From assembly GCA_009193035.1 (NCBI GenBank), contig SWDT01000016.1, forward strand, positions 310,001 through 374,000: a stretch of DNA of 64,000 bases, given 5' to 3'. Shown one piece after another: positions 1-64,000 of this stretch. Each line of letters opens with the position of its first letter. Position 1 is the first letter of the stretch. A model generated the notes under the pieces. That model was not told where the DNA came from. It was given only the letters and a program-made list of their open reading frames with translations, and searched no databases. Source of the stretch: Halicephalobus mephisto. Its lineage: Eukaryota; Nematoda; Chromadorea; Rhabditida; Panagrolaimidae. The position numbers and the translations under genes were made by a program.

Positions 1-831
1 AAAACACGTGAAATTGAGTAATCGACAATTTTGTTCTTTTTATTGATCAGCAAATGAAAAGTCAAATCTGGCTTGTTTCTTTACCCTTGCTCACTTATGA
101 CTGATTTCCGGTTTTAAAACGACTTAATTTTTTTTTGAAATTGAAGCTAATTTATTTTTTTTTTAAATTTAAAATTTGGTTATTTTAATTTTGATTATAT
201 GTTTTTTTAGTTTTATTTTTAAAAAGTTATTCCTTATAACTGAAATTATGGTTTTCAGTTTTTATCTAGTCTTCATTTTCACGACCATCTGGCTGATTTC
301 CGCACCAGCTGCCTTAATTCAATCTTGGAGAATCAAAAAACCGTAAAATAGTAGTTTTGGAACTTGTTCTTGGTTGAATCTGGATAGTTGAGATGGTTTC
401 AATGTCAGAAACATTGTTTTTTAGATGTTTATTTTTTTAAATGTTAAAAAAATTTTTTTTCGAGATTTTTATCAATTTTTAATAATTAACTAAAAATTTT
501 GTTTTGAAATTTAATTTTTTAATTATTTTTGAATATTCGTTGTAGGAGTTTTGAATTTTGATATTTTCCCGTTGAGACCTTATGGATTTATTTTTCGTGT
601 CGGACTGTCATTTTTAAACTAAAATTATGTTGAATTTTATTTTTTTGTTTTTTAGTATGTCTGATTTTGCTTATTGATTCTGATTCAGGAATCCAGAATT
701 GAATTATGAGCGCAATGAGAGAAAAAACGATTGTGGATTTATCCCAATCAGGAAGACACATTAGCTACATTTCTTACTGTTTGTTGCCTTTTTTATTTGT
801 GAAAATACATTTTGACATGGTTTTATTCCAG

Positions 832-3800
832 ATTCGAGTTCAGATGATGATTCTACTTTGGGATCTTCAAATCCTCAAGAACAAAATAGGCCGTCTAAGA
901 AGGTGAATAATAAGAAAAGTACTCCTCAATTAGAAACAAACGGAGAACGACCAATTGCCGAAAATAACAATTCTAAAAGGATAGAAAAGACTTCAGATGA
1001 AGTAAAACCGAGACCGAAGTTGTTGAGACATAGAAGTAGAGATCCTCAAGGAAAAGACACGGAAAATTTGTCTCCTGGAGGCAATGGATCGCCGTTGCAG
1101 AGGTTGTTGAACGAAGAACAGAAATTAAGAAAACAGAATAAAGTAAGTTTTTTTTTGTAAATATTTGTGGGAAAATTTCGACTGAAATTTGGATTTTTAC
1201 TTTAAGAAAAAGTTTAAAAAAAAACGAATTTTCACTTTGAAAAATATATGAATAGGTTTTTTTTTAAATAAGATTTTATTTTTGGAAGAATTTTGAAAGA
1301 AAAATTCTATGACAAAAATGGTACTTTTAGGATGTTGGAAAATTTTTGTTTTGAGAATGGAAATTTTTTTAGGATTATTTTTTTCTTTTTGAGACCACTT
1401 TTTTCGAATAATTTTTTTAAAAAATATAATTTAATTTTTTTGTTTAAAAATAACTTCCTTGTTTCTCCTTTTTTTTCTTCAAGAACATTTAGGATAATTT
1501 TCTACAATAATTCCCTAAATGTCTTTTTGCATTTTTCAATAGTTTACATGATAGATTCATACTTTTTCAGTGAGATAATAGCTCCTTACAAGCTGCAATT
1601 ACGAGAGCAATTTATAGTTGCGAAAGAACAATTGCCTCCGGGCTTCCATAATTTTTGATGTTCTTTCTAAAATTAGAAAAAAAAATTATTTTAAAAATAG
1701 ACAGTTTTTCTAATTTCAATTATCTTCAGAGATCGAGTCAGATCTTCGGTGTAGAACCTCCGATTGTTGCTGCTGTGGAGAGATCCCAAGGGGAATGTTA
1801 CAATAAACCTCTTCCTGATATTGCTGATAGAGCTCTTCCGAAACCTCCGGAAGATCCAGATTCTTTGAGTGACGATCACGAAGCTGTATATGTGAATACA
1901 AATTCTACAAACGATAGTGGAGTTGGAAGCACTACGGGAGTCTGTTCTGCTCAAGACTACGCGAATACTAGAATTCGTAAGTCCAGTCCTTTTTGGGGAA
2001 AATGTCCAATTTTCGAGTGCCCACTGGCTTAAACGAGTTGGCTTAGTTTGAAGTTTTTAGATTTTTCGGCAAAAAGAGAAGGTTTTTAGTTTTGAGGATA
2101 TTTTTGAGATTTGATAGTGTCTAAAAATAGGCAAAAGTAGTTTTTACTAGATACTATTCAATTTTGATTTTAATGAAATCAAGAAAAGGGATTTTTGATA
2201 GTAACTAGGAATTGGTCAAAATTTATTTTATCAGTCACTATCCAAGATTGCATTTGTGAGGTTAAGGGATTTTTGATAGTAACTAGAAATTGGGCAAAAT
2301 TTATTTTATCAGTCACTATCCAAGATTGCATTTGTGAGGTTAAGGGATTTTTAATAGTAACTAGGAATTGGTCAAAATTTGTCATATCAGTCACTATCCA
2401 AGATTGCATTTGTGAGATCAATGAATTTTAGATAGTAATTATGAAATTTAGTAATTGATTTTTTATAATATTTTTAGATAAAAATATAAAGTATTTAGAA
2501 AGTTTTAAAATTCTTCAGAATTTACTAAAATTATGTAAATATTAATTTTTGAAATTTTGAATTTGAAAGTTTTAAAAATTCATCCCGAATTAGTTTTTTG
2601 AGATTTTTTGCATTTTTTATAATTGTATGATTTCGGAACTTTTCAGAATCACGTAACCGCAAAATCTCAGTTTGATCTTAATTTTTAAATTCTGGAAATT
2701 TATGTCGATGCAATTTTTTCGAAATTTCATTGCATTCATCTTTTTTTATAAAAGTTTAATTATTTTTTAAATAGTATCTAAAACTTTGTTAATTTTGATA
2801 GTGACTAGTTAAACATTATTTGGAAATTTGAATAATATTTAAATTGATTTATTTTTTGAATTTCATAATCAGTATTCAATGATAGTGTCTACAAAGTTGG
2901 GGAAATTGGAATTTTTAAACACTGTTGTTTCAGAAATTTGATTTTTAGTATTTTTTAAATTTTCGACTTAATTTTTCTTTTTTAGCTCTTCGGCAAACCA
3001 AAGTGAGTCAAAAGATCCAACAAATCATGCTGAGTCTCCAGGTTGGTTGATATCCTTTATCCTTTAATCCGGCGGCGATTTGCAATAGAGAACGATTAAG
3101 AACACTTGATGAATATCAGCAAAGATTCTTTTGATTTACAACTTCGATGTTGCTTAACTGACCTCATCTGGTCGTAACAAGTTGTTAGGACCTCTTTGAA
3201 CTTATTTTCGTTCTTTTTATGATCTTCCGCTCGGAGTTTTTATAAATCGATTGGTCATTTGAAGCGCCGTAGTTATTTGACCTAGGATAGGTCACTCAAC
3301 TTTGCATTCTTCACATATTTTTTTTCTGACTGGTCAACAGTATTTTGCGGGCACTCTTGATTCTGCATCTAAGAGGAAATTGAATCAAGTGGCCTTTGTT
3401 TTAGGGTTTAGAACATTCGAGGACAGGTTTTGGATACTGTTCAAGAAATCATCGAAATTGGTTTTTTTGAGCACTATTCAAAGTTGGTTTTATTGATAGG
3501 AATTTGGATAGTATCCGAGAAGAATAATTTTTGGGAATTTTAGACACTATTCTGAACTGATTTTATTGAAAGTAATTTTGGATAGTGTTTGGGAAATTTT
3601 GGAGAATTATTCTTTTTGGACACTATTTAGGATTATTGAGAATAATTTTGGATGTTGTTTAGAAATCATTGAAGTTGATTTTCAGATATTTTCCAAAATT
3701 ACTTTTAATAAAGTTAATTTAAGATAGTGTCCAAAAAGAGCATTTTTAAAACTCTTGAGACACTATTCAATTTTGCTCGAACTATTGTAAATTTGAATAG

Positions 3801-6800
3801 TATCTCGAAAGAATAGTTTTTATGCACTATTGAAAATTATATTCAATGAAAAAGTCTAGAATAGCATTCGGAAGAAAAATTTCATTATTTTTTTGAATAT
3901 TGGTCATACCTATTCTTTTTGAACATGCTTCTTTTTCTTCCAACTTTGATTTATTTTCTTGTTTTAGTTTGTTGATCATTTTCTATCTGGCTAAATTTTC
4001 ATAGTTGATTTAATTTTTTATAACTAAAATGTCAGAAAAATTGATATGCTTTTGGAAATTATGAAAAATGATGAATGAGAAAACAAATCCATCATTCGTT
4101 TTGATTTCTTTTTACTCAAGTTTTAATAACCGGATTCTCAAATGAAACGCGACAAAGCTCAGGAAAGGCTTAGGCTCTATTTCGCGCTTTGAATTTTTTC
4201 AAGGATCAGTTTTCAAGGAATTTTTGTCACAAATCTCAAGTGGATATTTGGAATATTTTATATATATAAAGTTTTTTTGTGAGAAATTAGAAAAAATTTA
4301 AAAATTGATCTTGTGTGGAAAATATAAATTTTTAGAAATTATTTGAAACTGAATTTGGATCTTGAAAGGAAATTTTGAAAGATTAGATTTCTTGTAAGAT
4401 TAAGAATTTAAAACTTTGCATTTCTCGAAGCGAATGTTGTTTTGCAATAAACCCGTGATGTTGATGGATGGCTTGTCAAATATCTTTTTTTCTAAATTGT
4501 GTAAATTTTTGTTTTAAATAAATATCTATAAAAATTAGGTTGTCAAGGTCCTGGAAGGAAATTATCAATTTTTCATTAAAGATCCTATGTGGATTATTAT
4601 TTTTTAAAATATTTAAGTTTTTTATTCAAGACCTAATGATTAATTTTTTTGACTTGAAAAATGTGTACTTTACGTTAGTATTATTAATGATTTCGAATTA
4701 ATCTCAAAACAAATTTTATCTTTTTTATTTGTAACTAATGGCAATTGTTGTTGTTTGAAAAAAGTAGAGGATTTGTGCTTTTTGCAATCATCAAATTGTC
4801 TGTCCACTCTTCTTCCTTTTCTCAAGCTTCCGTTTTCCGTCGTTTATCGAGTCCACTCACTGGACTCGATAATTTTTCACTGAAAAATGAATTTCTAGCT
4901 TTGAATACTATTATTGTTTATTTTATAAATAAATTTTTTTCGGAATCTTATTCATTGCCTTTGGCACTTTTTGATTTTTTTTTGCAAAAAGTTGATTAAA
5001 GATTCCAAAAATAAAATTTTGAGGACTTCGTACCTTGAATTTTTTTGGAAAATTTAGGGACAGATTGCCTCAAACAATTTTTTGACTATTAAAAAAGGGA
5101 ATTGACAAGTTTTGGTCCTGGAGTGAAAATGATTCTTTCGTGGTGAGATATGATTGTTATTGAATTGATCCTGAAAAGAGAGTTTTGAACTTGATCTTGA
5201 GGAGAAAATTCGAACCAAGTTTTGGAAAAAGTTTTACTTGATTAGTGGTAGTGATTTTCGTGGTGAGATAGAATATGATTAAATTGGTCCTGAAAAGAAA
5301 GTTTTGAATTTGGTCTTAGTAGAAACTTTAATTTCCTAGTTTTGGAAAAAGTTTTTATTAGTGGTAGTGATTTTCGTGGTGGGATTTTTCGCATTTAACT
5401 TTTTTACGAATTTTGAATGAAATTTTTACTTGAAATTGAAAACTGGTCCTGAATGGAAAGATCTTTCTTGAAAGTCGTTTTTCTCAAAATGAAAACTCTA
5501 AAATATTTGACACTTGTTTATCCAATCGATAAAATAAGATGTCCCATCCGATGCTAACAAAATTTCAAGTGGTCAAAACGGTGCGCAGTTTTTATTGAAT
5601 GGTTCAAGTTTCTTGACCGGTCAAGATAAGTGAGAAATAAATTTTCTTTCGATTACTTTTTTAAATTGCAATATTATTCTTCTTTTTCCCGATTGACAGC
5701 AATCTTTCTTCGACAAAACAGCTGCCCATCAAAACGTTTTTGAGGATTTGCCGATGAAAAAAAAACTTTTTTTTGTTGATTTTACTTTTTGCCAAAATGT
5801 ACCTTAGTGTTTTTAAAAATTTTTTTATAAAATGTGGTTTAAAATTTTTAAATTTCTTAAGTAATTTTATTTTTTAGTAAAATGAAATTAAATATGTTCT
5901 AAAATTTTTTTGACAAAATGTGACTGAATATTTAGAAATTTTTTTGATAAAATGTGACTTAAATTTAAAGAATATTTCTGGCAAAGTGTACCGAGTTATT
6001 TTTGAACATATTTTTTGGCGAAATGTGACTGAATATTTAGAATTTTTTTGGCGAAATGTGACTAAATATTAAAAAATTTTTTTTAATAAAGTGTACCTAG
6101 TTATTTTTTAACGTTTCATTTTTTTGTAAAATGTAACTAAATATTTTTTAAAAATGAATTTTTTTATAAAACATGACTAATTTTTTATTTTACTTTTGCT
6201 AAGATGTAATTTGACATTTTGTGAAATTTTTTTATTTTTTGTAAAATGTAACTTAAAGTTTTTTAAAAACCTTTGGTTTTATTTTTTTGGAAAAATGTGT
6301 CTAAATTTTTTTATTTTTTCGGACCATGTGTAATCTCGGCAGTATTTCCTCTGTTCTGGACCAATTTAACGTTTAATTTATTTTTTTTATTTTTTTTACT
6401 TTTTTACACTAAAATCGAATCTCATTGACTATTAGTTTTTATTTAGAATGGAGTTATAAATAAGGTTGAGAATATTTGGTTATAAAGAAATTGGACACTG
6501 CGAGGAATTTTTATTTTTGAAAATGGAATTAACTTTATGATTTTCCTTCTTGGTTTGGAATTTGAGAACTGTGAGAGGGACAGGAAATGAGAATTTTCGT
6601 GTTAAGATCCTTTTTTAATTTTGGAAGATTTTCGCTTTGAGACTCTTTTTTTGATTTTGGAAGATTTTCGCTTTGAGACTCTTTTTTTAATTTTGGAAGA
6701 TTTTCGCTTTGAGATTTTTTTTTGATTTTGGAAGATTTTCGCTTTGAGATTTTTTTTTGATTTTGGAAAATCTTGGGATTTCTAAGAGCTCTTGATTCGA

Positions 6801-9800
6801 AAACTGTATTTTAGCCAGATGGTAGGTAGTTTGACAGACAATAAGTGCCAAGTTTTTATTTTTGCTTCAGGACATGTTTTAATTTTTCACTGAATAAATA
6901 TCAGAACGAAAATATTAAATTTTAGAATTTATTTTTTATATTAAGAAAAAAATTACAAAATCATTTTGATTGAAAAATGTTATTTTTTAATTTTTGACTT
7001 TTGACACAAAAATTAGAAATTTTTGAAATTAAATACGTATTTTTTCTGCTTTTTTGTAAATAATTTTTGCTGCAAAATAATTCTTTTATTTTTATTGTTT
7101 CCCATAGCGAAAATTGATCACCTACTTTGAGACCACTTCCTCGACTTTTTCTCACCTCAGATGACTCGTTCGTAAAAAATTTGACATCTTTCGAAATTTT
7201 TGCTCTTTCGAAACTAAGGTCAATCGTGGGAAATCCTTTATCCTTTCGCGTTTCTTCTTTATCCTATTGATTCTGTTGATTTAGGTTTGATTCCTTATTG
7301 AAAAAAATGAATTAAAAATTTTTTGATTTATTTGAGAAAAAAAAATGTACGTATTTATGGAACAAATGGAACAACGTCGCGGGTCGAATCAAAATTCTGC
7401 TCTTCATGTACCCCATCATCATCATCATCATCATCATAAGACGAAACATCATAGTCATCATGAAGGAGGTCCTGGAACGAGTTCAAAGTACTTGATCCCG
7501 ATTAGTCCATCTGGTGGAAAAGTTAGAACTCATGTTGTTTATCCTGATGATGTGGTAATTTCTAAAAAGGAAGATTCCAATGTGGTTTTGCGACGAAGAC
7601 AAAGTTCAGCTGTTTCTAGAACGAATGTAGAATCTCAGAAAGAAAAAAGACTTTCTCATCAAAATACCCCTCAGCATTTGCATGCATTCCCGAATCTTCC
7701 TGCTCCAGTTTCTTTGTTTACAGCGGAGAATCCTACAGGGATTGTTAGGAAACAATCGATCGTGACAGGACCACCATTACCCTTGAACAATCCTCCTCCT
7801 ATGCCGAGGAGACCCAGCGGAAGTGACTGCCATTCCACTCCGACCTCGCCCATCTTCATCAGGAAATCCAATGTTGCTCAAAGTCAGAATAACCTCAATC
7901 AGAACCCTAGACCCCGCGGAGGGGTGAGGGAAGCCATAATGATGAGAAGTAAATCTCAATCTCGACCGATACTCAAAGAAGAAGCTGTTTATGACGTCAT
8001 TCAACATCCTAAACTTCGTGGATTAGCTAATTCTCCTCCTAAAAATAAAAGAGCCGTAATTCCATCTGGAAAACGTTCGGCTCCATCTACACCGGTTTCA
8101 CAAAGAAAATTGCTTATGTCTTCTAGTATTTCTAATCTTGTAAAACCGAAATTTCGTCTTCCATTGTCTACAGATAATTCAGTTATTTTAGAAATTTTTG
8201 ATCCTGAAAAAAATGATAGAAGAAGAGCAATAATTGAAAAATTAGCTAAAATATCTGCTTATGATGAAATTGGTTTTGATCTTATTCAACAAGAATTGAG
8301 ATCTTTTGCGCAATTAAAAATTTTACCTATTGGTCGTTCTCGAAAAATGCAAATTGCTGATCTTCCTGGAATTGAAGAATGGCATTCAAATTTGATTATG
8401 AAAAAACATAAGTTGAATAATTTACAGAGACCAAAAAGAAAACCATTGCAAGAGTTTTACAATGACGACGATGCAGAATTGGAAGGTTAGTTTAGTATTA
8501 TTTATTGTTACATATATCCAGAGATATTTCAATATATGAATAGTGATTTTTAGTTAATTAGAAAAAATTCCGATATATAAAAATAATTCTTTTCGAAATT
8601 TCGAAAAACTTGTATATCAAAATTTTTAGAAGAACTTATATCAGTTTTTTTGAAGAACTTATATATCAAAACCTTTTTGAAAATACTGAATAACCTTTTT
8701 TACATGGTTTTCAATATACTATTAATTGATAAACGCTTGAGATGATTTCGATATATCGGTTTTTTCGATAAGTATTATTTTATAATCATTCAGACTTTTT
8801 TCTAATTACCCTTTTAATTTTTATAAGAATTATTCTCACTTGTCCTTTTCAGCTCTCTCTAAAATTGTCGATCCGAATGCCCCTAGACCCTCAGGAACTA
8901 TGATAACTCCAGCTAGAGGAGATTTCCCTGTCGCCATTGCTTCTAATGGAAGAACTCCGACATCTCCTAAATCCCTTGACTCTCTGCTGGAACGATATGC
9001 TCACATTCAAGGAAAGTCAAATTGCGCAGTAGTTTTGGACCATTCTGGGAAGTTGTCTCATTCTTTGACTTATGGTGAGTTTTATTTTTTAAAATAATTA
9101 TTGATGTATTAATTTCAGCAAAACTGCATTCTCGAGCACTCAAAGTGGCTCACATGCTTCAAACAAAGATGGTTACTGTTCATGTTCCTAATTCTGGAAA
9201 GGAAAAAGTGCCATTATGTATTCCTGGAGATCGAGTGGCTCTAGTTTATCCAAACACAGAACCTCTGGCGTTTTTGACTGCTTTCTATGGCTGTATTATT
9301 GGAGGAATGGTTCCTGTTCCTGTGGAAGTTCCGTTGACCAAGAGAGATGCTGGTTTGCAACAATTTGGATTTCTACTAGGTTCATGTGGAGTCCGAGTAG
9401 CTTTGACTTCAGAATCTTGTCTGAAAGGACTTCCAAAAGCTGGAAACCAAGCTAATTCAAATAGTGGTAATCAGAATGGGATGAGTAATGGTAACTCGAG
9501 TTATCATTATTCTACTAATGGATCTACAGGATCCGGAGGAAGTGGAAGTGGTTCTTATTTGCCTTCCTCGAATACCTCCACAAGTCCTCATGATGTTGCT
9601 GATTTCAAGGGCTGGCCTAGAATGCAATGGATTGTTACAGAACATTTATCCAAGGTTGGAAAAGATTGGAAACCTCAATCTGCTACAGCTAATAGTGAAA
9701 CAGCTTACATCGAGTACATTACGGACAAGGAAGGCAGTGTCAAGGGAGTTTGTATTTCTAAAGAAGCTATGCTTTCTCATGCTAGAGCTATTGTGGCTGC

Positions 9801-12800
9801 GATGGGGTACAAAGAAGGAGAAACAATGATAAATGTCCTTGATTTTAAAAGGGATGTCGGTCTTTGGCATGGAGTATTGGCAGGAATTTATGCAGGAATG
9901 AAAATTATTTTTGTACCGTATTCTGTTATGAAAGTTAATCCTACTAGTTGGATGTTTCATGCTTCGAAACTTCAAGCAACAACTGCTTTAGTTAAATCAA
10001 GAGATCTTCATTGGTCTGTTATGGCTACTCCAAGAGATTCATCAGGTCAAGTTATTCAACCAAGTGGAAATAATTCTCCAATGCAACTTTCTAGTCTTCG
10101 TTGTATTGTTGTTGCTGATGGTGCTAATCCATGGTCTTTGTCTCCTTGTGAGCAATTTGCAGTGACTTTTCATTCAAGAGGACTTCGACCTGATGCTATT
10201 TGTCCTGTGGCTGGATCACCAGAAACAGGTACAGTATGCCTTAGAAGACCTGCAGAAACAGGAGGAGGAAACAGTGGACGAGGAACTTTGTCGATGTCTG
10301 CTTTGTCTTATAATGTTGTTAGAGTTGATCAAGAAAATAGTTTGACTTCATTGACAGTTCAAGATTCAGGACAAATAGTTCCTGGAGGACTTGCTGTAGT
10401 GGTTAAATCTTCTGGATCTCCGAAACTTTGTAAAACAGATGAAATTGGAGAAATTTGTCTTCATTCTCCATCAACTGCTTCAGGGTATTATGGATTAAAA
10501 GGACAAACAACTCAAGTTTTCCATGTTCAACCATTATCTTCTGAAGATAAACCTCTAGGACCTGCAAATTATGTCCGATCTGGATTGATTGGATTCATGA
10601 CTCCAGAAGGATTAGCTTTCGTAATTGGAAACAAAAATTCAATGATGACTGTTTCTGGAAGACAACACAGTGCAGATGATCTTATTGCTACTGTACTTGC
10701 AGTGGATTCAATGAAATTTATTTATCGAGGAAGAATAGCTGTATTTTCTGTCAAAATTCTTCGAGATGAACGAGTCATTGTTGTGGCTGAACAGAAGGAA
10801 AATGTTGCGGATGAAGAAGCATTTAATTGGATGGTTAGAGTTATTCAAGCAGTGGATTCTATTCATCAATTGAGTCTTTACTGTATTGCACTTGTTCCTG
10901 CGAATAATCTTCCTAAAACACCCTTAGGGGGATTGCATGTGAGTGAAACAAGACAGAGATTCATCGATGGATGTCTTCATCCATCTACATTGCTTATGTG
11001 TCCACAAAGTTCGGTTTTGAATTTACCGAAACCTAGAGAACCACCTCATAATGATGTAGGTCCTGCTGCAATGATGGTTGGAAACTTGGTTCAAGGTGCT
11101 AGGATTGCTGGAGCTGCTGGAAGAGAATTGACAATAGCTCCGGATGAACCAGTATATTTGATAGATATACTTCGTCAAAGAGCTCAACAAACGCCAGATC
11201 ATTTGATGTTTACATTGGTGAATTCGAAAGGAATAGAAGTAGATTCTTTAAATTGTGGACAATTACTCAAGAAAGCTGAAAGAATTGGAGCATTGCTTCT
11301 TGATAAAGGACATTTATCTGCTGGAGATCATGTGGCTTTGATTTTCCCTCCAGGATTGGAATTAATAACTGCTTTTTATGGATGCTTGGCTGCTGGACTT
11401 GTTCCTGTATGTATTCGACCTCCTTCGTCGACAAATCTTGCTGCTACGTTGATCACGGTAAGAATGGTCGTTGATGTTTCGAAATCTGTAGCATTGTTGT
11501 CTACGAATTCCATTATAAAACTTCTGAAATGCAAAGAAGCAAGTCATAGAGTGAATGCCAAAGCTTGGCCAACAATTTTGGACATTGAAGACATGCCGAG
11601 CAGTTCCGTTGCGAGAAGAAGAAATGTTATTGATCAAATTGAAAGAAAATCAATGGATATTTGCTATTTAGATTTTGCAGTATCTACTACGGGTCAACTT
11701 GCTGGAATTGTTGTTTCTACTTTAGGAGCAGCAACTTTATGTAAAAGTTTAAAAGTTGCATGTGAATTATATCCATCAAGACATGTAGCACTTTCGTTAG
11801 ATCCATATTCAGGTCTTGGATTTGCATTATGGACATTGTCAAGTGTTTATGCTGGACATCATTCGATTCTGATTCCTCCTGCAGAAGTTGAAGCAAATCC
11901 TGCATTATGGTTGACAGTTGTTTCTCAACAAAAAGTTAGAGATACTTTTTGCTCGTATTCTGTAATGGAGAATTGTGTGAGAGAATTGGCACCACAAATT
12001 CCTGCTTTGAAAGATAAGGGACTTTCTCTTTCTTGGTAAGTGTTTGATTGTGTAATTTTATTACTCAGATAGTTCTGGTTATTTTAGTATATGAAATTTC
12101 TTTTTCGATAATGAATTAACTTTAATTGTGAAAATAAGTACTTTTAATTTCTCGAAAGTTGTGCAAGTTTGATATATGGAAATTTGACTTTTCAACTTGA
12201 ACAGTTAAAAATAATATATGATGTTTTCTTTACAATATATGAAACCTTAATTTTTAGCCTAAGAACATGTGTAGCAGTTGCTGAAGAACGTCCTCGAGCT
12301 GCCCTCTGCAACGCCTTCTCGAAGCTATTTGCCCCACTTGGATTGTCCCCCAGAGCTGTCTCCACCTCCTTTGGAAGCAGAGTGAACGTCGGGATCTGCA
12401 TGCAAGGAGCTGCCAGCCCGGATCCATCGATAGTTTACGTCGATGCTAGAGCGCTCAGAAATGACAGAATAGCTTTAGTGGAGAAAGGTGCTCCTCACAG
12501 TTTCCCACTAATGGAGTCTGGAAAGCTTTTGCCTGGAGTAAAAGTTGTTATTGCTAATCCAGAAACTAAAGGACAATGCGCTGATTCTCATCTTGGAGAA
12601 ATTTGGGTTGCTTCTAATCATAATGCTGCGGGTTATTTTTCAATTTTCGGAGAAGAAACGCATCTTCACACCGACCATTTCAATGCCAAGCTGAGGACAG
12701 GAGATATTCAAACAACTTTTGCTAGAACTGGATATTTAGGATTCTTGAAGCAAACTGAATCGATAACGGCTGATGGAGGTGGGTGTTTATAATGAATTCA

Positions 12801-13333
12801 TATATCACGATTAGTCTAAAAGTGATTTTTCATATATGAATAACGATTTTTGGCATGTTGTTCATATATGAATAACGATTTTTGGTGTATGAGAAGTTGA
12901 ATTTGTATATCGGGAATTACTTTTACTTAACGTTTATATATAAAATTTTATTTCAGAACTGCATGATGCAGTCTTCGTCGTGGGAGCTATTGATGAAACG
13001 TTGATGCTGCGAGGAATGCGTTATCACCCAGTCGACCTTGAGTCTACGGTGGTTCGATGTCACAAAAAAGTCATCGAAAGTGCAGTTTTCACATGGACGC
13101 ACCTCCTCGTTGTTGTCGCTGAAACAGATGCTCCAGAAGCTGAAGCCCTCGATCTCATCCCTGCGATTACCTCCAGTATCCTCGAAGACCACCATCTTAC
13201 TGTAGGAGTGGTGGTTCTGGTTGATCCGTTTACAATTCCAATCAACAGTCGAGGAGAGAAGCAAAGGATGCACTTGCGAGACGCTTTTGTCAAAGATCAG
13301 CTTGACCCACTCTACGTCGCCTATAACATGTGA
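832..13333 (+). CDS. dip-2: DIP2 (disco-interacting protein 2) homologue, 5' end outside window
   Basis: DIP2 proteins carry two tandem adenylate-forming (AMP-binding, fatty-acyl-AMP-ligase-like) domains and are linked to lipid (diacylglycerol) metabolism and neuronal morphology. Exons read here: 832-1142, 1730-1976, 2986-3041, 8428-8485, 8853-9074, 9119-12035, 12258-12778, 12957-13333. All phases join and encode about 1,568 residues plus an N-terminus upstream of the window, close to the roughly 1,570 of vertebrate DIP2. Diagnostic stretches are KIQQIMLSLQ-RPKRKPLQEF across the 3041/8428 junction, GDRVALVYPN, VNVLDFKRDVGLWHG, VAEERPRAAL and the end LDPLYVAYNM. The first AMP-binding domain lies at about 8950-11000 and the second at about 11130-13330. 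The first has an extra Ser/Gly/Asn-rich insertion (about 9445-9585). The DMAP1-binding N-terminal domain is not in the window. A candidate poly(A) signal AATAAA is at 13448-13453. Identity is very sure; the 5' exon joins are less so. Confidence 0.93.
2188..2421. repeat. Three tandem 78-bp repeats in a DIP2 intron
   Basis: Copies start at 2188, 2266 and 2344 with the shared beginning GGGATTTTTGATAGTAACTA. The period of 78 is divisible by three and free of stops in one frame on each strand, so it yields spurious ORFs on both strands. Copies differ at only a few positions, so the expansion is fairly recent. Confidence 0.9.
3042..8427 (+). other. Large repeat-rich DIP2 intron
   Basis: This 5.4 kb AT-rich stretch joins exon 2986-3041 to 8428. 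It contains degenerate arrays: GATAGTGT/ACACTATT words at about 3470-3870, a 40-50 bp unit around AAAATGTGACTAAATATTT at about 5880-6310, and a unit of about 36 bp (ATTTTGGAAGATTTTCGCTT) in four near-perfect copies at about 6610-6775. The only convincing coding segment inside is the alternative exon at 7345. Confidence 0.6.
6597..6778. repeat. Short tandem repeat, about 36-bp unit
   Basis: Four near-identical copies of ATTTTGGAAGATTTTCGCTT followed by a variable T-rich spacer, plus decayed ends. It lies in the large DIP2 intron. No coding potential was seen. Confidence 0.8.
7345..8485 (+). CDS. Alternative first exon of the DIP2 gene
   Basis: An uninterrupted 380-codon frame starts at ATG 7345, runs in phase into the conserved RPKRKPLQEF segment and leaves through a donor at 8486. 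Inside it, at 8421-8427, lies a good acceptor (TTTACAG) that is in phase 0 with the upstream exon ending at 3041. Splicing to 8428 therefore gives the vertebrate-like DIP2, while starting at 7345 gives a longer isoform with 361 unique residues. The unique part has a run of eight histidines (about residues 25-32), proline/serine-rich linkers (PPPMPRRPSG) and a more ordered, leucine-rich stretch at about residues 275-355. No convincing acceptor joins it in phase to the 5' exons, so an internal promoter is the simplest reading. Function of the extra region is unknown. Confidence 0.7.
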
Positions 13334-13829
13334 TCGTAAGGTCCTTCCCGGTCTCTTGCCTGTACATTCACTTTCAATGCCTTTGAACTCCATGTCAAGT
13401 TGAATCCAAATTAGATTCTAACTTCCAAAGAATCGTTATTTTACAAAAATAAAAGAGTTGATTAAAAAGTACTCGGAAGGTCGAGGGAGGGGATGATGAA
13501 AATTGAGGGAAATTCCGAAAGAAGTTATAAATTTTGTAAATTCTATAATCTTTATAAAGTTTAAGTCCAATAATGGATTTCTGAGACAGGTTTCATATAA
13601 GATTGTAGAAATTTGCTGATAAAAGAAAAAGTTGTTTAATTTTCGCATTAACGTAAAAGATAAAATTTCCGTTTTTTTATCATTTTTAAATTTCTTTGTT
13701 TTTCAATTTATTAGGATTTATGCGTCTTTTATAATAAGTACAAAAACGAAAAAGAACTTAGAAGATATCAAAAGCAATATTAATAATAATTAAATCACTT
13801 TTTATATTAGGACCAAAATTAATATGTTT
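13334..13829. other. Intergenic, DIP2 3' region
   Basis: This holds the DIP2 3' UTR with AATAAA at 13448-13453, then AT-rich sequence. Nothing else was recognised before the duplicated flank of the next gene family begins. Confidence 0.6.
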
Positions 13830-14428
13830 ATTGAAAATAATTGAATCTCAAATTCTCGTAATAATTAATGACAAATCGCCACATTGAGGTACAATATTAG
13901 TTGGTGTGGAAATGAGTTTTTTTATTTCTTATTTCTTTCGAGCTCCTCATGAAGGAATAAACTTTATTATCGAGACAAACATTAAAAAATTGATTGACTT
14001 TTCTCCAAAGTACTTTTTGCTGAAGATGGCAGAGGAAATCTGGGAAAAGGGATGCAAATGGATTGAAAAGTCATTTTTCTTTGAATTTTCATATATCAGA
14101 ATTTCGTTTGTAAACGGGATTATCATTATTGTGAAGAAGGTTATATCCTCTAAAGTGGATCTTATTGAATCTTTTTGTTTACTAATATCCCACTGTGAGT
14201 TAAATATTTTGGATTTTCCATATATTGCTTATGGTTTTTGAGATCAATGTTCATTTAGTTGAGTAAAGTACTCTTTTCTCAGAAAACTTATCAATCTACT
14301 CTCAATCTAAAAAGCCCCAATATGTGGCAGAAGGGTTGTCTTTTTTACAAAGAATTCATTTGATAAGCTACGGTCATAAAAATGATTTTTCCTCGAATCT
14401 ATCTTATTCATTATTTTTATCTACTGCT
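13830..14428 (+). repeat. Duplicated 5' flank of family copy A
   Basis: This flank is homologous to the sequence upstream of copies B, C and D. Open frames inside it (for example 13906-14241) are decayed in the other copies, so it is not called as coding. A conserved core resembling GAGATCAGTGTTCATTAAAG begins at 14239, about 190 bp before the start codon. Confidence 0.65.
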
Positions 14429-15121
14429 ATGATTTGCATTGGAAGGTTTTCCCTTCTTCTCTTTTTCCTCTGTGGATTAACGAAGACTGTAGATGCTGCT
14501 TCAAATGTAGCTGAATTGACAACATGCTTCAAAACTTTTCTTAATTCTACTGGGTATCCATCATTTCCACCATCTTTTAATGATTATGAGCGTTGGATAA
14601 GGAATGAAATTTATTTTGGTCTCAGTAACCTCTGTGACGCTCAATCGAATCTTTCCACATGCATAGGATCAAACAGTTTGCTTACCAGTGAGAATTTAGC
14701 TACTGTATTCAATGCAAGTAATGCAGATGGTTTACAATTCTTGATCACATATTACCAATTGCAGTACGGCTGTGGAGATCCTATATACCGTAAGTTAAAG
14801 CAATGATTAGTCGTATTTTGGGAAGGGGAAATTAAAAAATCGAGAAGTTATTTTTTTTTCGGAATTTCAATCAAGAGAAATGCGATGTTCGTCAAAAATT
14901 AATAAAACTATCTCTAAATTGTTGAAAATATCACATATAATTTGTTATTTATTGTTTAAAAAAGTTTTTGAATGCGTTTTTCTTCTCATTATAAAAATAA
15001 GATCATTTTTGGCAAATTTGATAGAAAATCTGATTGAGTTATTTTCACAACTTGTAATTATAGTAATCTTGTGTCTTTTTAGAATTAAGCAATGCAATTG
15101 GCTGTGACCCATACATTATTT

Positions 15122-15139
15122 CTCGATGCGATTTACCAA
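15122..15139. repeat. Target-site duplication, left copy
   Basis: The 18 bases CTCGATGCGATTTACCAA are repeated exactly at 18213-18230 on the other side of the retrotransposon. Removing the element plus one copy restores exon 2 at 58 bases, the length in copy B. Confidence 0.92.
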
Positions 15140-18100
15140 TTTAATTTCAATTTTTCAATTTTATTCCTATTTCGCACTAAAGCAACAGAAAAATTTAACA
15201 ACAGCAACAGTCTTAAAAATTTTGACTAGATTATCAGCTTTCTTTTTCTTTGCTCCATCTTTTGAGTTGGCGGCGTGCGTAGGAGATAGCACGGGTGGAA
15301 GTTGCAGCTTGAGTTGGGGGGAGTTGAGTGATGTCGAACTCAGTTCTTCTGGCTCCCAATTCATCTGCTAGATCATCTGTCCATCTCGTCCTTGGTCTTC
15401 CTAGTGGTCTGGACTTCGTCGGTCTCCAGAATGTGGTTGTCTGCGCCCAGTCCTCTCCTTCTGATTTGCAAGCTTCGTTGCAAATTTCCATTTCCTCTTG
15501 AGAGCGCTGGTCATCCAGTCCGAAAGGCCAGTTCTCTTCCTCACTATCTTGTACTGACTGATATCTAGTCGGATTCCCAGTATAGCTCTTTCGATTCTTC
15601 GTTGGCCTCTGATGAGTTTCATCGCCGACGTTTTCGTTAGTGCCCAGGTCTCACATCCGTAGAGGACCGCTGGTTTGATGCACTGCTCGATTAAACGTCG
15701 TTTTAGGCTCATCTCAATCCCTGGTGCTTTGAGGAGGTGTCTTAGTGAAAAGTAAAGCTTTCGGCCCGCGCTTACTCGCTTTGACACTTCTTGACCGTGG
15801 TCTCTAGGCCAGGATACCGTCTGTCCAAGATAGATGAACTGGGTAACCCTTTCTATTGCTGAGCCATGTGTCAAGAGCACTTCCTCTCTTAGGGCGACCT
15901 TGGCGCATCCACTTTGTCTTCTCGAAGTTGACGTTCAGTCCGACACGTTTCGAGGCATCAACAAGATCGTCTAGCATCGACTTCATTGTGTCTAGATCAT
16001 GGGCTAAGAGCACAATGTCGTCAGCATAAGCCAGGTAACTGAGAATTTTGCCTCCAACATTTATGCCACGATTCATCCAGTTTATGGATTTCATCGCATG
16101 TTGGAGGACCAGGATGAAGAGCAAGGGGGATAGACAATCTCCTTGTCTTACACCTTTCTCAGTTCTAAACTCCGCTTTTCTGTTGCCGACTTCAACTTCA
16201 GATCTTCCGTGAGAATAGAATAGCTGGATGACTTCAATAGTCGCTTCCTGGCATTTTATTTCACGGAGCGCTTCCCAGATGGCGTCGAAGCTAATGCTAT
16301 CGAATGCTTTTTTGAAATCAACAAAGACTCCGTAAAGGTTCATGTTGAATTCATAGCATTTTTCCGCCACTTCGTTCAGCGCATGGATCTGAGTGATCGT
16401 CGAGAACTTCTTGCGGAACCCAGCTTGTTCTGCTGGTAAGGCATGCATTCGGTCGGCTTGTGATTGGACTCGTTCTTTGATCACTTTAGCCACCACCTTG
16501 TATATAGAGGAGAGAAGGGATATCGGTCTGTAATTCCCGATGTCCTTTCTGTCTCCTTTCTTGAACAGCAGGATCGTGTTCGAGATTGTTAAGTTCTCTG
16601 GCACGATTCCGGTAGAGGTTATGCTGTTCAACAAGGTTTGCACTGGACCTGCGAGAAGGTTGCCCGTGCCTCTCAGAGCGGCACTTCGGACTTGATCCCT
16701 TCCCGGCACGGTCCTTGCCTTACTGCTAGACATCGCCCTCTCCAGTTCCACCTTCTCAAATGTGAAGTCGATAGGGGTTCTTGGAGGGGGAAGAGGGCCG
16801 TCTGCTTTGTACAGATCGCTATAGAATTCACTGATTCGTTGCACCGCTGCTGACTCAATGTCTACCGTATCATTTCCATCACCAATATTGATAATGGAAT
16901 GTCTTTGGTATCTTAGAGCCTGTCTGCCTTGGCGCAGCCGGTTTTTCTTAATAGCGTCTTGTATGACACTATGGTGGCGCTGTCGTAAGTCTTCTTTCAA
17001 GACTTTTCGCAGCAGTTTGCAACATTCAGTGTATTCTATCTCTGGTCTACCCGTTGACCTGTTCTCCTTGAGTTTCTTACGTAGCTCAATTAGGAATTGA
17101 GCACGTGGAGTCACTTTCGGAGGGAGGGGGTCATAGTTTGTCGCCTTTCTTGTCGCTAGGTTCACAACTTTAACAATGGCTGAGTAGTCATTGTTCGGGT
17201 TTCCAGTGGATCTGTATTCTCTGAGGCCCTCGGACATGGCTTGCTTTAGAACATCTTTGTTAATTGTCTGAATGCCTTTGTGTGGTCTAACTGACTGTCT
17301 TTCGATAGCCAGTTTCAGCGAACACCTGACAAGACGGTGATCGCTGTTTCCGGTAAAACCGTTAACCACACTGACATCTTTGATCTCTTTGATGTTCTTG
17401 GATAGAAAGTAGTCGATCTCGTAATTGCATCCGAGATTCGACTTCCATGTCCATTTTCGCCCTTTCCTTTTCTTGAAAAAGGTGTTGGCTATCCTCAGAG
17501 AATTTTCCTCGCAGAAATCTACCAGCATCTGGCCTCTTCTGTTCCTTGTCTGCCCTGCAGCGTGTCTACCTGCACTCGACTCTCCTGCTTGACCAGGTCC
17601 CGTTGTCGCGTTAAAGTCTCCCATTACCAATAGATGTTTTTGGCTCCGGGAGAAAATAACACTTTCGAGATGTTCCAGGAAATCCTCGAACTCCACGTCC
17701 TCACGCCCAGAGTGAGGAGCGTGGACCTGGATTAACCTCATCTTGCACTGTTTGAGCTTTACGATCAATTCTATTATCATGTCAGAGTGATAATAGCACT
17801 TGATCTGGGGGGTCAGCCATGTCGGAACATAAAAGCCGACTCCCCTGTGGGTTGGGCCTTCCGGATTTCCGCAGTGGTATAAAGTATAACCACTTTGGAG
17901 CGCCGTCTGACCCTTCCCCGATTTCTTCAGCTCAGAGAGACCGATAATGTCGAATCGGATTCTCTTAACACAATGCTCGAACTCGGTTAGTCTCTCATTC
18001 AGGAGCGAGCGGACATTATATGTACAAAGTTGTACATGACCTCTTCCAATCCGTTCTACAGAATCGCTACGTTCTACTCCCGCGACAGATTCTGTAGAAC

Positions 18101-18212
18101 GGTGCTCCCGAGCTTCCCCCAGACACGCCCCCGCTAATCGATGACGTGTTGGTTGCGTTTTTCGTGAGAGCGTGTTAAACACGACCGCTCACTAGAACGC
18201 AGGAAGTGAGAA
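15140..18212 (-). mobile_element. RTE-type non-LTR retrotransposon inserted in exon 2 of copy A
   Basis: A 3.07 kb element on the minus strand, flanked by an 18-bp target-site duplication. Its 3' end (left side) is an A/T-rich low-complexity tail, as expected for target-primed reverse transcription. It encodes an apurinic-type endonuclease followed by a reverse transcriptase with the YADD motif, in the order and size of RTE-clade elements (about 3.3 kb). Two frameshifts make the present copy inactive. It is much richer in GC than its AT-rich surroundings, consistent with recent arrival. Confidence 0.92.
15234..18182 (-). pseudogene. RTE endonuclease-reverse transcriptase polyprotein, frameshifted
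   Basis: The frame runs on the minus strand from about 18182 to 15234. The N-terminal endonuclease shows YNVRSLL, IIGLSE and VMGDFNATTG (about 18000-17610). The reverse transcriptase shows NYRPISLLSSIYKV, FVDFKKAFDS, VRQGDCLSPLLF and LAYADDIVLLA (about 16530-16010). The C-terminal region has VLYGCETWALT and GRPRTRWTDDL, typical of RTE elements. The frame is broken at about 15895-15905, after NFEKTKWM, and again at about 15430-15490; the three pieces overlap end to end as one ancestral protein of about 980 residues. The upstream start is uncertain because the open frame begins with GTG near the element edge. Confidence 0.9.
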
Positions 18213-18230
18213 CTCGATGCGATTTACCAA
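18213..18230. repeat. Target-site duplication, right copy
   Basis: Exact second copy of the 18-bp sequence at 15122-15139. It is followed immediately by the last exon-2 base and the donor GTAAAT. Confidence 0.92.
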
Positions 18231-19165
18231 AGTAAATTTAGTTTTATAAAAGTCATGTTTGAAGTCAATTTCAGTCCTACTGATGGTCCAACACCACTCT
18301 CTTGCCCCGTCGCGAACTCCACATGCGTATCCATCAGTTGCGGCAGTATACCCGCCTATGTTCGCTGTCAATGGGAATCTATATATTCTAATTACACTAA
18401 AACTTGTAACGACTTCGGTAATTGTAATTCTTATAATGCTCTCTGGAACAAGACTCTTTGTTTCAACAATTATGCTAAGGCTTGGGGACTTTCACCCAAC
18501 GAGTTTCCTCTGACTTCCAAGCATTCTAAAAGCGTATCTTCTACCTTATTCATGCAATACTTCTACACTTTTGCTGTTGTAAGTTAAAGCAATATGAAAA
18601 CGGCTTGTCAACGCTTCTCGGATTTCTACAACTGCATTGGAGGCACAAATGATGCCTTGAACACTTACAATTTGTCACAAATTTTCTACATCAATAGTGC
18701 AGTACAAAGTAATTGGATAGAAGCCTTCCAGGAGCAGGACTTTATTTGTAAAAACGGAATGGATGGTGGGTGTCGTTGGTGAATAATGGTAATGAACACA
18801 ACTTCTATTTCAGGCATGAAAGAACTGTTAGAATGTAATTTTGATGATTCGCTCTGCAGTACCATTCAAGGTTCTTGCAACGAGACACTTAATAAATACA
18901 ATTGCCAGAATCAAATCATTAATGACAAGTGTGGTAATGTTGCTGCTTATTATCAATGCAATGCTAATAATTTTGTCATAAAACAAAATCTGTTGTGCGG
19001 AAACATGTCTCTAGACTGTAGTCAATACAACTCAGGATCTACTGTTGGAATTGAATGGGACTGCTGCTGATCCTTCCTGTTCTGTTGGGTTTCTTCAATT
19101 AAAGTGTCAGATTTCGACTGTAAGTTGTTAACTCGTAAATTTGTTCTACAATAAATTGCTTAATA

Positions 19166-20096
19166 TAGAAAATGAAGAAAAAGTTCGGGCTCGAACTTAT
19201 AAAGGAAAACAAAATTCCCCTAAACTAAATCCTTAAAACATATCCTGAAGTATAATTAGAGATCTGATCTAATAACATAACATATTGCATTTCTAATCTG
19301 TCGCTTTTTGCGCCTTTAAAAGTTATCAGATGCTTCGGTATTGCAGTAGCTGTGGTCCGTAGCTTATTCTGAGGAATTTAATTTCACTCTTTTATTAAAG
19401 CTGTTTTGAAAGAATCCGAACCCTTGTAGGGTATAGCGAAGACTTTTCTCTATAAGTATCCCAGAAACCAAAATCCATCAAGCTTAAATCCAGCAAATTC
19501 ACTGCTCATTTTTTAATATTCTGAAGTAGACCGTATTTTTTCATAGTCCGTCTCTAATTTTCTTCGCATGATATGCCGATGCAGAGTTCTGTTGAAAATT
19601 CAAATCCCAGTCTGTGAAGTACCGTTGAGCTCAAGGTTTCACAGTATGTCGTGGGATATATCCCTGATCGATATTGGTCTTGTAATTTACAAAAGACAAG
19701 CAAGATATCTTAATCGGAGAAAATACCGCTTTAGATCATCACAAATTTTGGACATGTAGCCATCTGAACGATCTTGTCTATGAAATTGATAGCGAAAATA
19801 TTGGAAACTAAGACCTTGTTGTGCTTGCTAGTAAAAAACTAACTTAATGGTCAAAAATTGTTCGTCAATCCAAAGCATGTTGAGGTGCGAGTCAAATAAA
19901 AAACAATGATTTCATCGTGTTTCTGTTTTGATCTTCATAATTTATTTAAGATTAAAAATTGGAAAGTGATTTTGACATCATTGTGAAGCTTTGAACAGTA
20001 ACTTCACAATCGCTGCCAAAAGCATTGGGGTTTTTTATTTCTTTTAAAAAAAAATTTATGTTGTTCCACGTGCCCGAACTTTTCCCTCACCCTGTA
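19166..20096 (-). mobile_element. Degenerate mariner-like DNA transposon
   Basis: About 930 bp absent from the matching place behind copies B and C. The ends are an imperfect inverted repeat: the right end read on the minus strand is ACAGGGTGAGGGAAAAGTTC, and the left end begins AAAATGAAGAAAAAGTTC. On the minus strand near 19606-19562 a decayed reading gives FQQNSASAYHAKK, matching the mariner transposase segment around its second catalytic aspartate (here Asn). Stops and frameshifts fill the rest, so it is a dead copy. It inserted in a TA-rich site just after the poly(A) signal of copy A. Confidence 0.75.
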
Positions 20097-20570
20097 CAAA
20101 TATGTTTTTAGTAAAGTTTTTTACCATCTCTTAAAGGTTTTGAAGGCTGTGCGGAACTCTGATTTTTATATCAGGAATATTTCTCAGTTTGTGATTAATT
20201 TCTAACATATTTATAACATATAATTTGCATAAAGAGGTCTTTGAATCTTAGAAATTCTGATATGCTTTGTGGTTTTTGCCTCTGCTGATTTCCTTTGATC
20301 AGGTGATTCTCAACCTGAGTTCCTTATTCTCTTTGAATAGAGATCAAGAATTTTCTAATTCAGAGACTATGAAAAGCAATGTTGGAATCGGTGCAATTAT
20401 CGCCTGTGTGAAGACTAAAGCTGAGCAATTAGATATTCTCTTCACCTTGATTGCATCTCAAATTTCTGTGATAACCAGCAATATGAATCGACATATTTAG
20501 GTCTAAAGTCACTGAATACGACAAAGGTGTACTTTTTATGAGTTTGACGCAAAATAATCAGCCATATTAT
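20097..20570 (+). repeat. Duplicated 3' flank behind copy A
   Basis: Homologous to 22650-22990 and 25200-25700. It includes a 77-codon open frame (20267-20500), which is most likely a by-product of recent duplication because the diverged block behind copy D has lost it. Confidence 0.65.
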
Positions 20571-21013
20571 TGAGACAAACATTAAAAGTACTGATTTATT
20601 TTTGTTAAAAGTACTTCTTGTCCAAAATGATGAAAAAATCTAAGAAATATGTACAGTTTAATTAAACCATCATATATCTTGGAATTTTCGCATAGATCAT
20701 AATGTTTCTAAATTAACTTATCGCTGTTGCTAAGAAAGCAATTTTTTTAATTAAGTAGTTAAACTGTTTTTGTCTATCAACATCCTGTAGTGTATAAAGT
20801 ATTATGAATTTTATGGTGTTGTTTATTTTATATTTTTGAGATCAGTGTTCATTAAAGCGAGTAAAGTACTCTTCTTGCGAGGGTTATCAGCTTTCCGCAG
20901 TTGACAAGCTCGAAGGTGTGGCAAAGGACTCCTTTCTCAATTCTACGATATGCTACGGTCGTAAAAACGATTCTTCTTCGAATCTGTCTCATTCATTATT
21001 TTTATCTGTTGCC
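20571..21013 (+). repeat. Duplicated 5' flank of family copy B
   Basis: The last 180 bp are nearly identical to the flank of copy C. The shared core GAGATCAGTGTTCATTAAAG begins at about 20837, followed by GAGTAAAGTACTC, whose GAGT/ACTC arms are inverted. This is the candidate core promoter or leader of the family. Confidence 0.6.
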
Positions 21014-22588
21014 ATGATTCGCGTTGAAAAGTTTTCTCTTCTTCTTCTCTTTTTCCTCTGTGGATTAACAGAGACTACAGATGCTGCCTCAAATGTGGCT
21101 GAATTGACAACCTGCTTCAAAACTTTTGTTAATTCTGCTGGGTTTTTTCCATTTCCACCTAACATTGACGATTATCAAAATTGGATAACGAATAATATTC
21201 GCGAAGATTTGAACGATTTTTGTAATGCTCAGTCGAATCTTTCCACATGCATAGGATCAAACAGTTTGCTTACCAGTGGGAATTTAGCTACTGTATTCAA
21301 TACAAGTGATGCGAATGGTTCACGATTCCTGGCTGCGTACTACCAATTACAGTACGGTTGTGGAGCTCCTATATACCGTAAGTTAAAGCAATGATTAGTT
21401 GTATTTTGGGAAGGGGAAATTAAAAAATCAAAAAGTTATTCTTTTTCGGAATTTCAATCAAGAGAAATGCAATGTTCGCCAAAAATTAATAAAACTATTT
21501 CTAAATTGTTGAAAATATCACATATAATTTGTTATTAAAAAGTAGCTTTTTAAAATAATGTTGCTTTGAACCTAGGAGGAAAATGAAATTTAATAAATTT
21601 CACTAATAGATCTCATGAGATACTTTCTACAGTTTGTGAATATACTAATCTTGTGGTCTTTTAGAATTAAGAAGTGCTATGAATTGTGAATCATTCACTA
21701 CTTCTTCCTGCTATTTACCAAAGTAAATTTAGTTTTGTAAAAGCCATGATTGAAGTTAATTTCAGTCCTGCCGGCAGTGCAACACCACCGTCTTGTCCCA
21801 CTTTGAACTCCACATGCGTGTCCATGAAATGCGGCAGTATACCCGCCTATGTTCGTTGTCAATGGGAATCTATATATTCTAATTACACTAAAACTTGTAA
21901 TGACTTCGGTAATTGTAATTCTTATAATGCTCTCTGGAACAAGACACTCTGTTTCAACAATTATGCTAAGGCTTGGGGACTTTCACCCAACGAGTTTCCT
22001 CTGACTTCCAAGCATTCTAAAAGCGTGTCTTCTACCTTATTCATGCAATACTTCTACACTTTTGCCGTTGTAAGTGAAAGCAATATGAAAACGGCTTGTC
22101 AACGCTTCTCGGATTTCTACAACTGCATTGGAGGCACAAATGATGCCTTGAACACTTACAATTTGTCACAAATTTTCTACATCAATAGTGCAGTACAAAG
22201 TAATTGGATAGAAGCCTTCCAGGAGCAGGACTTTATCTGTAAAAACGGAATGGATGGTGGGTGTCGTTGGTGAATAATGGTAATGAACACAACTTCTATT
22301 TCAGGCATGAAGGAACTGTTAGAATGTAATTTTGATGATTCGCTCTGCAGTACCATTCAAGGTTCTTGCAACGAGACACTTAATGAATACAATTGCCAGA
22401 ATCAAATCATTAATGACAAGTGTGGCAATGTTGCTGCTTATTATCAATGCAATGCTAATAATTTTGTTATAAAACAAAATCTGTTGTGCGGAAACATGTC
22501 TCTAGACTGTAGTCAATACAACTCAGGATCTGTTGTTGGAATGGGACTGCTGCTGATCCTTCCTGTTCTGTTGGGTTTCTTCAATTAA
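21014..22588 (+). CDS. Family copy B: cysteine-rich, GPI-anchored-type secreted protein
   Basis: Exons 21014-21377, 21665-21722, 21766-22256 and 22305-22588 join in phase to 398 residues. Residues 1 to about 24 are a signal peptide (FSLLLLFFLCGLTETTDA). The C-terminus is a hydrophobic tail (GLLLILPVLLGFFN) after a small-residue region, the pattern of a GPI-attachment signal. In between are about two dozen cysteines and many N-glycosylation sequons. The protein seems to be two copies of one module: CIG, NL..VF, YQLQYGCG and CGSIPAYVRCQW in the first half, and CIG, NLSQIF, FQEQDFIC and CGNVAAYYQCNA in the second. It loosely resembles nematode DUF19 (T20D4.11-like) extracellular domains; this is tentative and the function is unknown. 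ATG 21014 is chosen because it begins the signal peptide in all copies. A candidate poly(A) signal is at 22636-22641. Confidence 0.85.
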
Positions 22589-22649
22589 AGTGTCAGATTT
22601 CGATTATAAGTCGTTAATTCGTAAATTTGTTTTACAATAAATTGCTTAA

Positions 22650-22990
22650 TATATAGATGTGATTTTAGTAAAGTCTTGCCATTCCTTAAAGATTTTGAAA
22701 GCTGTGCGGAACTCTGATTTTTATATCAGGAGTATTTCTCAGTTTGTGATTGATTTCTAACATATTTACAATATTTAATTTGCATAAAGAGGTCTTTGAA
22801 TCTTAGAAATTCTGATATGCTTTGTGGTTTTTGCCTCTGCTGATTTCCTTTGATCAGGTGATTCTCAACCTGAGTTCCTCATTCTCTTTGAACAGAGATG
22901 AAGCACTTTCTAACTCAGAGACTATGAAAAGCAATGTTGACACCGGTGCAATCATCGCCTGTGTGAAGACTAAAGCTGAGCAATTAGATA
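22650..22990 (+). repeat. Duplicated 3' flank behind copy B
   Basis: Same block as behind copies A and C, but it breaks off near 22990. There it joins directly to sequence like that near 13838 upstream of copy A, which marks a duplication or recombination junction. Confidence 0.6.
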
Positions 22991-23591
22991 TATTCGTTGA
23001 AGATAATTGAGTCTCAAATTCTTATGATAACTAGGAACAAATCGGCGCGTCAAAGTAAAAAATTAATTGATAGAGGGAAGATTTTTTATTTCTTCTGTTT
23101 CTATCGAGCTCCTCATGAAGAAATAAACTTTATTATTGAAGCAAACGTTAAAAATTTGATTAATTCTCTTTCACAGTACTTCTTGCTGAAGTGGTGAAAG
23201 GAAATTTATGAAATATGTACAGTTTAATTACAATATCATACATCTTTGAATTTCCACATGTTAGAGTCTCGTTTGTAAACGAGATTATCATTATTGTGAA
23301 GAAAGTTATATCCTCTAAAATGAATCTTATTGAATTCTTTTTGTCTATCAACATCCTGTAGTGTATAAAGTATTATAGAATTTTATGGTGTTGTTTATTT
23401 ATATATTTTGAGATCAGTGTTCATTAAAGCGAGTAAAGTACTCTTCTTGCGAGGGTTATCAGCTTTCCGCAGTTGACAAGCTCGAAGGTGTGGCAAAGGA
23501 CTCTTTCCTACAAAGGGTTTCTACGATATGCTACGGTCGTAAAAACGATTCTTCTTCGAATCTGTCTCATTCATTATTTTTATCTGTTACC
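22991..23591 (+). repeat. Duplicated 5' flank of family copy C
   Basis: The first half resembles the flank of copy A (CGAGCTCCTCATGAAG shared). The last 180 bp are nearly identical to copy B, with the shared core at about 23409, 183 bp before the ATG. Confidence 0.6.
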
Positions 23592-25142
23592 ATGATTCGC
23601 GTTGAAAAGTTTTCTCTTCTTCTTCTCTTTTTCCTCTGTGGATTAACAGGGACTGTAGCTGCTGATTCTAGCGGTAACTCGCCGACAGACTGCTTCAAAA
23701 CCTTTACTCAATCCCTCAATCTGACATTTCCACCAAATATTACCTTTTATAGCTATGCTATAAACCGCTACAGATCTGGGAACTTGAGTTATCTTTGTGA
23801 AGCCCAGACAAATTTGTCCCAGTGTCTTGGATCTAAGAATCAGTCCCTCACTAACAATGATATGAAGTCTATATTTAATGCAAACGACACAGTTAGTGTA
23901 CAATTCTTGGCCTACTATTTTGAACTACAATATGGCTGTGGAGCTCCTCAATATCGTAAGTCTTAAAGTGATTAATCATAGTTGGAGAAGAGAGTGTTAA
24001 AATCAAATAATGTAATTGAAAACTGTTTTTGGGAATTTTCTGTCTTCAATCAGAAAGATTATCATTTTCTTCTAAAATCAATGAAAAACTTTGAAAATCT
24101 TGTACAAAATTGATCACTTGTAATTGAACAGATTTTTTATAACATCTTCAACATAAGGGTAAATTCATGTTTTGGAGAGTTCGAAAGATCTATTTGGGTC
24201 CATTTCTCGATTTAAAACTACAGTAGCCTCGTCTTCTTTTAGAGTTAAACAACGGTATTGACTGCTGGGAGCACTCCTATATGTGCTATTCGCTAAAGTA
24301 AGTTAATTTTTGCAAAGGTTTGATTTAACATTAATTCCATATATATTAATAGGCCGACAAATGGCAATTGTCCCACCGTGAACTTTACATGTATGTCCAA
24401 CTCTTGTGGGCTATCGACCTCCTACATTGGTTGTCAATGGGACTCCATATATTCACGTTACACTATGAATTGCAACAACTACCCTAGCTGTGATTCTTAC
24501 AACACTGTTTGGAATCAAACGGTCTGTTTCTACAAGTACTTTATGGGCTGGGGAGTACCCTCTGATATATTTCCTATGGATTCCACTAGATTTCAATCCT
24601 ATTTCCGCACATACGCCATCGGAAGTCAAAGCAATTTCAACGCAGCCTGCCAGCTATACTCGGACTTGTATCAGTGCATGGGAGGAACAGATGATTTCCT
24701 GAGCACCAGCAATCTTACGCAAATTCTGACTATCGATAATAACACAGCTGCTAATTGGATAGTCAATATCCAAGAACAGAACTTTGTTTGTAAAAACGGA
24801 ATGAGTGGTGAGTGTTATTGCTAAATAACAACAATGAAATTAACTTTTATTTTAGGTTTGAAACAGTATATGGAATGTAATGATAAATATACAACATATT
24901 GTAAAACCCCTACATCCTCTTGTAACGACACAATCAACATAAAAACCTGTGAACATCAGTACATTAACGACAAATGTGGTAAGACTGCTGCTTATTACCA
25001 GTGCAATGCTGATGCTCTCTCCATGAAACAAAATCTGTTGTGCGGAAACATGTCTCTAGACTGTAGTCAATACAGTTCAGGATCTGCTGTTGGAATGGGA
25101 CTGCTGCTGATCCTTCCTGTTCTCTTGGGTTTCTTCAATTAA
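23592..25142 (+). CDS. Family copy C: cysteine-rich, GPI-anchored-type secreted protein
   Basis: Exons 23592-23955, 24243-24297, 24353-24807 and 24856-25142 give 386 residues with intact phases. The signal peptide is nearly the same as in copy B. The mature first module is clearly diverged (for example NLTFPPNITFYSY instead of the B sequence), whereas the last 40 residues, including GNMSLDCSQY and the hydrophobic tail, match B almost exactly. Both half-repeats are present: C(L/M)G with YGCG and GCQW in the first half, and CMGG, NLTQIL and CGKTAAYYQCNA in the second. The divergent middle with identical ends suggests either gene conversion of the ends or fast evolution of the exposed part. A candidate poly(A) signal is at 25190-25195. 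Confidence 0.85.
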
Positions 25143-25199
25143 AGTGTCAGATTTCGATTATAAGTCGTTAATTCGTAAATTTGTTCTACAATAAATTGC

Positions 25200-25649
25200 T
25201 TAATATATAGGTGTGATTTTAGTAAAGTTTTTTACCATCTCTTAAAGATTTTGAAAGCTGTGTGAAACTCTGATTTTTATATCAGGAGTATTTCTCAGTT
25301 TGTGATTGATTTCTAACATATTTATAACATATAATTTGCATAAAGAGGTCTTCGAAACTAGAAATCCTGATATGCTTTGTGGTTTTCATCCCTGCTGATT
25401 TCCTTTGATCAGGTGATTCTCAACTTGAGTTCCTCATTCTCTTTGAATAGAGATCAAGAATTTTCTAATTCAGAGATTATGAAAAGCAATGTTGGCACCA
25501 GTGCAATCATCGCCTGTGTGAAGACTAAAGCTGAGCAATTAGATATTCTCTTCACCTTGATTGCATCTCAATTTTCTGTGATAACTAGCAATATGAATCG
25601 ACATATTTAGGCCTAAAATCACTGAATACGACAAAGGTGTACTTTTTAT
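25200..25649 (+). repeat. Duplicated 3' flank behind copy C
   Basis: Closely matches 20097-20570, including the 77-codon frame (25377-25610). Amino-acid differences between the copies are not biased to conservative changes, so coding function is doubtful. Confidence 0.6.
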
Positions 25650-26290
25650 GAGTTTGACGCAAAATAATCAGCCATATTATTGAGACAAACATTAAAAGTA
25701 CTGATTTATTTTTGCTAAAACTGCTTCTTGTCCAAAGTGATAGAAATTCGAGAAATAGATGCAATTAGATTAAAATACCATCTATCTTGAACTTTTCATC
25801 TACATTGATATTGAGTTTGTAAAGTTACTTCATCACTGTCATCAAAAAAGCGATTTTCTCTAAAGAAAGTAATTAAACTGATAGGAACGGCGATGATGTT
25901 ATTAATCCAGAGAGGGTGCTAACAATTTTGGCAAAAACTTGTTCAATTCTATTGCTTTCTGTCTTTTATATTGCACTTTGTAAGTGTCAAAGAGTCGAAA
26001 TAAACAAGAAATCAGGTTTTCGAACAAACTTCTTTTTATTTATCAATACCTCGTATGAAATTAAAGTTTAGATTTCCCATAATATTGTTTATATATTCTG
26101 AGGTTAGTGTGTACCGATATAAGTAAAATGCTCTTCTTCCGGAAGTGATCATCAATTTTTCCTGCATTTGAAAAGTTCTTAGGTGTGGTGGGAGGGTTGT
26201 CTTTTTCACAAAGGATTTTTCTGATAAGCTCTGATCATAAAAGTGATTATTTTCAGAATTTGTTTCACTCATTATTTTTTATTTCTTGCT
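25650..26290 (+). repeat. Duplicated, diverged 5' flank of family copy D
   Basis: The part near the start codon resembles copy A (GGGTTGTCTTTTT and CTATGATTTGCATCGG) rather than B or C. The promoter core is diverged, beginning at about 26098. Confidence 0.55.
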
Positions 26291-27822
26291 ATGATTTGCA
26301 TCGGAAAGTTTTCCTTTTTTCTTTTCTTCTTTTTCTGTGGATTGAGGGAGACTGTAGCTGCTGATTCCAGCAAGAACTCGTTAACGGACTGCTTCAAGAA
26401 CTTTACTACAGCTATCGGGCTCTCATTCCCGCCAAAGATTAATGCTTATATAAACACCATAAACAATCAAGTTGAGAATAATTTTGGCTTTCTTTGTGAC
26501 TATCAAGTAACTTTGACCAAGTGCATCGGATCTCCTTCTCAGCTTACTAATGCCAATATAATCAAAGTATTCAACATAACTGACACTGATGCCAAGCAAG
26601 TTATAGCCAAATATTACCAACTGAACTATGGTTGTGGACAACCTCAGTACCGTAAGTCTTGGGAGTAATTAATGAGTTTGGAAGGGGGATCTATAACTCA
26701 TCAATGCGATGGAAGATCACTTTTTTGGACTTTCAGCTAAGAGAATCATTATACTCATTAGAAATTAGGGAAAAAGCATTTAAATCATTAAAAAGTTTAC
26801 ACAACAGTTGTAATTTTTCATCTAAATTGGCTTTTATAGTTTTTTATAAGATCGTTTTGTGTGATGTTTGATGGAAGAATTTAATTAAACTTTTTTCTAA
26901 CTTGTAATTACAGTAATATTGTACTATTTCAGAATTGAACTACGCCTTCAAACATGTCAACAATGATTTTGGTGAATGCATCTTAGGGTAAATTTAATTT
27001 TGTAAAGGTTTTCTTTAAAATTTATTTCATATCCTTTGGTAGGTTTGATAACATTTGCCGAAACACAAATTACACATGCTTTGCCAACAATTACGGAAAT
27101 GCAAATGCTTACGTTTATTGTCAGTGGAATTCCATAGGTAACAAATATACCAGCTCCTGTAGTATTGCTCCCAATTGCGATGCATATAAGACTTCCTGGA
27201 ATATGTCAGCATGTTTCTCCAATTATTTTGCGGCCTTGCAAGTCCCACCTGTTGATGCCTTTAGCAATCCTGACTCACTTCTCGATTATTTCCACACTTA
27301 TGCCATTGTAAGTCAAAACAACATGAACACCATATGTCAAGCATACTCGGACTTCTATAAGTGCATCGGGGGAACAGATGATGCTTTTAACACTGAAAAT
27401 CTTTCGCCAGTAATAAACGACTACAGTACCACCATGAAGTCGTGGATTTATGCTTTCCAAAAACAAAACGTTGCCTGTAAACATTCACAGAGTGGTAAGT
27501 GTTTTGTCAAATAATGATAATGAACGAAATTCTTATTTTAGATATTCAACAGTACATAGAATGCAATTCTGTTAATATAGATTTTTCGAAATCACACAGT
27601 TGCAATTCTACAGTCAACGTTTACAACGCTCGTAACCGAGTGATTAATGATAAATGTGGGCAAGGTGCTGCTTTCTATTCGTGTGATCTGAACGTTCTCA
27701 ACATGAAATATAATACTTATTGTACAAGCAATTATCCAGATTGTAGTCCATACAACTCTGGATTTGTTACTGGAATCGGAATGCTTTTGCTTCTACCTGT
27801 TCTCCTGGTTTTCTTCAATTAA
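26291..27822 (+). CDS. Family copy D: cysteine-rich, GPI-anchored-type secreted protein
   Basis: Exons 26291-26651, 26933-26987, 27043-27494 and 27542-27822 give 382 residues, with the same intron positions and phases as the other copies. The signal peptide is MICIGKFSFFLFFFFCG and the tail is GMLLLLPVLLVFFN. This is the most diverged member: the first module has CIGSPSQLT and YQLNYGCG and the next part AYVYCQW; the second half has CIGGTDDAF, NLSPVI and CGQGAAFYSCDL. Spacing of cysteines and the four-exon structure are kept, which argues for selection on the fold. Likely a cell-surface or secreted protein; the partner is unknown. Poly(A) signals are at 27874-27879 and nearby. Confidence 0.85.
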
Positions 27823-30489
27823 AATACTTGATGTTAACCATAGAGTAAACTGTTGTTTTTTCATTTATCTTAAAATAAATTTAAAGAGAAATAAACATTT
27901 TGTCGAAATTTTTTACTTTTTCTCAAAGACAATTTGGATAATCATTCGAAACCTTAACTTCCGTGTCAAAAATATTTCTTAGTTTGTGATTTATCTCTAG
28001 CGTATTTACAGTACTTCATTTACATAAGAAGGCATTTTTAATTCACAAAAACTCAATGTTTTTTGACTTCTAACTCCAGCGATTTTTTCTGGCGTGATAA
28101 TTTTCAATTTGATTTCTCATTTCTCTCCATATAACTTCATTAGAAAACTTTAAAAATCATGTTAGAAGCAATAAAACTATTATTGTTATCAGAACAAAAA
28201 ACAATCAACATGATCTGCTTCTTTAAAAAATTTGAAATTTATCATATCTATTACTCAATGGTTATAAAACCTTTGTTGATTTTCCAATAATAAATATGCA
28301 TTTGCATTCTTCTCATCTATACTAAAGAGATTAATTCACCGACAGAACTTAAATGATCTCTCTTAACTGAAGAGTTTCAACCATTATGTATATAGTACTT
28401 ACAATGAAAAACATTTTCAACTATGTTTTTGTTATTATTAGCAATTTGTAGATTTCCTACTTTATACGCTATAAGAAAATAATAAATTTTGTGCAAAAAC
28501 TTAAATATAGATCTATAACTTGTACTGTACACTTCTAAGAAGTGGCAAGAGATGGGTCAAAGAAGCAGAATAATTATAATTAATTTGTACTTGTAAGCTT
28601 TTTTGATTTTTGTGCGAAATAGGAATTAAAGCAAAAGTAAAAAGGAGTGTCAAATACCATTGTTCAGTTATCAGTAAGGATTGGCGGGTAATTAGACGAA
28701 AGCCGTTGAATTTTCATGCGTTAGGAATTTTAAGATAAGAAGGACGGAAAAAAACAACGTTACAAATAACATAGGGAAATAATCAGAGAAAAAGTTACTT
28801 TTTGCGTATGATTATTTTTCAGCTTAAATGAGTTCCTCTGATTCCACAGTAGGTGTAGAACAGATAATTTCTTTTATATCTTCGTCAATCCAGAAATTGA
28901 TTGAAATTTTCTAGAAAAAAATAAGATCAATAATTTGATTATAATTATCAGCAAAAGTTTGTGAAATTCTCCTTTTTATTATTTTCATCTACAACACACT
29001 TTTTTTATTATTAAGGGAGAAATTCCTTGGATTTTAATATTCCAGAAAAAAATAAACTTATAAGTCAAAAGTATCATAGTAATAGCAAATCCGATGGCTT
29101 ATTTTTATCACATTTTACGTTTGTTATAGACCTTTGATGAAAAAAGATGCTCTTTGTTCACATTTGAAACTGAGTGATTAAATCCATTACTGTTAAAAAC
29201 TGTTACAAAAATAAAAAAAAATTTTTTTGTTATTGCAGAAGTGTAAGTGTCTTTGGCAATTAAAAGATCTTTTGCTGACTAGGAATTCCTGTATTTTCGA
29301 TCAAAGTATTTGCTGTGATTTAGTGTACGACGAATAGGGAGAGATATACTTGAATCTTAATAGAACAAGTCACAATCTTTCGTAGAATTATTTTATTAAA
29401 CGACAACACAACGGTACAAATCTCGTAGGATTACGATGGTTGTGCTAAGACCATCTAATCAGGGGAGTGCCACCTCCATGGCGTCTCCTTAAATCCCAAC
29501 AGTATCAACAAGTCATTTTATCTTAATATTCGAATAGTCGGTTTATCAGTTTAATCATCTGTATTCAAAAAAATCCTGAGTTTCATATGTGAAGCAACTT
29601 TTATCATCAACTAGAGAAATTATGGTCAAATTCTCTTTGGTTTTATTGCCTCAATACCAGATCGGATGATCAATAATGAAACACGTTAAATTGCTAAGAA
29701 AGCGATGTTTGAATTCAACTGCAAATTTTAAATAATTATAATGTGGTTATGAAACATAATTTTGGCGAAATAAAAAACATAAATATATGTATACTAACGA
29801 GAAATTAACTTATCAATTCTGATCACGCAGGGGTCTGAATTTCGTCAAAGCTTTCTTACTGTGGAAGATTGTTTTATGTAAGAAGTTTTCTAAATATCTG
29901 AAAAAGATAAAATCAATAAATGGAAGATCAGGCGAGTATGGTGGATGAGATAGTTTCCTAATCTGGTTCATATTTCGCACTGTGATTTATGAAATGTATA
30001 AATTTTACAATGAAGAAGAGTAGATCCTTTTATATCCCTCAATACCATGAAATTTGTGCAACTTCTGGTGTATTTTTTCTCGTTCTTTGTAGTAATGTTC
30101 TGTCTTGTTTATAAAAACGAAATCAATTCTTGTAATCGTCGTCTGATGTTTATGATCTCTTTGTTTTTAAGTACGAATAAAGATAATATGGTTAATCCCT
30201 GGAAAGAAGGATCTATAAAGTTATTTTTAGAAAATAAAGTAGACTAGACGATGTTGATGATATTGCCTTCCATTTCTGTCACTTCTGCAATGAGTTCGAA
30301 AATCAAACCAAACAGTAGCTACAATCCTGGATGATAGATCTTCGAACGGAACACTTGCCAGTCTCGGTCTTTTCGGTCTGAAGCTGTCATAGTCCTACTT
30401 TTTTGTAAACGAATTTGGGATGAAAATTAAATTTTTCACCTGTGCTTTTCAACCTAAACTTTTCCACTTCTGCAATTGTTTAACTAAAA
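27823..30489. other. Gene-poor stretch between copy D and the GPCR
   Basis: Starts with a decayed version of the family 3' flank (to about 28200). The rest is AT-rich with only short frames. A more complex patch at about 29280-29520 (CGTAGGATTACGATGGTTGT, then GGGGAGTGCCACCTCC) may be a transposon or LTR remnant, but I could not identify it. Confidence 0.5.
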
Positions 30490-31732
30490 ATGTTACCTGG
30501 TTGGTGCTTTATTCTGATGCTTGTCTACGGTATTCCTTCAGTACTCCTCTATCTGATACTCATAATACAGTTCCAGTTATCCTCAATGAAGGAACTTTTC
30601 CAAGGAGCGTTTTTCAAGATCAGCACAGCTCTCGGTGTGGTAGATATTTTGACTTTCGTTGTTTCTTATCCGAACTTGAAGATGCCTTTGTGCACCTTGT
30701 TTGCGGACTTTTACTTGCATGCAATACCGGGATTTTGGGTGAATATTTGTAATTTCCTCGCTTATTACTTGAACTACACAAGGGGATATTTATTAGTAGC
30801 CAATGCAGCAAACAGATTGACAGCATTGATGTTTCCACATAAGTATGATTATGTAAGTTTTGTTGATTGCTGTTCAAAAGTAAATCCAGATTAGATAAGA
30901 TAAATGAAAGTGAATTTTGCTCTAGGAGAACTTTTTACAATAAGATGTTTAAAAAGGAATCAATTCAGAAGTTTCCAAAAAGATAGAAATTCCATTTTAT
31001 TTCTGAACTACTTTTTTTAAGTCATTGGATTTCATAACAATTTTCTATTACAGTAACACTAATATTAATATCAATTACATTTTAATATTTTCTTTTCAGT
31101 ATTGGTCCAAGTTTCTCATCCCCGTCCTTGTCATCTGCTTCCTCCTTGGACTTCCCGGCTCCTATCACGTCCTTCTAGCTACTCCCCACATTTACCCCTT
31201 CAGTCTCAGCTCTAACGACAGCTTCATCTTGACCTCCACCTTCACCCTTTACAAAGTCAGCAGTTCTTTCAATGGCGCTATCCAAGCTTTCGTCACAGCT
31301 ATGGTTTCATTGGTACTCAACACAGTTTCTCTATATTTATTAAGAAAAACGATAATTGCAAAAACGAAGAAATTACCCCGGACTCAGATTAAGCTGTTTT
31401 TTATTACTTTGTCAGATTTCTTTATTGAAATGATTTGGACTATTCATCAAATTTGGGCTTATACATTCGTCGTCAGAAAAGATATGTATAATCCGATTTT
31501 TGATATTTTGTACTTGATAGCACCTTGGCTATCTGATTTCCTTTCCTTGACGAGGCCGTATATAATCCTCGCACTATGCAGACAAGCAAGAACAATCTTC
31601 ATCAATGCCGCAGAAGCAGAAAAGATGATTAACATGCAAAGTTCGGCAATCCGAAATTCTGCCATACCTTCAGTTAGTAAAGTCACTCCGGAAGTCAACA
31701 ACTTCTTTAAATTCAATTCCAAAGGAAAATAA
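30490..31732 (+). CDS. Nematode serpentine chemoreceptor-like GPCR (Srg/Srv type)
   Basis: Exons 30490-30852 and 31100-31732 join in phase 0 to 331 residues. Seven hydrophobic segments can be followed. TM1 is FILMLVYGIPSVLLYLILII, TM3 ends in a short RLTALMFP loop in the place of the DRY region, TM4 follows YWSKFLIPVLV, TM5 is near FVTAMVSLVLNTVSLYLL, and the tail is short and polar. The IPS motif of TM1, the NRLTA..FP motif and the size fit the Srg superfamily of nematode chemoreceptors, with Srv closest from memory. Its usual role would be chemosensation in ciliated neurons; no ligand can be inferred. A candidate poly(A) signal is at 31791-31796. Confidence 0.8.
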
Positions 31733-34598
31733 GCGTGTACTATTTTCAGAAGATATACAATTAGGTTATTTTTGTGTTATTTGATTGTTGAATAAAGTAC
31801 TGAAGACATATGGTCGTAACCTGGAATTTTCTAAAATAAAATAGAAATCATACGTTAAAGGTCTTTTTTGCTGCGAGGTTTTTTGAGTTCGTTACATTTT
31901 TAAAAGCTGAGAAATCATTGCACTTTTTAACGTTTTTGGATTTTAATGATGGAAATTGTCTCCAGAATCCCTACATGTACACCTATTCTGATGCTTTAAT
32001 TCTTGTTTCTGGAAAAATCTTATAACTAAGAACCTGATTTTTCTGACTTTTCCTCCCACGAACCTCATATTGCTGTTATTAATGTAAATCCAACTGCCTG
32101 AATACTTCCTCTATGAAAATTGAGCACTACTGTAGATAAATTAATTCAAAGTTGTTTCACTTTCAAAAATTAGCCTTTTACCACGATTTTTATATCGTAA
32201 TAATTTTTTATTAAATAAACCAATGTTTTTGAAATTGAAAATAAACATCCGCTAAAAATACTGACGAAAATAACAAATTTAATAAAAAATTTATATTTTT
32301 AACATTACATTACTACCATCAACTTGAAATTTGAAATTTACTTAGGTCTATTTTATGACATTTCAAGTCTAGTTCCGAAATTAGAAAGGAAATAAATGTA
32401 TAATTCAATTATAAAAACATTAAAAGTTTTTTGGAAATAAATAATTTAGAAATTTAATTTTTTATCAAACATATGGAGAAAAATAATAATTATCTGATTT
32501 GTCTATAAAGTATTCTAAAAACCCAATTTTTGGAACTGTAAAAACTCGAAAAATATTAAATAGAATTTTATACTTTTTGTTTCCTAAGTTTATGGTTTAT
32601 TATTTACAACAAAAATTTCGGAAATTTGTTGTTGAAATTTATTTTTTATAATTCTCAAAGTTTTTAGAATTTTTTGAAATCTCATGTTGAGTGAAAATTA
32701 AAACATTGCTCATTCCTTATTTTAAAGAACATACTTTATTTTCACCTGTTTTGTCTATCATTGAAAAATTACATTATTTTTCCTATTTTAGAACTGAAAG
32801 CAAAAGTAAATTTTATAAAAATCATAATTTTCGAAAAATTAGAAAATTAGTTTAATACGTGAAAATTTTGAATTATAAAATTTGAAGTTTTGTATTTTCA
32901 TGTAAAAAATAAATCGTAGTTGTTGGACGGATCGTTGGATGAATAATTCTTGGTTTTAGTTAACTTTGCAAAATACCATGATATCTCTATCGTTATTATT
33001 ATTTGGTTTTTAAAAAATTAATTCCGAAATTGAAAAATAAATTTCAAACAATTTTAATGTAATTTAAAAAATGCAATTTTTGATCAAATTAAAACTGGCT
33101 AAATCAACACATTTGTACCAACATAAAAATTAATTTTCCGATTCCGTTACTGTAGAAATTTGAATTTCTAAATTCGATGAACTTTGTTCAAGATATTTTT
33201 GCACTTTTCTGTTTGCGGAGGATTTTCTCATATTAGAAGCTGTCGAGATACTTAAAAAAGTAACAGCCAACTGACGAAAGGTCAAAGGAGTACACTAGAT
33301 GAGACGAAGCTTCGTAGTTCGGTTCATTCATGTCGTCTCGTGAGCTACGGACGTGTGTTGTTGTGAAAACGAATAGTCCATCTCTTTTCCATCATTGTCG
33401 ACTGGATTTGTTCAATGTCTAGTCCAAATTCCTTGCAGTGCTGCTCTGACGTAGTTTTTTCGCTAAGGTTTATAAAACCGCAGTTGATGGCTCGTGGTAG
33501 ACCACTGGACTGTCATCGGTACTTTTTTCGTGTCTTTACTTCATGCAAAATCCTTCGGAGATTCGTCATGGTTGAGTCATCATGTATACTTTCTAAATTT
33601 GTCTTACAAAATCCACTTTCCGTCACATGTGACGATGTTTTTCAAAAAGAAAGTTTTTGTTACAAATACCGTCGCAGATCGAATTTCAGAGCTACGGACC
33701 CGGTTATGGTCCGACAATTTATAAAAGTCCATTTATCCAGCTTTTCCGCATTCAAGTACTCAAGGATACTCTGACAGTTTAATCCTAGTTCTTCCGGAAG
33801 GATTTCCACTGTCATACAAGTATCAATTTCCTCACAAACTCCAGACCGTTGTAAACAGAAAACACTTGTTTCATTTTCGGGGGTTGGATTTCTATTGCGG
33901 ACTTCCTTAAATCAGGATTGAATTTTGGGTTTGTCAACTGATCCCTGTTTCGTCGAATTCCCCTACAGTATTCATTGTTTCATTCTAGTTGACATTTCTA
34001 AAAAACTCATCCGAAAATCACTTTTTGCATCTTGAATTTCATCTTTGTAAAAAACTGTAATTTAAGAAACAGAGATAAAGTGTGACTTACGTACCATAAT
34101 GCTACATAAAATGTTAATGGTCTTGAGTACAGTATTTTTCGTGCAAAAAAGGATAATCAACCACTACCGTAATCCAGGATTATTTCTGTCGTCGATGTCT
34201 AAAACGGGAGATTTTTCATTCACATCTGAAATCGGAGCAATTAAAATTAATCAAAAACGTTTAAAAAATAAAAATAAAGTTTTTACAAAAATGTGAAATA
34301 TTGTAACTAATCAGACAACTACTGTATTTTTTACAACTTTTTTTACACAAATATTTTTCACAAATTACATAAATCCGTGGCAAATAAAAATAGCAATACG
34401 GTAATGAACGAAATATAAATAAAAATAAGTTTCAAAAATCCTCAAATAACGAAAAACACTTTCCTCGAAAATTAAAAAATCTATTTCGATTAACTCTCAA
34501 TTTATCACTTTTTAATTTTATCAACAAATTTAAATAAATTTCGCAGAAATGAACTCTGACAATAAAAAATATAAATATATTAAACTTTAAAATATAAA
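31733..34598. other. Long intergenic stretch
   Basis: Very AT-rich to about 33230, with no convincing gene. From about 33230 to 34000 the composition is more balanced and contains open frames of up to 119 codons (33415-33774) on the plus strand; none resembles a known protein and no splice pattern stood out. The end holds the 3' region of the minus-strand gene at 34599. Confidence 0.5.
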
Positions 34599-37500
34599 TT
34601 AAGAGGCAACAGATGTAGATTTCTTCTTCTTTTGGGATTTGCGTTTCTTCTCGTCACCGCACACGTACTCGACAAGTTGGGGGATTTGCTTGTTAGCATG
34701 GTAATTGTCAATGTGCTGTTGGGATCCGATGAAGGTGCCGCAGATGAAGAGATAAGGCATTCCTTTGTGGGCAGTCAATTGTTGAAGATGACGTTCTACT
34801 GTTTTCGGTTTGTCAATCTTGTCGACGTAGAAAGCGACAAGTGGAAGTCCATATGTCTCTCGAAGAAGTGTTTCGGTTTTCTTCGTTTCTGGATTCCTAG
34901 AATCCACATAGAGAACAGCAGGAAGTTTGCGAATTTGCTGAGTCAGGGCTTGGATGGATGTCGTAGATACTGGACGAGATGGTGAAGGCCGAGTGACTTC
35001 TCTGTTAATGTACTCTGAAGTAGTCGGTGGGAGTGTTGGTCTAGTCGGAAGGGCAGTTGGTGGAGCGGCAGTTTGAGTAGGGTGGATGTAGACTTGGGGT
35101 TGGGGTCTTGGTTCAGGGATGATTATATGGGGAGCAGGTGCGGGTTGATGTATAGGTTGAGGTTGTGGTTGGGGTTGTGGTTGAGGTTGGGGTTGATATA
35201 TAGGCTGGGGTTGAGGTTGGGGTTGGGGTTGAGGCTGGGGTTGTTCAACTACAGTGTTACTTCCACTATAATCAGGATAATAAGGCTGAGGAGCAGCTGT
35301 GGGTTGCTGAGGAACTTGATAAACCGGATCCTGAGGCTGGACAGCAGTTATCGGTTTAGAGGGTTGCTGAACTTGAAGATGGTAGTTGGTGTTGTATCCG
35401 GTCTGCCATGGATTAAAGTTGCTTTGTCCCGAGCCCGCTTGGACGTTGTAAGTCCCCTGGATCTGAGGGCTGATCGTTCCTTGGATATGAGACTGAGTTT
35501 GTGGCTGAACTCCCGCGATATAAGGATTCTGCGGCTGTTCTGCTGGCATCTGCGGCTGTGGAGCATTCACAGGTGGAGGAGGGAGCTTAATACCGTACTG
35601 CTTCTGGATCATCTCCAAGTACTGAGCGTACTGTTGAAGCTGATTGATGTCGATAGTAGGCTGAGGAGTTGTTTCGGGTTCAGGAGGGGGGGTCTGATAT
35701 CCTGGATGAGGGTAACTTCCATAATTGACCTGTTGCTGTTGTTCTGGAGCAACATACGGCTGCTGATGGAACGAATCAATTTGAGACTGTAGTTGAGACT
35801 GGGGTTGAGTCTGGGGCTGAGGTTGGGGTTGGGGTTGATAGGTCTGAGGAGCCGGATTGACTACTTGTTGCTGGAAATTGTTTGATGTCTGCGGTTGTGA
35901 ATCCACAGTCCCAAAAGGATAAAAGTTTTGGGCAGTCTGTTGTGGAGATCCATAGTTAGTATTACCAACTTGCGGACCAAAATTCTGGGGTTGCTGACTT
36001 TGTCCATAGTTATTTTGACCAAAAGTCGGAGTCTGCACAGAAGGATTACTGTATCCAGTCCCAGAATTACTGTATCCTCCATAATTATTCTGTTGTTGAT
36101 GTCCTTGTTGCTGAAACAAGTTAGCATTCGTCTGAGTCCATGTATTTGCATCGAATCCATTAACGACTCCAGCAGATTGTTGTTGAGGAATCTGAGGTTG
36201 GATTTGGAAAGGATTCACAGCCGGATTTTGTCCATATTGTTGATTATTGAAAGATCCATAGTTGTCTCCATTTTCAATTCCTAAAATTTCTTTTATTTAA
36301 TTTATTTTTCAAAGCCAATTGTCATAAGATCCACTACCAGATTTCCCACTAAACAGAGCCAAAAGGATTTTTCTTTATTTTCGTGAAAATCGTTATTGTT
36401 TGGATTTTGACAAAATTTGACAGAAAAGCCAAATGCGGAAGCAACTGTCAATAGTTATTCCCCAAGGTACTCAGTGATGAAATACAATCAAGAATCCAAA
36501 ACAAAGTTCATTATTATAAAAAGTATGAAGGTAAATAAAATTCAAGAACCTCAAGATACGTATAAATTTAAATGAAAACAATAGGGTTTCATATATGACT
36601 TTTAACTCTAAGAAATATCCATATATGAAAACTTTTTTCAAAGTCCAGATCTCAGATGGAAATAATGAGTCTGCATATATGAAGTTTAATTTATAAAAAT
36701 GTTCATATATGAAGTTTAATTTATAAAAATGTTCATATATGAACTATTATTTCTAAAAATATTCATATATGAACTATTATTTCTAAAAATGTTCATATAT
36801 GAACTATAATTTTAAGAGAAATTATATGAAGACTTTTTTTAAGTCTTGGTTTATGAATAATCTCCAAAGTGCATTTACTTTTGCTTTATTTTTATGAATA
36901 AGCCCATGTTCGCCCTTTTAATCCTGTCCGATAAACTAAAGATGTTTTTTCACCTCTGAATCACCAGATTATCGGTTGGAACAAAGACTTTAGAATTTAG
37001 CATTTATTGGATTGCTCCCGTAAGAAGCAAATAGGATAAGCAGCTTGTCCAAGTTTCGTTATTGTTTTTCAATGTTTGATTTGAATTTTGAATTTAATTC
37101 AAAAAGTGAATAAAACAAACTTGTTCTTGACAGATGAAGAAATTTTCCTTGTTCCCAGTCTTGTTGCTGATTGACCTCCAGAAGGTGTCAATCGCACTCG
37201 AAAATGTAAATAAACTTTCCAGTTAAAAGTTCGCTTGGATATTGATCCGAAAAAATGGATTTGTGATCCGGAGAAAACTTCGAAAATAAAGTACTTGCTG
37301 CGGATTCCATTGGTAATCCACAGAATTTTCGTAATTTCAAAAACAACCAAGGTATCTAAAAAATTCTGTTTTCTATTTTTATCCATTTTGTAGTAAAAAA
37401 ATTGGATTACAGTAATTTCCATCATCTACAGTAACCGAACAAGATTATAGAAAAATTTCAATTTTCTAAGAAATATTTAAAATCCCACAATTTTTGGTCT

Positions 37501-38429
37501 CGGTTGGAAAGTTACGAATTCGCTTCAAGACAAGTTTAAAATTCCTTCTTGCGCAGATTACGATGTGGTTCAATCATTGTTTCAAAAATAATCTTTTTTA
37601 AAATCTTCCAAAAAAAATCACAAAATTTCACAATTTTCGGTCTTAACTGGAAAGCCCGAAAATTCTTCTCGAGATATTTTTAAAATTATTTAATTTTTAA
37701 AACTATTTCATATTCAATTTTTAAACTATTTTTATTCAATTTTTAATTTTATTTAATTTTAAAATTATTTTTAGTTTTGCTCTCAAAGTTTGATCTCGCA
37801 AGCACATCCAACTCTATTTTGACTTAGATGCTTGCTTCCCTTAGAAAAAAAAGTTCACAATTTAACCTTCAGGATCATGTTTGTCTCGATTTCACTTTCG
37901 GGGGCCAGATTGATAGATGTCCAAAAATATGAATCAAACTCGATCCTGTGCGAAATCTGATCTTTTAGTGGTTTATTTCGTCGATGAATTTGCAAGTCTC
38001 GACGAAAAAGGACAAAACCTTGGAAATTGAGCCATCTCATCCAAAAAGAACAGATTCGTGATATTTTTCTTTTAAAATATCGATAGTAATTTTTTACAAA
38101 AAAAAACATACCAAAAGTTCCAAGAGATGCCGAATTTGCATAAACATTTCCACCAAAAAAATTAGGAAATGTATCACGATTATTTCTTATCAGAAAATTT
38201 CCATCATTCCTTCTAACAGTTGAAACAAAGTGTTCCGGAGTAGTGATTACACAACAATCAGATAAACCTTGTGGTTGTCCTAAACTTTCACCAAATTAGA
38301 CCCACAGCCATTCCGATAGAAACCAAAGAAAAAGAAATCCAAATTTCTGACAATTTTCTTACCTTGAACACCAGCAAAGATAATGAGACAACTGAGTGCC
38401 AGAAGGCGCTCAGGATCAAAACCAGTCAT
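34599..38429 (-). CDS. Secreted Q/P-rich protein with redox-dead glutaredoxin-like domain
   Basis: Exon 1 (38429-38363) encodes a signal peptide (LLALSCLIIFAGVQG). Exon 2 (38279-38111) reads GQPQGLSDCCVITTPEH onwards. Exon 3 (36280-34599) is a long Gln/Pro/Asn/Tyr-rich region with dozens of PQ dipeptides, then a C-terminal domain of about 100 residues and a lysine-rich tail. That domain has the glutaredoxin outline: a first strand LPAVLYVDS, then NPET where CPYC is expected, then GMPYLFICGTFIG with the cis-proline and GG-like turn. Without the active-site cysteines it cannot be an ordinary oxidoreductase. Exon 2 contains a run of eight T (minus strand) that shifts the frame by one; seven would give a continuous 638-residue protein. 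This is either a sequence error or a real break. Role unknown, possibly matrix or cuticle. Confidence 0.7.
36575..36840. repeat. Cluster of TTCATATATGAA palindromes in an intron
   Basis: At least five TTCATATATGAA or close variants in 265 bp, several in a short tandem unit with ACTATTATTTCTAAAAATG. The same 12-bp palindrome recurs singly in introns across the window, for example near 12828, 12862 and 48105. Confidence 0.75.
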
Positions 38430-38871
38430 TGGCACTAAAGTTCGAATTCAGTCGATAGCCAAGTCGATGACTGGTCAATTCGCTCAAAAAGAGCTCTTAA
38501 GGGAGCGTGTGCCTGTTCGAGGGTCTTCACGAGGACGTGCACTCGACGGCAAGATTCCGATCCCGGCTTACTTTCAGGACGAGCGAGCAAGTGAGAAGAG
38601 GCAGTCGCTACTGCTCGAAGGAGCTACAAATTAGACCTCCGCTCTCGACCGCGCGAACGGGCCGCAAGGAGGCGTGTCCATATTCCCAAACCGGATTAAT
38701 CACCTCTGTAATCCATGTTCGGTGGTTGATCCAAAAAATTATTTATCCACTCTTTTGATGATAAAAAAATTTAGAAAAAAGTCCATAAAATTAAGAGACC
38801 GTTAGAAGGAGCCAACACGATGGAAGGACGTGACGTCAAATTTGCGAAAAGGGACATCAAGCAAGGTGGAA
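38430..38871. other. Gap between lamin and the Q/P-rich gene
   Basis: Both neighbours are on the minus strand. About 38430-38660 is unusually GC-balanced for intergenic sequence here and is open in more than one frame. It most likely contains the promoter of the Q/P-rich gene and the lamin 3' UTR. An acceptor-like AACTTTAG (minus strand) ends at 38435, six bases before the ATG at 38429. Confidence 0.45.
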
Positions 38872-40825
38872 TTACATAATCGAGCATCGTTGATCAGGAT
38901 CATCATTACTCTGAACGCGGAATCCATGTTCGTAAGAAAGCTCACGCCAAGCAACAACCACGTCTTCTTCATTATGAAGTTCAGCACGGATAAAGTCCCC
39001 AGAAACCCATTTTTGGTTTTTCATGACGAGGTTCTCCGGTGGCTTATGAGGCTCGGTTGCGTCAGATGACCAGACCTGAAAATAACAAAGTTAAAACCGA
39101 AGAAAACATAAGCAGACTTACAGTAATGGTCTTGCCAGCTTTCAGAGTCTGTCGAGAATGGAATTTGAAGGAGACTTCTCGCGTATTATCAGTCATATTA
39201 ATAGTCCATCCACCAATTGAGTAATCGGTGTCACCCTTGTTGATCAAGCGAACGTATTTGCCTTCAGTGTCCACATCATCAAACTCGACATCAGTGTCAG
39301 CATGAGAATTGGATTTAAAGGATCGAGAGGAACGGTCAAAGTTGACGAGATCGTCGACTTCCAAGCGACGGCGCTTGACCCCCCGACGCGAACTGTTGGC
39401 AATGTCACTGAAAGAAACATGATGGCCAGAAGTGTTAGCGGATACATTCAAAGACGTATTGGGCGTGGAAGTAGGAGTGATGTGAAGACGACTCTCTTCT
39501 CCCTCGAGCAACTTGTGATAGGCTTGAAGCTCAGTATCCAGCTGTATCTTAACTTCCATCAATTCCTGGTAGTTCTTCATGCGTTCACGGATCTCACGAC
39601 TAAGATCGGCAATTTGTTCATCACGTTGCCTCAGACGAATGGCATTCTCTTCGCGGAGAATTCGCAGCTGAGCTTCCAGATCTTTGACTCTCTGCTCTGC
39701 ATCACCAAGCTTTTTCTCAAGGTCTTTGCGAATATTCTCGAAATCCGTCTGAGAAATGCGGTAAGTAGACAACTCTTCATGCAGAGACAGAGCATCACGG
39801 CGGTGATTGTCGGCAGTGCGTTCAGCATCGGCAAGCTTGTTTTCGTACAAATCAACAAGTTCATCACTAGCGGCCTTTAATCTAGCATCGAAATCAGCTC
39901 TCATAGACTGTAATTGATCATGGAGACGTGCCTTATACTCATTCTCCTTCTCTACGGACAAGGAAGTCATCTCGACTTGCCGCTTGCGACGAACTTCTTC
40001 CATTTGATTGGCGTGAGAACGACGCGCGAAATCCAAATCCTCCTTGGCACTCTTGAGTTGAGCCTGAGCTTCCTGACGAAGTAGAACTTCATCCTCAAGT
40101 TGGCCTTGCAAAGTTTGGTACTTCTTGAGCAAATCATCGTATTCCTTTTCGAGTTCCTAAAATAAAACCATATCAAACTCGTTCAATCATTCTGACAGCT
40201 GACAAGCACAACACTATCTAGTCATCCATCAGTCGGCAAGTGTAATATAAAAACTCACGGCAAGCTTGTCCTCAGCATAGCGACGGCGGTTCTCATTGTC
40301 CTCGCTGCGAGCTTGAAGGTCAGCGACGAGGGATTGAGAGCGATTACGCTCAATCTCAACGCGCTTCAATTCTTTTTCAAGTTTGTCGGCCTTCTGTTTG
40401 AGATCATTGTATCTAGCAATAGCTCCAGAACTCTCTAACTCAGTCTTACTACGATCACGATTGGCAGCATCCAAAGCCCGACGAAGATCGTCAATTTTGG
40501 CTTCATAACGAGCAGCCAAATTCTCCTTCTCTTTACGTTCAATTACTTCGACTTCGCGAACTTGGACATGAAGACGAGAATTTTCAGCTTCCAAAGAACG
40601 GACTTTCTGAAAGAACTAAAATTAGCGACTCACTAAAGATTCAATCCGAACCTCAATATAAGTCGCTAAACGATCGTTGAGACTACAAAGCTGTTCCTTT
40701 TCCTGCAAACGAGAAAGTTGGAGAGGCGAGGTAATATTGTCATTCAGCGAATCACCACTGGTCGTGGAGAATGTCTCTGAATGCTCACGGATAACACGTG
40801 AAGTTCTCTTTGAGCGAGTTGACAT
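38872..40825 (-). CDS. lmn-1: Nuclear lamin
   Basis: Exons 40825-40652, 40606-40259, 40156-39122 and 39075-38872 join in phase 0 throughout to 586 residues (C. elegans LMN-1 is about 566). The head is Ser/Thr-rich, the rod begins LQLSRLQEKEQLCSLNDRLA and ends in YHKLLEGEE (about residues 387-395), a nuclear localisation signal GVKRRRLE lies near 433-440, and the immunoglobulin-fold lamin tail domain starts near EGKYVRLINKG (about 472). The last four residues CSIM are a CaaX box for farnesylation and methylation. The product forms the nuclear lamina and organises chromatin. The start is supported by an acceptor-like TTTTAG three bases upstream of ATG, a likely trans-splice site. Divergent from cyclophilin, with a 2 kb shared upstream region. 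Confidence 0.96.
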
Positions 40826-42781
40826 CTCCTAAAAGTCTTGTTTAAAATTCATCAAAATAACGTTCACAAATGTGTTGTATCAGCACAAATGAATCACGGT
40901 TAAAAGAAAAATCTTAGGCCGTTATTCAGAGCGCAAAAAGTCATTTCAAAGATGCAGTGTAGAGTCATTCGGCCCTTGCATCCGCTCAAATGAAAAACAA
41001 GCCAGAGTTTCTAATAATGTTGTGCAGAATTGGCACACAACTAATTCTCTAGCTTTAAAGAAGCTTTACGGATAAAGCAATAAAATGCTTATAAATATCA
41101 GAGCGCGAAGCCATTGCAAGGGTAAATAACGGGATTACCAAAAGAGCGTCCCGCTTGAATAAGAATTGCGGTGTGAAAAATCCGGCATCTATAACCCTAC
41201 TTCAAAGAAGGAAATCCAATCTTGATCAAAGAGTAAATAAAGACTAATTTGGGCTTAGGCTGAGAAAACACTAAAGAGCCAGTAATAGAAAAATTCAAGG
41301 CTCACAGAGTATGTTCCTCTGCTGTACGTGCCAGAGCCCCTCCCAAAAATGCAACAAACATATTGAATTGAAAAGTGTTGGGTTGCTAGGTCGTACGTCA
41401 GACTTTTTCTTGCCAGCTGTGGAAAAAAGTTCTTCCCTCACTGAAACACCACCCTACGCTTTCAAACACATTCAGTTCAAATTGGCCTTGTTTGAAGGAA
41501 ACCTGACAACAAAAACCCTAATACTAAACACTCGACAAAACAGCAACTAGATGGCTCACAAAAAAGGCATAAACACGGACGAACGACCATCTAAAGGGGC
41601 AACGCGTCGACTCGACTTTGCGCGATTTAACCTAGTAGAATTTTGAATAAAACTGGTCCTAGGATTTAAATAACCTTCAACAACGAGTATACTTCCGCGG
41701 TGACCTCCCATCTCGGAATTAGAATAATAAAAAGGCATCGAGTAAATTGAAAATCGATAAAACCAAAGATGAGTCGTGATTCGAGAGTACATCAACCGGA
41801 TACATCAAACGGGGATCAAAACCTGACATACGGAAAACGAAAGATTGTAATACCTAACGGCAGGCAATTACAACATTCCAAATGCAATCCGATCTCTCAG
41901 CGGAACTGGTGAAACTCATTGAGTTAGATATTCTCGGTAAAAACTAGTAGGGTCTTCTTTTATTTACATAATTACGAAACCGTGATTGAGCAAATTAGAC
42001 AACCTGGGAACATATCTACAGCAGAACAATGACTTTTTTTTATTAGGATTCGTAAACCTTTGAATTTTAAAAAGAATGCGCAGGCTGCAGGGGTAAACAA
42101 AAACTTTGTCCAAGAACGTATTCAGCGTAAACAAGAAAAAGGCGTGGCCTAGCTTTTGCATGTATCTTTCAACATGTGGAAATGCCCTTAGCCTAACTCA
42201 TATCAACTAATGAAACAATTTCCAGCATTTTATCCTCTGATAACAAAGCAACAACGCACGAAGACGAATCGATTAATGGCGGGAAAATGTCGCCAGAATA
42301 TTTTAAAAATCGCAAAGTTCCTGCCGAGAAATGCTAATGCATCAGGACGAAATGAGACATCAAAATGATGAATGGGAAGGAATAAACGGTCATATATTGA
42401 AAATGTTCAGAACACGCCGAGACATGCAAAAATGGCCTTGGAATCTCATTATAAGGTTGTCACATCAATAAACACATGGTTCATTACGCAAAAATGTTGA
42501 GAAATAATTACCGAAAGTGGATTATTGACAAAGGGGACAAAAGAGCAGGAGAACTTCGATAACGCGACTGCTGCCTCGTTCAAGCGATGAGAGTCGGAAA
42601 CATGGTCATTCGCGGCGAGAGTCAGGTCATTTTTCGAATCACAAAAGGTTTTTCTTTTCTGGAGATTTCGCCTTTCGTCCTTTAGTGATTGTCTATCTTC
42701 TCATTTCTCACTACTTTTCTTCATTTTCCTTCACTTTTCCGGCTCTAGAAATCAAGCATTGTTACTTGGTCGATTTCAGGT
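40826..42781. other. Intergenic region between divergent lamin and cyclophilin genes
   Basis: About 1.95 kb, less AT-rich than other gaps in the window. It should hold both promoters. No RNA gene or coding exon was recognised; frames at 41311-41550 and 41556-41795 have no homology that I can see. Confidence 0.5.
42771..42781 (+). promoter_or_regulatory. Candidate spliced-leader acceptor of the cyclophilin gene
   Basis: CGATTTCAG ends at 42779, two bases before the start codon ATG 42782. A TTTCAG site directly before an initiator, with no upstream exon, is the usual look of trans-splicing in nematodes. Confidence 0.55.
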
Positions 42782-43531
42782 ATGAATCTGCTTCTCCTAG
42801 TTGTTTCTTTGGCGATCGCTGGTGTTTTTGCCACGTCAGAACAACCAAAAGGGCCGAAAGTCACCGATAAAGTAAGTCTTTATATATCGACTTTGCTTAA
42901 TAGCCTTGATCTCAGGTTTACTTCGACATTACAATCGGGGATGAGCCAGCTGGAAGAATTGTCATCGGTCTTTTCGGCAAAACTGTCCCTAAGACTGTCG
43001 AGAACTTTGTCGAACTTTCCAAGAAGCCTAAAGGAGTTGGTTCTCTCTTTTAATGAGTTCAACTGATGGAACAACTTTCAGGAAGGATATACGGGGAGCA
43101 TTTTCCATCGGATAATCAAAGACTTCATGATCCAAGGAGGAGACTTTACAAAGGGCGATGGAACCGGTGGAAGATCCATCTACGGAGAGAAATTCGCCGA
43201 TGAAAACTTTAAGATCAAGCATTACGGAGCTGTAAGTTAGTTTGCCGCATACATTTTAGTTATGGTGAATTTCCAGGGATGGGTTTCCATGGCTAATGCT
43301 GGTAAAGACACCAATGGTAGCCAGTTCTTCATCACCTGCAAGAAGACTTCCTGGCTTGATGGACGACACGTGGTCTTCGGTAAGGTCTTAGAGGGCATGG
43401 ATGTGGTCCGAAAAGTTGAAAACACCAAGACCGAGCCCGGAGACAAACCTTCCCAAAAGATCGTCATCGCGGCTTCTGGACACATTCCAGTTGATCAGCC
43501 ATTCGCCGTCGACAAAAACGACGCTGAGTAA
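42782..43531 (+). CDS. Secretory-pathway cyclophilin B (peptidyl-prolyl isomerase)
   Basis: Exons 42782-42871, 42916-43035, 43082-43231 and 43277-43531 give 204 residues, the size of C. elegans CYN-5. Residues 1 to about 18 are a signal peptide ([15 protein letters not shown]). The catalytic core is intact: [15 protein letters not shown] with the active-site Arg, [16 protein letters not shown], and the cyclosporin-contact Trp in [11 protein letters not shown]. It should catalyse proline isomerisation in the ER lumen. There is no KDEL-like retention signal; the tail ends in DAE. Its stop lies 97 bp from the stop of the convergent PNG-1 gene. Confidence 0.95.
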
Positions 43532-43628
43532 GCATTTTCTCTGTTGCTCAATTCAGGTTTTATCACAATAACTTATTCTTTTTGGTTATAAAAGTTATCA
43601 CAGATATAAAGGCAAGCAATTCACATAA

Positions 43629-45555
43629 TCAAGCAAATTCGATTCGAATGCGCAATCCAGGCTCATTCCCCAGTAACTTCGTTCTGAAAGCTTGGGCATG
43701 CTGCCAATGTCCTCCAGATAGTTCGATTCTAAGCTCCAAATACTCCGCTTCCTCGACATTATCAATTTTGACATTTCCATCTTTCGGCAATCTAACACAC
43801 TGCATCCCGCAGCACGCAACTGCCAAAACTGATCCGTTTTCTAGTTGGAAAGACGTAGCCGTGATGGAAATTCCTTTGATCTTAAGTCCTGTTAGGTCGA
43901 CTTTCCAAGCAATGACGCCCTTTTCTGATCCTTCATTCCTAGCAAGATACGCCACCTTCCAATCGTGTTCGACTTTACGGAAAATATTTTCAACTTCAAA
44001 GATTTGGGACTGCCAGTATTTTGTGGAAAAATCAGGATCTTGAGGACGAGCGTATTCATTTTTCGATGCATCGTAAACCAATCTGCAGAAAGAATTAAAG
44101 AAATGCAATCAAATAGTGGGAAATAACTCACTCAAAGACCTTTGACTCAATCTCTTTTTTCGTCGGCTTGATGGTAATCGGTGAAAACGATCCGGCTTCT
44201 CCTCTTTCCGTTTTCCACTGTTCCGAGCCAGAAGATCTACCTTGATTTTCGATCGAGTTTTTGCGGAGATTATTCCATGGCCAAATAAATTCAATAAGTT
44301 CCGAAATGTATCTTTTATAAAGGATCTTCTTACGCTCTTCGGGGAGCGACTTCTGGAGTCTGTTATTCAGTTTCTGTAATGTTTTGGAATTTGAGAAGGA
44401 AAGTGAATCAAAACTTACATTTAAAAAGTTTATAAAAACAAGAGGTCTGCATTTGTCTCTTGCTTTCGAGGTTGCTTGTCTGTTGAAGGTGTATCTCCAC
44501 GTGACGTCCATAACGTGGTCTTTGGCGAACGCTAGAACATAATGGAGCTTCTTGTTCCATCCTTTTTCGTAAAGCAGAGGCACATCCATGACGTTTTCAC
44601 AAGGATCGCAGTGGATCCATCGACGAAGTTCTTCAGCCCAAATCTCTACCCACACGTGGTCAGCATTGTCGAGGATAAATCTGGTCTCCAATCCGGCTGC
44701 ACGACAGAATAAAGCAAAACAGTTTGCCCATTCTCCACAACGGCCATTTCTGGTTTCTAGAAGCTTGATAGGATTGTTGTAACGAGGAAATCGGACTTCT
44801 TTGTTGCAATCTGAACAACGATAGATTTCGACTCTTTCAGCACCATTTTCAGCTTCTTCGTTCGTCGGCAACCCGTTGGATTTTGTTGCTGAAGAGGTTT
44901 GTTTATTGCAGGATTCACAAATGGGGGTATCTGTCCAAGAGAAGAATTCATCGTGGAACCAATTCATCAGCATCTTCGCCAATTGGAAGTCGTTTCTTTT
45001 CCCGTCGATGGTAACCTTGGTAAGATATTCTTCTAGAGGGATAAGGGATCTAGCAAGAGTTTGAGCAATTTCGTCTTCGTAAACCTGAACGTAGTCAGTA
45101 TGTTTGATGAAATTTTGGAGCCAGGTTTTCTCATTCGCGTTTGCGGCTTTGGGGTTATTGGCAGCTGGTCCGACTGGTCCGATATAGTTTACCCAGTTCT
45201 GGATTTTCGTCCTCAACCCTCCTGGACTTGCTCCTTGCATTCTGTCGATCTCCCCTTGTTCGGAAATGAAAACAAAGGTCGGCATAGCCCGGATTTGGTA
45301 AGTTCCCGCGATATCTAGGAATAATCCAAAAAGTTAAGAAATTATCTTTCTATAAAATTTACCTCTAGCTTGATCCACATCTACTTTCAGGAAAATCGCA
45401 GCAGTAAATTCGTTGGAAAGTTCCTCCAGAACAGGAGCGATCATCCTACATGGACCGCACCAGACCGCGTGGAAATCCACGACAACTAGACGTTTACCTG
45501 CTTCTTTGAGGATGTTCCGGAATTCTGACAAGTTGTAGACGGCTTGGACACCCAT
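43629..45555 (-). CDS. png-1: Peptide:N-glycanase PNG-1 with N-terminal thioredoxin domain
   Basis: Exons 45555-45363, 45314-44419, 44373-44132 and 44082-43629 join in phase to 594 residues (C. elegans PNG-1 is about 606). Residues 1-105 are a thioredoxin domain with an intact WCGPC (Cys33, Cys36). The transglutaminase-like core has two zinc-binding CxxC pairs (197/200 and 231/234) and the triad Cys257 (RCGEWA), His284 (ADHVWVE) and Asp301 (HCDPCE). The C-terminal PAW sugar-binding domain covers about 445-594. It removes N-glycans from misfolded glycoproteins sent from the ER for degradation. The thioredoxin fusion is a known nematode feature and was a key clue to the organism. Divergent from the FAM135-like gene. 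Confidence 0.96.
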
Positions 45556-45900
45556 TTTAGAGGAGAAATAACTAAACTCGGATGGGAAAGTTACAAAATC
45601 AGCATTCGTTGGAGAACACAGTCAACGTGGTCTAGTAACACTAGATTCTTTCGTTGCGAGAAAATCGGTCCAAAAACTGGCCAATGACCAATCTTTGACA
45701 TTTTCATTCCAATAAATCCATAGTTTTTCGTATTGACTGGTTTTGTTTCGGAGTTTGTAAATTTTAAAAACTGGATTTTCTTGGAAATTATGGAAAATTT
45801 TTAACAAAAAGAGCACCGGAATTCTGTTCTAAGGTCGTTGCCACGGAGACGAACGCGTGTACTTCTTGACCGACTTCCCATCATGGATTCTTGATGAAAG
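45556..45900. promoter_or_regulatory. Bidirectional promoter region, png-1 and FAM135
   Basis: 345 bp between divergent start codons; both promoters must lie here or overlap the first exons. No specific element was recognised. Confidence 0.5.
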
Positions 45901-48900
45901 ATGCGTCTGGAGATATTCCCCACATTCCAAGTCCAGATCAGCTTGGACGAGTTCCACAGTGTTGATCTTATCCATGGGTATTATCAAGTAAATATTTTTG
46001 TGGATTTTATATGAAATCGATTTGTTTCTTTCAGATAAGGTTTCGCAGTAAATCAACTTTCCCTTACCAGTTCCACGTCCATTGTGAACAGACAAATGGG
46101 AATTCGGATAGTTGTCCATGTGTCGTTAACGCCGCAGGGATATCGAAAACCGTCAAAATCGGATTTGGAGAGCAGTCCACGGAGCTTAACGATGTCTTCA
46201 AATGCACTCTTAACATCCACAAACGCGTCGATCGTCTGGAGTCCGTCAACGTCGAATTGCAAGTGGAATTATGGTATCTTGATCCCGAAAGTTTGCCAAG
46301 ATTGGAAGATTACCGATTTGTTTCTAAAAGAACTTTGAACATTCTTCTGAAGCCGGACAGATCCACGCATTGTCACAGACCGATATTCTTTGAATATTTT
46401 AGTTTTTCTGCTGTTTCTGTGACAATCCATGCTTCCATGATAGCAGCAGTTGTCTCGAGGAAGAAAGCAGGTCCAGATCCCTTGATCAGCGACAAATTAC
46501 GACACTACCACAGGGAAGTCTGCTTCAGAATGCTCAGTTCTTGTTTGTCTTTGCAAAATTTCATCAAACGACATTCTGGTTTGCTTGTTTCTCCTTTAAA
46601 CATCGAGGTTCTGAATGTAGGCAGAGAGGAAGCCGTTCTGAAGACGGAGCTGGAAGAGTCGACTCAAGCCTGGTTGAAGCTCCAGGAGCACGTGGCGATG
46701 CTCAATAATAAACTCACTCAATTGTTTACTCAATTATTGCAATTATTCAACAACAACAAAGGTGAGTGATTACTTAAATAATATAAAAGTAAAATTTGCA
46801 TAATGAAATCGTTCCAGAACTTCGAGAAGTCATGTTAGAAGAATTCGACCAACAGAGATTAAAGCGGCTTTCTGAAGCTTTTTTGTTCACCGAAGGCACA
46901 GTCCAATCCCTCCTCCATCCTGCCCCTAATCCTAATTTGAAGTATTTCGACATGATCAAGAAAAATGGATACTTGTCCAAAATCAAAACTCTCCCAGTCC
47001 ATGTGGACACCTGCGACGCTGATCCTTCTAATGTGTAAGTGGTTTTTCATATATCGATTTCCTCTCTAATCCTTATTTCTAGAACGATGATCATGGAACA
47101 ACGCTACTTACCCACCAGCAGCGCTCCGGAAGTTGAGAATCCCCCTATTTGCATTCCTACTTTCGTGACTCCGGCGAAAGAAGACGAAAAAGAGGAAATT
47201 TCCACTCCTGAATCCACAAACTCCCTGGAAGTCAAAAGAAGAGGAAGTGGCACGAATTTCGCTTTTTGTCTTCCCATGACCTGCTCTACAGATAACGACA
47301 ATCCCTACGAGATGCTGATCAACAACGGAAACGGCAGCAAAGGAGATTTTCTCTCTGTCACTGAAAGATTTGTAAGTTTTATATTTTTTGTTTTTTGGTT
47401 TTCATATAAACACCTCCAGAACAAAAGAAGAATGACGGACCCTGGGGGCACTTTGCAATTGGAAATCGAGGAATCTCCCAGGATTTCTCCGAAACAATCC
47501 GTTGCTGGACTGTCTCCTGGAAGTCTCAGCATCAAAGCCAAATCGACGTCGAACATTTCCAACGAAGAAGAACAACTAGATAAAGCCGTGAAATGTCAAC
47601 CAGGGACTCCATCGACGTCCTCCGAGAGTTTGCAGGAATCTAAATCGGCCAGAGTTGACAGCATAACGAAACCGAGGAAAACTGTGAGTGCTGAAAGAAG
47701 CAATTCATTTTCTGCAAATTCGGAGAAACTAATAGAGCAACTGGACAAGGACTTTATTGCTTTTGTCCATCAGAAGGAATTATGCAAACAGAAGCTTTAC
47801 TTAAACGGATTCAGGGGGTGTTTTTATAGGTGAGTAACTAGATTTTTATAACCTAAAAAACGAACATCACACGGTTTTTGATCACGATAGTCAACTGTCC
47901 AATTATTTAATTTTTAATCGTTTCCAAAATTTCTAAAATCATGATAATTGATTTCTTCTCTTGAATTAACAATGGATTGGACTTTAAACAAATACCTAAA
48001 ACCTGTTGTTTTTTGGTTTTTTCCGAATGAACTCTCTCGTTCACGAATGATCAGTTCTGTGAATGAAACGGCAAATCTGGCTAAATCAGTGAATTTTAAC
48101 AGTTCATATATGACTTTTCTCAACCATCGTGATTGCATAGGATGATGACTTTTTTTAGTGATCTTGCTCATATAAGTGATCATTTACCGTATTTTTCGAC
48201 TGCAACTAAAGATGCCATAGAAAAAAGAAGATTTGTCGAATCTCATTTGATCGTTTTCGTTCATGGACTAGAAGGAACCAGTGAGGATCTCTCAGCTTAC
48301 AGAAACTTCCTCCGAGTTTCCCTTCCAGAATCTCATCTAGTGTTCCTTATGTCAGAAGTGAATCAGACGGAAACTTGGACGGATGTCACTGGAATGGCCC
48401 AGAACCTTCTAGATGAGATTCTGAAACACGTGCAGAGGCTTCCGAGGGCTCCAACAAGGATCTCCTTCCTGGCCCACTCCCTCGGGGGATTGATTGTGAG
48501 GACTCTTTGTGGATTAGAAGGAATGAAGCCCTTCATCCCTGCTCTTCACACCTTACTGACCCTGAATTCCCCGCATTGCGGTCTAATGTACAATCAGAGA
48601 GCGGCGAATTGGGGAATAGCTTTATTAAAATGGTGGAAGCAATCTGTTTCCCTGGAACAGCTGACCATGAGGGATGCTCCTAATTTTAGAGACACTTTCC
48701 TCTATAAATTAAGCATGAATGGAGCTTTTGGGATGTTCAGAAATGTCCTCTTGGTCGGCTGTTATCACGATCTCTATGTCCCTGGTCATTCTGCCTTGGT
48801 TGAGCTCTGCAAAGCGGCCGTCACTGATCCATCTAGTCAAGGAACGATTTATTCTGAATTGTTATCGAATATAAACGAAAGCATCGTCGCGAGTTCAAAA

Positions 48901-49090
48901 CACACAACTTTGGTCAAGTACACTGTTGCTCACAATCTACCCAGAAGCCAGCAAGTCACAGGAAGAGCAGGTAAAAAGTTTATTTTTAAAAATTATTAAT
49001 TTTGATTTTTTAGTTCATATTGCGGCAGTTGATGACGATAGTTTTATTGAAAAATTGCTGACAATATCTGCAGTCAAGTATTTCCGTTGA
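45901..49090 (+). CDS. FAM135-family protein with C-terminal lipase-like alpha/beta hydrolase domain
   Basis: Exons 45901-45987, 46035-46761, 46818-47034, 47083-47371, 47420-47829, 48159-48970 and 49014-49090 join in phase to 872 residues. The N-terminal FAM135 domain reads LEIFPTFQVQISLDEFHSVDL and continues with FFEYFSFSAVSVTIHASMIA and RRFSEAF-like KRLSEAFLFTEG. A low-complexity Ser-rich linker follows. The hydrolase domain starts near FYSDLAHISDHLPYF and shows FVHGLEG (oxyanion region, about residue 608), AHSLGG (nucleophile serine, about 682) and a later GCYHDLYVPGHSA. The C-terminus VHIAAVDDDSFIEKLL and KYFR matches vertebrate FAM135. The biochemical activity of the family is not established; lipid-ester hydrolysis is an inference from the fold. 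The start is the first ATG giving the conserved N-terminus; an earlier exon is possible. Confidence 0.92.
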
Positions 49091-49608
49091 TACTGGTATA
49101 TTGAAAAAATTGCAATTAATTGTTCAAAATTCAGTCTACTTCACTAAATTCCTAAATTTCGAAAAAAATCAAATCAGGTATACGGTAGATTTACAGTCAA
49201 AAAAATCGGTATTTTGTAATTTAAGAAAACCACACTAATCCTATACCGTAATTTTCTGACACTAATCTCCTATACCGGTTTTGTTTTCTTCGGAATCTAC
49301 AACGGAACTTCAGTGAATCCTTGACTGCAGTTTGACAACTTGATTGTACCTATTTATTGCAGTCGTTCATATCTCCCAGCATTCGCGCATTTCATGATTT
49401 GATAAGAATAAAACTGGAACCTTCCGCTTTTATCAACCTCGTCTTGATACAAAAACTTTATTCTCTATTTACGTGAAAGATAAATTCCGTCAACGGTCTT
49501 CTACAGTGTAACGACTTAGATAAAACCGTAGCTTACAGTACAAAATATTGTGAGACGAACTAATGTTGGAATATAGGGTCAAAAAGTGGGGTACATACAA
49601 AAAATTAC
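49091..49608. other. Intergenic between convergent FAM135 and antizyme genes
   Basis: 518 bp of 3' flanks. AATAAA-like words and TACGGTA/TACAGTA words occur; nothing else was seen. Confidence 0.5.
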
Positions 49609-50169
49609 TTAAAGTTCATAAACCATGGAGAAGTGGGCGTCTTTACTGAGGAAGGAAGGATAGGAATCGGGAGGAAGAACGTTGAAGCCAATGCAGTTGA
49701 GAGCACGTGCAATTCCATGTCGGGGGTTCATTTGGGACTTGTCGAAGCAGACGAGGACGCGATCGAACTTGAATACGTCTTCGCAGATATCGAGGAGCTC
49801 GATGAAGTGGTCTCTGGACAAGTTACACAAGGATGGATCTCCCGGCATGTACAAAAGCAACGTGTTCTTCTCCGGCACATGGCAACACCATTCTTTACTC
49901 ACGTTTTTCACTAATCCCGCAACCTTGGGGAAGTGTTCGTCTTGAAGTTTCTGTGAAGGGACGTCAGGAACACCACGGGGACGATGCAGGGCATCGACTA
50001 CAGCTGAAAAAGTCACGTGATTAGAAAAAGCCAAACAAAATTATCGATTAAAATTTGACGCAAAAAACAACTGAACAACAAAAAAACCTGCGTCAGTACT
50101 TTGTAAAATCCATATAAAAACTCACAAATTACTATTATTACTCATCGGATTCATCGTAATACTCGACAT
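49609..50169 (-). CDS. Ornithine decarboxylase antizyme, two frames joined by +1 frameshifting
   Basis: Antizyme binds ornithine decarboxylase, directs it to the proteasome and limits polyamine uptake. Exon 1 is 50169-50126 and exon 2 is 50003-49609. The zero frame gives 27 residues ending Trp-Cys-Ser, then TGA at 49966-49964. The +1 frame resumes at GAC (49965) and encodes 118 residues to the stop at 49609. The codons TGG TGT TCC TGA are the classic antizyme shift site. The main frame shows the family features DHFIELLDICED, VLVCFDK, RALNCIGFNVL and HFSMVYEL. The total of about 145 residues is short relative to vertebrate antizyme, which has about 228. The two frames are real biology, not a broken gene. 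High polyamines should raise frameshifting and so production. Confidence 0.92.
49963..49975 (-). promoter_or_regulatory. Antizyme +1 ribosomal frameshift site
   Basis: Minus-strand TGG TGT TCC TGA C. The ribosome is expected to slip forward one base at TCC, with the TGA in the A site, and continue with GAC. The base after TGA is C; TGA-T is the more common context. Confidence 0.9.
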
Positions 50170-50651
50170 GGTTACAACGAAAGAGTTGTGTGAAATTGAG
50201 CTGAAATTATCGACTATTTGTAGACAACGATTATGAAACATCACACGCAATGAAATCCCCCGCATCTTACGAAATCGAAAAAACAAAGATTCCAAAAATC
50301 ACCCGCACGCACGAAACAAAAACGAGACAAATGAGGAAAGCGATGGAAGCAAGCCGATCAAGTCGTCCAGCTGATAAGGCCAGTCTCTCGAAACCTCTCA
50401 GTCTTTCTCCGTTGAATCGATGCAACGACAGACAAACACAGCAGACTACCCTCTCGCTCCTCTGTTCTCTCTCGTGTACCGTATGCAGACATAGTCCGCG
50501 GGCAATTCAAACCAAAGCGAGCTGCGTCCTGTGGGTCCTTTTGCTTTGCGCTCGGCTGCGGAGAGACCTCGTGTTTCCACGAGACGTGCGTAGTGCCGAT
50601 TTTGCAGCTGCATCAGCTTCCTTCTGTCTTTCACCAACGACGTCCTTGGCA
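50170..50651. promoter_or_regulatory. Bidirectional promoter region, antizyme and CDC27
   Basis: 482 bp between divergent start codons. The frame of CDC27 exon 1 stays open upstream to 50250, but the composition is repetitive and Ser/Arg-rich, so it is treated as 5' UTR and promoter. A longer N-terminus cannot be excluded. Confidence 0.5.
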
Positions 50652-52972
50652 ATGTCAGCAAAGGTTGCCGAACCAGGGGCATCAGAATCCGTATCTATAA
50701 AACATTCAGCAATGACAGAGGTTTGTTTTTATTTCTTTTTGTTGTGTTGAATTATTTATTGATTTCCAGTCGATAATTGAACGGTGCTTACACCATTTAG
50801 AATACTCGGATGCCGTAACGTTAGCGGAAGTTTATTACGATCAAGGTGAGTTTTGAGTTGTTTGCACGAAATGTAATCTTTTTTTGCAGTAAAATCAGAT
50901 TCTGCTTGTCTATTATTCGCTAGAGCTTTGTATTTGAACGGAAATCCATTGCAAGCTTATGAACAGCTAGAAAAACATGGAGCGCATACGGCGGAAACGA
51001 GATATTTCCTCGCAAAGATTGCGTTCGACTTGAAAAAGTAAGTTTTCATATATGAACACGACTGTTTCACTGTGATCATGCTTTACAGAGTGACGGTGAC
51101 GGAGAAGCTGCTGAAGAGTCCTTCAAGTCCTTATGAGTTGCATCCCATATTCAAGGGTACTGACCAAGAACCTTTTGCCCATAGTCTCTTCGCGACCTTG
51201 ATGAAGTTTGTATTCGAATTCTTTCCGATTGATAAGATCTTGATTATAGGGAAAATTGCAAGTATCCGCAGGCCGCTCGTCATTACCACAAATCAATAGT
51301 GATAGCCCCGATTTTGTGGTCGAATGTGAAGAACTTTTGCGATCTTGGAGGCAAAGGAATCAACCCAGCGCTCCATGGATACGACATTGTGCATGATCAA
51401 AAGCCAGGCAATGCTTCGACTGAAGAGATCTTTTGTTCTACTATCGATGAACCTAGTCTGCTGGATGCCAAGAAAGAAGGAAGCTTCAAGTCACCTTCCA
51501 GATTAATGACGAAAAGAAGAGCTGGTAGAATCTCCCAAACTGATGCTAATTCTCGGTATTTGACTAGAAACAAGACAAGGAACTCTTCAAGTAAGAGGAC
51601 AGGATTGAGTAGACTAATTACGGACAAGTCCGACAAGTCAAAATTGCTAATTGAAGATAGCAAGCTAACAATGATGAATCTACGACGTCATGGACCACCG
51701 CTTTCTTCTGTAAATAACCCTGTTGCTCCGTTGATCATCAAGAAGGAAGAGGAGTCTGAAGGTGAGCAAATGGATGTCGAGAATCACGAACCCAGGGAGA
51801 GAAGACCTCTAGCTGAGATTAATCCAGAAACTGCCAACTCAGAGCAATATGATTACATCTATGGTGGGTTCTTGGCGAGTCTTGTTAAACTTACTGAGCA
51901 ATTTCAGAAGAGATTTTTGGTTATATTGTTGAAATGACGGGTATTCAACTTCATCTTTCCAAGTACAAATTTGAAGATGCCATGGAAGCTTTGAATAAGT
52001 TGTCTACAGGTCATTCGCTCTTGCCATTATCACTAGAGCTTCTTGGAAGAGTGCTATTCGAGAAGGCTGAGTTCGAACGATCTTCCAATACCTTTGCTGA
52101 ACTTCACAAGAGATACCCTCATAGAATAGAAGGGCTGGAAATTTACAGCTCCTGTCTATGGCAATTGCAGAATGCAACAAAACTGGCAGCGCTGTCTAAA
52201 GAACTGACAGAGAAGTTCAGACACCGACCAGAAACTTGGTGTGTGACTGGAAACTTGTATAGCTTGGAGAAACAATGTGCTGTTGCAATTGAATGCTTCG
52301 ACAAAGCCACCAAATTGACTCCGAAGATGGGATATCCTCATTGTCTATTAGGAAATGAGTTGATTGAAGTGGGGCATCATGATCGGGCAATGAAAGCCTT
52401 CCATCAAGCATCTATATATTCACCCCAGGACTTTAGACCTCATCTTGGATTGGGGATTATCGAACAAAGAAGATCACAATTGGATAAGGCATTGACTCAT
52501 ATGAGAGCAGCTGTTGCACGAAATCCATCAAATATCATCCTTCAATGCCATCTTGCTGTTGTTGAACAAGCAAATGGGAATGAAAAAGATGTGAGTTTTT
52601 GTTGGTTTTTTATTTGGATGTGACGATTGGGTTTAGGCTATTGAGATATTGAATAAGGCAATTACTGACGATCCGAACAATGTTGCTGCGAGATTCCATA
52701 AAGCAAGGATCTTATTTGATAGTAAGAAGTTTGAAGAAGCCAAAGTGGAACTCCTTAAGCTGAAAGAAATGTCTCCAAATGAATCCCATATTTTCTTCTT
52801 ACTTGGGAGAGTGTACAGAAAACTCGGGGATCAGCACAAGGCTTTGATCTACTTCAATTATTCATCAGAAATCGATCCACGAGGAGAGCAATCTCGAGGA
52901 ATCACGGCTGACCAGCCATATGATGAGGACGATCTCGATCAAGAAACTATCGCTAGAATGACAAGGCCTTGA
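50652..52972 (+). CDS. mat-1: APC/C subunit CDC27/APC3 (TPR protein)
   Basis: Exons 50652-50720, 50770-50845, 50890-51037, 51089-51205, 51250-51863, 51908-52590 and 52637-52972 join in phase to 680 residues (C. elegans MAT-1 is about 790). The N-terminal TPR half reads IIERCLHHLEYSDAVTLAE, then LFARALYLNGNPLQAYE and KYPQAARHYHKSIVIAPILW. A basic, Ser-rich linker lies at about residues 225-340. The C-terminal TPR superhelix follows, with repeats such as PETWCVTGNLYSLEKQCAVA, FRPHLGLGIIEQRRSQLDKA and HIFFLLGRVYRKLGDQHKAL. In the anaphase-promoting complex this subunit binds activators through their C-terminal IR tails. A poly(A) signal AATAAA at 53155-53160 precedes a same-strand gene by about 100 bp. 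Confidence 0.92.
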
Positions 52973-53154
52973 AGATGAGAGCTTGTATGGATTAGTCTCC
53001 CATTACAGGTCAACTAAGTCTTTGAATTTTGCTTATTCAAGTCAATCCCTTGATTCGTCTGCTCATTTTCTTTAACTCTTTCGGAATGCATTCAAGCTCG
53101 ATTTTGAGTACTTGTAATTTCTAAACTTGGAAACTAAGACGATTCTTTCAGAAA

Positions 53155-53160
53155 AATAAA
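53155..53160 (+). terminator. Poly(A) signal of the CDC27 gene
   Basis: AATAAA 183 bases after the CDC27 stop. The next gene has an acceptor-like TTTCTTAG ending at 53254, so the two lie about 95 bp apart. Confidence 0.6.
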
Positions 53161-53242
53161 CTGGGTGTTTTATCGATTAACGCGGTTGTTATCTGTGTCT
53201 GATTATTTTAGATTTACCTGGCCAGGGAGGAGAATTTATCGT

Positions 53243-53258
53243 TTTATTTCTTAGAGAA
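53243..53258 (+). promoter_or_regulatory. Candidate spliced-leader acceptor of the lactonase gene
   Basis: TTTTATTTCTTAG ends at 53254, four bases before ATG 53259. Position and spacing from the upstream poly(A) signal fit the second gene of a nematode operon. Confidence 0.5.
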
Positions 53259-54896
53259 ATGGCAGTGTTTCTGGCTGTGGGGTGTTACAATAAGGGTCCG
53301 TATACCCCGGAACCCCAGAAAGATAGTGTTTTTATTGTTAAGTTGGATACTATCAAGGAATCGGGGAAACTGTCGGTTGTTTCGAAATATGATGATCTGG
53401 ATAATGCTTCGTATTTTGCTAGAAGTGATGACAGGTTATTTGTGGTTTCTGAAGAAGAGAAATCATCGTCAATTTGTCAATTTAGAATCAGAAGATTTGA
53501 AGCTAGAAGTATAGATTGTGGGAAAATTGAACAAACTCCATTATTGGAGTTTGAAAAAAAAATTGATTTTGATGATGGTGGAGCTTGTTTTTTGTCGGTA
53601 GAAAATCTAATGGATGAAACGAAGAGGATTGCAGTTGCTTGTTATGATTCGGGAGTTTTGAGGACTTTCAGAAGTAATAGAAATGAATTAAACGAAGAAG
53701 CAAGAATAAAATTCGAGTATTGCGTGGACGAAGCGAGCGAAAGACAAGAAGCACCGCATGCGCATTGTGTGGTGAAAGTCGGCGACGAAGAAGGAGCTTT
53801 GGCTCTGGTGGATCTGGGAGCTGATAGGATTTATCAGGTACGGTATATTTACTACAATAACTTTAGGGGAACTGATGATTTTAAAATTTCATATAAAATT
53901 AAATATTAAAAAGTACAAAATTAAAAAATTAAAAAATTAAAAAAATTCGAAAATTTTTATATAAAATTAAATATTTAAAAAAATGTATAAAATTAGAAAA
54001 ATTAAAAAAGTTGTTTTTTAGAAATATACTCTATAAAATTACGATAATTCGAAAATTTTTATAAAATTAAATATTTTAAAAAATGTATAAAATTAGAAAA
54101 ATTAAAATTTTTTAAAAACATGCATAAAAATAGGAAAATTAATAATTTTATAAAAAAATAAATTGTTTTAAAAAATTCATGAAAATTAAGATTTCTAAAA
54201 TATGCACTATATAAAGTCGAACAATTTTTAAAAACTTATAAAATTAAATATTTCGAAAAATCACTGCATGGAATTAATTGAATATTATAGTAATTTTTAA
54301 AAAAGCTCTGATTTTAGGTTAAAGCTTCTGTTTCGGCCCTCTCCGTTGTGCCTGAGGCTCATTTCAGTGCTCCACCGAAATCTGGACCTCGTCATCTCGT
54401 CTTCCACCCCACGAAATTCCTTGGTTTTTTGATTTTGGAACTTTCTAATGAGATCCTTGTTGTTTCGGGGGATTTGTCTAAAAGTATCCAACGGATTTCG
54501 CTTCTGGATCCACCGGGAAATACCGTCAATGAACCTTCTTGTGAAATTCAAGCAGCTGCTCACTTGGCCATTTCCAACGACGGAAAATTCGTCCTGTGCT
54601 CGAATCGGGGGAAAATCAACAACATCATTGTCTTCAAAATCGACGAAAACACCGGAAAACTTGAATTTGTAGATTGTCTAAAAACTGGAAACTTTCCGAG
54701 ATTCTTCCAACTGGTAGAAGACAGATTTTTGATCGTTGCCAATCAGGTAATTTAAGTTTGAAATTTAATTTTTGAAATAATTAATTTTCAGAAAACGAAC
54801 AATTTACAAGTTTTCTCTTTTGATCATGGAAAAATTGGAAAAACATCCTTGTCGAATTTAGAACTGATTTCTCCTGTCTGCATTCAGATTCTTTGA
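53259..54896 (+). CDS. Lactonase-family seven-bladed beta-propeller (6-phosphogluconolactonase-like)
   Basis: Exons 53259-53837, 54318-54746 and 54792-54896 join in phase 0 to 370 residues, the usual size of the family. It starts FLAVGCYNKGPYTPEPQKDS, like the GCYTGG...I opening of these propellers. It has APHAHCVVKV with the conserved His, then GPRHLVFHP, AHLAISNDGKFVLCSNRG and FPRFFQLVEDRFLIVANQ, matching the last blades. Bacterial relatives hydrolyse 6-phosphogluconolactone; for animal homologues the substrate is not established. Intron 1 is a 480-bp AT-rich repeat of AAAATTAAATATTT-like words. The start is supported by the acceptor-like site just upstream. Confidence 0.85.
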
Positions 54897-55956
54897 AGTC
54901 ACTTTAATCCGAAATTCAGTTATGTTTGGTGATCATATATAAAAATTAGAAATAAAAGTTGCAAAATTTCCCCAACGTAGTTTTCAGAAATTTTTGATTT
55001 TTTGTATGATTTTTAAGTTTTAGGATTATCTGCGGAATTCTGGGAGCTTCTATAGGGATTCTAGAACTTTCTACAGAATCCCAGAACGTTACCATTATGG
55101 TACTAGAATTACAGTACGGAATATCAAGATTATTTATTATATATCAGAAGTCTTTTGTCGTACCAAGAATACCTAGAAAATGCAACGTGAAGCGGCTACC
55201 GTATCCTTCGGGGACTTTCGTGCCAGGAGCCCGCTCCCTCACGATGCCTAAACATATGTCGACGGAATCGAAGGTAAAAAAAGAGGAATAGGAAAAGAGA
55301 AAGCTCAAAGAATACGTTCCCCACCTATGTAAAAGAGGAAAAACGGAGAAAGAAGGGTCTCGCAACGAAAGGAAGAAGGCGCGGGTGGGAAAACTTTTAT
55401 AATCATTATTATCAATTTTGTAAGAGATAAAGCTTGGCGTTTTTATATATTTTGGCTGCGACTTGCTACTATCTACATCTGGTCCCGTTCGGTAGAAGAA
55501 GTATAGACTCCGTAAATCTCTTTTTACACATACAAAAATAAAATTATTTAATTTTCCTCTGTTATCAGTTACATAATTCTTAAAAAATTCTAAAAATATT
55601 CCAAAACTGAAAAATTTTCAAACTATTGAAATTCTAGAAAGTTCTAAAATTTCAGAACTTTTGAACTAGATTCTAAAAATTTCTAATTAAAAAAATTCTT
55701 TTAAACGTAATTTTAAAATTCTACAATGGAAAATTACCATAATTGCCGAAAATTTTCATGACGAAAGAAAAGTAAAAAGTACTTTTCACGTCACGAAAAC
55801 TTCAACCGTAATAATTTTTGGAATTTATGAAATAAACGAGTCAATCATGTGGAATTTGTATTATTAAAAAACCACCGAAATAACTCAATTAATTACAAAG
55901 TTTAATTTTTGGAATTAATCCTTTCATCGAAAATTTTTATTTTTTTATTTTTGAAA
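54897..55956. other. Intergenic between lactonase and 7TM genes
   Basis: AT-rich, with a patch at about 55025-55095 of TTCTAGAA/GAATCCCAGAA words like those at 63000-63400. A more GC-balanced patch at 55185-55390 has no recognisable product; it is open on both strands (55097-55291 plus, 55144-55365 minus). Confidence 0.5.
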
Positions 55957-56843
55957 ATGTTACAATTGTTGATTGTGATTTCGATGAGTGTTCACGCTTC
56001 GATCAGCGTATCGGCCATAGTCCTGAATTTGTACGTTTTATATCTCTGGAATTTCTCGTTATTCAGAAGGAGGAAAGACTACTTCATTATCGTCGTCATT
56101 ACTGCGGTGAACTTAGTAAAGTGCATTTTGCCTGCGGATGTCTCGATTGAATTTCTGATGACCTTGCTCTTGGACCGTTCTTCCTCCCCCGGACCTCTGT
56201 CTACCCGTCTGCAGTGTCTTGTGGATTTCAGAGCAGCTACTCTAACTACAGTGTACTTTTTCCATGGTTTTTTTCTGGCCTGGCTCGCGGTCGAAAGACT
56301 CCACACCCTCAGGAACCCCCTCAAAGCCCCGATCACCCCGTTGTTCCATAGTGTAATCATATTTATTCTTGCTGTTTTCTCGTCTGGAATGTATCTGACT
56401 TGCTACATTGATGCCGTCGTCCACAACCCGGAAACGGAAATCGGAACTTGCGCTCTTGGGGGGATTCTGGGTCCTCGGTTACTGTACCCGATAATGGGGT
56501 TCCGGATCTTCAGCATCACCATCGCTTTAGGAATTTATCCATTTTTAATTTTCGGCTTACGTAACCTCAGACGAAACTTCTCCGAACAACAATTCAGAAT
56601 CCGAAGAGGAACTTACAAAATTACCGTAACCTTGTGTAAGTGCATTTTCACAAATGGAAAATAACTATTATTTTAGGTATTTCTTTAGTATTCGATCTTA
56701 CGGTAGAATTTGGACCAGACATTATTGCTTTTTTCGGACTAGTGCCATTGGAGTACTATACCTTTGTTCAAAACGTCTATCTCTCCCGGTCATTAATGGA
56801 ACCGGTGCTTTTTCTGCTTCGGTTAGTTAATCCCTTTTCATAG
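55957..56843 (+). CDS. Seven-transmembrane receptor, family not assigned
   Basis: Exons 55957-56635 and 56677-56843 join in phase to 281 residues. Seven hydrophobic segments are visible: TM1 MSVHASISVSAIVLNLYVLY; TM2 DYFIIVVITAVNLVKCILP; TM3 ending in WLAVERLHTLRNPL, which occupies the place of a rhodopsin-like ERY motif; TM4 VIIFILAVFSSGMYLTCYI; TM5 IFSITIALGIYPFLIFGL; TM6 ITVTLCISLVF onwards; and TM7 ending LLRLVNPFS in the place of NPxxY. There is almost no C-terminal tail. It looks like a rhodopsin-type or nematode chemoreceptor GPCR. I could not match it to a named family. ATG 55957 is the first methionine before TM1. Confidence 0.75.
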
Positions 56844-57272
56844 ATCGCTGACCATCGGATTCTACGAAAATGGAATTTAATATACAGTAAAAATCCCAAA
56901 TTATTTAATTTTCTCCAAACAAAAACTTCAAAAAATTAAAACTTAAACCTCTCATAAATCCGGAAATTTAAAAATATTTAAAATCCAACTTTATATTCCA
57001 TTACTGTAATTCGTCAAGACCAAAATCCATCTAATTCTATTGATTTCTAACTTCATTAATTTAAATTTGTGATTTCTTAAATTACTTCAATTAAATTTCA
57101 ATTTTCAGACACCCGGAGATTGGAAAGAAAAATTCTTCTCGACAATTACATCCTCAGTTGCATTGATCCATTAAGAATCTGTTTTTCATTACTAACAATG
57201 ACAATTGTGTAAAGAAAAACGAAAAAACAACCTAATGAAACCTATCTAATAAACCCACCGATTTGAAAGGCA
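56844..57272. other. Intergenic between convergent 7TM and carrier genes
   Basis: 429 bp of AT-rich 3' flanks; no further features were seen. Confidence 0.5.
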
Positions 57273-58337
57273 CTAAGTTTTGCGTAATATATCGCATGCA
57301 ATTTCGTAAAAAAGGAAAGAACAACCAGAATTCGCTCCTGCTTTGATGAGACTTGGACCCAATCCTTTGAAAAGACCAAAGACAGATTCCTTCTTGATGA
57401 TGCCTTGGATGGCTTTAAGCATGGATTTGTGTCTTGTTGTGTTGCCAAATCCCTTCCGTATGTACGCATTTACCTGTAATCGGTGACGGACTAGATCCAA
57501 TGGATATAGAATCATCTTAGAGATTGTGCCAGCAGCTGCTCCAGAAAATAAAGCACCTGTTGTGTCTGGAAGTAATTAGAAATATCACTGAATAAACAAG
57601 TAAAAACAAACCGTGGACTGAATACTGTCCCCATATCTTGTGGATGTAATTATATATCAAAAACTGTAATCCTGTGAATGGAGCAATTTGGGCAAGTGAA
57701 GGTGTTATTCCTCTGAAGAAACCGGGGACCTTCTCGTGCTCCCATATCTTCCGAGCAGCGTGGAGAGTGCTCTTGTAGACTTTGGGTTCTCCTTGTGCTA
57801 CTAGCCTGGTCCTAATCACATCCAAAGGCATTGCTGCTGTCATTGCAGTACATCCAGCGACAGCTCCAGCGATAAAGTCCGTGGATTTCTTGTTCTCTTT
57901 GAAGTATTCGATCCGCGCAAGTTGTCGGGAGAACATTTCGAAACTCGAGAACTGGACCAGTCCGTAGACCGCCGAAAGTCCTTGTGCCGGAATATGCCCT
58001 GGAATTTCGACAGAATTAAAAATAAAGCAATACAAAACGGATATAACCTTTCCAGAAAGCTTTGACGCCTTCTTCTTTGACAATCACTCTGATGGATTGA
58101 AACAATCCAGTATATTTGCCGCTCTTCTGACCTCTCATAGGTTCCTCTTGAAGCTGGAACGAAGATCGTCGTGTAAGACAAGCTTCGATATATAAAACAA
58201 ACCTGGAATCTGATTTTCAAGACATCTAGGGGCTGTATGATGGCTCTTGTCGCAATTCCACTCAGCAGTCCAGCCTCACTGTACTCGAACGAGGACAGCT
58301 CCCGTCCGTTTATGGGCTCTGGATTGAATCCGACCAT
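57273..58337 (-). CDS. Mitochondrial thiamine pyrophosphate carrier (SLC25A19-like)
   Basis: Exons 58337-58203, 58153-58048, 57998-57612 and 57565-57273 join in phase to 306 residues, typical for the SLC25 family. The three carrier signatures are present, one per repeat: QPLDVLKIRFQ, MPLDVIRTRLV and YPLDLVRHRLQ. Assignment to the thiamine pyrophosphate carrier rests on GLLSGIATRAIIQPLDVLKIR, WKGHIPAQGLSAVYGLVQF and GTISKMILYPLDLVRHRLQV, which follow vertebrate SLC25A19 closely from memory. It would import thiamine pyrophosphate across the inner membrane for pyruvate and oxoglutarate dehydrogenases. Head to head with INTS9. Confidence 0.9.
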
Positions 58338-58508
58338 TGCCCTCCCTTCGAAAATCACTAAGTATCAAACTAACATCATAATATTCAAAGAAGAAAACCA
58401 AAGTAAAATCATGGATATCAGCTTGAAGTTGAGGATGATTTAATATTTTCCAGTCGAGACCGTTTTTCTCTTTTTCGAAATCTCCGAAGTTATTCTTTTT
58501 CACTAGCC
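58338..58508. promoter_or_regulatory. Compact bidirectional promoter, SLC25A19-like and INTS9
   Basis: Only 171 bp separate the divergent start codons. On the plus strand TTCTTTTTCACTAG ends at 58506, two bases before ATG 58509, a likely spliced-leader acceptor for INTS9. Confidence 0.6.
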
Positions 58509-60567
58509 ATGTCTTCAACTTCAGATTCTGTGACTCTGGTACGTCATTTATATATGAATTTTATTTTTATTTAAGTTTTCAGACGGCGATTTCGCCTATT
58601 CCCAGCAAGCCATGTTTGTTGGTGTCTTTTCCTACTTGCAAAATCCTCTTCGATTGTGCTGTGGATTTTGGTCCGATGAATTTTTACTCTCCTTGCTCTA
58701 TGATCCCGAAGTCAGTTTGCCGCTACTTTATAGCATTTCATGTTAAAATCATTTTAGAATAGGAATGGATTACACCGACTACGCCCCGAACGAGAACCTG
58801 AACGAGGGTCCGGCGACTTCGAAGCGAGCCAGATTAAATTCCGAGCCCAGTGCTGAAAGAAAAATGGAAGTTGATGACGTAAAACCGAGTATCTGCAAAC
58901 CTGGAACGAGACCAAATGTTTCTGTAGATGCTGTTCCAGAAGTCAATTTTGTTTTTGTAAGTTTTTAAATTTAGGTAACTTTTGAAATTCATTACTTTTA
59001 GAATTCCAATATTGATCTCACTGTCATTGATGCTGTTTTCGTATCTAATTGGGAAAGCCTAAAAGGATTACCATTTCTGACTCAAAATAAAGAACTGAGT
59101 TGTCCTATTTATGCCACAGAACCGGTGATTTCACTGGGAAGTTTGGTCCTCGAAGATCTTCTTCATTTTTTCGAAAGGACTGACAAGAACCCCGATGACA
59201 AAGACTGGGTGGAATCTGATGCTTGGGATGCCTATGTCGGTGAAGATCCAAGGAAATCCGTGCCTTCTCAATGGAGACAATTCTATACTGAGGAGTCCAT
59301 GAAGGATGCAATTTCTAGAATGACGAGGATCTCCCCCAACCAGCCTGTGCCTGTAGGCAACGGTATTCAAGTGAGATTGTATCAGTCTGGCTTTGAAATT
59401 GGTTCTTGTAATTGGCTGATTGAAGCAGAAAACAAGAAAATCGGCTTCTGGGCAGCTACATCGAAACAGCAAAGGTACGTCCATGAACCGGTATTCAGAA
59501 ATTTCTCAAAAGTGGATTCCCTAATCTTGACGAGTCTGAGGGAAATTGACGCCGATCCGAATTTGATGATCGCAGACATGTGTGCAACCGCTGTGGATAC
59601 TCTTTCTGCCGGAGGCAATGTTTTAATTCCAATGCAGCCGATCGGATTAATCTACGATATCATTGAGTCCCTCATCGGAAGAATGGACCAAGTGTCGCCA
59701 AACAAGAACTTTCCAATCTATGTATTTTCTCCAGTCTCGAAAAAAGGATTGGCATTCACCAATATTGCTGGAGAATGGTTCTGTGAAGAAAGAAGAGAAA
59801 AATTATTTACCCCAAAGCCGCCATTTAAGATTCATGAGTTTATCGAAAGAAAAAGGGTCTTTATGTACGAATCAGTCCACAGTTCCTTCGCTACAGAGTA
59901 CAGGGTTCCTTGTGTGGCATTTGTTGGACATCCTTCTTTGAGAATCGGAGATGCGGTGTATTTTATGGAACTGTGGGGAAATAGTTCGAAAAATGCAGTA
60001 TTACTAAGTGGTAAGTTGTGTATTATTTTGAAATTTTATAAATTGGTGATTTCTAGACCCAGATTTCGATTTTGATTTTACTTGGTCTCCATTTATTTCC
60101 TCAAGAATCCGGGCTTTCTGGTTCCCAATTGATATGAGGCTATCTCCGTCTGAAGTCAATAGCATTTTGATAACAGAAGTGGACACTAAGCAATTGATTG
60201 TTCCGGAAGATTATGTCAATTCTAATTCTGGAGTTTTGAAACATGTAAGAAATTTGTTAATTAATTTTGAATTTTATTGAAATTACAGGAAAATATTGTT
60301 ACTTTTGAACCTTCTCTTCCGCTGAAAATCACAGAAATTGACGACAGAATTGATGTAAATTGTTACTCTGATGAAATCGCTAATGTTGTCAGAAAAGGAG
60401 AAGGAACTGTGGTTCATGGATTCATGAATTATGTTGGAAAAAATATCCAACTTTTAGTGGGTTTTTTGTGTGATTTTTAATGTTTTTAGAAAATGGAATT
60501 TTTGTTTTTACAATAGGGTTATGGTAGTTTAATAATCAAAAAGATTAGAATTTTTGAATTTAATTAA
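58509..60567 (+). CDS. Integrator complex subunit 9 (INTS9)
   Basis: INTS9 is the inactive metallo-beta-lactamase/beta-CASP partner of the INTS11 endonuclease in snRNA 3' processing and transcription attenuation. Exons: 58509-58538, 58583-58710, 58758-58956, 59002-60010, 60057-60244 and 60289-60456, then probably 60517-60567. Matching segments are PIYATEPVISLGSLVLEDLL, SGFEIGSCNWLIE, GGNVLIPMQPIGLIYDIIE, PPFKIHEFI, CVAFVGHPSLRIGDAVYFME and LWGNSSKNAVLLSDPDFDF. The last exon is inferred: reading through 60456 instead meets a stop at 60480, while splicing to 60517 gives a short hydrophobic ending loosely like the human C-terminus. Either way the protein (about 580-600 residues) is shorter than human INTS9 (658). 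A candidate poly(A) signal is at 60714-60719. Confidence 0.9.
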
Positions 60568-63500
60568 TTTAGAATTTTTAGATTGAGAAAACTGACGAAT
60601 AATCAAGCAACGGGTTGATGGAAGTTTGTGGAAATGTGTTTTTTGACTACGGTATTGTTGGTGAATTATTTTTAGAAGTGGAAAATTATTTATTGAATTT
60701 TGTTCAATGTGAAAATAAATAGTTTTTTATTAGATAATTAATGTTTAGATGACGAAATTTTGGATTTTTGACGAATTGTTTGAGCTTTAGTTTGGTGGAT
60801 GGAGGAGGAAGCAATGCCCAATGGTCAGTGACCGTTGCTTTATAGATTCCAAATTGGTCGCCGAACGTTCGACCTCACCTGGACACGGAAAAGCGGGTGC
60901 AGTCCCCTTCGCGCAATAGTGTACACATAGCAACAACGAAGCTGACCGTTTGGGAAGGTGACAAACCACTTTTTGTTGTGGAATAAATGGTATTTTGAAA
61001 ATTATTTAATTTTTTAAATTATAGTTGTTTGTAAATATTAGTTACAGTAAACGAAAATTTTTGTTGATTTTTTAAAGAAAAATAATTTTTTTGTTTTTCC
61101 AATTTTATTTTGGTTGTTTTATGACTTAACAAGGACCGATAAGCGTGTGTTAATCAAAACCAAATTTGAGAGTCCTCCGAAAATCCTTGGTCGAGGAAAC
61201 ATTATCGAAGAAAAATTTTAACTTTTTCTAGAAAAATCAATCACCTTCTTTCCTAATTTTTTGAGTACTATTCAGAAAAAATTGAAAGATTGTCAACAAA
61301 AACATCGTCGATGAATTGATCGATGAAACCGTTGTGGAAGTGTTAGTCATCTTTCTTGGCAGAGAAATTGAAATTTTATTTCTTTGTTCAGAAAATATTG
61401 ATTTTTTCACGATACGTGTAATTCAGAAAAATTAAATTTTATTTTTTAAAAATCGGAAAATTTCGCGACGAAACCAAAGTGGATTTAATTTTTCTCGGTC
61501 TCAACGGGAAAGTTTATTTTTAAATAACAATTTCCAAAGTTCTACAATAGGTAGAATTTCCGGAAAAAATTTACAACCTGGTCTCGAAACGAGCATTTTT
61601 ATTTTTTTTTTTGTCTTGGAACGAAAATTTTCATTTTTTTTGTTTCGAAACGAAAATTGTTTTTTACTTTTTTTATTTTTCAGTGAGGATTTTTGTTTTC
61701 TTTTGTTTTTACTTTTTCTAAGATTAGTTGTATAATCTATTTCGAGCCTTTACGCAATGAACCGTAATTTACGAGAAGATGAATCCAAATCTACTTGAAC
61801 TTAAATTCCAAGTCCACCTCTCGAACTTCCTGTTCGATTTCTGTTGCAGAGGCTCTTAAATCTAAACTTCGCTTACTTTACTAATCGTATTGTCCCGCGT
61901 CCTGTTTTTGTTTTGTCAAATTTGATCCCTTGATGAAGAGCGATTTGAGCAAGTTCCTTCATCGGCAAGTGCAACATCGGCTTCATCGAGGGAAACCCGC
62001 TTTCGTAATTTCGGATGAGTCATAGATGAAGGGAAATAGAAAATTAAAGTAATTTATTTACAAAAAATCATAATTTTATAAAAATTACGAAATCGGTATT
62101 CGGAACAGAAAAACTACTTTCGGCGGGAAAACGGAAATTTAAATTTTCCGTGTTTGTAATGGACAATTTTAAATTTCTTTTGTCTTATTGTAGTTTATTA
62201 GGGATTTTGAGGATAGTAATTCAAGGATTTTGGAGATCGTGACATTCAGAACACTTTGCCAAAAACTTAAATTTCAACCTGAATTTTTCAGCTTTGTACT
62301 TTTCGAAATACTTTTTAGAAATTCTTTGATAACCTTCCCATGACCTTTTGGCATCTCCAAATGGAGCGATCAAGAGGGTAGGCGATCGAAACTGCAAAGG
62401 CAAGAAGGTGAAAGCATCGTGTTTACTCAGTGCGTCGGCCATTCCTCGTCGATTCCCCACCAGAGATGAATAAGAGGAAACGGCGACTGCAGAGCTTTCT
62501 CGGTTGTTCGCCTTCCTCAGCGATTTTAGACGAAAATGGTCGGAACAAGCAAGACTGTTTCCTTGACTGTACGAGATGTGCTTTACGATTTCTGAAACTC
62601 ACGTTCCCTCCGGGCTTTGTTTAGCTTGTCTTGCGCGAGTGACCATCTCCACGTTCTGTTTGTTGAAGAATTTAAAGTTGTCGTGATCGATCGATTCGTC
62701 GAATTCCTCCTAATTGGGAGGAAACAGCTAAGTCCAGTTCTGTACACCTTGAAGCGGTTCTATGTGACACATTCTGCGTGGGAGTAACGGTGACTCCAAG
62801 TGCCTTTGGTTGCTCTGGACGCTCCCCCGATCACCCTTGACTCATCGGCTGCTTTTCCTTTTTCGTTTGGCTTTCATGCGACAAACTTGACTCATTTTAT
62901 CGATCCGTGTTTTCGACCATCAGCGAAAACTGATTAAATTTCAATTAAACTTTGTTCTATATTGTCAGAATTCCATCGAAACTTCTACAATCAAGTGTAA
63001 AATCCTGGAACATTCGGGAATCAGATGGAACGTCTAGAATTTTCGAGATTCTCAAGGAAGTTTTTGAATTTCCCGGAATCAGATGGACATTTCAGACTTT
63101 CTAGAATACTTCGGGAATATCTAGGATTCCATCACAGTTCCCAGAACCTAGTAAAAGATTCTGAATCTTTTCAGAATCTCATGAAAGTTTCTAGAACCTT
63201 TCAGAATTTAGTATAACTTTTTGGAATCTTCCGAAATCTCATAGAAGCTTCTGAACCCCTCTAGAACCTTTCAGAATCCCATCGAAATTTCAAAACCTTC
63301 CAGAATCCAATATTAAATCCTGGATTTTTCCACAACTTTTTGGAACTTTTTTGAACTTTTCTGAATCCAATAAAACTTTCGAAATATCTGAAATTCCAAA
63401 GCTTCGTGTCGAGACGATTTCATAATAACACTGACTTCTAGTTTTGTAATAATATTGAAATCTTTCAGCTTCTGACTTTAGAAGCAGAATCAGAATCAGA
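60568..63500. other. Long intergenic stretch
   Basis: About 2.9 kb. 60781-60970 is a sharply more complex island (see findings). 61000-61700 is AT-rich with TTTCG/CGAAA words. 62220-62900 is GC-balanced with short frames on both strands (62221-62460 minus, 62430-62624 plus), none recognisable. 63000-63400 is a degenerate TTC/GAA repeat. Confidence 0.5.
63000..63400. repeat. Degenerate TTCTAGAA/CAGAATC repeat array
   Basis: Many alternating TTC and GAA blocks, such as TTCTAGAACCTTTCAGAA at 63190-63207 and similar units every 20-40 bp. The spacing often fits the alternating nGAAn/nTTCn pattern of heat-shock elements. A short relative lies at 55025-55095. Confidence 0.65.
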
Positions 63501-64000
63501 ATGCTACCGAGGATCAGGCTGCATCACGTGGCCATTTTTGTCTTTTTTGCTGTTTGTGGTGAGTTCATGAATTATTCTTTAAATTCCAATTATTTGTTTT
63601 TAGTTTATTACGTCAATGCTCAAGCCCTGAATGACCCGATCACTCAGTACATCGAAGGCAGACTCGGCAATAGACGGATATTTTGGTGTCCTTCCGGTTA
63701 CGGTAAGTCTCTTCGGGTTGCCTTGGTAACGCTGGACATTGTCCATTCGGGTGTTACATTTCATTATGCGATAATAATTACGAAAATACAGACAAAATTG
63801 ATTGAAAAATGTTTCAAAATGAGAATCCTAAAAACAATACTAAAAAGTAAATTTTTGAAGTTTGGCATTAATGAGCATTTCGCCAAAGTTAAATTTTTGA
63901 ATTTTCTTGGTTGTTTGCAGTTTTATAATTTTATAGCTTTTTTGTAATTTTTTCATTTTTTATATTTTTTCATTTTTAGGATACTTGGCGTATTGTCCAC
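63501..64000 (+). CDS. Unidentified secreted protein, 3' part outside window
   Basis: Exons 63501-63558, 63604-63702 and 63980 to the window end join in phase. The first gives MLPRIRLHHVAIFVFFAVC, a signal peptide. The mature start reads YYVNAQALNDPITQYIEGR, then LGNRRIFWCPSGYG and YLAYCP. Two or more cysteines in a short space suggest a secreted, disulfide-bonded domain. I do not recognise the family. The start ATG 63501 is the only one before the hydrophobic stretch. Confidence 0.65.

Follow-up and report, generated by a model that had tools for sequence, protein, structure and literature searches.

The closest described relatives of the proteins considered here belong to DUF19, a large nematode family of unexplained function whose domain carries about 12 conserved cysteines. 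In Caenorhabditis elegans, the available text of one study gives 51 secreted DUF19 genes, 14 of them up on infection (PMC3534327), and that of another gives more than 80 paralogs and reports no knockdown phenotype (PMC8410859). Here we analyse a tandem array from Halicephalobus mephisto whose cysteine-rich module is, with strong support from profile comparison, a distant DUF19 relative within a wider DUF19-like superfamily.

The window, a stretch of 64,000 nucleotides of contig SWDT01000016.1, holds four tandem copies, A–D, on the forward strand between positions 14429 and 27822 (Table 1). B, C and D are intact four-exon genes with GT..AG introns of phases 1, 2 and 1, and their proteins are 53% (B/C), 44% (C/D) and 43% (B/D) identical. 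A sequence-only reading of the window had given all four copies the same exons and phases; this stands for B, C and D and fails for A, a pseudogene whose exon 2 carries a LINE-like insertion, whose exon 3 is cut short by a premature stop and whose exon 4 is frameshifted within the hydrophobic tail, which is out of frame. The inserted element is flanked by an 18-bp direct repeat (15122–15139 and 18213–18230), and its ORF (15804–18185, minus strand) matches RVT_1 (E 1.1e-36) and Exo_endo_phos (E 1.4e-10); copy A is 95% identical to B over 18218–19167. SL1-like genes and, within the window, one Srg chemoreceptor gene were also found, both nematode features; the leader sequence of one SL1-like gene is presumably SL1.

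Table 1. Features of the array, in window coordinates
Feature	Position	Strand	Details
Copy A, pseudogene	14429..19102	+	Exon 1 14429-14789; exon 2 from 15083, interrupted; exon 3 18275-18765; exon 4 from 18814; end set by eye at the site matching the stop of B
LINE-like retroelement interrupting copy A exon 2	15140..18212	-	Ends read by eye
5' end of B, apparently homogenised	20777..21088	+	Identity to C 92-99% through the signal-peptide codons and the DNA upstream of the gene
Copy B, two-module gene	21014..22588	+	Exons 21014-21377, 21665-21722, 21766-22256, 22305-22588; 398 aa
Module 1 of B, residues 29-196	21098..21931	+	Split by phase-1 and phase-2 introns
Intron 1 of B, phase 1	21378..21664	+	Splits residue 122 = Cys4 (C116) +6; calculated from exon lengths and cysteine positions
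Module 2 of B, residues 198-377	21935..22522	+	Split by a single phase-1 intron
Intron 3 of B, phase 1	22257..22304	+	Splits residue 305 = module 2 Cys4 (C299) +6; calculated from exon lengths and cysteine positions
3' end of B, apparently homogenised	22469..22788	+	Identity to C 95.8% over the final 120 coding bases and 94.4% over the 200 bases beyond
Hydrophobic uncharged C-terminus of B, GPI-signal-like	22532..22585	+	Sequence reading
Copy C, two-module gene	23592..25142	+	Exons 23592-23955, 24243-24297, 24353-24807, 24856-25142; 386 aa
Copy D, two-module gene	26291..27822	+	Exons 26291-26651, 26933-26987, 27043-27494, 27542-27822; 382 aa

We conclude that the two halves of B, C and D are homologous, since a profile-profile comparison of module 1 with module 2 scored 54.0 (probability 95.1%), far above 100 column-shuffled controls with cysteine and gap columns fixed (mean 13.6, maximum 24.5), and since introns 1 and 3 fall at the same place and in the same phase. 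The earlier description of the protein as two repeats of one cysteine-rich module is thereby upheld. Moreover, local alignment of the two modules gave z-scores of 9.0 (B), 9.4 (C) and 9.5 (D) over 500 cysteine-fixed shuffles, none of which reached the real score in any of the three proteins, so that the halves align clearly better than shuffled cysteine-rich sequence; with cysteine–cysteine matches scored zero, the real score was reached by 8, 0 and 4 of 500 shuffles, respectively. The signal peptide accounts for one of the 25 cysteines of B and of C and for two of the 22 of D, leaving 12 per half in B and C and ten per half in D; all 12 common cysteine columns are occupied in both modules of B and C, and 10 in each D module.

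One-module relatives, which the sequence-only reading had proposed to look for, do occur in the same genome (on C70, C134 and C261) together with a three-module relative (on C110), most of them with hydrophobic tails. In the trees, the C70 one-module genes join module 1 (95/94), and the three-module C110 gene joins module 2 (99/99). A topology constrained to hold all six halves in a single clade was rejected (p-AU 0.029, for a clade chosen for testing after the first tree had been seen), and one grouping them with C110 was not (p 0.102). It is thus strongly supported that the two halves stem from two old module lineages and are not sister modules: of the proposed internal duplication predating the gene duplications, the repeat does appear older than the duplications that gave B, C and D, and it is the simple duplication that we no longer favour. 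A phase-1 intron six residues after the fourth cysteine is found in both modules of B, C and D, in modules 1 and 3 of C110 and in C70a, C134a, C134b and C261, with C70b carrying it at +5; C110 module 2 has no mid-module intron. Among the genes modelled, a phase-2 second intron occurs only in module 1 and in C70a and C70b. A further relative, C41 (E 0.179), was excluded from alignments and trees, C70b was omitted from alignment A2 and C261, for its long branch, from the second tree; between alignments A3 and A4 six poorly aligned pieces were removed and others shortened.

The DUF19 connection, raised from the sequence earlier, holds at profile level, though B, C and D lie below Pfam detection. 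A profile of 14 modules scored 35.9 (probability 71.7) against C230, a DUF19 gene of the same genome and the sole DUF19 target sequence in this comparison, and the best of 100 cysteine-fixed controls scored 19.7. C230 reaches 30.1 bits with PF01579 DUF19, above the cut-off of 23.2 bits, below which lie C110 (18.7 bits, aligned to profile positions 19–139 of 157) and C134b (19.9 bits, positions 15–140). No DUF19 match was obtained for either module of copy C, for C110 module 2 or for C261, C70a, C70b and C134a, and with E allowed as high as 10, B, C and D matched nothing in Pfam, in searches whose filters remove most matches above about 0.1.

The predicted structure of C110 module 2 consists of helices only (mean pLDDT 84.1), and the N-terminal part of module 2 from the window is predicted to have helices in a matching order; a Foldseek search of solved folds matched none (best E 2.1). 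The four rows (of 14) that lack cysteine column 136 are also the ones that lack column 177, and D module 1 is the only row without columns 123 and 186, both of which it has lost; from these paired losses we predict two of the disulphides. The odd number of cysteines in C134a (13) is not explained by paired loss alone.

The N-terminus of B, C and D reads as hydrophobic and signal-peptide-like, and their last 18 residues carry no charge and have a mean hydropathy of 2.15–2.28, so that the GPI-like tail once ascribed to all copies is present in these three and, in A, lies outside the reading frame. Among the relatives, the last 18 residues carry no charge in C110, one in C134b and two each in C70a, C70b and C134a, and because of these two charges the last three tails may also be read as transmembrane segments; C261 as modelled has no hydrophobic tail. 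The impression of heavy glycosylation by motif is largely lost: mature B has 9 sequons (shuffled mean 7.9) and D has 6 (7.1), which is composition level, and C has 12 (7.1), a number matched by 61 of 2000 shuffles. Outside the window, excesses are seen in C110 (16 versus 8.1; 5/2000) and C134a (7 versus 3.1; 41/2000).

The ends of the copies look homogenised at the DNA level and their middle old and purified, since the non-coding flanks of B and C are as alike (94–95%) as the coding ends, while the middle is near synonymous saturation (B/C dS 0.06–0.35 at the ends, and 0.79 or more in the middle where computable). Intron 1 is 62% identical between B and C. Positive selection across the middle was considered and rejected: whole-gene dN/dS is 0.32 (B/C), 0.33 (B/D) and 0.32 (C/D), with no sign of an arms race. 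The most diverged stretch is the linker (columns 126–150; dN 0.77, 1.91 and 1.26). Local relaxed or diversifying change may have occurred in a few 25-codon windows against D, given that dN there is close to dS (B/D columns 201–225, 0.80 versus 0.79, and 226–250, 0.42 versus 0.39; C/D columns 301–325, 0.55 versus 0.57, some other windows being saturated). Conserved ends around diverged middles had been taken tentatively as a sign of a recognition family; with flanks equally alike and such dN/dS values that sign is weakened, and the pattern need not imply an arms race.

The array might serve dosage, in view of the 92–96% identity of B and C at these ends and flanks, a whole-gene dN/dS near 0.3 and the death of copy A, which implies that loss of one copy is tolerable; gene-converted ends would then keep regulation and trafficking alike for redundant, slowly diverging ectodomains that act in nutrient binding or a surface coat without recognition. 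We consider this unlikely, given that the live copies are only 43–53% identical in protein, which suggests separate ligands. That the modules form a structural glycoprotein scaffold of reproductive or eggshell proteins, like the chondroitin proteoglycans, rather than a recognition layer, is distinctly unlikely: the DUF19 protein C230 does score with PF15481 CPG4 (chondroitin proteoglycan 4; 27.7 bits, E 4.2e-6, below the cut-off of 32.7) and C70a gives 9.5 bits (E 1.9), at noise level, whereas B, C and D have no CPG4 match in Pfam at E up to 10.

Ends about 95% identical around a differing middle also recall the HYP effectors of the cyst nematode Globodera, whose ends are near-identical and whose centres differ, and host-facing parasite effectors of this kind would account for the pattern. 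In the available text, however, HYP variants are alleles of single-gene loci, and their diversity lies in a one-exon hypervariable motif array between conserved ends (PMC11228951). In B, C and D the middle consists instead of a pair of cysteine-rich modules spread over four exons, dN/dS is about 0.3, and the protein ends in an anchor-like tail, which makes this the most improbable of the readings considered.

We favour, by a modest preference, an array that encodes surface proteins of tandem DUF19-like modules, anchored, helical and rich in disulphides, that may bind ligands. There is strong support for an exchange of promoter, signal-peptide and tail DNA among the copies with the ectodomains kept separate; the proteins would sit on the cell exterior, anchored as their tails suggest, where paired helical modules might bind an extracellular ligand (a glycan or protein of microbial, dietary or self origin), with tandem modules raising avidity. 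They could be the anchored counterpart of the secreted C. elegans DUF19 proteins, some of which increase during infection or stress. A bolder form, in which end-confined recombination puts varied two-module ectodomains into a fixed frame of expression and anchoring and so yields diversifying self/non-self surface receptors, with mid-module phase-1 introns letting modules join or drop in frame, seems very unlikely to us. Tailed relatives of one, two and three modules in one genome offer a tractable set for studying module number, disulphides and surface location.

DUF19 genes likewise cluster, with 11 in one cluster on C. elegans chromosome V in the text available (PMC8410859), and C230 has 9 of the 12 cysteine columns in common with the module, its last exon lying outside that alignment. 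The proteins described here differ in lying under family-model detection, in having several modules and in their GPI-like tail. They are also longer: the two- and three-module proteins have 382–562 aa, whereas the C. elegans DUF19 proteins, in the part of the source available, have 140–220 aa (PMC3534327). Additionally, an extra cysteine pair marks the one-module genes of the genome (7/7, counting C230 and the exon-1-only C41, with the second cysteine at a different place in C70a and C70b) versus 0/9 modules of multi-module proteins. In this comparison the array appears as a modest variant of the DUF19 theme and not as a system of a novel type.

Three of the four tandem copies seen in the sequence-only reading, B, C and D, are intact genes, whose spliced models have four exons each with intron phases 1, 2 and 1, and their proteins carry two related cysteine-rich halves (module 1, N-terminal; module 2, C-terminal). 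The feature is thus real and its core was seen correctly, but copy A, although counted with the others as sharing four exons, is a pseudogene, with a stop in exon 3, a frameshift in exon 4 and, within exon 2, a LINE-like element bounded by 18-bp direct repeats (recognized by eye). The proposed half-to-half likeness clearly exceeds that of shuffled cysteine-rich sequence: local alignments of module 1 with module 2 scored 112 (B), 128 (C) and 120 (D), values reached by none of 500 shuffles with cysteines held fixed, and the halves pooled as profiles scored 54.0 over 157 columns against a maximum of 24.5 among 100 controls. When cysteine matches scored nothing, 8, 0 and 4 of 500 shuffles reached the scores of B, C and D, respectively, so that residues other than cysteine carry a clear signal in C and a weaker one in B and in D taken singly. 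Independent support for homology of the halves comes from intron placement, since introns 1 and 3 are both phase 1 and both cut residue Cys4+6 of their own module, as worked out from exon lengths and cysteine places; module 1 has one more intron, of phase 2, with no module 2 counterpart.

Searched with protein C, the genome (59.9 Mb, 331 contigs) yielded 21 hits with E no higher than 0.1, among them the window's own exons, the rest including genes on contigs C110, C70 and C134; a second query found C261, and a third gave a weak match on C41. As spliced by eye, C110 encodes three modules, C70a, C70b, C134a and C134b each encode one module and a hydrophobic tail, and C261 encodes one module and, as modelled, no such tail; C41 holds a possible one-module relative, very diverged (E 0.179), whose exon 1 has the cysteine spacing of the others. 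The phase-1 intron at Cys4+6 recurs in C110 modules 1 and 3, C70a, C134a, C134b and C261, lies at Cys4+5 in C70b and is absent from the gene model of C110 module 2, and C70a and C70b also have the phase-2 second intron of module 1. The two introns of C110 match over 44/44 bases and their flanks agree, without gaps, at 285/364 preceding bases (signal peptide included) and 189/217 following bases. These agreements hint that sequence was recently exchanged or duplicated around the symmetrical phase-1 introns, an arrangement that would permit in-frame addition of modules.

Two trees both place module 1 of the three intact copies with C70 (support 92/95 and 95/94), and their module 2 with C110 (100/100 and 99/99). 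A tree uniting the six B, C and D halves was rejected (p-AU 0.029, in a test chosen after the first tree), and one uniting the six halves plus C110 is compatible with the data (p 0.102). Together, the groupings and the rejected clade argue that the divergence of the two halves is older than the B/C/D duplications, in agreement with the sequence-only reading, and probably older than their separation from C70 and C110 as well. Either a fusion of two module lineages or an ancient duplication with later loss would account for this, which improves on the origin first offered for the halves.

Between B and C, identity is 184/194 over the 200 bases upstream and 69/75 in the first coding bases, falls to 162/286 in the remainder of exon 1, 169/272 in intron 1, 291/455 in exon 3, 34/48 in intron 3 and 100/164 in exon 4 before its final 120 bases, and is 115/120 in those last bases and 187/198 over the 200 bases downstream; dS runs from 0.06 at the signal peptide through 0.79 to 2.24, or saturation, in the middle to 0.35 and then 0.11 in the final two windows. 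A and B share a different block (95% over 950 columns, exon 3 through the 3' flank), with 80% identity in intron 1 and 71% upstream; against B, D shows the pattern weakly (5' flank 67%, 3' flank 63%). The shared blocks extend into introns and flanks and differ from one pair to another, which points to maintenance of the ends by exchange between copies rather than by protein constraint alone. Whole-gene dN/dS is near 0.3, although dN is close to dS in a few windows against D; the case for an arms race is weakened.

Kinship to DUF19, proposed earlier as a family to search, emerges through the paralogs. B, C and D themselves match no Pfam family at E up to 10, and DUF19 was matched neither by C261 nor by C module 1, C module 2 or C110 module 2 as cut modules. 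Below the cut-off of 23.2 bits, C110 scores 18.7 (its module 1 alone 16.3) and C134b 19.9; a gene on C230 scores 30.1, has 9/12 cysteine columns in common with the modules (its last exon lying outside that alignment) and scores 35.9 against the 14-module profile (maximum of 100 controls, 19.7). We therefore regard B, C and D, via this bridge, as DUF19-like relatives outside Pfam DUF19 as defined. Extra cysteines before Cys1 and between Cys3 and Cys4 occur in 7/7 one-module genes (C70a, C70b, C134a, C134b, C261, C41 exon 1 and C230) and in 0/9 modules of B, C, D and C110. The second of the pair may be of separate origin in C70a and C70b, because it lies 15 rather than 6–8 residues past Cys3; C134a has one further cysteine.

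Cysteine columns 136 and 177 are lost together in the same 4/14 rows (D module 2, C70a, C70b and C134a; perhaps three events, C70a and C70b being sisters), and columns 123 and 186 in one row of 14, D module 1. From these paired losses, disulphides Cys6–Cys8 and Cys5–Cys9 are predicted. AlphaFold2, given 19 rows (contiguous reads only), models C110 module 2 as nine helices and no strand (mean pLDDT 84.1, pTM 0.64), with helix 96–102 mostly of low confidence. The model of C exon 3 (mean pLDDT 62.9; residues 1–46, the module 1 part, below 50) is usable only over the N-terminal part of module 2 (pLDDT 62–85 over ten-residue blocks), where helix order is the same as in C110. The predicted module structure matched no solved fold.

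The genome is that of a nematode, to judge from its SL1-like RNA genes and the Srg chemoreceptor exon in the window. Of 50 scored SL1 candidates in the genome, 47 matched, none above the curated score; one carries the 22-base SL1 leader sequence, and some, from a list read by eye, form divergent pairs about 400 bases apart. Other features are listed below.

Positions of the gene copies, paralogs and other features (L023, C110:27500-37000; L061, C41:32000-36500; C216, contig of the window)
Feature	Location	Strand	Remark
Copy B	window 21014-22588	plus	
Copy C	window 23592-25142	plus	
Copy D	window 26291-27822	plus	
LINE-like element in copy A exon 2	window 15140-18212	minus	reverse transcriptase (RVT_1) and endonuclease domains, one long frame
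Srg/Srv/Sru-type chemoreceptor exon	window 30484-30891		
Next frame	window 31007-31729		no Pfam family
Gln/Pro-rich protein	window 34599-36296	minus	end glutaredoxin-like by eye
C110 three-module gene	L023 4506-6282	reverse	562 aa, anchor-like tail; model by eye
Short Cys/Gly/Asn repeat protein	L023 8214-8792	minus	
C41 possible relative	L061 from 1600	reverse	
SL1-like gene pair	C216:68960-69464	divergent	by eye
SL1-like gene pair	C249:48317-48818	divergent	by eye
SL1-like gene pair	C125:12091-12592	divergent	by eye

Finally, considering function, the signal peptide and anchor-like tail read from the sequence of B, C and D would place these proteins at the cell surface, where the modules would bind ligand and their tandem arrangement would raise avidity. 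We take binding of some ligand at the surface as the leading reading. Hints of function come from DUF19 genes of Caenorhabditis elegans, where one report gives 14/51 secreted DUF19 genes as up on infection (PMC3534327), and another describes over-expression of 11 clustered DUF19 genes in microgravity without HDA-4, together with one stunted line overexpressing T20D4.11 (PMC8410859).
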